Shown: positions 1-64,000 of the stretch, one piece after another
How positions within the stretch are numbered: the stretch's first letter is position 1
Layout: each line of letters begins with the position of its first letter
Source: Daphnia pulex
Lineage: Eukaryota > Arthropoda > Branchiopoda > Diplostraca > Daphniidae
Reading direction: 5' to 3'
DNA length: 64,000 nucleotides
Assembly: GCF_021134715.1 (NCBI RefSeq)
Contig: NC_060023.1
Coordinates: forward strand, 11,656,001 to 11,720,000
Notes under the pieces: model-generated
What the model was told of the DNA's origin: nothing
The model's input: only the letters and a program-made list of their open reading frames with translations
Databases searched by the model: none
Made by a program: the position numbers and the translations under genes

Positions 1-2058
1 ATAAACTTGGCACACATGATCGGGGCTTTGGCTTTTTCGAGTTGAATAATAATCCTTTCTGACATAACTCCATTGATGCTCATACGAAAGTAACACTTAT
101 TTTTACCGCTGCTTTCCCCACCGCCGCCACCATTAACTACACTTTTAACTTCTTTACCAGACGACTTGGTTACAGTTTGCCATTCGTTCCTTATTTTTTT
201 TGAAAGAAAGAAAACAAAAATAGGCGTACTAGGTCAAGAAACGGAAGTAGAGGCGATTAAATTTCGGTTTTACGTTGTTTTGACGACTGGTGCTTTTAAA
301 AGCGAATCGCGGAAGGAGGATGGTTCAGCATGCTGCTTGGCAGGCACTCTGGCAGCTGCACTATTATTAGGACTCGCATGGCCATTGCTACTTTGATTAC
401 TAGCTTGAATCGGGGGTTGTTTTACTGGACCACCTGCTGAGAATTGAAAACCATAGAAACGTTTTACGATACACAATCTTTAAAAGCAAATTTACCCGCG
501 GGTTTTATCGGAATATTTTTTTCAATACGATTGATTTGAATCTGCTTATTGCACTCTATGGCTTGTGCTTTTACTTCTCCATTGGAATAACGATTCGCTT
601 GCTCATTTGCGGCTCCGTTGACTAGACCACCACCGTTAGTATTTACTTGGTTTCGATTAAATTGCCCGTTGGTCTGTTTAGACTGATCCTCTGCTACTTT
701 TAATATCACGAAAGACAAAACTGAAACACAGGCTGATACAAAATTATTTTTAGGAATGCGTTTTGAATTATTGAGGAGTTAAACCAGAAATAGTTGTACC
801 TTTTACTACAGGTTCGGGTTGGTTTAATCCGTTGAACGAAAGCTGCAAATGCTTCAGCAACTCGATCGAAAGCAGTGAACGCTTGGTCGGATCCCCGTTG
901 GTAAATGATACGTCAATACAATTTTCTTCGATGGTCATAAGATTCTGCAAGAGCTGGCGGGATACAAACTGGCAACGATTCCCGTCTCCGTTCCAACCAT
1001 TAAGCCTGTACAACAAGAATATGTCATGAACAGAAAGAAAACAAGTTAATAAAGCTTTTACTGTTCGATAGCATTTTTAGTTTTTGCCATGGCACGTGCG
1101 ATATCATCTTCAGTGTTCTGAATACTAGCAGCGCGGCATAGATCACGAGCGACTTGTTTTCTGCTCTCCATTAATGCAATGTTGCTGTCATTCACTTCAA
1201 TTCGGTTCATGACGTCATTCTATGGACAACAAAGTTTACAGGGCTTCCAGGTAGCATATAACATGAATATTGCTGAACCTGAACAATTCGCATGGAATTC
1301 AAAATATCGTCGTAGTACTGATGAACTCGTTGGCGATCTTCGATAGCTTTATCCCACATAGAACAACACTCACGAACTCTTCCTTCCACTACTTCCATAT
1401 TTTCTTTTAATACTTCAATGGAATCACGCAAGACATGTCGTTTTAGTCGACAAGCGGGCGTGCTGAAAACAGAACATTGAGTGCACCACATTTCTTTGTT
1501 TTTATTGGTGGGACTCTGCAATGAAATGTGCATTTTACTGTGTAAATATAACAAAAAGTAAGGATCAATAATTAACAAATATACAACTTTAAGAAAATAG
1601 AAGTTCAAAGCTACATACTTTGGGGTGCCAGAATACATTTGTTCTTTCTTTCCTCGTTCGGCAAGCTCACGGGCGCGGTCGGTTGCTATTGTCACCAAAC
1701 GAATGACGATGTTGTTTGTGGCCAAATCTTCTATCTGACGACCCGACATATTCGTCGAACTTCGGCAAGTGGGGCAATGTACATTATTGGTCTTGGAAAA
1801 TCCCTAATATCATACAAAATGAAGACATGATAAAAACCCTTCGATTTAAGATATTTACTTTAATGCAATTGAAACAGAAGTAATGGTGGCCTAAACAGAA
1901 ACAGAACAATTAGCTTTAAAGTTGAGTAATGAATTGTAGGACATATTACAGTCAAGATATTTTGGCTTTCGATCCGTCGTGTTAAATCTCAGTAAACAAA
2001 TGTGGCACGAAATCATGTCATCATCCGAATCCGACACATCTTCATCGCTCAACGTCAT
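1..2058 (-). CDS. Gene A: RING / coiled-coil protein with C-terminal cyclophilin-like domain (3' end beyond window)
   Basis: TRIM-like protein, probably an E3 ubiquitin ligase fused to a cyclophilin-like fold. Model (minus strand): exons 2058-1950, 1890-1859, 1803-1619, 1513-1279, 1219-1062, 1005-800, 720-496, 433-274 and 189-1; all phases agree and about 499 residues lie in the window. The C3HC4 RING is spread over exons 1-3 (CHIC, then DC joined to HHYFC, FNC, then CPTC). Exon 4 opens with a B-box-like WCTQC motif and a helical, probably coiled-coil stretch. Exons 6-8 are a polar Asn/Gln-rich linker. Exon 9 starts a cyclophilin-like domain (KCYFRMSI, then SERIIIQLEKAKAPIM) that runs off the edge. 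The start codon follows an acceptor (GCAG|TC-ATG), so exon 1 is 5' non-coding; a donor near 2268 fits. The exon 4 donor (GTTCAG) is unusual. RING exons of 32 and 185 nt match gene E exactly, and the C-terminus resembles gene B. Ligase activity is inferred. Confidence 0.8.
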
Positions 2059-2959
2059 GACTGCATCGGAAAGGACAAAAAAAATTCATTAATCAGATTA
2101 CTCAAGGTTAAATTAACTAGTAACCATTGTAAGCTTAATTTACGATTGAAAACATGTTTCATCTATGTGCCAGCATACAGATTTAAGTTGGGTAGATAAA
2201 TTAACAAAATTGCAGTAAATACTAACAATCACCAGATATGATTAATTCGGCTTCGGCAGAGAACTTACCAATTTTTTTTTGCCGACGAATTCTTTCTTCA
2301 ATTCGAACTGAGAACTAAAATCTTTTGTTTAAGGACAGCCAGAAAGATGGGAAAGGTAAGGTAAGTAAAAAAAAACAATGACTAAACCCAAAACTATCCC
2401 AGTAAAACTAAACTTTTATCATAAGGAGAGTCGAAGCACAGATAATGATTTAACTGTAGATTAAACACCACAGGCACAGATAAAGACCGACAGATAAAGA
2501 CCCAAAGATGATTTCAGCGCGAATATCGAGCAAGCAGCTAATGAACACTGACTGGAGGACAGAACAAGCATTGCCAAACTTTCAAAATGGAAGAACCACG
2601 TGTTATGAGTATGAGTTATGAATAATGACACATTTTTTACAGCAAACTTGAATAATACACCCTTATTATATGAAATAACTAGAAATTTAAATTAATTTCA
2701 CATTTTAAGATTTTCAATCGTTTTGAATTTAACATTTTTTTCGATTAATCGGATGAAAAATCCAGAGAGTATCGCTATCGCTGATTGACGAAACACGTCG
2801 TGACGTCGTCTGCACTTCCGTCCACCTAGGGTACTTGAGAGTTGAGATTTGAGCATTTTACTCAGTTAATGTTATATTACTTAACATTTTGGATCAGGAA
2901 GTTTGGGTTGGGATCGGTTGGGAATTTGTGATTAACTGGATGTCCAATTTTAATAAATA
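2059..2959. promoter_or_regulatory. Divergent intergenic region between genes A and B
   Basis: About 0.9 kb separates the two opposed start codons. It holds a likely non-coding first exon of gene A (minus-strand donor near 2268) and the 5' flank of gene B. No ORF with coding character is seen. The arrangement suggests shared or bidirectional promoter elements, which is inference. Confidence 0.4.
2801..2808 (+). promoter_or_regulatory. CRE-like site (TGACGTCG)
   Basis: This matches the palindromic CREB/ATF site TGACGTCA at seven of eight positions. It lies about 160 bp before the gene B start in the divergent intergenic region. A single 8-mer can occur by chance. Confidence 0.25.
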
Positions 2960-5268
2960 ATGTCAGGAAAAAGCAATTCAAATGCTAGTATGAACATGAG
3001 TTGTGATGATGAAGAATTCGTATCGTGCCAAATATGTTTCATGAACTTTGATGAGACAGAACGCGTACCAAAATATTTGGAAAAGTGCTACCACTTTTTT
3101 TGCCTTCCTTGCCTCAAGGTGATGCTTTTCTTCTATACTCATTAATTGTGTCTTCACGGGTTTTGGTATTTTAATCTGAACATTATTAGGATCTAAGTGA
3201 ATCATCTGGCAGAAAGAAAGTTCTTTGTCCTGTTTGCAGGTCAGCTTCAACTTTGTCAAAGAGAAAATGTGAAGAATTGGTTACCAACCATGTTGCCTTG
3301 CGCCTTTTAAAGGTAGTTGAAACCCAGACAAAAGCTGGTGAAAGAGAGTAAGAATTTTTGAAAATAACTCAAATTTTACTTAATATATTACATTTATATT
3401 GTTTAAACTTCAAGGGTGGAACAGCTGTGGTGTACTGAATGTAATTCTTCTGCATCTGTCGCTTGCCAGCAAAGCAAGCATAAAACTCAAAACTACCTTG
3501 AAGCATACAGTGAACGTTGTCTGCAGCTGAAATCTAGAATTAATGAACAACATTTAACCTGTGATAAAGTTTTGAAAGACTGTCATCAAGTCCAGTCAGT
3601 TAACCAATTTGTCCTGAGTTGTGCTGATTGGCTTCAGTCAGAATTTAGTCACAGGAATGCTACCAACAATATTTTAATAGCACAAGTAGAATCTCTTAAG
3701 TCATCTGAAGAATTTTCCATTCTTATGGAAGAAGATATGGTGAAAACCTTAAAAACAATTGATGAACTTAAAGTCAAGTAAAAACTATATCTTGTTTCAG
3801 TTTTAATATGTATGTTATTTTAATGTGTTGTTATTTTTGTTTGCAGGTTCAGCTCCAGAACTGAAGATGTTAAAGCCACAGGATCAAAAATTCTTGATGT
3901 CCTAAATTCACTGAGCAGTGCTCAACAAGATGCGGAATACCTAGCGCATTTTTCAAGTGATGTGTCACCTTCTAATATTGTTGACTGGCTTAAAATGTTG
4001 AACAATTTAAACTTGGAAGCCTCTTCAAGGAATAGCTATTTAAAGCGTAAGTATTTATATGGTTTAATATAAAAATAAAGCAGATTAGAACATTCGATTA
4101 ATCGCGTTAAAATTGTTCAGTCTGTGTCAAAGTTCTCGCATTTCTATTAACGCTGTTGAGTGAAGAACTCAAAAATACGGAAAACACTTCTGCATCGAAT
4201 GCTAGCAGCAGCAATAAGAATGACGGTTTGAACAAACAGTGCAATGGCGATCTGGAAAAGGAAGAAATTAATGGGAAACTTGACGAAATCCGAAATCCAT
4301 CTGAAAATAATGAACCACTTCGTATGCATTTATTTTATACGTTTTCTAATCAATGCCATTTGATTAAAATGGATTTGTATACCATGGATTTTAGCTTCTT
4401 GCTCAGGCACGCACAAGCGAATGGCTCAAAACCAACCACAAGGCGCATCCACTAGCAAAAAATTTCGTGAGCAACCACCCACATTGATTGAAATCGAAAA
4501 GAGAACTGGACAAGAAACCAACGAAAAGTATGAATTCATTGTGTTCTTGTTATTTAGTGTCCACTAGATATGTGATTATAGCGAATTAAAAATTTGTTTT
4601 AAACATTTTAGATGGAAGATGCCTAATATTTGCCCGAGAAAGTGCTATTTCCAGTTTCGAATTAATGACGAGGAGGCAAGTGAACGAGTAATTTTCGAGT
4701 TATATGATGATATGGCCCCGATCATGGCTTCCAAGTTTCGTGAGTTCTGTACTGGTACACTCGGAGGCCCTGGATACTTAGGGTCGAAAGTATTTCCGGT
4801 ATGTCTCAATCCGATGCATCTCTTATTTTGTAACCAAAATATCTTTTAAACATTTAGCACCAAGTTGTCCACAATCAACTACCGACGTTGAAAAGTATCC
4901 CTAGTTTGAGAGGAGGTCAAATTTTCGATCTTGAAAATTATCTGTTCATTGCTGACGTCTCATCTGTGCCGGCCAAACTTGGTTCGATTTTATTTACTGT
5001 CCAAGAGGATAACCTTTGGGTTGGATACCACACACATTTCATAACTTAAATTTCAAACTTATCCGATTCTTTTGATTATTTTTAAAAATAGGGAAAAATA
5101 GTTTCGCCTGACTTTCAAATACTATTGGGTGATCCCCAGTGGGATGAAACGAATATGCTGAAGACAACCTTTGGTCACGTTGTTGTCGGCTTTAACGTAT
5201 TGGAGAGGATTAGGAAAATCCAAGTTACCAAGGATGTGGTCACTATCGTTGATTGTGGAGTTATCTAA
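2960..5268 (+). CDS. Gene B: RING / B-box-like / coiled-coil / cyclophilin-like protein
   Basis: Complete TRIM-like protein ending in a divergent cyclophilin domain. Exons 2960-3118, 3190-3347, 3415-3777, 3847-4046, 4121-4321, 4407-4527, 4612-4798, 4858-5019 and 5092-5268 sum to 1728 nt, 575 residues. RING at about residues 22-85 (CQIC, CYHFFC, PCLK, then CPVC). A B-box-like WCTEC motif begins at about 108, followed by a helical coiled-coil region to about 290. An Asn/Ser/Glu-rich linker precedes the cyclophilin-like part at about 405-575 (FELYDDMAPIM, then FREFCTGTLGGPGY, ending TIVDCGVI). The catalytic FHR and QGGDF motifs of active cyclophilins are not recognisable, so isomerase activity is doubtful; a ligand-binding role is inference. 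The donor after residue NLW is GTTGGA, which is weak. Exon 1 (159 nt) and exon 3 (363 nt) match gene C exactly. A neighbouring gene on the other strand has the same C-terminus. Confidence 0.85.
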
Positions 5269-6074
5269 CTAAGGATTTCAATTTCTTTTCATGTTCTTAA
5301 CTCAGCATATCTCAATTAATGTTTATCCAATGCGCTTTGGTAAAATTTATCAGTGTTTGACGCTTACAATCTTTGTTCATTAAATTCTCAAAATACAGTT
5401 TTTTTTCCTTGAGTTTTACCTTAAAATGCATTTTTTTTTTTGTTTTAAAAAACAATATCAGTTGCAGGATTGGTAAAAAATTTATTTAGTTCTACAAATA
5501 TACTTTATTACTGATTTTAGGATCGACAATGAAAAATAGGACCCCTCCTAGAAAGGCGAAAGTTTTGAGTAGACATTTGCTATTGTTTTTTCACCTTTTT
5601 CGTTCAACTCAAGCGGTTTTATCCCCACCAGGTGATCCCTATTATTTGTTGGCCTACGCTTAAAAATATCGACCGTTGTTGAACGAAAACTGAATTTCGA
5701 ATGCGCTTAGCAACCGTTAACTTTAAAATATATATTTTTGACACACGTTTATTGAAAAAAAGGGTCTCACAGACTTCTTGGAAAAATCCGGTTTATTTTT
5801 GAGATTTCAAGACGAAAAGACGGCAGTGGGGCATCCCAAGGTTTTCTGTTATTGGCTTATTAACCCTCTGGGCATGCTAGTCGTCGTGTCTCGTGTAGTC
5901 TGTTAAAAGTAGACCACGTGCTTCAGGATTTCGTTTATGTCGAATGGTAACTTCGTAATAAGACAGGTAAAAAAATACTAGTTATTACAAACCAGCAGTA
6001 CTGTTGATGTGGGGTTGATAACGTTTTAAAATCTAGTTATTAACGTCGGCGTATCGTTATTTTTCCAGATCAAA
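5269..6074. other. Intergenic region between genes B and C
   Basis: AT-rich, with homopolymer T/A runs and no supported gene. The last part probably holds the gene C promoter and 5' UTR; a CACGTG E-box-type hexamer lies near 5915. An acceptor-like TTTTCCAG precedes the gene C start, suggesting a 5' UTR intron. Confidence 0.4.
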
Positions 6075-9000
6075 ATGACGGAAAATAAGTACTCGTTAAA
6101 TGTATCTTCATCCGAAAACGATGATGAATTCGTTTGTGATATATGCAAAGTAATTGTTTATAAGAATGATACAAAATATGCATTATCAGCATGTTTCAAT
6201 GAGTGCCACTTCTTTTGTCCTCCTTGTAAACAGGTAGCATTTATTTTCTCTTACTACTCATTAAACGTCTAATAAATCAGCAACTTTTCAATTTCAGTCA
6301 TCAGCAGCAACTGATGGTAGCAAAGATAGTCAGCCCGAATTAAGCTGTCCTCTGTGTATGTTGTCAGAAAGAGAGAATGAAGTGTAAGTTTCTTAATTTC
6401 AAAATATTTTTGTCTTTTTATATATCCATAAAAATTTACAGACTTTTTGTTGTGCAGAAAAGAACAACTGTGGTGTTCTCAGTGTAATGTTCCAGCATCA
6501 CTGGCCTGCTATGAAGAAAGCCATATAATACAGAATTATAATGATCTCTACAATGCTCATTCTTTAAAGCTAAAGCTTCAGATTAACGAAACAAATGCTG
6601 CCTGTGACCATACTTTGGTGAAATGTCGTCAAATTCAGTCTGTTCATCAAGTAATTCTCACTTGGATGCAATGGCTTCATCTAGAAATAAGTCAATGGAA
6701 TTCAGCCAATAATGACACAGTTGCTCAGTTGGAGTCTCTCAAAATATCAGAAGGGTTTCATGTTCCACGAGGAAAAGATCTACAGTGTAACATTAATAAT
6801 ATTAATCAGCTTTTAGCCCAGTGAGTATAAGAAACTTTTCTCTCTTGTCAAAGTTTTTAACTGAATTTTCTTTCTAGATCCAATGATAGGATTCAAGAGG
6901 CTCAAGCTAGCCAACTGAAAGTTAGCCAGTTGTTTGAAACATACCACGAGTGCACTACCCAACAAGAATTAACTTCATCAGCGCAAACGTCGAATGTAGA
7001 ATCAACGGAACTGATGAAATGGTTTAGTACTTCGTTTAACCAGACTAATCAATGTAATATGTTCATTTAAAGTATAGATTCAAAATTGCTAAAATTTATC
7101 ATTTTTATTTTAAAGCTTGTATCAACGTTCTTGCATTTCTGATTTCATTGTTGCGCAAGGGCGATAAAAAGATAAAAGAAGAAGAACAGGATTCGAATGA
7201 CGCAAGAGGCAAAGCTATAATCCGTCCTAATAAGCGGCGGGCAGAGGACGATCAAGAATCCTCGCGTGTTGGCAAGAAGGCTCGAAATGAGAGTTCAGAT
7301 CGGTTTGAAGAAGATCCTTCCTGCGACGTGTCCAGGTACTTAACATTGTTGTATTTAAACCATTATTGGGGCTAGTGTTTCTTTCTTTTCTGAGTAGAAA
7401 TAATACCGATAGTCTTGCAATTAAAAAAGAAAAGGATTATCCAGAAGAAAACGAAAATCAAGCCGAGCAAGTACGTAAGCATGAAGAGACTAAAGCTGAA
7501 AATATTTTATTTTACTACATTTGATTTTCTTCTTTATGATATAGACATTTTCCAATCAGGTTTTGGAAGACAGAGCTGCTGAGCTGGACAAAGAAGCAGA
7601 GCGAAATACCGATGTTTCAAATCGAATAGCACGACTCGAAGCCGATTTAGAATTCATGACCAAGCAAATTAAACAGGCCAAAGAATCTGAAGCCAAAGCA
7701 CGTAAAGAAACGTTGAATCAAACTGAACGGGCTAAAAGAACGGAAGAAAAATATGAATTGGAGTTAAAGCAGCACTCTTCCGATGTTAAGCAGCTGAAAG
7801 CTGCACATGAACAGCTGGCACAAAGCAGATCTCAATTAGCAAAAGTATTGCGGCAACTATCAAATAGATCAACACCAGACTTGATAGAGAAACTCCAACG
7901 TGATAAAGAATTACTTGAGAAGCGATTGGAACAGGTACAGACGGAAATGGATGAAATCAAGGAGGCCCGAGAGAAAAGTATCCTTCAGGTAATGAGGGTC
8001 AATGCTGAATCCGTGGCACTGAAAATCACTTTGCAGGAAGAAGTCCGTTCAGCAAAAGAAGAATCGCAGCAATTAAAAACGAAGTTGACTGAAACTATGG
8101 CCAAACATATAAATGAACTACATCGATTTCGCGATTACAAGACGCAGTTCGAAGAGCTTAAAATTGAATTCGATAAATTAATCCTTGAAAAAGAAAAATG
8201 TTCTGCTAATCTTGCCGCCGTTCAAGCCGCTCAAATCAAGGATCAAGAAATTGCCAAAAACAAAGCTGAATTGGAGAAAGCCAATCCAAAAATTGTTAAA
8301 CAGGAAATGCATCAACCTTGTCTATCTTCAACGAAGCAACAAAATGTTCCAGTTGTTGCAAACCAACAACATCCAGCAGCACAACATGTCACTTCAACTT
8401 TGACACCACAGCAAGTTATTCAGAGAAATCCAACAAACAAGTGTAACGTACAGAATGTTGTCGTTCAAAATGTCGGGAATCCGTACAAACAGTTGCAGAT
8501 TTTCAACTTTAATGCCATAGCCGCGGATATGTTGGTAGAGCTTCACAACAATAATGGAAACGTTGTCCAATTCGTTTACCCTTGCAACAATTGCAAACGG
8601 CCAGCAGAGACTGGATTCTACTGCGGTGAATGTGATGATTTCAAATTGTGCTTTCTCTGCCATAAAAAAGACGGGCATCATCACAAGATGGAGAAATTTG
8701 GGTTCGAGTTGGACCGAATCAACTCATCGTCCCATTTGAAAGATGTCACGGAAGATCGCATATCGAGAATTGATCGACGCATCCTTTCGTTTGTCCATTC
8801 GTTTTATTGTATTATTGACTACTGCCTTGAACCATTTTGCCGTACGATGAAAGAAGTCGTCGCACACAATCTTGCGTGTCACGCTAAAACATCCATTGGA
8901 GAATTTAAAGGAAGTCCCAAGTTACAAAGCCGTTGTCTAGTTTGTCGGCAGCTTGTCGGCCTTATTATCAGTCATGCACACAACTGCACCGATCTCGAAT

Positions 9001-10729
9001 GCAGTAAACCTTATTGCTCAAATGTGAAGAAGAAGATTAAGAACAATTTATTCCTGGATAATCTATTCAAATCCACAAGGAAAGCGCTTCCCCCACCGAA
9101 AAAACTGGGGAACCCTAATTTGGAGCCATTGGGCTCACGGAACAAAAATCAAATTCCCATCAACACAACAACAACTTCATCTGCAGACTTATCCAAAAAA
9201 GATTTGAGCAAAAAACCACTTCCGGATAAATCCCCCGCAGACGATTTCCCTCGAGCTGTTCACAGCGTTATTCAAGCACCAACTTCGTCAGGATCGGTTG
9301 ACAGTGGAATTGTAATATCCAGTCCTACAGCAATCACCTATGCAGAGAATTTGAAACGGATACAGGAGAACGTCGCACTAGTTATTCATGCTCATAAATG
9401 CCTGCAAGGAGTTAACCAGGCAAACGAATCGGTGCGTTCACTCACTCTTTATTATCTTTACAGAAATTCTCAGTTTAAATTGTTTTTCCTCTTTTTTATC
9501 AACCTAACAGTGCCCCACTCCACACTGCCTGAAAATGAAGAACATTTTGAACCACGTGAGATCATGCCAGAATGGTGAGTCGTGCCAAGTACCTCATTGC
9601 TCAAATTCGAAGAAGATAATTTCTCATTGGAGAAATTGCTGTAAATCTGATTGCCTTTTTTGCGTCGCTCTCAAAGCGTCAGATCATAATAAAGGTACAA
9701 AATAACTTTAACGTGATCTCAATGTTTACTTATCATTTAATATTTCCTTATGTTTCTTTCCCTACCCGGAAATTAGTGACAGTAGATTCAAGCGGTGCAG
9801 GAGTTGTGGCCTTGACAGTAAAACCATACGAAGCTCTTGGTGGAACTCAAGCTCCTACTAAATCTGTACAAGGTCAATTGCCAAGGCTTCAACCAGCTCC
9901 GTCTCAACAGTTGAATTCAACCGCCCAAATGGAAAACGTTCGACCAGTCACATCAACCGGCTATGTTTCTCATGTAAATAATTAATTTTTAATTTATACT
10001 CAAAGAATATCTGTAAAACTGTAATATCAATTAACTCTTTGTAACTAAGATCATTAAAGCAACTTTAATGGATTCCAGAACTACCGGTTGTGTAATGCTC
10101 TATTAAAATTGTATTAGGTTGCAACCCAAGACGGGGGTGACAATCAAAGGGCTGGCGAAGATGCCGTGAAAACGTCAAACTCGATGGGTGTCTTACCTAA
10201 ACTGCAGGAATTTGGCAAGAGAGTCATTACACCTCTTCAGTTGAATGTTTCACATCCCACCACTCCGTGTGTCCTAGATCCACCGCCAATAACTAACCTC
10301 CTTACTTCTCAAAATGTGACAGTTGATGGGGAAGTCAATCAAGCAATCCATCCCGTGGGAGCTAAGACAAACGTGGACACTAGCACGAGTGCGGATGGTG
10401 AAAAAAGAAAAATTCCACAGGAATCGGTCGATTCTATTCCACAACAGCCACTGTCCGGGAAAACTATGCACCTTGGTTTGGCCATCGCTATGGGTGGCGG
10501 AATTTGTTGTCCCGTTGGTGCGATGAATCGGAAAGCTCTCGCTAAACTACTACTGGATCCTGAACCATTTGGATGTAGAATTCGGTCAACTCTCAAAGAA
10601 CTTTTGATGAAAATGAAATCACCAAACGTGACTGAAGAAACACGTCAACGAATTGCAATTTTTTTCGGAATCAACTACCTTTTTGTTTGTTCATTTTTCC
10701 GTAAACAAAGTGAGCAGAGTGGATTATAG
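6075..10729 (+). CDS. Gene C: RING / long coiled-coil / ZZ / TAZ2 / TAZ1 / NCBD-like chimeric protein
   Basis: Ten exons (6075-6233, 6298-6383, 6458-6820, 6878-7053, 7116-7335, 7398-7470, 7545-9431, 9511-9694, 9777-9973, 10118-10729) sum to 3957 nt, 1318 residues. RING at about 20-75 ([16 protein letters not shown]); B-box-like WCSQC at about 87; basic nuclear-localisation-like cluster PNKRRAED...GKKAR near 300; Glu/Lys/Gln-rich coiled coil about 362-610; Gln-rich stretch; ZZ zinc finger about 703-747 (CNNC, CGEC, CFLC, HHHKM); TAZ2 about 762-857 ([25 protein letters not shown]); TAZ1 about 960-1049 (LVIHAHKC, then [19 protein letters not shown]), split by an intron; and a C-terminal [11 protein letters not shown] segment resembling the CBP NCBD, about 1270-1313. 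ZZ, TAZ and NCBD modules belong to CBP/p300 coactivators, but no HAT, KIX or bromodomain is present. A nuclear ubiquitin ligase or transcription-factor decoy is inference. Confidence 0.85.
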
Positions 10730-10987
10730 GATTGAGCTACGGCGGAATTCCATTAGTAATGAACACCGTTCTAATTTCGCAATCCGGAAGCAGTACGCTA
10801 ATTTATAACTGTTGTTGGCTACTGAAGCCGCTTGATTGTTAAATATTCTGCCTTTTCTTTGAAAATGTAAATATTTTCATTTTTCAGCCTGTTAAAAAAT
10901 TGAAGTCATTCCTTAACTGGGCAATCACTTAATAATTATTACCCTGCTACAAGTTGATATTTATTTTCACATGTTTTTCTTTTCAGG

Positions 10988-11083
10988 GCAGCTCTTCACA
11001 ACTTCTTTAGTTGGTAGAAATAAATGATTTTTTTGCATTTGGTTTTTCTTAATAATTTTTGGTGCGGATTTGAACTGAATTCT
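10988..11083 (+). repeat. Direct repeat, left copy
   Basis: An imperfect ~100-bp segment shares the order CAGCTCTT, ACAACTTCT, AGTTGGTA, AAATAAATGATTTT, GCATTTGG and GAACTGAATTCT with 12283-12387. It may be duplicated 3' flank or paired copies of a repeat. Confidence 0.5.
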
Positions 11084-11317
11084 ATTGTTTTTTCTGTCGT
11101 CTGCTAGTTTGAAGAATCGATTTGAAACATTTCTGTATCGAGTTTTTAGTTGCTTTAGTTTTTTTTCTTTTTGGATGAAAAGAACTCTTTTTTATTCACT
11201 TTAGACTCTGTTTACATAATTTATACAGCATAAGACTATTTCTTTGAATTCTCAGGAGTACAGTATAAATGGAAAGGTCAAAAGAAAATACGAATAGATC
11301 TAAACACTGTACATTAG

Positions 11318-12039
11318 TAAACGCCCATGGTGTAGTGGTTAGGGTGTCGGCTTACAGTACAAATTTGGATCATATACGATGAATGGTATACAGTGACTAA
11401 AAGTGATCACTTCTATTCCCCTCAATGAATGGCGCTCCTTGGTTATATATAACAAATAAGTTATTACCAAGTGGTCTACTGGGTTAGTTTAGCTATATAA
11501 AGGGGACCGCCCGTTAGGAGTGAAGCGGCCTTGAAAAGGCCCCATATAATGGAAGTCTTCTAACGCTCCGAAAGAGACAAGAGCTTGTCTTGGAATTCAT
11601 CATTTTGCATTATTGAAACTACAATTCTCATCTAAAGAATTCTCTTGTTTTCATGTTTATATTTTTCTTTTATTATTTCCCCAAAAATACGGGAGTGAAC
11701 GAAAATATAGCCTACCCATCAAGGGTTCTTGTCAGTGGTTCAAGTCCTTGAACGCAGTATTTTATTTTTTAATGTAGATTTTAATTAATCAAATTTTTTA
11801 TATTTATTTAATTTATTTTTCATTTTTAAAGAATAATCAGTCACCTCTTTGTTCCTTATAAACAGAATAAAGTTCATTCACAAAAAGGCGCTGTCTCTAC
11901 GCTTCTCCACTTTAATTGTGGGCGCTTACATATAACTATGGGATCTAAGAAAAAAACTTGTTTCCTTGTCCACAATCGAGCCTAAAAAACTTGTGGCTCG
12001 TGACACTTGCTTGGCAACGTAAACACCCATGGGCGTTTA
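11318..12039. mobile_element. Putative element with 13-bp inverted ends
   Basis: TAAACGCCCATGG at 11318-11330 is the exact reverse complement of 12027-12039. The left end runs into a tRNA-like A box (TGGTGTAGTGGTTAGG). Inside are a TATATAAAG motif near 11493 and AATAAAG near 11866, an LTR-like arrangement. No protein remnant is seen and no target duplication is clear, so the class is uncertain. Confidence 0.3.
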
Positions 12040-12282
12040 AACTTATCATCAATATTCAATATGCTATATTAATATGCATGCACAATATGCTAATACTTCA
12101 ATATGCATATTGATGTAGATCTGCCCTCTTCTCTTCTATGCTCATCCAAATCTCACACCATCGTTTGTTCCGTCGAACGCATTCTTCAAATTTTTGTTAA
12201 ACATTGCTCAAATTTTGACGATTAGGGAATTAGTTTTAATATCAGGAACGACTGTTGCCTCTCCTTTACAACCTTTACGCCT

Positions 12283-12387
12283 CAGCTCTTTTTACAACTT
12301 CTGTAATCTGTAGTTGGTAAAAATAAATGATTTTGTTGCATTTGGCGTTCTGAATAATTTCGGGATTGAGGATTCGAACTGAATTCT
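12283..12387 (+). repeat. Direct repeat, right copy
   Basis: Partner of 10988-11083, with indels and substitutions but the same block order. It lies about 430 bp upstream of the gene D start. Confidence 0.5.
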
Positions 12388-12818
12388 AAAATGTGGTAGT
12401 TTTCTCTTTAAGTATACCAATTGCTGCCATTTTTGGTGGGATGACACCGATGTTTCTTCTTATTAGTAAATTCACATTTAGATTATGATTAATTTTCTAA
12501 TCAAATTTATATTCTATAAATGCATCTAATTCTTTTAAGGTACACGCGACGTTTAACACTCGCGCGCGTAGCTAGCAAGAGAACGGATTACATGACGCTT
12601 ACCTTCACTTATTGCAGCGCTAATCGGAAATGCGAAATATTTTGGAAGCTTTGGTCCGAGACTTAATAACGCAGGGGCTACGTTTATCCGAACGGTCAAA
12701 CTAATAAATGACTCGTCAACTCGTGAGTCGAGACAGATTGTAGAATCCTACTTTCTAAAACAAATTGCCAACTAATTCGGTCATTTTATTTTCAACTTTA
12801 TTTGTTACTGCAGGAAAC

Positions 12819-14107
12819 ATGTCAGAAAATAAAGTGGAAGTGATTGATATCAATGATGATGATGATGGAGACTTTGTCTCCTGCCAGGTCTGCTTTACAA
12901 ACTTTAATGAAGGAGAACATCTGCCAAAATTTTTAGACAAATGTCATCACTTTTTCTGTCTTACCTGTATTAAGGTGACCCTTATAATTTTATGCTCAAA
13001 GTGCGAACAAATCAACAGCATCTATTTTGTTTGACAGAGTCTTGTAAAAGGTACAAACAGCAGAAAGAAAGTAACCTGTCCCATGTGCAGAGCAACTTCA
13101 GTACTTGGAAAGAAGAAATGTGAAGATTTAGGCACAAATCATATTGCCTTGCGTTTATTAATAGTGGTTGGAGAATCCCAGAAAAAACAGAACGAAGGGT
13201 AAGACTTTCAAGAGGAGGAGGGGCAATAAATAACTTATAATTGATTGTTATTGATTGATTTCCAGGACAAACCAGCAGTGGTGTTCTGAATGTAATGCTT
13301 CAGCATCTAAAAACTGTGATCTTCAGAAACATGAAATTATAAATTTCAACGAAATATACCATTCCCACTCTTTGCTCCTCAAGGATATTATCATCAATTC
13401 AAATTCAGCATGTGACCAAGCCCTGGAAATTTACAGAAAAATTGAGTCTTCACATGAAGTCATTCTGACTAGAATTCGGTGGCTTGAGTCTGAAATGACT
13501 CAAAGGGTATTATCTAATAATGCCAAAATTGCTCATGTGGAGTCCTTGAAATCAGAAGAAGGATGGATTGATGCATGCAAGGAAGAAAACATGAATGCAA
13601 GCATGAATAAAATCAAACAGCTTGTAGTCAAGTATGGAACCTTTATTGAAAAAATATTTTATTTATCTTAATTTTTCAAATTACAGGTTCAGTGACATAA
13701 CTGAAGAGGTGAAAGCTGCTGAATTAAAGGCTAAAGATTACCTTGATACTAATGGCAGTAACGACGTTGCTTTCTTAATTGAATTATTGAAAAGTCAAGA
13801 AACCGATCCTTCGGAAAATTTCACTTCCGTTCCAAATGGCAGCAGTATCAGTGGCGTGGTGATTCAAGATAATCCGGTAACTAAGGTCACGAAAGATCAA
13901 GAATTGAAACAAAATCGTGCGTATATTTAATTTTCAATTTCTAAAACGTTAAATTCTTAATCTTTCCATGGTATTTATTTCTTACGTGGTATTTAGAAAG
14001 TCAACAATTACCCAAGCGACGGGGTGAAGAGCATGCAGAATCAACTACACTTCCTACGAAGAAGATTCGGGTAGAAACTCCAATCGAGTCAAATAAGAAG
14101 ATCTATA
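12819..14107 (+). CDS. Gene D, 5' half: RING / B-box-like / coiled-coil, interrupted by a transposon
   Basis: Exons 12819-12974, 13038-13198, 13266-13631, 13687-13916 and 13997 onward are in frame. The start follows an acceptor (CTGCAG|GAAAC-ATG), so a 5' UTR exon exists. The RING (CQVC, CHHFFC, LTC, then CPMC) and the WCSEC B-box-like motif with a helical region closely parallel genes B and C. Exon 5 has basic clusters PKRRGEE and PTKKIRVE like the gene C nuclear-localisation-like segment. The ORF then enters the transposon at 14108, which adds a few codons (AVRHLF) and a stop. A truncated RING-coiled-coil protein may be made. Without the insertion the frame meets a stop near 15508 before the ZZ-TAZ frame, so the two halves do not join simply. 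Confidence 0.75.
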
Positions 14108-15463
14108 GGGCTGTTCGACATCTTTTTTAACATTTGTTGCCATCGTGGCAACGCAGCAACTCATGTATTTTTTGTCTGCTACGAGTGACTTGTTTATTCT
14201 GTGAAATATGAAAGTTCGTGTGTTCGGATCACTTTGTTACAGGTATTTGTAGGTTAATACTAACAATTATTGATTATTATCTTACAATTTGTGAAATGCT
14301 TACAGGAAAGCCGAGTGGAGAATTCCACAAAAAACATGTTGATTGGGCACCCTCTATAAATGTGGGATCAAATAAGACGAAACAATTTCTAGGTATAAGG
14401 TATTGCATTATTCATTTCATGTTGTAAAAAAAAACAGTCCTATATGTTGTTTTAATGAATGAACTATTTTGTCATTACAGATGGTGATCATCAAGTACGT
14501 AACAATGTTGCTTTTGACAAGGCTGATACACCTCCATTGATAGATGTTGAAACTGCAACTGAAGTTAAGGATTCCGGTTTTTTGAACAATTTGATACAAG
14601 TTGATTTAGTTATGGCTGATAGGGGATTTACAGTTCATGAGGCTGTTACTTTACGAATGCAAATCTTGCTGTGCCTTCGTTCCTTGGAAAGCAAACACAG
14701 TTGTCAAATGTTGAAGTTGAGTACTTTAGAGGCCTAGCAAGGATTCGTATACATGTTGAGAGAGTTATAGGGGCCACAAAACAAAGATCACTATTTTAGA
14801 AGGTCCTCTTCATCGTGCAACACTTTCTGTTTCAAAGGGTGAAGATTCAGCAATAATTGATAAAATTGTTATGGTCTGTTGCGCTCTTTACAATTCGTGT
14901 TCATCTGTTGTACCCTTACTGTAGTGTGTTTAGGTGAATAATTGTCATAATAAACCACAAATTTTCAAAAAATACTTGATGTATTAACCTTGGTTAACAG
15001 GGGCACAAACAGATTACCATTTTCTTCGTAATAATTTAAACAAACACAACATTTTCACAAATGGATATTTTCTTTTTTACAAAGGAAGGTACACAAATTG
15101 TATCTTTTCACTCACTACTGATTGGTTATATTGGAAAGTGCTGTTCTCTGAACTTGACTGTTACTAGGAACGACCGGTAAGTACGGTTAGGCGATTTGTA
15201 ACTTTCCCAAATAACGTGTTTTGGCCTCAATACTAAGTCAACTGGCATAATTAGACAGTGACATAGTTAAACACTAACACTATAACGAACTAATATATAA
15301 AGAAAACACATCACAACTTCAAAACAACCCCCTTTTCTATCACTATTTTTAAAAAAATTCATATTTCGCAGAACTACACAATTCACTCGTAGCAGACAAA
15401 AAATACATGAGTTGCTGCGTTGCCACGATGGCAACAAATGTTAAAAAAGATGTCGAACAGCCC
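14108..15463 (+). mobile_element. DNA transposon, 1356 bp, 81-bp perfect TIRs, THAP plus DDE remnants
   Basis: The terminal inverted repeats 14108-14188 and 15383-15463 are perfect reverse complements (start GGGCTGTTCGAC). The element is flanked by TA on both sides, so the target duplication is TA, or TATA if counted wider. Internal remnants are the end of a THAP zinc finger (VCSDHFV, GKPS) and the end of a DDE_4-type transposase. The combination of THAP and DDE_4 fits the ISL2EU / PIF-like group; assignment is inferred. Most of the transposase is missing, so it is a non-autonomous deletion derivative. Perfect TIRs suggest recent movement. Confidence 0.85.
14209..14924 (+). pseudogene. Transposase remnant (THAP C-terminus and DDE_4 C-terminus)
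   Basis: Fragments in three short exon-like blocks. KVRVCSDHFVT precedes a GT donor and continues after an AG as GKPSGEFHKKHVDW, the end of a THAP domain. A later block holds VMADRGFTVHEAVTLR of a DDE_4 superfamily endonuclease. A frameshift follows at about 14656, after which RGLARIRIHVERVIGATKQR and DKIVMVCCALYNSC can be read, ending at a TAG. The first catalytic acidic residues and the THAP N-terminus are absent. Confidence 0.75.
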
Positions 15464-15492
15464 TATACTAAAACTGTGTTGCCTGGAGTTGA

Positions 15493-16353
15493 GCAAAAAA
15501 TGCAGATCTAAAGAAATCACAAAATTCTAACTCGACCACTTTTCAAAGTGTGTCACATCCTGAAACTAATGACACAGTGGGTGTTGAGCAAAACAGAGAA
15601 AGTCAGAATTATCTACAACAGAGAAATGTCTATAATCCCGTCTTCTGGAAGAATATCTCTATCCAACTACAGAAAAGTCCTCCTTTTGGAGTTAAGGAAT
15701 TTCAATGCGTTTTATCGAATTTGTGCATAGAGAAGAAAGAAATCGACATGTCTCATTTATTCAAATGCAATGATTGCAAGAAGCCAATTGGAAATTGCTA
15801 CTTTAACTATTGCTTCGATTGTGAGGATTACCAATTGTGCGTCTCTTGCAATGAAAATGCTAAACATGGACACAAGATGGAAAAATTCGGATTTGATGTG
15901 AACCCCCAGGATGAATTCGGGATTGAGCTCTGGGCCCAGTCATTTCTTCATGCGATTGAATGCTTCGACCAGAAATGTACTTCTCTACGTTGTGGGGATG
16001 TAAAGCGCGCCTTCGTTCATAAGGAAACATGCTTGAAGCCAAAAGGTACCAACTGTTCAATCTGCAATCAGCTGGTCGCCATATTGATCTACCATGCAAA
16101 GTGTTGTACAAGCCCCAACTGCCGTGTTCCTCACTGTAGTACTTATTCTGCTCGAGATTTGTTTGCCCAACAACACACAGTTGGCAATAGTCAGAGACCA
16201 GTGATGCAATATGGAGGTATGTTCAGCCACTATAATAACTTTTATGGAACGACATCGAGTTATGCGAGTACCAGTGGTGAAGAACTACCCTCATACAACT
16301 ATGGCATGCAATATCCCATGGACTATTGGTATGGAAATTATCAAAAATATTAG
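15493..16353 (+). CDS. Gene D, 3' half: ZZ and TAZ2 zinc-finger domains
   Basis: Open frame downstream of the transposon, without its own convincing start codon (TGA just before 15493). A ZZ finger (CNDC, CFDC, CVSC, then HGHKM) at about 15763-15890 is followed by a TAZ2-like finger (FLHAIECFDQKC, then CSICNQLVAILIYHAKCC, CRVPHC) at about 15910-16150. Both are close to gene C. The tail is Tyr/Ser/Gly-rich and ends in YGNYQKY; there is no TAZ1 or NCBD-like part. An acceptor (AAATGCAG) near 15505 could bring this in as a 3' exon. It could be part of a spliced gene D with the transposon inside an intron, or a stranded pseudogene half. Confidence 0.7.
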   Translation, partial: AKNADLKKSQNSNSTTFQSVSHPETNDTVGVEQNRESQNYLQQRNVYNPVFWKNISIQLQKSPPFGVKEFQCVLSNLCIEKKEIDMSHLFKCNDCKKPIGNCYFNYCFDCEDYQLCVSCNENAKHGHKMEKFGFDVNPQDEFGIELWAQSFLHAIECFDQKCTSLRCGDVKRAFVHKETCLKPKGTNCSICNQLVAILIYHAKCCTSPNCRVPHCSTYSARDLFAQQHTVGNSQRPVMQYGGMFSHYNNFYGTTSSYASTSGEELPSYNYGMQYPMDYWYGNYQKY

Positions 16354-17289
16354 TATTGGTAATATTGCGGTTTTTTTTAAAGTTGATTATTGAATGATCT
16401 AAATTGGGAATGCCAATTGTTTGGGTGTTTTTATTGTTCATTTTCGTAATACAGAATACAGTTAAATACAGTAAATTTATCGTAATTCGTAAGAAATGTA
16501 ATGTCTTTATGTAGTCATAATTTGTGCACTTAAAGAGGAAATTCTATTGTCGAGTCTACTTTATAATGCCAACCACCCAACATCTTAAATTTAAGGTTTG
16601 TGTAATTATTATATTTAATATTTTATTTTAATCGGAATCGACATCGACCAATTCGACGGAATGTAGTTAACAACATTTTTTTTTTTTTTAATTTGACAAT
16701 GCTGCGTTAATTCATAACAGTTCACTACTCCATTACTCGTCCAGACGTCCATCTACATCCTGGGGTAACTTTGTAAGCATTGTGATTTTATGATGTTGCA
16801 GGCCACCTTACTTTAAAAAAATCTTAAGAGATTAAAACTCTGAATTCATTTCTTCTCCTGTTTCTTTAAAACTAAGGCGATAAATAGTGTTGTCCCTGTT
16901 CCTTGCTTGACTTACAATATCTGACATCAAGTGGTAAGATTTTCCATTCTGTTTTTGACTCAACGGCCATGCTGACCTTATAACTTGCCAAGCCATGTGT
17001 TGCCTATAATTTTACCATCATATAAATCTTCATTCTACTTTCAAATACGAAATTCAAAGAATTTTAACATGTAGGCATGTTGCCGCCTGTTGCCTCTTTA
17101 TGAAAATTATTTTAGTTCTGGTTAAAATGTGTTTTTGTTTGCATATACCAGGTAACAGCATGTTAGTGTTAATTAAATTGCCAAATTCACACAAATAGAA
17201 GTAAATCTTGAATCATAATTTGTAATCATGCCCAACTGCTTTTGTCTCATTTACTAACATTTTTTCCCTTACTGGTTAGAACTTCAGTG
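16354..17289. other. Intergenic region between genes D and E
   Basis: AT-rich, with no supported gene or clear repeat. The last part is presumed promoter and 5' UTR of gene E. Confidence 0.4.
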
Positions 17290-18706
17290 ATGGCGTCAAT
17301 ATTAAATGAAGCAGTATCTGACACAGATGAAGACCTGATAACTTGTCATGTTTGTCTGCAGGAATTTAGCTCGTTGGAGAAGCATAAACCCAAATTTCTT
17401 GACTGTAAGATGTATTTAAGAAATCATATTTTTTGCTCATTACTCATTAATTTTACATGCCTCAAATTCCAGGTCATCATTACTTTTGTGTCAGTTGTAT
17501 ACAAGTAAGGACAAATTAAAAGGTTAAATTCTCTGTAACAATCATTCTGGTTAACATTCGTATACACAGGGCTTTTCTAACGTGAATTCGGTACTTTGCC
17601 CGACTTGCCGCAGATTGACGAACATGAAGGGACGCAAGATAGAAGAGTTGGCCACCAACAACGTCGTTTTACGTTTGGTGACCATAGAAACCAACCGAGC
17701 TCGTGAACTTGCCGAACGGGAAAAAAAGAGGAAGGCTGAAGCGGACACCGAAGCGTATGATACAGACTTTTTCAAATCTTTGCATCCATTTTTAAGAAAC
17801 AAAAGCGAAGGACTAATTAATTATTATGTCTTATAACCTTTCAGGAAACAACAAAAGTGGTGCACTGACTGTTCTTTCCTTGCATATGGTGGTTGCATTA
17901 AAGATAATCATCAAGTCAAGAATTATAAGGACTACTTTCAAGATCGTTACTCACACCTACAATCAATCATCGGAGACATACAGTCATCTTGCAAACAAGC
18001 CCTAAACGATGTTACGAAAATTCAGTTGGTTCACACAGATATTCTTGGCAAGCTGCAAGTGCTTTGTTCCGAAATTAATAGAAGAGTGGCTTCTAGCAAA
18101 GACACAATCGCCGAGTTGGAATGCCGTCTTAAATCAGTAAATGATATTGATATTTATGAAGAAGAAGACATGTTTAATTTGATCAAGAAAGTTAATCAAC
18201 TGATTGTTGAGTATATCAAGAAATGTATTTTTACTTGCTGCGCAAAATGTTTTAATCGCCCAATTATTTATGCAGATTTAGTGGTAAATTAAAAGAAACC
18301 CAGTCTATCAAATTGAATGCTGGTAACCTTCTTCGGTCGTACGGTAATTACTTAAATGAAGCTATAATTATGTTATCAAACGATGAAACAATGGAAGACA
18401 AAAAGACATCAAGAACAGCTGCGGTATTGAACAAAGACATTGAATCGCGTACGTACTTCGGTTTTTGTATTTGTTTTCTGCTGTTCAATTTTCTTAATGA
18501 ATGAATTTATAGCGTCTTGCTCAGATTCTTCGCAAGTCAAAGAGACAACAGGTCAGCCCAATAACAAGAAAATTCGAATTTCAATTATCCCAAACACCAG
18601 GGCAGACGCGTTAGGCCTACCGAGTCAAGGTCTATCTATTCAGCAATTAAGATCGTTTATTCTTAAAAAAGGCGAATCGGCTAGAAATACTCGTTCACCC
18701 AACTGA
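17290..18706 (+). CDS. Gene E: short RING / B-box-like / coiled-coil protein
   Basis: Six exons (17290-17404, 17473-17504, 17570-17754, 17845-18210, 18276-18448, 18513-18706) sum to 1065 nt, 354 residues. The RING is spread over exons 1-3 (CHVC, DC joined to HHYFC, VSC, then CPTC), ending at about residue 60. A WCTDC B-box-like motif begins at about 114, followed by a long helical region (SCKQALNDVTKIQ, then EEEDMFNLIKKVNQLIVE). The basic, Ser-rich tail contains NNKKIRISI and ends TRSPN. There is no cyclophilin, ZZ or TAZ module. The 32- and 185-nt RING exons equal those of gene A. It may be the ancestral simple form or a truncated copy. The E3 ligase role is inferred from the RING. Confidence 0.82.
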
Positions 18707-21700
18707 TCATCTTGATTTGAGTTACCGTTCCCCTATAAAAGTCAGCATCGTTCCAGTTTAGTGGCTGAGACTTAATGACAGCCTTTACTTTCCAAAAACC
18801 AAGCAATCAATTTACCCGGAAATTCATACGCAAATAGAAAATGCATCGCCCCTGCACGTATCGTACCTGTTGACTCTGCTGTCAGCATGATCTAGGGTGT
18901 TGTTCCAGTCTTCTCTCTTAAGACCCGAGTGTTGTAAACATGGAAGAAATTAATTAATAATCGCCAGTTTTCACAGGGTTTTTTTTTTAATGTTCAACGC
19001 CATTCATTTTCGTCAGAATATGAAAAACTTGTTCAATTTTTGTTTTCTCTTTTAATATTTCAATACATTTTCAATCTAATGTCTGATGATTACTATATTA
19101 TCTTGTGACAATGATTCATCACTTTTTTACAGGAACAGTCTTAAGAGAAAAATGGCTTCGTTACCCACTCCTTAAAAAGGTGATAGACCATGTCGAAATC
19201 AATTCCAGTTTTTTTATGATTCCTTGTTTTTTTTTTCACGCAGGACTTCACACACATCTTACGAGCGGTTTCAAACATGAAAATCCAGTTTATTATCGAC
19301 CAATTCTATGCCTATTAAAGGCTGGACCTGCAACCGGTCGCGATAACCCACCATCTCGTTCAGCCATCTGACGAAGGTTGAGTTCAAAAAGTCCAACGCC
19401 TTTCACATGACATTAGGTAGGAAAAATCTTTTCTTCACCTTGAGATTCACCATATTTGGGTAGGAATATTTTTTAAATGTCGTTTGTGTTTGGTATTGCT
19501 CTCCTTTTTTTAAAAAATTTGTTTGAATTCTCAAAGAAAGAAGCCGACCAAAACGAATTAATTTGCGGGATTCCTTGAATCCATCTAGTACCACACAAAG
19601 AGTATAACCTCAGCGACCGCCAAAAGGACTCGCCAACGATTAATGTTAGTCATGGTTCTCTCTCTCATCAGTATGATTGTTATGCCAACAAAGAAGTAGT
19701 TAAAGTATATCTACCAGAAAATTCCCTATTTGTAGAAAGTAAATCGCCGTGTAATTTCCTGGTTGGTCCAACAGTTCATCAGCGACGATCAAGTTTTATA
19801 CCGTTTCAACAATTTTCAATCTATCCTAGTAGACTCAAAGGCGGAGGGAGTCTAAATTATTTATTAAGTATATTTTACTTTTGCGTAGAGGAGTCGTTAA
19901 GAAAAAACCAGCCCAATAATGGTCAAGTAATATTAGCACATATTGAACGTGTAGCCTGGCTTTTTCTTCTTCTGTTATTTGCATGTCATGAAATGATGTG
20001 AATATTCCCTTTTATTTTAAAGCTGTGCGTGCGATGCATGTTATTTGCCTCACTTACACATTGCGCCCAGTCATTCCGCCCGACTAGAAAGGGTTACATA
20101 TATTTTTTTCCATCATGCAAGCTGATTATACCTGTCATTAGCCTAACTTTTTTTTTATTTTTTATTTTTATGATGTTCCCTGCTGAGCTCATGGGGATTC
20201 GGCTGGGCCCAGCGTTTGGACACACCCCCCTCCTCATTTGAATGCATCATCAGACCATTTGTGCGTTTCAAGCGAAAAAAGGAACGAAATAATGAGAAGT
20301 GACGCGGCGCCAGAGTTGAAACGCCACCCTTTTCTTTCCCGCTTTTCTTCTTATGGTTTGAATAGTTTTTTTCTTTTTACTTTTCAACAACTAGGAACTT
20401 TGTTCTCGGAGCCCTGCAGAGTCATGACGGTACGCAACACACAAGAGTTGGGTCTTCACTATCCCCAATGGTGGATATCCAGCTCTTATTGTTACAATCC
20501 GTGTAAAGCTTTTGATCTAAACAAAGGCTAATTATAAAATTTTGTTTTTTAAAAAAGAAAAGAGTGGACACGAGTATGCACTTTTTCATGTAAATTTCTA
20601 ACAGTTCAAACTTCAAAGATTCCAGTGAATTTAAACAACTTTAATTTATACTTTTATCGGGACAAATTCTCTTTAAAAAAACGGACTTTATTCTTTCTGA
20701 AGCCATTGTAAAAGGACACGATACTGCACTTATAATTGTATTCGTAACATTCTCCATCGAAAGCGAAAAGCCGTTTTCTTGGAACTTTTATTGTAAATTC
20801 CTTTCGCCATGATCTCAAACGACGATTGACATTCAATCCCGATAACGAAATAGTTCGGTCGGCGCGGTGTAACCAATGTTGAACAAGGACGAGGAATACC
20901 CATTTTCCTTGTTCTTGTAATTCCTTTTATGGCCCAACTTTAGATATCTGCATAGAATATGACTTTGCTGCAAATTTATTCAAATCATTTTTTTATTTCT
21001 TTTCTTTTTATCGTTTCTTATTATTACGCCAGCCCGGGAAAACAAAACATTCTTCGCGTGGTTCAGCATTCGAGACGCCAGCCGAGTTAACCTCCTCCTT
21101 TTGGCTGGACGGGAAATAACCGTAAATCAGTACGTCTCTCCCACATTTCTTTTCTGCAGTACTCGCAGCTATGCCACGATTGCATTTCACGAGAGCGTAA
21201 TCATCACTTTACTGTAATTGTATTCTTCAAATTCCGTAGGAATTGTTGTCTTTTCGGTTGTTTCGTGTAAGGTATATAACTATTCCGGCATCCGCATAGG
21301 TCACCTGTGAAAAAGGCGAAACCTTGGAACGCCCTCGTTCCTTTTTTTCACCCCCCAAAATCCCACCAGAACAAAAAAATCCTCCCTCTTACCACTCTTA
21401 ACAGCTGGATGAACGCGCGTGCGGATACCTGCTATTTATGAACGTCACTCGTAACTTTTCCTCGAAGCCATTATTTAAATCAGCCGGTGAATTCTATTTT
21501 CTTTCATTTTTTAATAGCAAAAACTATTCGATCCAGCGGATAAACTTGCGATTGCGGATTGTCTAAATTTGTTTTTTTCTTTTGTCTGCACAGGTTTTTC
21601 ACCGCTGTGTCATCGACGGAGGCGTGTGGGCGGGTGTCATCCGCACACCAACTTTGATTTGACAAACAAATACAAATTTCCATCGCCGTCTGGTCGTGAA

Positions 21701-24700
21701 AAAGGAGGGGAAAAACCTCCAAAGTCATGCGACGTAATGAAAAATAAAAAAAACGCCGCCGGAACTGCCAAGGCCGGCGTGAATCGTGAGCCAGTCTCTC
21801 CCTCTCTCGAGGGGGGTCATTGAACGTCAGCCAGCAAAAGCGTAAACAGGTAAACGCAAATGCATCATCCGTCTGAGTGAAATGAGATGTTTTTCATATG
21901 AAAGATGCGATGCTCCAAAACATTAATGACGAACCATGTCGTAAAAAAACAAGGGCAGACTTTGTACACGCAAAGCTCAACTTTATTCTTATGTCATTTC
22001 CAAAGAAAAGAAAAATCTTTTCGTATTTTTTAAATTTTGATGACGCGGGAACGGTGATATCATCCCGTTCCCTAACATTTTAACGATCTACTTTTTTAAA
22101 AGACATTTTTTAATGATTCATTGTAGAGTCGCCCATTCATTTCTTTTTTATTACTCAAAATACAAAGTCTCAGATTTTCTTGCGACACTTGTGCTCTCGT
22201 TCCACGAGATGGATCTCTCCGGGCTCAAACAGAGCGGATGAAAAACAACCAAGTCAAGAAGAAGATTAACGACCGAAAAAATATCCAACTCATTAACAAA
22301 GACGGTTTTGTTTTTGTCTCTTTTTACAGGTTGATACTGCCCCCTTCTCGCTGATGGGCTAAATGTAAAAATAGGAACGGACCAACAGCGGAAGACGTTT
22401 TTTTAGCGCGTGAGAGAGAAGAAGAAGAAGAAACAAAATGAAGGTCGTAAATTATCCAGCCGGACGGACATCCCTCGAGAAAAACCAACAGGTGACGTCT
22501 ACTATTTGTTTTTCCCGTTTACCTAAAACACCATAGATCTCAATCTCCCCCCCCCAAAAAAAGATCTAAAATCTCTTTTAATGCATCAAGCATAATATTT
22601 TAACTATCGACTGGCCTATAGGTTTCCAAACGATGTCAATGCGTGTGGTGGTACCATACACTTAACCCAGAAAAAATGGGCGTACGAGAAAACATCTGAC
22701 TACTACACCAAAGTAAAGAAAGAATGCCAAGACAGATGGCCATTCTCCTGAGCGTGATTCTCCTTTTATTTATTTATTTTTGCAGAAAATTGGACTTTGA
22801 TGAATGAGCCGAGTCCGGAACGAATAGTAAAATTTTGATACTCCAACCAACATATCAATCGGATGTCCCGCTGGTTATATTTTTACCGTTCTTTTTATTG
22901 GTGTGTGTGTGTCTAAGAAGGCTAACATTTTATTTTATTTTTTAGTTGAGATTGAGGGCTGGCAAGAAAAGTTTACGCAGTAATGGGTCGCGGTGGCAAC
23001 CCGCTATGTAAATACGCCGTAAAGGTAACGAAAAAAAATTTCGGCATTTCTTTCTCTGTCATTTCCTACGTGAATTCTAGTAGCGTTCAAGTATTTTAAG
23101 AGACCCCCCCGCCCGACTCTATCGACGATTTTCGTCAAACAGCTGTTTGCCTTTTTCTGTGAATCTGTTTTGTTACGTAATAATTACTCGTCGTTTGATT
23201 TGTGATTGGCTTCCTAATGCGTCTAGACTCTTTTCGTCTCACATTTTTTCGCATACGTCGCATTTCCAGGCTGTGAATTAACTGCAAAGACCCCTCCGTA
23301 TTCATTTGGAATTAAAACATTTTTTTTTTCGGGGAATTTCCCACGGGGTGGATGAATGGCGCGTGACAGGAACACAAATTTTTTTAAGGCCTCAAAGTGG
23401 TTTTTGTTTCTGCTTTTTGCGACGAAGAACCGCATCATTAAATTCATTATGTTTACTCAGAAGTAAATATCAATCTAGGCCATTCGGAGAAAAATAGCCA
23501 AGAGAAAAGTTCAAGACCATCAAGTGCAGACGCGCAGACGGGCGGCTGGTTGTTGTTTCGTAATGGAACCATCTGCCGCCTCCGCTGCTGCTGCTGCTGT
23601 TTTTAGCGTACAGCCCACCCGGTTAGACCCCAAAAAGTTTTTTCACTCGGTCAAGACCCTCGTTTACCTTCTTCTTTGATTTTTTTTTCTTTCTTAGACA
23701 TAATCTCACCATACGTACAACTGAAAACGGGAATTGTTCGTGCAGGTTTATTTTTAACTTTTGGGTTTGATTTGTGTTTCTAATAAAAATTGGGAAATTT
23801 CAACAGTTCTGGGAATGATTTGTACATTTCCTATTTCGGTAGACTGTAGAGTTTGCTATCGAACAATATGTTTAAAGACGCCCTATGCCCGCTGAGATGG
23901 GCCGCTCCCATTCGACTTTGCGGAATGGCGACACCTGGGAATGAATTTCCTGGATTTCAAGAAAGACAAAAATCGAGAGAAGGAATTAAGACATTCCGAT
24001 CCCGAGAAATTTCGATTTAAATCTTCCCCCTTTTTATTATTATTATTATCTTTTTTTATTTTAAAAATGTCACCGAATGTCGTATGAAACCACCTCACCT
24101 TTATTATCCAAAATGTTCAGAAAAAAAGGTCGTCGACATTAATTTGAACCGTCATTTCATTTCCATTTTCTTTCGGAGAAATCTTTTTTTTTCTTTTTGG
24201 CGTCTGGGGACCCGCATTGTTAACTTCGTCTCACAGCGATGAAAATCGCCTCTTGTTTCCTTGAAGAAACCAAAAGTTTATTTAAAATGTTTTTTAAAAG
24301 AATCAAGTTTGACCAGTTTTCTAATTCGAAATGCATCTTTACTTTTCATTCTATAATCAAGGTTGGCGCAATAACAACTTAACGTGGATACCCTGGCAAG
24401 GTGTCCGTCTTGCAGGAATTGTTCCACGACCTTAAGAAAGAGTCAATTCTGTTAACTTTTTGTGCACACAAATTCGTCCCATCACCTTGTAGTTGGCCAA
24501 TCATCACCAAACATGGGCGACACCAACATTTCTTGGTATTTATAAAACGTTTACAAGCCCGGAAGAATTTATTTATTTCTGTTATCTTCAGCAGATCAGA
24601 CGCGAATCGAATGGACCGAGATCATCAATCTTATTCCGTAGTTGAGTATTACAGCGCTCACGTTATGGCGGCAAGTTTATTTTTTTGAAAAAAGAAGAAG

Positions 24701-25107
24701 AAGACTGGAGCCACCAAGAAATGGACGCAACAGAAGGGAACGGCGGATTGCCGAGGGGCGATTGTCCTTGAATTTATATAGCCAAACACTAACGGGAAGG
24801 TCCTATGCACACGCACAAGAGAGAGACCATGTGTGTGAGCTGGAGAAGATCCAACCCAAAAAGACAAGGAGGTTCATCTCCGTAGGGAGGGAAGAGTTGA
24901 ACGTCTTTTTAAAAGAAAAAACCAGTCGGGTCTGTCGTCTTTCGTCTCAGTCAGCGTCGGCCGTCTGAACGATACACAACTCCTTCCGAGCGAAATTTTG
25001 TGTGTTTTTCCAGCATTCCGTCCGTCACGAGGAATTCGTACCTTTCCGTCGTGGGAAGTTTGGACCAGCCGACGCGGATTTCTGTTCTAGTGCGACGCCC
25101 GTCGACG
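18707..25107. other. Gene-poor 6.4-kb region upstream of the fucosyltransferase gene
   Basis: No ORF here has domain or codon support. It contains simple-sequence tracts (GAAGAAG near 22420, GTGTGTG near 22905, GCTGCTG near 23585). The 3' end is likely fucosyltransferase promoter and 5' UTR: an arthropod initiator-like TCAGTCAG lies near 24947. I see no tRNA, CRISPR or complete transposon. Confidence 0.4.
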
Positions 25108-27407
25108 ATGGAGTCGCAAATCAGCGCCCGGCAGACGATGCTGGACAAGATGAAACGGCCGTTTGTCAACAACCGCAGGTTCAACCGCTACTGGAACAGC
25201 ATCCAGCTCAATCTGACCCGCAATTCCGGATATTACGCCTTGGTTTCGTCGCTCATGTGCCTGTGTCTCATCGGACTCCGCTCCAACGGCGAATATCACG
25301 ATCACGATGAAATCGATTCCGAGCTGCACTACAGTTTCCACAACTGGGAACCAAAGGTAATTGTTCACTCGTCGTTCAACGACCTTTTCACCGTTTCATT
25401 CACTGAATTAAGTATTTCTCGGGTTGTTATTTTGTTGCAGAAACCGATGGAAATTCACCCGCGTGAACGGGTGAGTTATTTCTAGATAGAATTTCAGCTG
25501 ATAGCAAACGCTTCGAATGCCTTTTATGTCATACCAAAACCTTTTGGTGATACGTTTTTGTTCTTTCCCAACTTCAATGGCATTACTAGACGCTTTTGTT
25601 TTCCGATGTGGCAATTCTAAAATTTGATTTTTGATTTGATTGATGGCGCATGTACAGCGAGCCGTGGATTCGTCAGATGGTGAACCAAAGATAATCCTTT
25701 TCTGGACGAAATACCACGGAAGCGCCAGTTTCGATTTCGGATTGGGTTCAAGACCGTTCGAGACGGCCGGCTGCCGGGTTTCCAACTGCAAAACAACCAC
25801 CGACAGGTTGTTGCTCAATGAGTCACACGCCATCATTTTCCATTCGGGAAATCTCAACATCTCCGACATGCCTCCCGTTCGTTTCGATCACCAGCGCTGG
25901 ATCTTTTATTCCTTTACATCGCCAGTCAATTTGGCTCCCATCCCGAAATTCTTACAAGTAAATTAATTCAAAAGTTAAAAAAAGGAGATTACATAACAAC
26001 GATTTAAATTTTCAAGGACAAATTCAATTGGACAATGACTTACCGCCGAGATTCCGATATTATTCATCGCTATCCATTCGGATCTCTGGTGGCCAGTAAA
26101 ACGATGCGCAAGAGTTACGGCAAAACGCGTCCGACGGCCAACTCTGTGCAGCGTCGGATTCCGCACAAGAAGAAGCTCGTCGCCTGGATTACGTCAACTT
26201 GCCCGACGTCGGTGCGGCGGGAAAATTACGTGCGCCAGTTGGCCAGGCACATCTCTGTCGACATTTACGGCGGGTGCGGTCACAAATACTGCGGCAGTCA
26301 CGAACAGGTGCGTGATATCCCTTTTAACTTTGTCTCTCTCTCTCTGCGTGCGTTCCGCGTGTAGGGTCTCCCACCGAAATATTTTTCCACATGATTTCGT
26401 CGGCAAAAACCCGTAAAAAACAAAAGAACATAACCGAAAAAACCACTTTCGAATGTTGTTGTGGCCGTTGGGATGCTAATCATTTCGTTCACTCGCCACC
26501 AGATAAAAAAAAAACTTGCGTGAATGCAAAAAAACAATTCCTCCTACTTCATCTCCTACTTTTATTTATTTTCATTCGGCCAATAAAAACAACGTACCCA
26601 ATTACCTTGGTTATATTGTGTGTGCATAATATCCACTCGACTTTACCCGCGGGAGAATCGTTGAACGTGACCTTGTGGTACTTTTCGTCCCCCACCAGTT
26701 TTATTTGCCTTTGTCGGGATACTCTCTTTTTTAAAAAAAATCCTTTCACGATCCGCCGTGTATTATAGTGCCGGGCTGCCTTTTTTTTTTAAGACTTGAC
26801 AGGGATTTATATCCCTTACTGGCGTGAGTGAGCTTCTGCATTTTCTAACCCCCCACGTTTGTGTCGTATGAATTCGTGAGAAAAATGTCAAAGAAAATGG
26901 AAATTAAATTCTTGATTGTTTTTTTATTTTATTTTCCACCCGCAGTGCATGAAGATGCTCCGTGAAGATTACAAGTTCGTGCTGGCCTTTGAGAATTCCC
27001 TGTGCACAGACTACGTCTCGGAGAAATTGTACACGGCGCTGGAGAATGGCGTCGTGCCCGTCGTCTACGGTGAGGCCGACTACCGGGCCTACGCCCCCAG
27101 CTATTCTTACGTCAACGCCCGCGATTTCGGCTCGCCAAAGGAGTTGGCCGAGTACCTGTGGCTCTTGCACCAGAACGACCATCTGTACCAAAACTATTTC
27201 TCGTGGAATCAAGACTACATGGTGGACAGGTTCCCCACCGACGGATGGTGCAACTTGTGCCAGATGCTACACCGACCCATCGAGTCGCAGGCCTATTCCG
27301 ACGTCCAGCGTTGGTGGGCCGAGGAAGTCACTTGCACCTCCAATTATCACTTCAATCTCACCGTCAGCAACAATCTAGAGCCGGTGGCGTCCAATTCACT
27401 CCACTAA
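25108..27407 (+). CDS. Alpha-1,3-fucosyltransferase (GT10)
   Basis: Golgi type II membrane enzyme that transfers fucose from GDP-fucose to GlcNAc-containing glycans. Exons 25108-25356, 25441-25470, 25658-25957, 26017-26307 and 26946-27407 sum to 1332 nt, 443 residues. Start chosen at MESQISARQ because the longer frame upstream has no family similarity. A membrane segment lies at about 42-57 (YYALVSSLMCLCLIGL). The donor-binding GT10 motif is clear at about 326-355 (FVLAFENSLCTDYVSEKL, then GVVPVVYG), with RWIFYSFTSP and GGCGHKYCGSH before it. A late Cys pair is in WCNLC. Exon 2 is a 30-nt microexon. Core (FucTA-type) versus Lewis-type specificity cannot be decided here. A poly(A) signal at 27884-27889 fits a ~0.5-kb 3' UTR. 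Confidence 0.93.
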
Positions 27408-30400
27408 TTAAGTGTCGCCCTGATGTGGTACGTGTGGAATTCAATTCAAAAACCCCTTTTTTTTTATTCAAATTTCAATCAAAAGAAACGAATCTGATGC
27501 GCGTCATCTGCTTGCTTCAGCCCCATTGTTGTTCCAATTGAGAAACAACCTTAATCCTTCCACATTCGAACAATTAATTATACGATTACTAGTTTATGCC
27601 GGTTTGAATTGCCAATTTGTGTAACATCCTAAACGCGCGGAAACCGCCAATGGACGGCCATTTTTTTGCTTATTTATGAGATAAAATTGAATTTGTTGTG
27701 TCCTAACATTTTTAAAACGAGAATCTGGTCGAGAAGAAGAATATGTGTTGACTTTGCGCTACATCGTTTCATATTGTGAAAAGGTTTTTTTTATTTGTCC
27801 ATCGCTATTTTTTCTATCGAAAAAATGTTTTTAAGAATTTGCCTTTCCGGTAGTAGAGTTCCGCTACACTCGATTTGTAGGGAAATAAAGAAAAGATGAA
27901 TGTTGGCTGAAATACGGTGTGTGCTATACAAGCTGTTCGTTTACTGTCACGGTATCAAGTGAATATATAATTAGTGGCCCTCTGACGTTTGTTGTCAGCT
28001 GTTTCTGTGCGTGGGCACATCCAATGTGATGACGTCTGATCAAATAAATGTTTTCCCACCAGAAATCTCATTTCGTGTTGTCTCTCAAAAGGTAAGAGTT
28101 GAAGATTTGAACAGATTCGCTGACGTGGTGAACTTTCATCAACAACATCCGACAACGTCGCAGCAGACGATTTATCTCTTTTGTTTACCATCTGTCATCT
28201 GTGTAAAAATGCTTTATCCGAGAGTTAGACAAACATTTCTTTAACGGACTCTTGCTGTCGTAAATTTACAGTTTTTCTTTCGTGGGGACCAGCAGAAAAG
28301 ACAAAAAAGAAACTGTTCCGAGTTACGGGAGTTGCAACGAGAAGTAACTCGGTCAAAGTGTTCACATACTGACCGTCACTTCTGCAAGTGTTACGACAAC
28401 ATGTGATGCATACGTTTGCTAACCTTTTGTAGCTTCTTCTTGCGGCGGTTTCGAAATATTTTACGCCTTGGGAAATGTGCACAGTGGCCTTTCCCGTGAT
28501 TGATCGGCTTATAGTTTCGTGATATCGCCAACGGACGATTTGGAGGTAACGTGTCATTACCAAGTTTGTAGCGCTTGCCTTTCATGTTAGTCGTAAAATT
28601 TTCATTTTGTTTTCAATTTTCAACGGAATGCTCTTTTGAGCCGAATAATGCCTAACCTATTCATAAGGGTTTTCCCCGATATTTTAAGGTATGCAATTAT
28701 ACATTCAAAAAAGCATTTCGACTCTCAGTTTCTGAATTCTGTGCGGTAATAAGTGTCACATATCACAATTTACATAAATGGGTAAACATAGCAGAAATGG
28801 GCTCACACAACCAGGACGAAATGATTAAGAGCTAGGGAGGAAAAAAGTAACAGCTGGCTATCGGGTTTCTTTGCTATTAGAACTGTAATCTGCAGGACAT
28901 TAATATTAATCGAACCATTACTTTAGGCACCCGCAAACAGGGCCGTATTTCCGGTTTACTTTTGGAGAATTTCCATAATACCAGAAACTGATTGTGCATG
29001 TAGGTCTAAATTTTTCGTCGAGGTTTTTTTAGGATAAACAAAGTGGATTGCTTTTGATTTGATAAACAGTTTAGGGTGCTATAAAAGACTTAAAGTCTTT
29101 TGGTTGTCTAAAAAGATTGTCCTTGGGTGTCCAAATACCTTTTTAAAAAAGTAATGGTTTACTGGATAGCTTTCAATTGAATGGCTGTTAGAAATTTTCA
29201 AAATATTAAATAATACACCTACAAAAGTAATAATCTTTCAGATGCAGATTTATTTTTTAAACCGAACCAATGGATTCTTTAAATTCGTGTAAAATTCAAA
29301 AATGCATTACTAGATGTCGCATTGTCGCCCTTGTTGTTCCTGCATCATGAAACATGGCGAAACAAATTGTTGCTAATTTATACTTATATTCCTGCGATTT
29401 CAAATACCAAATTGAACTTCGGTATCATATGTACGTTTATCTTGACCTAGTCTCCTTATTTTTTTATACTGAACCAACTGATTTCTTCAAATTCTAGATG
29501 CATACTGTCAGTCATTCCAACAGGTTGACTTATCGCTCAGTCAATTTCCATCCATTAGATTCTCATGCTGTCTAAAGCGTAAAACTCATGTTTGAAGCAC
29601 ACATATAGTGGAATACCAAAGTGCCGAGATAAGGTATTTCCCCATTACTGCTACAAGACCATTAAAATTCAGATTTTCATATAACAGGTATTCTTGCTCA
29701 TAAACCATAGGATCTTTTCTGAATCTCGCAATTTTGGTGGCCTACCCTGCAACAGCATGTTTGTTATTATGACTGTTTCTACATCTGGTTAGAAGACAAC
29801 CCAGCTGAGGGATAGGTAGAGTTTTATTTCTAAATTCATATAAATTTGTAAATAATGTAGAGAATTTCCTTGTCCCATTGCTACCTAGAGTTTCAGAGAC
29901 ATGAAGAGTGTGAAGTGACCTGCCATGTATGTACCAGATCTTCTTGATGAAAGTCAATCGAGTCAAGGATGATAAAGGTAAGCAACAATACACACTATCA
30001 CCACGCTACTGCAATAATTCTTAACACTTTCTTTAGCATCAGGAAATTTATCTCATCATGTGGAGTTATGCTGTTGGTTGCTGTGAATTCCATTTTTACG
30101 GTTTCTTCTCTCTTCCTGTTCTTATCATGAACATTTCAGTGTGTTTCTTAGAAAAGGTAAAGATTGATATGCTTTATTCGTTGTTATATTTTCATTAATG
30201 TAAAACATTTGTTTTTACAGAGCACGCAGCTTCTTTAGGAATCGTGCTGTCCTGGCACGAAGATTCTTGTGCAAATGCTGACCTTTGTCCATGACGGAAG
30301 AGGGACTTCCACCAACATCCTTATCTTCGCGACGCACGCTCATCTAGCTTCACTGCTTCTAAACACAATTTGTTGTTCTTTTGGCGAGTTTCTGGACCAC

Positions 30401-30726
30401 TTCAGTGATCGCTTCCGTCCGCTGTTACACACCTGCAGTCACTCACCACGCGATTATGCCCAGGTACCCAACAATTGACTTATTTTCGTAGGTTATCTAT
30501 CAATAGTCTAGTTGCGTTAGCTGTGTAATAGTTTCCAAAATCAGGTCATTTTACGCGCCAACGAAGTTTTACTTCGACGTTTCTTTTTTCTAACGCTAGA
30601 TGGCTTTTTGATAATTTGCAGCTGTCAAAACAGTCAGTTTCAGAAACTTTGCGCATGTCTTTTAACATTTATCGGCAGTTATTTTTTTGAAATATTTAGT
30701 GATAACTGACGATTACTATGCCAGCT
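27408..30726. other. 3' UTR of fucosyltransferase and gene-poor region
   Basis: The first ~500 bp are probably 3' UTR ending after AATAAA at 27884-27889. Beyond that I see no ORF with domain similarity and no structured repeat. Several splice-like sites occur near 29980-30480 but no coherent reading frame links them. Confidence 0.35.
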
Positions 30727-31112
30727 ACAAAGCTCACTTGTTAAATTTTCGATATTTTGCTTTTTTTTCTACTTCCGGTTTGCTCATTTCAGTCTGTAGT
30801 TCAGTAAATATTCATTTGAGGAGCAAAAGAACCACATATTCGTGATCCTCGTAAAATTTGTAGTAAAGTTCATGTTATATTTTTTACGTTTTCGTACTTC
30901 CGGTTTCGAAAATTTTCCTGAACTATAGTTCAGGAAAATTCTCGATTTTGGCCAAATTTTGGATTTCGTTTAAATCACACCTAATCGACCCCAAATTTCA
31001 TGGAGATCACGAATATGTGGTTTAATTTGATGACAGCTCAATGGTTGAGGCGCTGTGGTTACTTCCGGTATACTTCCGGAATTTTTTTTTTAGACTAGCA
31101 AGTGAGCTTTGT
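30727..31112. mobile_element. Foldback (MITE-like) element
   Basis: ACAAAGCTCACTTG at 30727-30740 is the exact reverse complement of 31099-31112. The inner sequence also folds back: CCACATATTCGTGATC near 30831 recurs inverted near 31005, and the centre is a perfect 30-nt palindrome at 30911-30940. CTTCCGG motifs occur in both arms. No coding sequence is seen, as expected of a non-autonomous element. Confidence 0.7.
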
Positions 31113-31452
31113 TCTGTGTGTAGTTCTCAATATTGCAAGCTTGATTTTAAGTTAAAAAAATTGCATTTTTAAATCTTTGAGCTAAAAAACCAGTTCAATG
31201 TGCCTATATGTATTATGTATTTTTTATTGGCATGTCTCTTAATAAGAATTGTTTGTCTTGATTCAGGTAATGCATAGGAGACGTCGAGAAGATGGATTTT
31301 CCCATCTTTAACAATCGTCACCGGTCTCCGTCGGACGTTGCCCCTGCTCCTGGTGCGAACGAAACTCGGTGGAATCGCGACCGACACCGAGACTCGTCAT
31401 CAACGTGAATCATCGTATTGTTGGTATTATTGTGTTTGTGTTTGTGTAAGTT

Positions 31453-31717
31453 ACCCGTTGGCTGCCACACATTTGTTCTCCACTGCACGGGCCGCGCTGT
31501 TCGGTCTCGTGGTTTAAAAGCCGCGGGGTCGGGGAGTCGCCAAGCCCAAACTTTGCCGCAAGGCAAGCCTGTTAAAAGGCAATGCACCTTAGTCCTCCCC
31601 TTGTCAGCACGGACTTGTCAGCAATGGCAAGTCCCACTTGGTCATGGATCCTTCAGACATGGCGCGTAGAGTAGTAGAGAGCAACCTACGGGTTGTATGG
31701 CGTGGCAGCCAACGGGT
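31453..31717. mobile_element. Short element with inverted ends
   Basis: ACCCGTTGGCTGCCAC at 31453-31468 is the reverse complement of 31702-31717, with weaker matching beyond both ends. The 265-bp interior is GC-rich compared with its surroundings and has no ORF with domain similarity. It may be a MITE or a structured RNA; the target duplication is not clear. Confidence 0.5.
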
Positions 31718-32229
31718 TAGCTTAAGTGTATATATGTATGTGAGTATGTGACTGTAAAATGTGGTGGAATTGTGGGTGGAGGTGGGACAATATAACATAA
31801 TTCTTTTTACAAGTTTTTTGTTCATTGAGGTTTAATTTATACCAAGTCTTGTTTTGGAATTGTTTCAATATATTTCTCTCAACTTCAAAGTCTTTCATTT
31901 ATACTTCACTTGTCATAAGTTCATCCACTTGCCTTTTACTTATAAGACTTATCAAAATCAACAGTTACAAGTTTCTTTCGTAAACTACCCTTGTAACATC
32001 GTCAAAACACAAGAACATGTCCGTATGAAGATCGACTAAGGCAATAGTCATCTCCAAAATATGAAACAGACATATCACAGCGCAGGATACTGGCCTTGAA
32101 GAAGTCCAACACCAACAGACACCTGTCAAAATGACGACAGGCTTTAAGTTACTACCAAAAGTCTTACATGAAGACAACCGACAAATATGAATAAAATCAA
32201 ATGGAAATTTCGGTTCTAGCATTTAGGAA

Positions 32230-32983
32230 CCTCCATGTAGCAAGTTGCGTTGTTTGTGGTGTAGTACTCCGCTCCCATCGTGGTGTAGTACTCCGCTCCC
32301 TTCGTGGTGTAGTACTCCGCTCCCTTCGTGTGGTAAATCGGGCAGTTATTTTTTGGGGCTTTGGTGTAGTAGTTCAGGACATCATAAGTTGTTGTGTACT
32401 ACTCTGGGGCATTGGCGGTGTAGTATTCGGTTGTTGCGTATTTTTTTGTCGTGCAGTAAGACGGCGACATTGCGGGTTGGTATCCGCCATACCCACGAGA
32501 CATCGGTACACCCGTTGTCGACCCAATCATCAAGGATACAACAATCAACAGCAGAACGACGCCATAGTTAACTGGAGGTAAATAATTTGAAAAATTAATT
32601 TCATCAATAAATGGCAAATTAAAAAAACAGTATATAACAATAAATTAATTGAGACAAAACTCAATGAATAAACAGAATATTTACCATGTGGTTGTAGCGT
32701 AATACTCGGTGGCCTTAGTGTAGTAAACAGTAGCCTCAGTTTTGTAGTAGCTTGAAGAGTAGTACTTGAGAGCGTCGGTGTAGTAGGCTGGGGCAGACAA
32801 CTCGGTGTAGTACTTGAGAGCCTCGGTGTAGTAACTAGACGTTGCGTATATTGACTTTGTTGTGTAGTAAGGCGGCGGCGTTGCTGTTTCGTATCCACCA
32901 TACTCAAAGACATCGGTACTCCGTGGTCGCCCCAGCCATCAACGATACAAACACCCAAGAGAAGCAGCACGACCCACAGTTGA
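32230..32983 (-). pseudogene. Decayed Tyr-rich secreted protein exons (two copies)
   Basis: Two exon copies on the minus strand repeat the plan AG|T(T/C)AAC...ATGG|GT. Copy one (32983-32685) begins VN, frameshifts around GVPMS, then reads a Tyr-rich repeat (YYTEALKYY, AYYTDALKYY, then TEYYATTTW). Copy two (32571 to about 32230) reads VNYGVVLLLIVVSLMIGSTT, signal-peptide-like, then SRGYGGY and TTEYYTANAPE, a TAG stop, and in-frame GAEYYTT repeats. Copy two has also lost the GT after its ATGG. These look like members of a secreted cuticle-like YYT family decaying in place. Confidence 0.6.
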
Positions 32984-33102
32984 CTAAACAGTAAAGAATT
33001 TGAACATTAATTGTCAGTTATAACTAGTAGATTAAAAAAACTGAAAAATATGGAATGATTCACAACTCCATGTTAAAAACAAACAGAATATTTACCCGTG
33101 TT

Positions 33103-33340
33103 TTAAGATGGAGCAGAGTATGTTGCAGTATGATTTTCTCTCGTGGTCGACATCAACGATGCAACACCCAACTGCAGCACGGCGTCATAGTTAACTATAC
33201 AATAAACGATTTAAAAATTAATTTTTGAATACAACTATAGTCATTTCAACAACTAACATAAGATAGAATTCATTCAAGACTCGAATTAAAATTGATTATT
33301 TACCCATGATTGCGAACTGATAATGAGATGAAGAAGTCAT
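33103..33340 (-). CDS. Short Tyr-rich-family secreted protein, probably truncated
   Basis: Exons 33340-33304 and 33194-33103 read MTSSSSHYQFAIM, then VNYDAVLQLGVASLMSTT and a short tail ending YSAPS. The second exon aligns in plan with the decayed copies downstream but stops before the YYT repeats. The following ACGG|GTAAATATTCTG donor is still present, so the stop may be a disabling mutation or the true end. A TATA box and initiator lie at the right distance upstream, so it may be transcribed. The function is not recognised. Confidence 0.45.
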
Positions 33341-33408
33341 CTGGTGCGCTGCAGTTGTTGCCGTGTCGTAGACGTTCACTCGACTGAACTCTGTGGCCTT
33401 TTCTCTCT

Positions 33409-33417
33409 CCTTTTATA
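33409..33417 (-). promoter_or_regulatory. TATA box (TATAAAAGG, minus strand)
   Basis: It lies about 31 bp upstream of an arthropod-type initiator TCAGTC (33387-33382) and about 70 bp before the ATG at 33340. The position is typical of a functional core promoter. Confidence 0.65.
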
Positions 33418-36400
33418 CGACTTTTTCTCACCCTTACCTCTCAACTCAAGCCTTGCGGCAATTGTAGACCTACTTGATAATGTTGCAACACGTGTCGTTC
33501 TCACCCAACCTCTACACCAGTGCATGAAAGTTTTATCTTTTTTACGTAATGATCTCCGTGACCTTCGAAAGTGAAGGCAGAGCTATAGATGATAAGAAAT
33601 GATATAATAATACATCTATAACTCTGGTGAAGGACATGCAAACTGGCCTCTTCCTTCTGCAGGTTGACGTTGCCGGGGATGGGTCTACAGCAAACAATAT
33701 CAAATTAATACCAAATGGTTTTGGCTTAAAACTCACTTTTCAAACCACTTTTTTTTAAGATATTCAACTGCAAACTTATCTATAAAGTTTCAAACACATG
33801 ATCAATCCATATTCATTTCATGATGAGCACAGTTGACCCTTGTTAGAAACCTCCTTTCTTAGTCAATAAATTCTCAAAAGTTGCAAAAGTGTTAACGCTT
33901 GATCAATCTTTGTAGTTACTCAGTCCCATAACATTTAGACAGGGGTGGAATCATGATTATAACAATGCTTTGTCATTTAGTTACATTTAGAGGCCAATAT
34001 TGTGTGATCGACCCAATGGATTGTGTACAGCACTAGCAAGAGATTTCGTCAATCTCCAGAACGCCTCCCTTTAAATTAGGAAAATTGAATATGATAAAGT
34101 TGTTTTGTTCTCATCAAATAGAACATCTATTGACGCCCTTCATTGAGATCTACTGTTTCTTGTGTTTCAATACCCCAACATTCAAAAAGAAGCTTGAAAC
34201 AACTTTCCCCCATTTAATATACACTAACGCCTGATGGAATCAACAACAGTCTGCGCCAGGAATTGAACACGGGACTCCAGAATGAGAAATGCAGATTACA
34301 TTACCTAGCTACTGCTACGACACTCCATGAAACTTAACATTCTATTCTTCTCTCAGACAGGTATCCATTTAACAATATTCTTTCCTCAGATCGCCCAAAC
34401 AAAGATAAGGGAATATCATGAAATGAACTTTTATCGTTTCCAAATGCCCCAAGTTCAATTCTCACTCCCTTTACATGTCCGATTGTCCCTCCATGTTGTC
34501 TCCCACTGCTCCCATGTCTATGCGTATATTAGATGCACTAACAAAACTACTGACTAAATCTTACATGTACTAACACTGTTGGAACAGCAACCTAACGACC
34601 AGTGAAAATTTGACAACTAAAATTTCCGACTGCACCGATGAGCGATGATTTGTTTCTTACCGCCTACCTCTTATTCAAGAGAACCTCTACATTTACCTTG
34701 AAAGAATTTGACGAAATGTCCCGGCAGGAATGGGAAGTGTGTACAGTCGTTTTATCAGGCTCTGATCGTCTGATGTTTGCACCAGTAATGACGAAATTCA
34801 TTCACCTTTACGTTTCCAGATCTGCTAAAAGGTATAATATACTCATTAGTTACGGAAAAGTAAATAAAAACGTTTACTATTACCTGGTGATTTACGCCTT
34901 TCGTATGATGGACGGTATGCATTCGATTCCCCGATCTTCAATTTCTTCCAGACTGCCATTTCCTTCGACAAAGCTACATGAATATATAAAATAATATCTG
35001 CATACAAGCAAAGAACACCAACTGCCACTGCACTCAGTGATTAAATCATTTTTGTACAACTGTGGTGGGATAAGAAGATAATAGTAGGTTGAACTATAAA
35101 GAATTGATGTTGAATATGACATCTGCTTCACCCATCCAGGAAAAATTCACATGTGATAAACAGATTATTGCGTCTTTCCCCCCGATGGGTGAATCAAACC
35201 TCCATTACTTCACTTCAAATTGCAAATGTAAGTACTGACAATAGAACGAGCAACTGGAAAACCCAATATTTCATTCGAGTCTTTCGGGCACAAGAGACCG
35301 AAAATTTGACTGTTCTTATTAATCGGATAAGCTGAATTCCAACTAGGTTGACATGTCGGATGCATTAAGATAGCATGAAGAATGATTTTCATGAAAATTG
35401 CAGAACTTAAGTGGATTAGAAGGTTTAATTCCAAATGGAGGTCAAGCTCTTCCGAATTAGACATTATTTTTTGGCCTTTTCACAGTTAGTCTGTTAAATC
35501 AAGCATCTCTGTAAATATACACTATCAGCAGAAAAGACTTTGTAAAAATGTGGCAGTTAAAACAAAAAAATGGTTATCGATAAGCAGAACTAGAAATAAA
35601 TCTTTGATTTTGAATGAGATTAAAAATCATTCAGTCATGATATACTCCTGGAAACCTGTAATGCAAACTGATGGTAACACTGAGAAGTCCAACTTCTTTA
35701 CTAAACTAGGTTTTATCAATCTCTATCAATATCGTAAGCACCACATTTCCATAGAACTTCTATCTTGCATGTACATGATTTGATTAAACTAAGACCCTAA
35801 TGGAGCTTCAATCTTTTGCAGAGTATAACCAAACTTGCAATGAAAAATTACTCGAAAAGCTTTTTCAACAATCAAAGTTGAGCAGTGAATTCACTCCCAA
35901 AAATCCTAAAAATTGTCACTTGATTTCTTTTACTGATTGATAAGATACTACGATAAATGAAACACAAAGGTATTTCAATCAAATCTCAACGAAAATAATT
36001 TTTTAATCTAAGGACACGTGGAAGGACTTCATAGCCTTCTATTTTTCAGCCAATTATTTCATTGACTTGTTTGAGATGTTGATAAAGTAAAACCAAAAAT
36101 TTCAGATACAAAAACAATTATGTAAGACTTAGAGAACTTACCCAAATAAGGAAAATAAAAAAAAAAGGGAAATTAGGACGAGAAAATATAAATATCAACG
36201 ACAACCAGTCAGCCACCATTTTGCAGCCGTTTCTTTTTTCTTGACTCAGCGTTGCCGACTTGCCGTATGGCAAATTCCGTTCAGTGGCGGGAATAATACA
36301 ATATTTAAAAACTGGAATCATGCTGCAGATAGCAGTGTCCTCTCTCGATAGAATTTCCCCATTCAAATGCCTTCAGCATACGGTAAAAAGAAAATTGTGT

Positions 36401-38135
36401 AGGTTTGACGCCCATCTCTTTTTCCATTTAATCAACAGATGTCAATTTTACAAGTAAAGTTTTTTTTCTAAACTGGAAAAAGCCTCTCTTTTTTCAGTTT
36501 ATAATGCCAACTTCTTACCGGAGGGCTACATCAAAATTTATGCGAGTTATGCATCGAAGAGTAAATTTAATTCAATAGAAATATAAATGAATAATACTTC
36601 TAGTCTACAATGTGATCCGAATTCAATTACTATTTTGATTTAATCTGAAAAATAGAAAATTGCGAGCCTATTATCTTGAATATACACATTTTGCACACTG
36701 TACTTTCTATTTCTATAACAAAACTCTTATCAGTATTTTTTGGGCAGATATAAAATACCTTGCGTAAATTATAAATGTCATAAATAAGAGTCAATTCTGA
36801 TTTAGTCACTGTTAAAGCAAAAGTAAGTTCATCTCATGGGAAAATTACATCAATCTGTTACATAATAGTAACCAAATTACAACTTTCAAGTATTAAATAA
36901 AATTCCGCTATAGCGATTGACAGAAAAAAATTTAGCTTAAAGCAACCCCCCTCTCAAAAGAAAAATGTTGTGAAATCCTTGTTGAAAAAATTGTCTTATC
37001 GATGTCTTGTTTCTTCATAGATGTTAAGATAACCACACCCTGGCTATCTCTTTTGCCCACTTGGGAACGCATCCAACAAGAATGGAACCCTCGAGAAAAT
37101 ATCCTCTGGTTCAAGAACCCTGGGGATACCAAACATGCGATTTTGGGCGTCATCTTGGGCTATCGTTTATCAAAAAGAATCACTCGCGCTCACCATAAAC
37201 TCGTTTCCGTCCATCCATTCCAGAAGCTGGTCATCCATCAAATCTTGCGTACGACAACGAACTGGCCCAAACTAGTTCGTCCCCTGCTGTGATAGCTGAA
37301 TTGAGCCTAAGTTCTGCTGTGTCTATGAATATTAGATTTTTGTTTAAAACCGGTTGGTTAGTTTGTATTGTCGATTGTCTCGTCCTTTTTAAAAAAAAAA
37401 AGTTTTTATCAACGGCGCGAATCACACGGTTATTTTGGCTGGGTGGTGTTGACGTGACAGGGCAGTCAAACAACATTCATCGAGACTTTAACCCATAGGC
37501 TATTTCGTCCTCTGTCCTTGAACACACATATATTCTTTAGATTTATCATTAGAAAATTTAGAAAAGGGAAAAAATAATCACCAGACATCTGAAATTACAA
37601 GCTCAGATATTGGATTACATCAAATCGGGAGTTGTAATATACCGGCGACTAAAGCCAAGCGTTCGACAGACGTAATCATGGGTGTCGACTCGCCTGAAAA
37701 AAATGGCCAACGTTCATGTCTGATGATCAATGAAATTATAGAGTCGAGTTTTTATGTGAGAAAGAAACGGAAAAAAATATATGAAAGAGGGCGCATTCGA
37801 ATGTGTTTTACTTTTAGTTCGAGATTAGTCCGCTGCATCTGAGGGAGGGCAGCAGCTCTTTGGTATCTGATAAAAAAAACTGTTTCTCTCGATTGGGACG
37901 TTAAAATAAAAGGTTCTCTCTGCCTCGTCTGCTGATAATTGACTTCATCTGGTCGGTCGCTTCGGTTCGAGACAGTCACACATTCTCCTCCTCCTCCGTT
38001 GCTCCGTTAACTCCAAACTCCGGCTGTTTGCAAGTGCCCTATTTTACCCCTGCTAGCATCACTTCACCTGTCATCAAGGATCGTCTTCAATTCTCCTGTC
38101 AAAACAAACACACTTTTGTCTGCTGATCAAATACA
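33418..38135. other. Gene-poor region upstream of the amine oxidase
   Basis: AT-rich, with no ORF I can support. A tRNA-like SINE lies near 34.25 kb. The last few hundred bases are presumed promoter and 5' UTR of the amine oxidase. A 96-codon ORF at 37002-37292 has no family similarity I recognise. Confidence 0.35.
34256..34326 (-). repeat. tRNA-derived SINE-like sequence
   Basis: On the minus strand a B box (GTTCAATTCCTGG, 34268-34256) lies about 40 bp after an A-box-like TAGCAGTAGCTAGG (34317-34304). The acceptor stem does not close, so a functional tRNA is unlikely. The 3' tail and borders are not defined. Confidence 0.35.
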
Positions 38136-40353
38136 ATGCAGCAACAACAGCAGAAGACGGCCGACGTGGTAATCGTCGGTGCCGGCATTTCCGGACTGAC
38201 AGCGGCTGATCATCTCCGCCGAAACGGCGTCACCAACGTCGTCATCCTCGAAGCATCCAGCAGGTGAGTTCTAGTCTTAAAGATTCATTTTTAGATGGAC
38301 TTATATAATTGTTATTAAAAGGACAAGGGTAGTAGTAGGATATTGGCCCGCGGCAATTGCACTACGTGCACTCTGCAATCGACTTCGATATCCGCCCTCT
38401 CCAGTTTCATCTCTCGAGTCCAATAACCTTTTCTAAATGGCGCCAGAAATTTCCATCTCGGTACTTGGAAAAACTGCCGAATGCGAAGATTATTTTACTA
38501 CGATTTACTTGCAGTTTTTCAGCTTGTCCTTGTCCGTCCTTGTTTGGTTTTTATTTTCGAACTTTGTTTAGGTTAGAATTGATTGTTGTCAAGTGATAGG
38601 AAAAATAATCACGTAGCCGTTTTGACCATACGATCACGCACGACAACAATCTTTCGAAACAGTGCAAACAAATTTGATCGATCGATTGAGTAATAAGATG
38701 ATACAACAATGTTTATACGACAAACAATCTTTTCGACCTTGATCAATGACCGGCTATGGCGTTACCAAGCGTTTCTAATCAGTGCAGGTAGACACAAAAG
38801 TTTTTAACGATTTTTTTCATTTCTTACAGATATGGAGGCCGTTTGTTTACGGCACCCCATGGCGATGCTTACCTGGAGTATGGGGCTAACTGGATTCACG
38901 GTGGGAGCGAGGAGAATGAACTGTTCAAGCTCGCCCGGCAACGCTCCCTGTTGAGCGACAATTTAAACCTTGAAAACCGAACCAAAGGATTTTTTTACAC
39001 GTCAACTGGGCAAACCATTGATGGACAACTAGGAGAGAAGTGTTACCAGCTCTTTTTCGACGCTGAAACGGAAGCCGGCCGACTTTACCGCACCGACAGT
39101 CGCATGAAGCAAAAACTGGCCAGCAAATCGCTGCTCCAGTACTTGGAGGAAGTTTGGCAACGACTGGCCGAAAAGGAATTTGGCGCTGATTTGAACGATC
39201 CCATTCGCCAACAAGCCGAGTCCATTTTCCTCTCCATGATCCTTTACTTCCGCTCCCACGTTGGAAACGACCTGTCCCTCGTTCCAGCCATTCTGCACGG
39301 CACGTTTGAAAATGTGGCCGAAGAAGATGTCAAGATGCCCAACGGCATGCGCGCCTTGGTCGACGAGTTTTACGTCAATCTGCCAAAAGGCACCATTGAA
39401 TTCGACACGACCGTCACCGGAATCTTCTGGGATGAGAGCTCGAACGGATCGTCTTCGGGTGAATGGCTGGATCATCCGGTCAAAATCACCACGGATCATG
39501 GCGTTACTTGGAGAGCCAAGCACGTCATTTGCACGCTACCACTTGGTGTACTCAAGAGGTCACATGACAAAATCTTCCACCCTCCTCTTCCTCCAGTGAA
39601 AGTACGTAAACAACAATCGAAACCTGCAGAAAGTGAGAAAAAAAAACATTTTAACATGACAATTTTATGAATTTGTTAATTTAGGTTAAAGCCATCGAAA
39701 GCATCGGATTCGGCAAAGTCGAGAAAGTCTTTGTCGAGTTCGATCGCCCCTTTTGGGAACCAGGTTTCGGTGGCGTGAAACTGGCTTGGACTGCCGAAGA
39801 TTTGGCTGAGAAACTCTTACCACGTGATTGGTACAAGGTCATTTGTAGCTTTGAGGAAGTCTACCGCCAGCCCAATATACTCGCCGCATGGGTGTCTGGC
39901 CAAGAAGCCCAGGCCATGCTCTCGCTGAGTGACGAGGAAATTCTCGAAACTTGCACTCGTGTACTTCGTACCTTTACGGCCAACCCCGGAATGGTGGCCC
40001 CCGTCCGGATCATCCGATCCAACTGGCTCAACGATCCTCTGTTTTGTGGATCCTATTCCTACCCAACATTCCATTCTAGTCATAGGAGCTTCGGGTAAGG
40101 AAAGAAAGAAACTTGCAAAAATAAAATCACGTTAATTAAACTTTTTCAATATTGTAAAATTTGTAGCGATTTAGCCGCTCCAATTCCCTGTGAGAAAAAT
40201 CCTCGTCTTTTATTCGCTGGTGAAGCTACTCACGATCATTACTACTCGACTCTCCACGCTGCCCACATTACTGGAAAGAGGGAGGCGGAACGTATTGTCC
40301 CGTTGCTCCAAAGTCCAAAGTCAAACAAGCATTTCTTAAAGCACAAGCTTTGA
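38136..40353 (+). CDS. Spermine/polyamine oxidase (FAD amine oxidase family)
   Basis: Flavoenzyme of polyamine catabolism, oxidising spermine or N1-acetylpolyamines with release of H2O2 and an aldehyde. Exons 38136-38263, 38830-39601, 39685-40094 and 40167-40353 sum to 1497 nt, 498 residues. The N-terminus has the FAD dinucleotide-binding motif [16 protein letters not shown] at about residues 12-27 followed by EASSRYGGR. GANWIHG, near residue 61, is typical of this family. The C-terminus has the second FAD contact [19 protein letters not shown]. No signal peptide is seen, so it is cytosolic or nuclear. The 566-bp first intron is the longest in the gene. Its 3' end faces the prefoldin gene, 380 bp away. 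Spermine versus acetylpolyamine preference is not decided. Confidence 0.9.
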
Positions 40354-40733
40354 ACTATTAGGGCGACGAAAAATCAAGATATCGTCCCCCACATATTCTT
40401 TGTTATTGATATGATTAAATAATTATAGAAGGGAAGCGGGAAATAAGAAACATACTAACCAACCACATTATCCTTGTTAGCATAATCCATATTTTTGCTT
40501 CTAGTTGAATTGGGGATTTGCATAGTTTTCTTTATTGGACGAGGTGGGGCACATTTTAGTAACCATCAACTTATTTCACATTCTCCGCCTTTTCTTGCTC
40601 AACATGTTTTGTGTATCATTATTCTTATACCAATGGTGCAGTATCTTATGTTTCCACGAAATGGCCAGGATGTATTTGGATTGAGAGAAAAAAAGATAAT
40701 ACATGCCAGATAGAATCTGAAGTGACTTTTAAC
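40354..40733. other. Convergent 3' UTR region
   Basis: Lies between the stop codons of the amine oxidase (plus) and prefoldin 6 (minus). It presumably contains both 3' UTRs; no other gene is seen. Confidence 0.5.
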
Positions 40734-41230
40734 TTATGCTTTCATTGCAGCTTTCACTTGGGCCTGTTGGAGCTGCTGCTGAAGTTTGCCCAATGCTTCT
40801 CTCTGAACATCTTGTTTCTTGTCAAGGTCTTCAATGGCCTTATCCAACCTTTTCCTGCATCAACAAAGGCTGTGATTGTGAGCTGAAAGTGAATTCTTTT
40901 CAACGGTTTTCTTACGTTTCTCCTGTGATGTAGTCAATTCTCTTGCTGACATTTTGGCGGGCTTCTTCCAAGTCCTGCTTTACCAAAACAGGGCCAATGA
41001 GTTTGAAAACATTGGCATCAGATTCCAATAGATTCAACTCTTCTTTCACTCCATTGTTTTCCGTCAACTGGCTGTCTAGCTGCTGCCGGGAGCTGATGAC
41101 ACTCTGGTATTCTTCAAATAATAGTCAAGCCCTGAATCTTTTCATATAAACTTGTTGCCAGAATACCTTTTTGAACAGCCTTGAATTTTTCAACTTCTTG
41201 CTGCATTTTCTTTTGGAGACCTTCAGCCAT
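40734..41230 (-). CDS. Pfdn6: Prefoldin subunit 6
   Basis: Beta-type subunit of the prefoldin hexamer, which passes unfolded actin and tubulin to the CCT chaperonin in the cytosol. Exons 41230-41167, 41111-40916 and 40854-40734 sum to 381 nt, 126 residues, the usual length of this family. MAEGLQKKMQQEVEKFK starts the first coiled-coil arm. The beta-hairpin core reads NNGVKEELNLLE, then VFKLIGPVLVKQDLEEAR, and the second arm is Gln-rich (LQQQLQQAQ). The gene ends tail-to-tail with the amine oxidase. Nothing in it is broken. Confidence 0.93.
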
Positions 41231-41799
41231 TTTTGTCAAAATTAATATACGAACGTGGGAAACTATTTAACAGCTACAAAAAAGGAAACGATTACGAATG
41301 AATGACGAGAGCAGACGACATTCTGAAGTCGATTGTTCACGACATTTCCCATCTAGCGGTGAATTGTAACACTAAATGTATCCGCCATCTATCCAAAGAC
41401 GGGTGAATGACAATAATTTCAGGCATTTTCCCTCAACACAACACGCAAGTGAAAGTATATTCCGTAGTACCACAATCATAAAGCACAACCTCAACAACGG
41501 AATTTTGCAACAAAGACAATACACCAACGCGATCATTCGATTCGCAGTGAGTTAATAAAGGACGAAGCAAAGGTGCGTCGAAATAGAAATTCCCTCCTCA
41601 TTGAAAGTGAAAACATTGGATTTCAGTAGAAAAAAAAAGTACAAAATCATCGTTTCCATCATACAGGGAAACGCGAAGAAAAGGCAGAATAATTTACAGA
41701 ATTGAATTGACCTACTATTTAAATGTTCTTGAATTACAAAATGTCACATAGGAAACGGATTCATCAAAATCTAGGCGTATCTGAAGAAAAACCCTCCTA

Positions 41800-44845
<3,046 letters not shown>

Positions 44846-45788
44846 TCTTTTTGACTAATATTCAATTAACAATTGAGTCTACACAAGAACCACCTTATGG
44901 ATTTCACTAATAAATGCATTATACAGTACTTTCGATTTGTGTGTGTGACCCCAAATGTCGGTTCCCAAATGACGAAATCAGTCTGCTACGTGGGGCTGTT
45001 CCTAAAACGTGAAAACGAAAGGAGTTACGTGGAACAATTTAAAATGCGAAACACGGGATGTGGAAAAACGAATCATTTTCATTCAGTGAATCATGTCTGA
45101 GGAATGAGGAGATCGATGAACTTTTATGTTATCTGCCAAATTCAGCAAATTCAATTAAAAGATAAGGCTTCTTCGAACCAATATGGAAAACGGTCGAATT
45201 CAACAAATGTTTGAACTTTTTCTTGTTAGTTTGACTGCACTTTTAGGTTACCTTTTCTTTCAGTATTTTAAAAACAAAAAACACAAGACGTAACGAACTG
45301 TTTTCTCGTGTTGTTATTTACAATTTAGAAACTAAAATAGTCTGTCGAGTTTCTGCACGATATTTCTATTTCTTACTGGTATACGTTCCGCGGTTTAGCG
45401 ACTGCCAACTAATGGAAGTCATTCATCCCGTTCACTGCCCAAGGCCATTTCAGAGCCATCTGCCGGTGAAAGTTACAACGCTACTCGTCGAACTGAGAGA
45501 TGGCGTTATGATTTAAAACCATTTTAAAATAAATATTCACACACACAATGTATGCTTCACATTTTCTTTCAAGTGTGATGCATCGCTTGCTATCGTGTTA
45601 AATGGAAACCAACACACATTTGACATTGCACTGTCGAGGAGTAGGTTCCTTTTATCAAGTGTTGTGAACTGTCTCTGATGGATGCCAGGTGGAGAAAGCC
45701 TGACAAGTGTGTGTTTGCGCTATTAATTTAATTACTCTGTTAACGGAGAAAATTCTATTGACTAAATGACAAGTGAGCCAGCAGGCGC
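44846..45788. promoter_or_regulatory. Divergent intergenic region, SCaMC and gustatory receptor 1
   Basis: About 0.95 kb between opposed start codons. No ORF has support; it probably holds both promoters. Confidence 0.4.
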
Positions 45789-45857
45789 ATGCAAACTGGG
45801 AGGGTTCACGATCGCCATAATTTTAGATTTCCTGTTGCGTCACTGAAGCCCAGCACG

Positions 45858-47230
45858 ATGAGAAGTTCAGACCTACCTAACGAGGGCGGTCAGCTGGATC
45901 ACCGTTTTCAGCCCATTTTTATCTGGATGAAGATTTTGGGGATCTCCCTGACGGGCGAGCGTCGATTCATCGGAAATGTCTACGATCTGCTCATGTTGGC
46001 CATCACATTGGCTTCGAATATCGCTTCAATCACGCTGATGTTGGTCGAACCGGATCGACCGAAACAGGAGGATCTCTCCATCATCACTTCGTACACCTTC
46101 ACCCAGATCCTCTACATCGACAACCTCAATTTCATTCTTCTGGTCGTTGGAGCCCACCTGATGCTCCTGTGTCAAACCCGCCGCCACTGGAAGAAATTGT
46201 GGGCGACACTGTTGGAAGTCCAAGTCTATTTGAACCGAAAAATCCTGAATCGATCCTTCGTCATAGCTCTGCTCTTAATTCCGGTAAGGTCCAAATTTAG
46301 AAATTTAAATTTTTCTGTCGATTAAATTAATTTGATGACGACAGGAGGCCATCATGATTGGGCTAGTGGTTCCGCTGGATGTGATAGGACTCCCGCTGTA
46401 CCAGCAACTGGTCGAAGTCATTTCGTGCGCAACGAAAATCTACGCCGTCAGTGGGATGATCCTGTTCTGCATGTGCGGATGGATCGCCTCCGATTTGTTT
46501 CAAGTTCTTCTCAAACAACTCAACGACGATCCTTCGAATTCCTCATTGTGCTTGAAGACGGTGAAGAAGCGCTACCAACAAGTCTGTCAGCTGATTGACG
46601 ACATTAACCAATGTTTCGGATTCATTGTCCTATTCCTAATCACTTACATGATGGCCAGCGTTGTCATGGTCTGTTTCGTGGCCGTCGTCGAGTTCCAGCA
46701 CTACGACTCGACCGCCGTCCCGTGGCTCTACGTCCGCGACTGGATTCTCTTGATCCAGCACGTCATTAATTTGATCGCCATCACTTTTATCCCGCACACC
46801 ATCAATATTCAGGTAGATTCTATTATTCCATAAGAATTATGAAACTCATTTTGAGCATTTCTATACAGAACCAGCAGATACATCTGGCACTGGGGCGGAT
46901 AGAAATCGACAGTCGAGTTGATTCAAGTCGACACGAACAGGTAGGTCTATGATCTATTCGATTATTTTATGAACTAGACAATTTTAAAATGGATTGGATT
47001 TGACAGTTGGAATTTTTGAAATGGGACGTGTCTCAATCGTCCGTCAAGTTAACGGCTGCGGGACTCTTTGACATTACTCCGCGGTTATTTCCAAAGGTAT
47101 TAGTGTCAAGGTTCAACATTTCACCTTTCGTAGTTTTAAAAAAGTCATTTGGTTTTTGCAGTTGATTGGCATTACCATGACGTACGTCATCATCCTCTTT
47201 CAATTCCAGTCCTCGGAGAAGACAACATAA
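45858..47230 (+). CDS. Gustatory receptor (Gr family), tandem copy 1
   Basis: Seven-transmembrane arthropod chemoreceptor, a ligand-gated channel in sensory neuron membranes. Exons 45858-46283, 46345-46812, 46869-46940, 47007-47096 and 47162-47230 sum to 1125 nt, 374 residues. An ATG at 45789 would add 23 residues; I chose MRSSDLP because the shared region with copy 2 begins soon after (FQPIFIWMK). Several hydrophobic helices are evident. The C-terminal Gr signature is present as TMTYVIILFQF at about 358-368. The last three exons (72, 90, 69 nt) match copy 2 in plan, with all introns phase 0. The ligand is unknown. Confidence 0.88.
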
Positions 47231-47630
47231 ACTTGCAATGCATTGGTAAATCAACTATAAATGTTTGCAGGTGTTATGAGGGAATTATTTGCACAGCCTA
47301 CACTATAACGTCAAGAATGACGGGAATAAATAAATATGTCACACCAAGACAAAGTACCACGCCCTCCAATTCGATAAACTTCCAATCACTCTCTTTCTCA
47401 TCAATTATACCCAAGACAAGAAAAATAGCGCCAATTTTAAAAAATGAAAAAGTTACACTTTTGAAAATTCCCACTTTGATCGCGGTGAAAATTTGGTCAA
47501 ATAAAACGATGCGGATCCATTTCCAAAATTGGAATGAGATATTGCATAACTGTTGCGTATAGTCCGTATATATTAGCCTTCTACACAAAACGTGGGGGAA
47601 CAGTTGCGCTTGTTCAATTGTCCAGTCGAC
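47231..47630. other. Spacer between the two gustatory receptors
   Basis: 400 bp with no ORF of its own; contains the 3' end of copy 1 and presumably the promoter of copy 2. Confidence 0.45.
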
Positions 47631-49182
47631 ATGTCGCCCACTCGCAAAATCAACGTGTCTACTAATATTCGAAATAAAGATGTTGATTCGTTCGATTTCA
47701 CCTGGAGTTTCCATCCCATTTTCGTCTGGATGCGGACGGTCTTGGGCATAGAATTGAACGACAACCGACTCACGATATTAGCAACGGCTGATTCTGCTGT
47801 TGAACCGTTGCGCCGGAGATGTTGCCGCTGGATCCGACGCTTATTCTGGGGGTTCCTAGTGCTGGTCATTTCTCTCTCGGTCAACATTTTGGACGCCATT
47901 TTCACTCACGACGACACGATCGACAGCCATTATTTGCTGCACGAAGAAAAGGTCAACGTCACCGTGTCCGATCTGATGATCATTCGCATCGCCGCCGTCA
48001 ACGAAGTCTTTTACAACGGGACCATCCACTTGATTTTCTACACGCTGGCCTGTTGCCTCGACGAGTGGAAGCATTTGTGGACCATTCTGCAAAAGATTCA
48101 ATTCCAATTGCCCAAACTGGACAGGCAATTCTATTTCACCTGCAGGAAGATTGCAGTCGTCGGAACCATCTGCATCTTTGTGGTAATGTCTGAAACATGA
48201 GTCCGTGATTAATGCTAATTCATTTGATTCTTTTCTCCCCCAAAGAATTGTGGGTTGAACGTTCGATTGGCCATCAATAATTTAAGGACGACATTGCCGA
48301 TCGACGTTGTGATATTGGTGACGTCACTCTCCAAACTGTCAGAGACGTTATCTTTGAGCATTTTGGTTTTGTTTTTCGTCCTGGTCTGGTCGACTATTCA
48401 CCTGTTCCGCTTCGTCAATTCGAAAACGGCCGGTTTAATCACGGCCGATTCGTCGTCAAATGCGCCCATCAGTTTCACGGTCAGCCAACAGCTGGAAAAC
48501 TGGCGACGTCTTCACGCTCTGACCTGTCAACTGGTGGATCGCATCAACTCTTGCTTCGGCTTCATTCTGCTGGTGGCAATGACTCACGGCTTCATCAGCT
48601 TCATCAGCGACTCGTTTGAAATCACCATGGCCTTCAGCAATGGCAGTAACTTCCAGACGCGCTTCCTCATCCGTTTCTTTCAACATTTCACACTCTTGTT
48701 CGTCGTCTGTTATTCATCTTATCGACTCCAGGCAGAGGTTTATCCAATTAAAGACTAGCCAATTATGTTCACTGATTATGTAATTTGAGAAATATTATGG
48801 GACAGGCTTCCAATACGTCGAAATGTCTTCGCCAATTCAATTTCTCATCCGTTCTGCCCAATCTGCACATCCAGGTAATAATAATAATACGTTTTGAAAT
48901 TGAATTAGACTTCATCTGGAATTGATTTCACTCTGCTCAGCTCAACGGCGTGTTGATGGAGGTGGGTCAAACGCAGTCGAAAATATCAGCGGCCGATTTC
49001 TTCGACATTAACTTGAGTCTCATTCCAACTGTAAGTCAATTCTCTTACGCGTGTCAATAAACAAATCAACCGCGGGCGGATTATTAACGCGCTGATGATG
49101 ATTAATTATACCGCAGCTGATTGGCACAACTGTGACATACTTGATCATACTCTATCAACAAGCCAACGCCGAGGCCAAATGA
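47631..49182 (+). CDS. Gustatory receptor (Gr family), tandem copy 2
   Basis: Exons 47631-48182, 48246-48737, 48806-48874, 48941-49030 and 49117-49182 sum to 1269 nt, 422 residues. The N-terminus FHPIFVWMRTVLGIEL parallels FQPIFIWMKILGISL in copy 1. LHALTCQLVDRINSCFGFILL corresponds to QVCQLIDDINQCFGFIVLF there. The Gr signature appears as TVTYLIILYQQ near residue 405; the final Phe is replaced by Gln. The protein is longer than copy 1 through the first extracellular and central loops. Sequence divergence is large although structure is kept, which points to an old tandem duplication. Confidence 0.88.
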
Positions 49183-50492
49183 ATATCGATTCGACGTCCC
49201 GGTTTATTATCAAACTGGCACAAGTCCCGCGTGCGTCAATTGCTGGGCACTCCCCTGATGCCTTATATAAGAAGAGCGGAGAGCGGCCAAATGAAAAAGG
49301 AAGACAACCAGACAGAGTCTTTTATCAATTACTCCCACGTCATGTTATATCTGCTATAGTACTGGCCGAATCTAATAATATAAAAAACAACTTTTTTGTT
49401 GGAATAAATAACGAACGAGTTGCTCTGTAATAATTGGGAAAACGAAAATTCCCGGGCGCGTCTTATCGATCAGCCGCTGTTGTAGCTGTGTGAATCCATC
49501 TATCACAATTTGGGACAAGATTTAATAATCAAGTCGCAATCATGAGTCGCTTTTATGTTTGGAATATACTGTCGAAGAAACGGAGCAGGGGCTTTTGCCA
49601 TCTTCACATAATCATATAATTGAGTTCTTCGCTTTCAAATTATTCCCGCGTGAATACGAGAACGGGAATCTAATAAACGGCAACATTTGAGATGAATTCC
49701 TGCGCGCTTCTTATCGATCACCTGTTATATACATGTCCTATTTAGTGGACGATTCGGATCTATACAAATTTAATGAAATCAAGTTTTTCATTTCAGCGCT
49801 ACGGAATAAATAGGAAACGTTTAACTTTTATTTCAAACGAGTCGCTTTTGCGTAGAATAAAAGGGCGAAAGAAGCGCACAACTAGTCAAGCGTGAGTGAC
49901 AAAATATCGTGATAAATCGTCTCGGTCGTGTAGGATTTCTCATGTCGACATTTTTGATTCATGAACACTGTCGATACAATCAAAAACATTTGATAAATGT
50001 TACCAAATGAAATGATTAGTCAATAGAAATCGTTTACGACTGGTAAAAGTGTCTCGAGTTTTATCAACGCTATTGTTGTTTATATTAGGGGGGTATATAA
50101 AGCTTGATAAAACATAACTTAAGTGCCTAGATGATCTTCGGTGGTCCGGGGTGCAGGCTTCAAAAGTTAAAATGAAGTTACCTGTAGCTGATTAGCGTCA
50201 GAGTAGTTCGATTCTACCTTCTGGGCGACGTAAACTTAATGTTTGTACTTTAATCCCACCTATTTGGCGAATAAGGCGGAGTGTGGTTTACCTGGATTGC
50301 TTGCATACGATTGGCCGAGAAATAGAATACTCAAACGTTTTGATGATTTGATTTGGACTTTTAATTTATTTTTGGCGCCTAAAGCTGATCGAGATGACAC
50401 GATAGAACAGACCCTATATAAAGAGCCAGTTATTAACGTAAACGACTAATATTTGAATTGAAACTTCGCAACCAGAAAGATCAAATTCAAAG
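49183..50492. other. Intergenic region with TATA-like motifs
   Basis: No supported gene. TATATAAG near 49261 and TATATAAAG near 50095 look like core promoter motifs but have no coding exon I can attach to them. Confidence 0.35.
50414..50423 (+). promoter_or_regulatory. TATA box (CTATATAAAG)
   Basis: Lies about 70 bp before the ATG at 50493 of the small secreted protein gene, leaving room for a short 5' UTR. Confidence 0.6.
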
Positions 50493-51103
50493 ATGCGCTG
50501 TGAAATTGTTTGCCTCTTGTTATTGGCTGTGATTTCTTCCGTTTACGCCACGTCACCAGTCGATGGCGGCGAACCGCAGCGGTTCCTCTACGTGGGAACC
50601 ACGACAGTCACTTCGACTGTGAGCACCAGCACCACCTGTACAACGTCGACGGCTGCTCTGACCACCTGCACCATCGGCCGTCGTCGCCGCGGTCTATTCT
50701 ACGACGAGGCCCAGTCTTCCGGTCGCAACCGGCGCGGACTCTTTTACAACGACGAGGAGGTCCACAACGGGCAAACGGCCTTCCTGCCTATCGAGAAGAA
50801 GTTAGTTTTCATTATAAATCGTCTATTTGATATCCTAAATTGTAATTTAATTCTTATAAAAGGGCCAGCAGTAACGATCCAGTTGCGGAAGTTGTTCAAG
50901 TGCTTCCCAAATCTTCCGGTACAGCTGTCCCATTGGTAATTGAATCTGGTTTCTCCGCACCTGAAGGAGGTCCCGATCGTTTTTTACTTCAATTGGCCGT
51001 GTCGACCGTCACCAGTTACACGACCACGACCACGACCACCAGCTTGACGGCCTTCTGCAGCAGCACCACTGGTTGGCCGCTGTGTGGAAATTTTGGCAAA
51101 TAA
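50493..51103 (+). CDS. Small secreted protein with basic cleavage sites and GLFY motifs
   Basis: Exons 50493-50800 and 50863-51103 sum to 549 nt, 182 residues. A signal peptide is clear (MRCEIVCLLLLAVISSVYA). A Thr/Ser/Val-rich stretch (TTTVTSTVSTSTTC) follows, then RRRRGLFYDE and, 13 residues on, NRRGLFYNDE. The spacing of basic sites before near-identical sequences resembles prohormone processing, but the Thr-rich segments are also found in crustacean secreted and cuticular proteins. A second Thr-rich block with two Cys lies near the C-terminus. Not a family I can name. A TATA box is upstream, and the poly(A) signal overlaps the stop codon. Confidence 0.75.
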
Positions 51104-51104
51104 A
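51099..51104 (+). terminator. Poly(A) signal AATAAA overlapping the stop codon
   Basis: The TAA stop at 51101-51103 is part of AATAAA, so the 3' UTR would be only about 15-30 nt. Confidence 0.5.
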
Positions 51105-51745
51105 AATTGTTATTCATGTTGGCTTGAAACTGTATTGGTTTACTCAAATAATATGACTAAATTTCTGATTTTTTCCTTGACGAATTTCGCAATTGTTTTC
51201 AAGTGTCTTTTGTTTTTCGATCCATTCGGGGCGGATGGGTTTGCGGGATGATATTAAATTGTGTCCTACTTTTGTAGTCCGTGTTTTATTACACGAATAG
51301 GAATACATGGGTATTAAATTTAACATTCGTCAATCTTTCTTCTAGTTAAGTTAACTGCGAAAAAATGTTTCACAAGGAGGAAACCGTCAAGGGGAAAGTG
51401 AAATTGCAGGTAGATATGCCCATCAACTCTATCCATCAACGTCACAATTTGAAGGTTAGTTAATTGAACTCAGATCTGACCCCCACAGGGCATTAACCTT
51501 GATGGACAGCTTCGAGAAGTATGTTCTCGGCTGTACGGAAAATAGAAATTAGATTTTGATTGCATAGGACGAGATGCATACGTGTACAATTGTAGGTACA
51601 TCGTTGCTTTGTTGTGTTATGCCACGTCAGTTCAGTTTGCTTCGGTGTCTGCAGCTCGTCGGTGTATTGGTGCGATGCATCTGTGAAAAATTTAGATCAT
51701 CAAAAGGATATTTTATTCGCGAATTAAATTAATTACAACTTAAAA
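51104..51745. other. Intergenic region before GT32 copy 1
   Basis: No supported gene. TCAGTTCAGTTTG near 51629 is initiator-like and could start the GT32 transcript; no TATA box is seen at the right distance. Confidence 0.35.
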
Positions 51746-52926
51746 ATGAGCGACAAGACCCACAAAGGCTTTAAAAGAGCGTTCAACAATTGGAACGTAA
51801 GTGGAAATCATTTGATTTTAAATTTGATAGCTCAAAACTAATTTGATTTATTGTGTTTGTATAGGATGTCCAACTTATGTTTGATGACATTACCTATCGC
51901 TATGGCATTTGCACCAACTGGAAATTAAAGAACGTCCTGATTTGTCTTGTCCTAGTGGCCATCCTCTTCGTTTTGATGTTCAGTAGCGGCGGTCGAGATG
52001 AGCAGATTTACGCCCGCGAGCTCGGATTGAAAATCCGCATCATCAAGTGGCTTCCGGGCGGCGAAACGGAGCGTGGCGATTTCAATCGGCGCATCTTTTT
52101 CCACGAGACGAGCGGCAGGAGCGATTTGGGATTGCGTCAAACTTGCACGGTCGAATCGGCGGCCAAAAACAATCCCGGCCGGCCCATTCAAGTTTTCATG
52201 ACGGCCGATCGACTGGATTATTCCAGTCCCTGGCTGGAAATCCTTCAAACTTACCCGCAAGTGTCGATCGTGTTGGTCGAGCCTCGGCTTTACTTTGCCA
52301 ACACTCCGCTGGCCGATTGGTACAACGAAGGAGAATGGCGGACCAGCATCTACAACATCGTCCACCTGTCGGATTACATCCGCGTATTAACTCTGCTCAA
52401 AGGAGGCGGCATGTACATGGACCTGGACTTTGTCAGTCTGAAACCGTTCGACGAGAAATTGCTGTGGAACTTTTTCAACATCGAAACGGCCGAGATGAAA
52501 TTGTTGTCCAATTCCGTTTTGCACCTGGAGCGCGGCCACCGGCTCATCGAGGAAATGATCCATCGACTAGTCAAATATTACGACGTCGACGACTACATGT
52601 GGCACGGCCCGTCCATGATCAGCAACATCATGAGCAAATTCTGCGGGGTCAAACGCGGCCAGCCCAACTCCAACAACTGCACCGACGTCCGTCTTCTGCC
52701 GCACTACAATTTCGCGCCAATTTCAAACACGGAATGGGAGACGCTGTTCAGCGACGCCACTCCCGAAAATCTGGCTGAGATCAAGAACGGCAGTTACGGC
52801 GTCCACTGCTGGGGTGGCAAATCCGTTGGACATCCGCTGGATCTCCAATCCAATCAAATTTACGCCGTCCTCGCCCGTGAACACTGTCCAATCACCGTCG
52901 CCAGAGCCAACGATTTCGTGTCATAA
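51746..52926 (+). CDS. Alpha-1,4-galactosyltransferase-like glycosyltransferase (GT32), copy 1
   Basis: Golgi type II membrane glycosyltransferase of the A4GALT / Gb3-synthase family, which uses a UDP-sugar. Exons 51746-51796 and 51865-52926 sum to 1113 nt, 370 residues. A membrane segment lies at about 47-64 (ILICL-like hydrophobic run within NVLICLVLVAILFVLMF). The catalytic DXD is in GGGMYMDLDF at about 185-194, after DYIRVLTLLKGG, as in the family. The C-terminal half has PSMISNIM, HYNFAPIS and a His-Cys-Trp (YGVHCWGGKS) typical of A4GALT. The acceptor in arthropods is not certain; glycosphingolipid glycan is likely. AATAAA at 52965-52970 is the poly(A) signal. Parts are nearly identical to copy 2. 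Confidence 0.9.
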
Positions 52927-53723
52927 TTTTGATTAGTGTAGGTCTATCACCATTTCCTTGTTGAAATAAAAATTCCGGTGAATAAAAGTATTTCTCCACA
53001 TTCTTATAATCATATCGGCAAACTATTAATATAGCGTCTATAGGGCGTGGCTTAAAGTCTAGCTTGGATAGTTTCGGTATAAAGGCGACCTCTGGTTTTA
53101 CTTGTGTTTAACTTGAGGCGATAAACTAGTCTAAAGGAGTTGGTGGCCTTCACAATTGTTGGACTTTGGAAACTCCAGCCAAAAGATTGCGCAATATAAT
53201 GCCGTTTGTCCATGTCACCAAAGTTTTCGCCTATAGCTATTTCATCAATAACAAGTGCGCAATAAGAGCCCATAGTTTTTGACAGTTGGCGTGAATGTAT
53301 TTTACAATTTCTTGTAGTGAAATTATTTATCCCGCAACAGTTGTGTAGTGTGTCTATAAATTCTCGGAAGAGCAGCTAGCAGCAGTCCAAACTTTCAAAG
53401 CGGAATAAAAAGTTTTAGTTTTATATGGTCGCCTTATTTGGTGCTGTGCCAGCAGCACAGCGTATATGTGCACAGATAAATTCCACTGGCTTATCTGATT
53501 GTTTTTTATCTTTCTCTCAAATGAGATAAAATGGTTTTTTTCACCTCCACACAGGCAACAGTTATATAGTTAATAGGCCACGGGATTATCAGTATGTCAC
53601 ACTACTCGGTGAAATTCGCTCATCCACCCGATATACAAGTGAATAATAAATTAGACGTTTGTCATCGTTGTATTATTAAGTTGGTGAGCACTTGGAAACG
53701 GTGAATGTTATCTTATTCAAAGG
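52927..53723. other. Intergenic region before unknown paralogue 1
   Basis: Contains the copy 1 poly(A) signal, then no supported gene. Confidence 0.4.
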
Positions 53724-54686
53724 ATGTGGTCCAACCAAATCGGGAATAACGCGATAACGATCGATCTGTCTCCCATTTATCACCAAGACTTTAACGAAGA
53801 CGTTGCCCATGAAAATGTTTTCCGGTGGCGGAGCCAAGACCAAAAGAATTTCAACCTAAATCAGACGACAACTTTGACAAGAGTACTAATAACAGCAGAT
53901 GAGATCAAGGAAAAATTACAGACGAAATGGTCGAATTCACAAGAGCCGATTGACGTCACCGGAATGTCGAGTCTCCATCGCATCCTCCTGATTCGTGACA
54001 TCACCCAACGTTTAAGAGAAATGGACGAATCGAGAGAAATCGACGACAAGTTACTCACTGGCAATAACTCGTCGACAGAAATCTATTTCAACTTGGATGG
54101 CGTCCAATTTTCACTCGGGTTGAATCCAACCAAAGACCAGCCGGGTAACGCCTTGTTAACCATGCAGGGACCCGTGTGCGGAACTTTCAAGGATTTGCAC
54201 AAACAAATTGAAGAATTTGAATGTTTTGGAAAATTGAGCGCCCAGTCGATTGATTCGATTGTGACCAGAGCCCGTCAAATGGGTAAACGAATTACGTCAG
54301 ATGACATAATAAGCGAAAACTATGATTACGACGACGATGCCAAAATGAGAATGGCCGAGCAATTGACTTTCTTCATGTTGATTTACGATTTTGAAATTGC
54401 CCGCCGTTTGCAACGGCCGTTTGTCAACAACAGCCAGCGGTTGGACTCGTTGCCCATCGGGATCGGGATCGCCTTCAATCACCTATTAAACAAGAAAAGA
54501 GGAAATGATTACCGGTGGGTATTCTTTTCTTGTCTGTTCCAGTCGAAACCCGCGTCCAGGAAAGAATTTCTTGATGAAATCATCGCAGCATTTAAAGAAT
54601 CGGACAAATCAGAGAAAATGTGGACCCATTCGGATTTGATTCAATTACTTTACGACCATTTCGGAGCGCCACCGCCGCCCATATAG
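53724..54686 (+). CDS. Uncharacterised intronless protein, paralogue 1
   Basis: Single ORF of 320 residues in a family I do not recognise. No signal peptide, membrane segment or zinc finger is seen. Segments shared with the neighbour at 55349 are ITIDL near the N-terminus, VFRWR, PIDVT, RILLIRDIT, REIDDKLLTG, RLQRPFVN and LPIGIGIA. Conservation over most of the length with no frame breaks argues for a real gene. The C-terminus (YDHFGAPPPPI) is Pro-rich. The small spacing and same strand suggest tandem duplication. No function is proposed. Confidence 0.75.
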   Translation: MWSNQIGNNAITIDLSPIYHQDFNEDVAHENVFRWRSQDQKNFNLNQTTTLTRVLITADEIKEKLQTKWSNSQEPIDVTGMSSLHRILLIRDITQRLREMDESREIDDKLLTGNNSSTEIYFNLDGVQFSLGLNPTKDQPGNALLTMQGPVCGTFKDLHKQIEEFECFGKLSAQSIDSIVTRARQMGKRITSDDIISENYDYDDDAKMRMAEQLTFFMLIYDFEIARRLQRPFVNNSQRLDSLPIGIGIAFNHLLNKKRGNDYRWVFFSCLFQSKPASRKEFLDEIIAAFKESDKSEKMWTHSDLIQLLYDHFGAPPPPI

Positions 54687-55348
54687 AAATCAATCCGCTA
54701 ATATAACATTTAATGAGATTTGTCCGACGATTTATCAATCAACTAAATGATTCTGTGACCAAATAATTTAAGAATTTTAAGTTTAGCAACCAATTATCTA
54801 TATTGTATTTTTTTTTTAATTTGTACACATCAAATACACTTGTCGTATACATACATGATGCGATATTCTTTATTCAACATGTCACAATTTAATGGGCAAT
54901 TCCCGGCTTGTCAAGCGTTTTTTGTGGGTATCGGGACCTTGTCAGTAACAACTAACACGGGTGATTGTGGCGTAGTGGTTCCGATTTTAGTTTTGCTCTC
55001 TAGATGCTTGTTTAGACGTGATTTTCCGATTCTGTTTGTGACAGCGGTGGGAACGATTTTCGTGACGGGATCAAAGCGAAATGTCGATAACGGCGTGACG
55101 TCACGAGCGGCTACTGCGTGACGTTGCACAATAACAACTTTTCATTGGAAAAACCCTTTTGCGCTCCGCACTTTTTTTATTTGTAGAGAAACCACAGAAA
55201 CCTAAACAATAATCAAAGTTGCAAAACGTCATTTCCCCAAGTGCCAACTCAACACAAAGGTAAGAAAACTTTGTGATAGTGAAATTACGTCAGCGTATCG
55301 TTGACACAATCCTTGAACTGAATTGAAATCAGTCGGATATTAAACGAG
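54687..55348. other. Spacer between the unknown paralogues
   Basis: No supported gene. A CRE-like TGACGTCA occurs near 55096, in the upstream flank of paralogue 2. Confidence 0.4.
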
Positions 55349-56452
55349 ATGGCAGCAAACCTTCCAGACAATGACATAACCATCGACCTGTGTCCCCTGC
55401 TGGAACAAGACTCGAGTGATGAAGTCATAACATGGGATTCATTGCTGGAAACGGAGAGCCAAGCTCACGACCAAGTTTTCCGATGGAGACACGACGCAGT
55501 CGCTACGAAAATGAACTCGTATTTAAATCAAAATAGCGCCACATTTCAAAAAGGCGGGAAAGTTGGAATGATGGTATTCGGCCAGTGGCAAAATCGAACG
55601 CGATGGTCAAACATGAACGATCCCATCGACGTCACTAAAATCCCGAGTCTCCAACGCATTTTACTGATCCGAGACGTCACCAAACGACTGCGACAAATCG
55701 ACGCCGGAAGAGAAATTGACGACAAGATTCTGACCGGAATAAACGCCTTCACGGAGATATTTTTCAAACTCGACTACACCAATTTTTCCATCCGGCTTCA
55801 GCCGTACAACAATCAACCCGGAAATGGATTTTTAACGATGAAGGGCACAGGTGGAGAATACGACGACACCCATTGGAAGATGGAGAAATTCTACTTGTCT
55901 TTCAAGAAGTTGAGGGCCAGTGAAATCGACAGCGTCGTAACCAAAGCCCGAAGAAGAGGATCGAAAATTACGATGAAGGATCTGGAGGATTTTGAGAGCG
56001 TCAAACAAGAGAAAATGGCAGTTAAAAAGCGGATGGCGGAAGAATTAACATATTTCATGCTCAAGTACGATTTGGAAGTCGCCTGCCGTTTGCAACGACC
56101 TTTTGTCAATGCCAGCCGCGCCTACGACGTGCTGCCCATCGGGATCGGGATCGCCCTTATGCACCGCATCAACAGCAGAAGCCTCAATGGCACTTGGCAA
56201 TTCTTCTCGACCAGAGATCAAGAAATCATCCAGGGTGTAGTGGAAAATGCGAGTCTTTTTGAATTTTCCAAAACGACGGAATGTCCAGCCACAACCGAAA
56301 CAATTCCGGAAGGAGAGTCATCCGCTTCAAAGGAAAAAATGGTCATCAGCACAAGAGAAAATGCCGAAAAGAGGAAAGATGTTCTAGTCGACGTCGTTGG
56401 TCGGTATATTCAATTCTTTTCTATTACTTTTGAGCAGTCACATATATTCTGA
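55349..56452 (+). CDS. Uncharacterised intronless protein, paralogue 2
   Basis: Single ORF of 367 residues, paralogous to 53724-54686. It shares DITIDL, VFRWR, PIDVT, RILLIRDVT, REIDDKILTG, YFMLKYDLE, RLQRPFVN and LPIGIGIA in the same order. It has an extra Gln/Thr segment after VFRWR and a different Glu/Lys-rich C-terminus (about residues 300-350). GT near 56401 (CGGTATATT) could be a splice donor, so the last ~17 residues are less certain. No recognised domain, signal peptide or membrane helix. Confidence 0.72.
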   Translation: MAANLPDNDITIDLCPLLEQDSSDEVITWDSLLETESQAHDQVFRWRHDAVATKMNSYLNQNSATFQKGGKVGMMVFGQWQNRTRWSNMNDPIDVTKIPSLQRILLIRDVTKRLRQIDAGREIDDKILTGINAFTEIFFKLDYTNFSIRLQPYNNQPGNGFLTMKGTGGEYDDTHWKMEKFYLSFKKLRASEIDSVVTKARRRGSKITMKDLEDFESVKQEKMAVKKRMAEELTYFMLKYDLEVACRLQRPFVNASRAYDVLPIGIGIALMHRINSRSLNGTWQFFSTRDQEIIQGVVENASLFEFSKTTECPATTETIPEGESSASKEKMVISTRENAEKRKDVLVDVVGRYIQFFSITFEQSHIF

Positions 56453-56748
56453 CAATGAGCAGTCGTTGTTCGATCGTCACCGAAATCAAATGTCATTCCA
56501 TGGGTGGATTTCTATATTTCTCTTTTTAAATATTTTCAAATCGTTTCCAGATAATTGCTTTGATTGAGACCAGCACGTAGACGTCTTACATACGTCCGAT
56601 ATTCAGTGAATACAATTCCGAGTGTCGCGCATTTAGTTAGTCGTTGATTGGGAGGAGTTGCTTGTGGTCGCACATTTTTGAAAAAATCTTCCATCGGTTA
56701 TTTTGTTGTTTTTAGAACTCGGCGAATCAAAAAAGTCCTAACACAATC

Positions 56749-57285
56749 ATGACGTCACAACAATCACTTGGAGGGTCCTGCAGTCCGACACCTCCATCAC
56801 CGAATCCACCAGCTCCACTAGCATCCATTGCATCCATCCAACAAGAAATTGAGCCGAATTCTTCATCCGATTCTTCCATTGAGCAACGAAATCACGCTGT
56901 TGTTGTCATGGGAGGATCCCTGACACCATCGATTTTTACGAGGATTTTTAGTGCTTCAATCTCACCTGGTACTTTTACTCCGTCACCAATTTCATCCGCC
57001 ATGGGAACAGGTGCTGGATCATCCGGATCGGCCACTACGGCCATGACTGGAACTAATGGAATGACGACCACTTATACAGCCAATGGGAACAATCAACGAC
57101 GACTAAGTTTCGACGAACGGATTCAGGTGATCCAGCTCCGATCGAACGGTAAAAGTTTGCGCAAGTTGGCGCTTCTATTCGGATGCCACTTGACTCAAAT
57201 CCTCAACATTTTGGGTCAACGTGAAGCTTATTTAAAAGAATATAGGAGGCAGGCGGAATTACCTAATCTGCACATTGAAGAATAG
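56749..57285 (+). CDS. Small HTH protein with CENP-B / psq-like DNA-binding domain
   Basis: Intronless ORF of 178 residues. The N-terminal ~110 residues are Ser/Pro/Thr/Gly-rich and presumably disordered. Residues about 120-165 form a helix-turn-helix with RRLSFDERIQVIQLRSNG, then KSLRKLALLFGC, LTQILNI and REAYLKEY, close to the CENP-B N-terminal / pipsqueak type also found in Tigger-like transposases. There is no DDE transposase and no BTB domain. It may be a domesticated transposase DNA-binding domain or a transcription factor; DNA binding is inferred from the fold. Confidence 0.72.
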   Translation: MTSQQSLGGSCSPTPPSPNPPAPLASIASIQQEIEPNSSSDSSIEQRNHAVVVMGGSLTPSIFTRIFSASISPGTFTPSPISSAMGTGAGSSGSATTAMTGTNGMTTTYTANGNNQRRLSFDERIQVIQLRSNGKSLRKLALLFGCHLTQILNILGQREAYLKEYRRQAELPNLHIEE

Positions 57286-57697
57286 TTCTAATGTTTGTTA
57301 CCTGTGTGACTCATTGGAATTTTCAAATACAAATAGACGAAATGAAATTGGACTTTTCCCGCTTATTTTTTCAAATTCCCGTAGTTGAGAAAAACTTGTT
57401 GACTCTTATATTATCCACTGCGACATTTAACAGTTAAGAAGAAGGCTGTATACCTTTTTCCCTTTTTGAGTGAAAAAGGGCCGAGTCAGGATCCATCACA
57501 TTTGACAGCTGTTTGACAGTTTGTTGATTAAAATTCAGTTTTGGCTTGTGGGCATTGACCTGGATAGACATTAACAAAAATAAATAGCCCCCAACTGGAA
57601 AATTGAATGTGTATCCCTTCAACATTCGATTTGCCACGTACAGAAGAAATAAAACATTCAGTTCGCCTTGGAGTCGGCAGCTGGTCGGTCACAAAAA
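57286..57697. other. Intergenic region before GT32 copy 2
   Basis: No supported gene; probable promoter and 5' UTR of the next gene. Confidence 0.4.
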
Positions 57698-59198
57698 ATG
57701 GGACGTTGGACATTCAACAATTTGGCGGTAAGTTTAAAAAATCAGGAAACAAGTCGACGAGTGTCCGATTTAAATTCAATACTTTTCTTTTTTTCTCTCT
57801 TTCTTGACTTGTGCCAACCATGTAGGAATTGTCGCAGGCCGAAAACATGCGGCCAACCAGGGCTACTGTTAGGGATAGTCTAGTGTTAAGATCGACCGTG
57901 GCAACTATGTGGCCTTACTTGGCGATCAATAGCGTCAAATTGAAACGTCAATTCAATTGTCTCATTGCTCGTAATCAGTAGCTTATCATTTACCCACTAG
58001 GAGTAGATTAGACATTTCTTTTGTTAGATTTCATATTTTCTGGTAGAGATCCTTGCGTTTTAGTTCGTTTCTTGTGTGTTTATTAGTCTCAGGCTTGATC
58101 AGTTCTATGTTTTAAACCAAACGAATTGTGTAGCTCGGCTCGGTTGAAGGATTCGCCTACCTCAGTTGCATTTGGCGTCACCGGAAAGTCAAGAACATCC
58201 TGACCGTCTCCTTGCTAGTGGCGTTCCTCTACTTCCTCCTGATGCTCACCACAGGTGCTGGCCGAGATGAGCAGATTTACGCCCGCGAGCTCGGATTGAA
58301 AATCCGCATCATCAAGTGGCTTCCGGGCGGTGAAACGGAGCGTGGCGATTTCAATCGGCGCATCTTTTTCCACGAGACGAGCGGCAGGAGCGATTTGGGA
58401 TTGCGTCAAACTTGCACGGTCGAATCGGCGGCCAAAAACAATCCCGGCCGGCCCATTCAAGTTTTCATGACGGCCGATCGACTGGATTATTCCAGTCCCT
58501 GGCTGGAAGTCCTTCAAAATTACCCGAACGTGTCGATCGTCATGGTCGATCCTCGATCCTATTTCTCCAAAACTCCGCTGGATGGATGGTACACCGAGGG
58601 AGAATGGCGGAAGAGTATGTACAACATCGTCCACCTGTCGGATTACATCCGCGTATTAACTCTGCTCAAAGGTGGCGGCATGTACATGGACCTGGACATC
58701 ATCACGCTGAAATCGCTGGATGAGAAACTGTTGCGGAATTTTTTCCTGTTTGAAACGGAGGAGATGAAATTGTTGTCCAATTCCGTTTTGCACCTGGAGC
58801 GCGGCCATTGGCTGATCGATGAAATGATCCAGCGGCTAGTCAAGTATTACGATCCCAACGAATACATGTGGCACGGACCGTCCATGATCAGCAACATCAT
58901 GAGCCGGAAGTGCGGAGTCAAACGCGGCCAGCCCAACTCCAACAACTGCACCGACGTCCATATTTTGCCGCACTACAATTTCGCGCCAATTTCAAACAAC
59001 GGATGGGAGATCCTGTTTGGTGACGCCACCCCGGATAGACTGGCCCAGGTCACCAACGGAAGTTACGGCGTCCATTGCTGGAGTGGCAAATCCAAGGAGG
59101 AACAATTAAAAGTCCATTCCAATCAAGTGTACTCGGTCCTGGCTCGTGAGCACTGTCCTTTAACCATCGCCTTCGGAGCAGCCGATTTTTTGGCTTAA
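57698..59198 (+). CDS. Alpha-1,4-galactosyltransferase-like glycosyltransferase (GT32), copy 2
   Basis: Second A4GALT-family enzyme, about 6 kb from copy 1. The catalytic exon 58134-59198 is certain. The start is less so: MGRWTFNNLA at 57698-57727 has a good GTAAGT donor and is phase 0 with the acceptor at 58133, giving 1095 nt, 364 residues; an exon after the acceptor at 57825 could intervene. A membrane segment (ILTVSLLVAFLYFLLML) is followed by the GT32 core with DXD in GGGMYMDLDI and by PSMISNIM, HYNFAPIS and YGVHCWSGKS. It is mosaic relative to copy 1, with long near-identical blocks. A poly(A) signal lies at 59301-59306. Confidence 0.85.
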
Positions 59199-60001
59199 CA
59201 CGCATTTGTGCATTGTTTGGAAAATTGAATTGGGATGATACAAATTTTCTAAACTTCCAAGAAATGTAATAGGGTACATATAAACCAACGTTCTATTGCC
59301 AATAAACCATTCTTTGCCATTGTTCCTTTTTTTTTAATAATCTTGGTGTAGCTACTTTTGCTATTACACTGCAGCTCCGATTACCTGGTCGATCGATGCT
59401 CTTATTTATAAAAATTCCTCTTATTTTATTTGCGTAACATAATCTGCGATAAGTTTCTTTTTGTATCAGCAGCAACGTTTCGGTTGATATTAGTCTTCCA
59501 TACATATTCCTATATTATCTGGGACTCAAATAAACAACTCGTCTTGAATATACAAGTATAGTCCCCTCACCTATATATACCTGACACTCGCAAAATGATC
59601 GTAATATCATGGTAATATTATCGCACTTGATGGGGGGGAAAAGAGTTCGGAGAAATGCCTTTTGTTATACCTGCTGGATGTCTGAAAATAATTGGCCGAT
59701 TAATACGCCACCGGATTGTCATTGCACCAACGTCGACAGATGAAAGTAAATCGCCAAGCGCTCAAGGTCAATAGATACGCAAATACGTTTTAATTATAGA
59801 TTGACTATATAAGGCTCGCACCGGACGATAGAAAAGTATATTCTGTCATCAGCAATCCATCAGAGTAACATTAAGTACTTTTCACTCCTCTCGATCATCA
59901 GCAGTTGATAACAAAACAAGTAAGTTAATTAACATTATTTTATTGGTGAAAACACAAACCTATTTAATTAATATTATTTCGATTGAATATATTAAATTAG
60001 G
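59199..60001. promoter_or_regulatory. Upstream region of the cuticle protein gene
   Basis: Contains the GT32 poly(A) signal, then a TATA box, and a likely non-coding exon ending at 59919 (ACAA|GTAAGT) that splices to the acceptor at 60000, one base before the ATG. Confidence 0.5.
59805..59814 (+). promoter_or_regulatory. TATA box (CTATATAAGG)
   Basis: About 30 bp before a TCATCAG initiator-like sequence near 59848 and upstream of the non-coding exon of the cuticle gene. Confidence 0.65.
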
Positions 60002-61466
60002 ATGTACGGAATACAATTGAAAAGCTATCTGCACCTTGCTCTGCTTTGCGCCACTATCACCTTGAGCTGGTGCGGATCCGACTACACTCCGGCGGCCAGT
60101 TACGTAGTCACCGGAGATACTTCCCCACCAGGCGACGGTTACACACTGGTAATAATTAGATTAATTCCACTTTTCATTCTTATTATCTCGAAATTGAAAA
60201 TGTCAAAATTGTGTGGAATAACAGAAACAAATAGTCAACTACGAGTACGCCATCGACGACTATTACGGTAACAAACAATCCAAGAAGGAAACCATCAATG
60301 GAGTTGAATACACGGCAGTAGGAGAGTACAAAACTCTTCTTCCGGATGGCAAGACCCAGGTGGTCACTTACGAATCGGGACCTTACGGTCATCTGGCTAA
60401 CGTGTCTTACGAGAAGGGCGAGACCTATGCTCCGGTACCATCTTACACTCCGGCGCCACCCGCTCCAATCTACACTACAGAGGCTCCAGTTTATACTACA
60501 ACTACACCAGCTTACACCACAGAGTATACCACCACTACACCCGTTTCCACGACCGAGTACACTACCACTACTCCGGTCTACACAACAACTACCCCCGTCT
60601 ACACTACTACTACACCCGTTTATACGACCGAGTACACTACAACTACACCGGCTTACAATACCACTACACCAGTTTACACTACCACTACACCGGTTTACAC
60701 TACTACTACACCCGTTTACACTACTACTACACCCATTTATACGACCGAGTACACTACCACTACACCGGCTTACACTACCACTACACCGGCTTACACTACC
60801 ACAACACCAGTTTACACTACTACTACACCCGTCTACACCACTACTACACCGGTTTACACTACAGAGTATACTACCACTACACCAGCTACTACTACACCGG
60901 TTTACACTACTCCGGCTCCCGTTTATACTACTACTCCTGCTCCATACAGCCCACCTGCTTACAGCCCACCAGCGTACAGCCCACCAGCTTACACTCCCCC
61001 GGCGTACACTCCTCCGGCCTACACTCCTCCGGCTTACACTCCACCGGCTTACAGCACACCGGCTCCTTACAAGGCACCACTCAAAGCACCATACGTACAC
61101 ACGAAAACGTCGGTTCACTACGTAAAAGTACCTTACGTCGCTCCAGCTCCGGCTCCTTATTACGCACCAGCTCCTAGCTACGAAACTACCACTTATGCTC
61201 CTTCTACCTATGCCCCTACCACTTATGCCCCTACCACTTATGCACCTACCTATGCCCCAGCTCCTGCTTACGCTGCACCAACTTACAGCGCTCCCGCTCC
61301 TTCATATCCTGCATATCCCCCCTACGCCATTTCGTCTTACCCTGCTCCCGTTCCTCAATACCCTGCTCCGACTGCTCCAGTTAAATCCATTATGCATTAT
61401 CCACAATTCCATCCATCTATGGATGTGGCTCCGACACCCATGATGTCCGGCTACGGTAGACGATAG
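60002..61466 (+). CDS. Cuticle protein with chitin-binding (R&R-like) domain and Thr/Tyr/Pro tandem repeats
   Basis: Secreted structural protein of the exoskeleton. Exons 60002-60148 and 60225-61466 sum to 1389 nt, 462 residues. A signal peptide (LHLALLCATITLSWC) ends at about residue 24. An R&R-like chitin-binding segment spans about 50-115 (YEYAIDDYYGNKQSKK, GEYKTLLPDGKTQVVTYE). The rest is low-complexity: a YTTTTPV/YTTTTPA array with YTTEY spacers (about 130-285), a YSPPA/YTPPA array, and a Tyr/Pro/Ala-rich tail ending SGYGRR. Tyr-rich repeats fit cross-linked cuticle. A UTR intron and TATA box lie upstream. Repeat number may vary between individuals. Confidence 0.9.
60490..60940 (+). repeat. 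21-bp coding minisatellite (YTTTTPV units)
   Basis: About 20 imperfect units with the plan TAC-ACT-ACC-ACT-ACA-CCG-GTT, broken in places by YTTEY insertions. Third-position differences scatter among units. Confidence 0.85.
60945..61055 (+). repeat. 15-bp coding repeat (Y-S/T-P-P-A units)
   Basis: Tandem 15-bp units in frame within the cuticle gene, directly after the YTTTTPV array. Confidence 0.75.
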
Positions 61467-62715
61467 ACCCAACTCCGGTCGTTTTTCGTTCGGTCAATAT
61501 GTTGATGCAAAATAGAAAATACATTTCATTCAAATTCTGAATCCATTTTCTGCCTTGTTTTATACTATTTGAATCGCGGTGGTTACTACATTAATTGGAT
61601 GATTACACGTCAATTTGACAGCAGAATGTAGGAAACGATTTGCGACCAAGTCACACAAGGACCTTGAACGCATCATCACCAACTTGGCTTTCAAGAGGGT
61701 TCTGGAGGGTCTTATTGTATCGGTCTAAAAGTAATTATCTGCGATTTTCAGGCAAAAGTTTTAACTTTTATTTTTTACTGTGGTATTAACTTGTTGAGAC
61801 GAACTAATAGATACTGTGATGATCCCGATCCGTTCAGAGGATTTCCCGACATGAGTGAGAAAAACCGCTTTGATCGTTTTTTATCGGTTTGAATTAATGG
61901 GGGGTCGATTTTTTAATTTCAATCGATATCTTAAGTATTGATAATTAGAAAATTAGTGTCGTCTGCTTTCTTTTGTTTGCAAGTTTCGAAAAAGCATGGA
62001 AAAAAGAAAAAGACACAAAGTTCAAGATTACAAAGAAAACGAAACGCTCATTTCTTTGGAAACGTGTACAGCACGTGTTCACACACGAAAAATGGCACAA
62101 CAAATTAAGTGAAAAAAATGTGATCATCGTGCCAACTCTAGCAATTAGCAGCTCTTTCTAGAGTATACACACTCCATGCTGTTTGGCGGGTAAATAAAAC
62201 TGAGTTATACAAAGATTGTGAGAGCTTAGAAAACTGTTCCAAAATTTGTGAAATGTTAGTTTCCTAGCATTTATCATGTAAGCCCATGCCTGGTAGTTTG
62301 TTTGCATTATATTTAACCTTCCCATTGTGCAGGCCTGGGCCAGCCATCATAAAAAGTTGCTAACAACACAATATGCAAGTGTTGCTTGTGAACTTGGTAT
62401 TGACCGCTGTCACCAGCAAGTAGCAATCTCTGTGTCATCACCAGGATAACGATTTGTGTCACTTTCATTCCTGCGACCTGCCAATAGATATTTTAATGAT
62501 GCATGACTTGCATAAGTGCAGTGTGTATCACATGGGAACTTGCAATCCTCCTGTTTTATTCAGGGTTTACCCACTATCTACTTTCAACTTTTCCTTACTT
62601 ATTTCTGTTAGTTTTTCGTAACCCATTTTATATTTTTTATTTAGATAAACTACATCCCATTGGATTGGAGAAACCACCGATGCTGTCCGGTTCTCTTCTT
62701 CCCCCATCTTCAAAT

Positions 62716-62759
62716 GTCCTCGTGTACACCCATGTGAGTGTGGGTGTATTCACGAGGAC
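62716..62759. repeat. Stem-loop inverted repeat
   Basis: GTCCTCGTG plus TACACCCA pairs with TGGGTGTA plus CACGAGGAC: 17 bp of stem with a TT bulge and an 8-nt loop. It is not followed by a T-run typical of processing signals. Confidence 0.5.
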
Positions 62760-63417
62760 GTCCCCCCCACGAGGATCTCACCCTGGTGGATTCAACTTTT
62801 CAGCGGATGGATGGAGCACCTGTGGATGGATGCCTGGCCGTATTTCCCAGGCATAAAGGTAGGACAAATTCATCTCTATTCTTCCTTTTCGACTGTTTGG
62901 TGGCATTGATTATTGCGTGACACATTACGGAGTAGGATTATTCCTGAGCTAGGCATTTTGACTGGAACTGTTTTCTCTTGAAGTTTTTTGTTGACTCAGT
63001 CACGGTGCATAGAACGTCTGTGGCCCGGATTTGTACCTCACAACTTTGTCTGTGGGTAAACAATCGAAAGTGCAAAGAAAATCTTATGACTGTCGTTCAT
63101 TGTCGAAATGAATGGTCGATAAAAGAAGAACGGCCAAACAAAGAGAAAAGTTTCCTTTTTATTGTATATCGGACAATAACACACACGAATAATGATTTGT
63201 ATACGTATCAAATGAGAGAAGAAAATGAGCATCGAAATATAGTATAATATACTGTATAATATGTATAGTAGAAATCCTTGAAAGAGAATGATGTTTTTTA
63301 TTTTTAAATACGAAAGATGTGACATGTCAAAATCGCCGCAAATTTTTTGAAAGAATAATCGTCTTTTTCATTTTCATTTTGTTTTCTTCTTTGGTGTGGA
63401 TCACATTCAGAGTCCTG

Positions 63418-63448
63418 TATATAAATAGTCCTGGGAATTTTGCTCAGT
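63418..63448 (+). promoter_or_regulatory. Possible core promoter: TATATAAATAG and TCAGT initiator
   Basis: The TATA element at about 63418-63427 lies some 25-28 bp before TCAGT (63444-63448). A short ORF begins at 63483 but has no recognisable product, so the transcript may have a non-coding first exon and continue beyond the window. Confidence 0.35.
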
Positions 63449-64000
63449 TAACGTTTTGGCACACGGCTGATCTCAACTACATATGAGGAAGAGTGAACTA
63501 CACGCTATGTCTAATAATCGGCAATGTAAACTACTAACGTAAACTCAAATGATCTCTTTTGGACTATATTCAGAAAAGTACGTAATTATAAATGCAAAAC
63601 GAGTTGAGACGAAACCTTACACAGTCAATTGTAAAGGTAGTAAATTTTCGAAACTAAAACTTCACTTCATCTATCAGAGTCATGCTGAAGTTGTCTTCTA
63701 CTGACACGGTTATAAAATACGAATTGACGAAAATCGTTTACTCAGGACATTTGGACACGCCCTTAAATGAATCAGAATTTAAAAAGAAACTCACACTGGG
63801 AAGAGAGAGAGAGAAATTTAAAATAGAAACGCGGTGGTGGCACTCTCGGTTTCTTTTTCTGGAATTTTTCCGAGTCGAATAATCGGAGTCGATCGCCGAG
63901 GGGTTCGCATAACTGCCCAACATTTTTGTGTGTGGGTTGACACATCAGAAGACATTCATGGAGGTTATTCTTTTTCATAGTATGTCGATATTATTCGAGT

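Follow-up and report, generated by a model that had tools for sequence, protein, structure and literature searches.

A TRIM-like gene of Daphnia pulex that joins a degenerate RING to CBP-type docking modules and lacks a HAT domain

Gene C and its neighbours in the window

The window is the whole stretch of Daphnia pulex DNA that was analysed, 64,000 nucleotides at C7:11656001-11720000, and the genome searched alongside it comprises 133,188,837 bases in 13 contigs. Gene C (6075-10729, plus strand) has a predicted splice model of 10 exons encoding 1313 aa, with a block order common to a paralogue on C11 (L010). The exons, all on the plus strand, lie at 6075-6233, 6298-6383, 6458-6820, 6878-7053, 7116-7335, 7398-7470, 7560-9431, 9511-9694, 9777-9973 and 10118-10729. 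The spliced model is 3942 nt long including the stop, and its 9 introns of 57-144 nt are all GT-AG, which bears out the coordinates and the exact codon multiple given in the first-pass annotation. Exon 7 runs for 1872 nt with no in-frame stop, whereas its Markov shuffles (n = 2000) contain 29.1 on average and never fewer than 15.

The amino terminal part contains a RING-like region (6135-6233 and 6298-6357, plus strand) in which ligands 3 and 4 are oddly spaced and canonical C3HC4 spacing is not kept. No Pfam RING match was obtained in a piecewise scan, where the HMMER filters drop most weak matches, and the region was absent at E ≤ 5 from a search with a profile built on six other RINGs (their first halves); Pfam does recognise the RINGs of paralogues B and D. 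We conclude that the region is degenerate and RING-like by ancestry only. Ubiquitin ligase activity, which had been proposed for this protein, is unsupported for gene C because its own RING is degenerate, with odd ligand spacing, and is missed by both Pfam and the paralogue profile. The region is followed at 6462-6821 (plus strand) by a B-box-like zinc knuckle and, directly after it, a 71-residue helix, both from a predicted structure with a pLDDT of 89.6. The best Pfam score for the B-box is 7 bits against a cutoff of 27. The predicted fold resembles B-box structures, with Foldseek and VIA scores that are weak to middling, and 35 of the 41 Foldseek rows for this part bear TRIM or B-box names. 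The modelled N-terminus is thus TRIM-like, with a RING-derived region, a B-box-like knuckle and a long helix in that order. A motif scan also found a bipartite NLS-like motif (KRR...KK) at 7232-7279 (plus strand), which occurs in all four genes scanned (gene C, gene D, the C11 paralogue and, in a looser form, gene F; genes A, B, E and G were left out) and would place the gene C protein in the nucleus.

Two neighbours are paralogues. Gene B (2960-5268, plus strand) has the same kind of N-terminus as gene C, with an intact RING (36 bits) and a B-box/coiled-coil exon, and ends in a degenerate cyclophilin domain (PF00160, 36.9 bits) whose PDB matches include TRIMCyp chains among many cyclophilins. 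Gene D (12819-16353, plus strand, mapped piecewise) has an intact RING (29.4 bits), a B-box/coiled-coil exon, a ZZ finger (21.8 bits, cutoff 21.4) and a TAZ2 at 15928-16137 (plus strand, 33 bits), and is interrupted by a DNA transposon of 1.36 kb whose 93-nt inverted ends are 98% complementary. By eye, gene A resembles gene B and is of the cyclophilin type. An NCBD-like end suspected by eye in gene F was rejected, as it has no Pfam support and scored 4.0 and 6.0 bits with profiles.

We asked if gene C might be two adjoining genes, one made of the RING/TRIM exons and one derived from CBP. The exon ends at the junction (7470/7560) are predicted only, which leaves room for such a split. The paralogue on C11 speaks against it. 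In a tblastn search, one strand of that locus matched, in order, gene C residues 83-261, 359-480 and 498-608, a second copy of 377-579, then 984-1034 (TAZ1) and 676-868 (ZZ-TAZ2). TAZ1 precedes ZZ-TAZ2 there and the reverse holds in gene C, so the module order differs between both paralogues; all of these pieces lie on one strand, so the N-terminal, TPR-like and CBP blocks stay linked on a second chromosome. On C5, moreover, a single open reading frame contains an NCBD together with the second half of a RING. Two genes are therefore very unlikely, and the earlier reading of a single gene is supported by the sequence comparison.

CBP-type modules and a TPR-like coiled coil in gene C

In the C-terminal half, three zinc-binding modules align with CBP/p300. 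The ZZ finger lies at 8571-8714 (33/48 aa identical to the same genome's CBP), TAZ2 at 8772-9005 (31/82 aa, in two ungapped blocks) and TAZ1 at 9360-9663 (52/90 aa), where an intron at 9432-9510 falls at the place of the CBP TAZ1 intron; all are on the plus strand. Pfam recovered two zf-TAZ stretches at 61.6 bits. The ZZ was missed when the whole protein was scanned and reached 24.3 bits when scanned as a piece (cutoff 21.4). In PDB comparisons ZZ-TAZ2 aligned as a single stretch with p300 (8hag, 86.5 bits) and TAZ1 aligned with CBP (1r8u, 91.1 bits). The positions that we take from family knowledge to be zinc ligands are kept in the alignments, 8 of 8 in the ZZ and 12 of 12 in each TAZ. An AF2 prediction of ZZ-TAZ2 from two window sequences had a mean pLDDT of 48.4, and none of its 175 Foldseek matches reached E ≤ 0.001, which makes it uninformative. 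We regard ZZ, TAZ2, TAZ1 and their order as firm on the strength of the alignments.

The C-terminus (10583-10711, plus strand) is NCBD-like by a profile match and a PDB match. No Pfam NCBD match was found in the whole protein or in pieces, and the top PDB match, an NCBD, had E = 0.7. With a four-sequence NCBD profile, the last exon of gene C ranked first outside the training loci at 13.1 bits (E = 0.027 in a search space of 7825 ORFs, overlapping loci included); none of 5000 shuffles reached that score, their maximum being 9.2 bits. An NCBD here is probable but weak. A Pfam scan of the whole protein gave no KIX, bromodomain or HAT (KAT11). Of the arrangement first described, ZZ-TAZ2-TAZ1-NCBD without a HAT, the three fingers, their order and the missing HAT therefore stand, as does the joining of a TRIM-like N-terminus (predicted fold) to CBP modules (CBP/p300 alignments). 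HMM searches recovered both zf-TAZ domains and, as a piece, the ZZ, and left the NCBD weak and without a Pfam match.

The three clear modules and one probable module could mean that gene C is an ordinary, diverged CBP/p300 gene. Like these KAT3 coactivators, gene C has ZZ-TAZ2 as one block, TAZ1, a likely NCBD and the splice positions of the TAZ1 exon. Unlike them, it has no KIX, bromodomain or HAT, places TAZ1 after TAZ2 and carries a TRIM-like and TPR-like N-terminal part. The missing HAT already counts this explanation out, and a HAT-bearing CBP is present elsewhere, at C6; we give it next to no credence.

The modules do appear to come from that CBP. Part of the gene C TAZ1 lies on a 184-nt exon (9511-9694, plus strand), the CBP TAZ1 exon is likewise 184 nt, and 136 of the 184 nt are identical with the same splice sites. 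Equal length, shared splice sites and this identity indicate that the piece was copied from genomic CBP DNA, introns included, and we conclude from the sequence that the exon is a copy of the same genome's CBP exon. At the C11 locus, both TAZ1-like copies carry a GT donor close to where CBP has its own. Over the whole TAZ1, gene C is 52/90 identical to its own genome's CBP, compared with 44/85 and 45/84 for human CBP and p300; for ZZ-TAZ2 the values are 72/164 and 63/164 and 60/164, respectively. This closeness to the genome's own CBP had been missed in the first-pass annotation. Trees of TAZ1 and ZZ-TAZ2 have low support, so the CBP origin rests on the identities together with the shared splice sites. 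For the TAZ1 exon, dN was 0.25-0.26 and dS 0.42-0.70, depending on the method. The exon keeps 38 of 61 residues identical to CBP; when as many changes were scattered at random (2000 trials), a mean of 30.2 and a maximum of 40/61 were kept, so the observed value is in the tail of the distribution, not outside it, and 85% of the trials carry a stop. These comparisons suggest mild constraint on the TAZ1 exon, and compared with TAZ2 the TAZ1 copy seems to be younger or under stronger constraint.

Between the TRIM-like part and the CBP-type modules lies a second coiled coil (7560-8318, plus strand) that is related to TPR/MLP1 nucleoporins, a likeness not noticed previously. The PF07926 (TPR/MLP1/MLP2) match at 7626-7964 scored 26.6, 31.0 and 32.6 bits, below the cutoff of 36, and the C11 paralogue scored 46.8-47.2 bits, above it. 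Low PF07926 scores carry little weight, because sub-cutoff matches also occur in 8 of 14 prokaryote controls. Across the genome the family has 8 places at E ≤ 0.1: two on C3 (89.9 and 79.0 bits), C11, gene C and four weaker ones. Residues 358-612 of gene C match 6 places at E ≤ 0.01, namely gene C itself, two at C3:7.49 Mb, one at C3:7.47 Mb and two on C11; the block is 34-45% identical to the three C3 stretches, two of which overlap the genome's best PF07926 places. Because the match to the C3 loci is collinear, this coiled coil most likely derives from a TPR-like nucleoporin segment. With the TPR/MLP1/MLP2 nucleoporins gene C shares this one segment only, at a score under the Pfam cutoff.

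Copies of CBP modules across the genome

The census of modules scored the best candidates only, and its counts are lower bounds. The CBP gene at C6 has TAZ1, KIX, HAT, ZZ, TAZ2 and NCBD. The HAT occurs at one place in the genome at E ≤ 0.1, inside CBP. The zf-TAZ domain occurs at seven places at least (two in CBP, two in gene C, one in gene D and two at C11), PF09030 at three or more (CBP, C5 and C6:4.08 Mb, gene C not being among them), KIX at three or more (CBP, C3 and C7:974 kb, with none in gene C) and ZZ at no fewer than 13, none of them inside the window at E ≤ 0.001.

Copies of CBP modules are thus found at seven or more loci other than CBP, and five of seven have RING/TRIM N-termini, with some exon joins inferred: gene C and the C11 locus (each with a degenerate RING), gene D, C5 and C3. 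On C5 a RING and an NCBD both exceed their Pfam cutoffs, the RING halves being joined by inference; on C3 a RING scores 36.3 bits and a KIX, in a separate ORF, 44.1 bits, again with inferred joins. The copies at C6:4.08 Mb and C7:974 kb had no significant RING in the 10 kb searched at each. On these two copies, counted as RING-less (L034 and L060), the RING-half profile gave weak scores of 8.3 and 8.8 bits (E of 0.56 and 0.39, respectively). A rough estimate, which ignores the clustering of RING exons, puts the chance of a five-of-seven RING association under 1e-5 when as many as 1000 such exons are assumed. Because C, D and C11 are related, the independent fusions may number only three or four. 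We conclude from these alignments and ORF joins that the genome has evidently joined RING/TRIM front ends to CBP pieces more than once. The further RING/TRIM genes with CBP pieces had escaped the first-pass annotation. The CBP copy at C7:974 kb looks decayed by eye. A viral origin was considered and rejected: two viral-contig scans returned 2 and 8 pattern matches and 0 confirmed relatives.

Gene C might likewise be a decaying chimera, a TRIM gene that received fragments of CBP and whose product has no selected role. The degenerate RING, the diverged TAZ2, the weak NCBD, the decayed appearance of the C7:974 kb copy and the transposon inside gene D all fit such a history. Against these stand 1313 codons that are open across 10 exons, an exon 7 that has no stop where shuffles have about 29, and zinc ligand positions that are kept, and we consider decay unlikely.

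Proposed role of gene C

We suggest, with a probability of roughly 0.55, that gene C encodes a TRIM-type, nuclear, HAT-less docking protein built from CBP copies and a TPR/MLP1-like coiled coil, which occupies activation domains that CBP binds. The intact 1313-aa frame, the homology of ZZ-TAZ2 and TAZ1 to p300/CBP, the kept zinc ligands and the mild constraint on TAZ1 count for this role, as do the NLS-like motif, the TRIM-like model, the restriction of the HAT to CBP and the blocks shared with L010. The C-terminus would be a patchwork of copies taken from its own genome's CBP (ZZ-TAZ2, TAZ1 and probably NCBD), with the TPR/MLP1-like coiled coil lying between these and the TRIM-like part. The product would be a nuclear, oligomeric docking protein free of acetyltransferase, whose TAZ and NCBD modules could occupy CBP-bound activation domains and whose coiled coils could bring in partners, perhaps intact-RING paralogues or the pore basket. 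CBP-dependent factors might as a net effect be damped, sequestered or marked, with gene C acting either as a competitor of CBP or as an adaptor carrying activation domains to other machinery. Competition with CBP for transcription factors, put forward in the first-pass annotation, is upheld as a plausible, inferred role. We infer expression, nuclear location, oligomerisation, ligand binding, competition and hetero-oligomers for gene C. The TAZ2 partners may differ from those of CBP because TAZ2 is much diverged (31/82 aa). Ubiquitination would require partners, gene C being without a working RING, and might come from pairing with RING-bearing paralogues. The TPR-like segment could also place the protein outside CBP biology.

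Like TRIM (RBCC) proteins, gene C has a RING-derived region, a B-box-like knuckle and a long helix in the same order; unlike them, its RING is degenerate, it has no B-box over the Pfam cutoff, and its C-terminal modules are CBP-derived. We know of no TRIM class with such modules, and among the matches listed in the open-access literature no RING/TRIM protein with CBP modules was found. Two published studies link TRIM24 and TRIM25 to CBP/p300 control (PMC6761150, PMC10539465). TRIM24 and TRIM25 act in trans, whereas gene C has CBP modules within its own protein.

A bolder reading than the docking protein rests on the cyclophilin neighbours and on the repeated capture of hub domains. In TRIM5-cyclophilin (TRIMCyp), a host cyclophilin has been captured at the C-terminus of a TRIM scaffold. 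Gene C likewise bears a captured host domain on such a scaffold, and a cyclophilin domain occurs in the neighbouring gene B; the captured domain of gene C differs in being CBP-derived, and an antiviral role would follow by analogy. Gene C could by the same analogy belong to a TRIM-type restriction factor family that baits parasites or viruses with CBP modules, cyclophilin and a nucleoporin-like coiled coil as integrated decoys. Gene B joins a gene C-type N-terminus to a cyclophilin C-terminus, as gene A seems by eye to do, the C-terminal modules differ among relatives, and a RING accompanies an NCBD on C5 and lies near a KIX on C3. Against this, the gene C RING and the gene B cyclophilin are degenerate, and the two viral-contig scans confirmed no relative. 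We hold such a decoy family to be a tentative, minority possibility. The wider idea is similarly doubtful: a modular set of TRIM/RING scaffolds would repeatedly take up hub docking domains (CBP TAZ, ZZ, NCBD and KIX, cyclophilin, TPR-like coiled coil) and serve either as integrated decoys or as programmable adaptors, which might bind and remove hub-engaging factors, those of parasites and viruses included. If true, this idea would give arthropods an equivalent of TRIMCyp in which CBP is the bait.

Work on the docking domains of CBP treats them as belonging to a single giant coactivator. Docking modules placed repeatedly on TRIM/RING scaffolds without the enzyme amount to an experiment of nature that asks which module is enough for which partner, and gene C may be a naturally occurring competitor or decoy of CBP. 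The adjoining cyclophilin-tailed, TRIM-like gene suggests that TRIM scaffolds gather host domains beyond the vertebrates too, a proposal open to testing in a tractable animal. According to one report, crustacean contigs point to a single copy of CBP, for which genomic confirmation is needed (PMC12897451). The Daphnia genome agrees in having a single HAT-bearing CBP, and it adds HAT-less copies of the modules.

Genes A, B, D and E around gene C

Gene B, which lies on the + strand at window positions 2960-5268, encodes a TRIM-like N-terminus as in gene A, followed by a degenerate cyclophilin domain that scored 36.9 bits against the Pfam profile PF00160. Gene A occupies the - strand from about position 2058 to 1, running on past the window start, and its TRIM-like N-terminus and degenerate cyclophilin domain were recognized by eye only. 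With the same limit for gene A, the layout of both genes resembles that of TRIMCyp, the TRIM5-cyclophilin fusion, here in a crustacean. RING exons resembling that of gene B were found clustered at C7:283-370 kb and C7:577-740 kb, on the contig that carries the window.

Gene E (17292-18700) is a fifth TRIM-like gene of the window's cluster. Gene D, a paralogue of gene C, contains a 1.36 kb DNA transposon (14104-15467) with inverted ends of 93 nt that are 98% complementary, and similarity to DDE_Tnp_4 was faint and below the cutoff.

CBP modules at other loci of the genome

A short gene on the minus strand of contig C5 (L033, C5:8847890-8848330) carries a RING and an NCBD, with the NCBD and the second half of the RING held in one ORF. 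At locus L059 on contig C3 (locus positions 3743-4983), a RING is followed by a KIX domain at 44.1 bits, and we infer that the two are joined in one gene. This RING, which we take to be of the Topors-like type, belongs to a type with 47 matches at E<=0.01 genome-wide, L059 itself counted.

The NCBD at C6:4078407-4078661 (L034; 45 bits) lies within a 496-aa ORF; a search nearby found no significant RING, and L034 is perhaps a free-standing NCBD protein. A partial copy of CBP, the HAT-bearing coactivator gene, at C7:974 kb (L060) retains KIX, and its TAZ1 appears to have decayed.

Nucleoporin-like stretches on contig C3

Two stretches of the TPR/MLP1 type, the nucleoporin whose coiled coil resembles the second coiled coil of gene C, were observed about 22 kb apart at C3:7494127 and C3:7472300, the latter with an internal stop; the nucleoporin gene may have been partly duplicated here.
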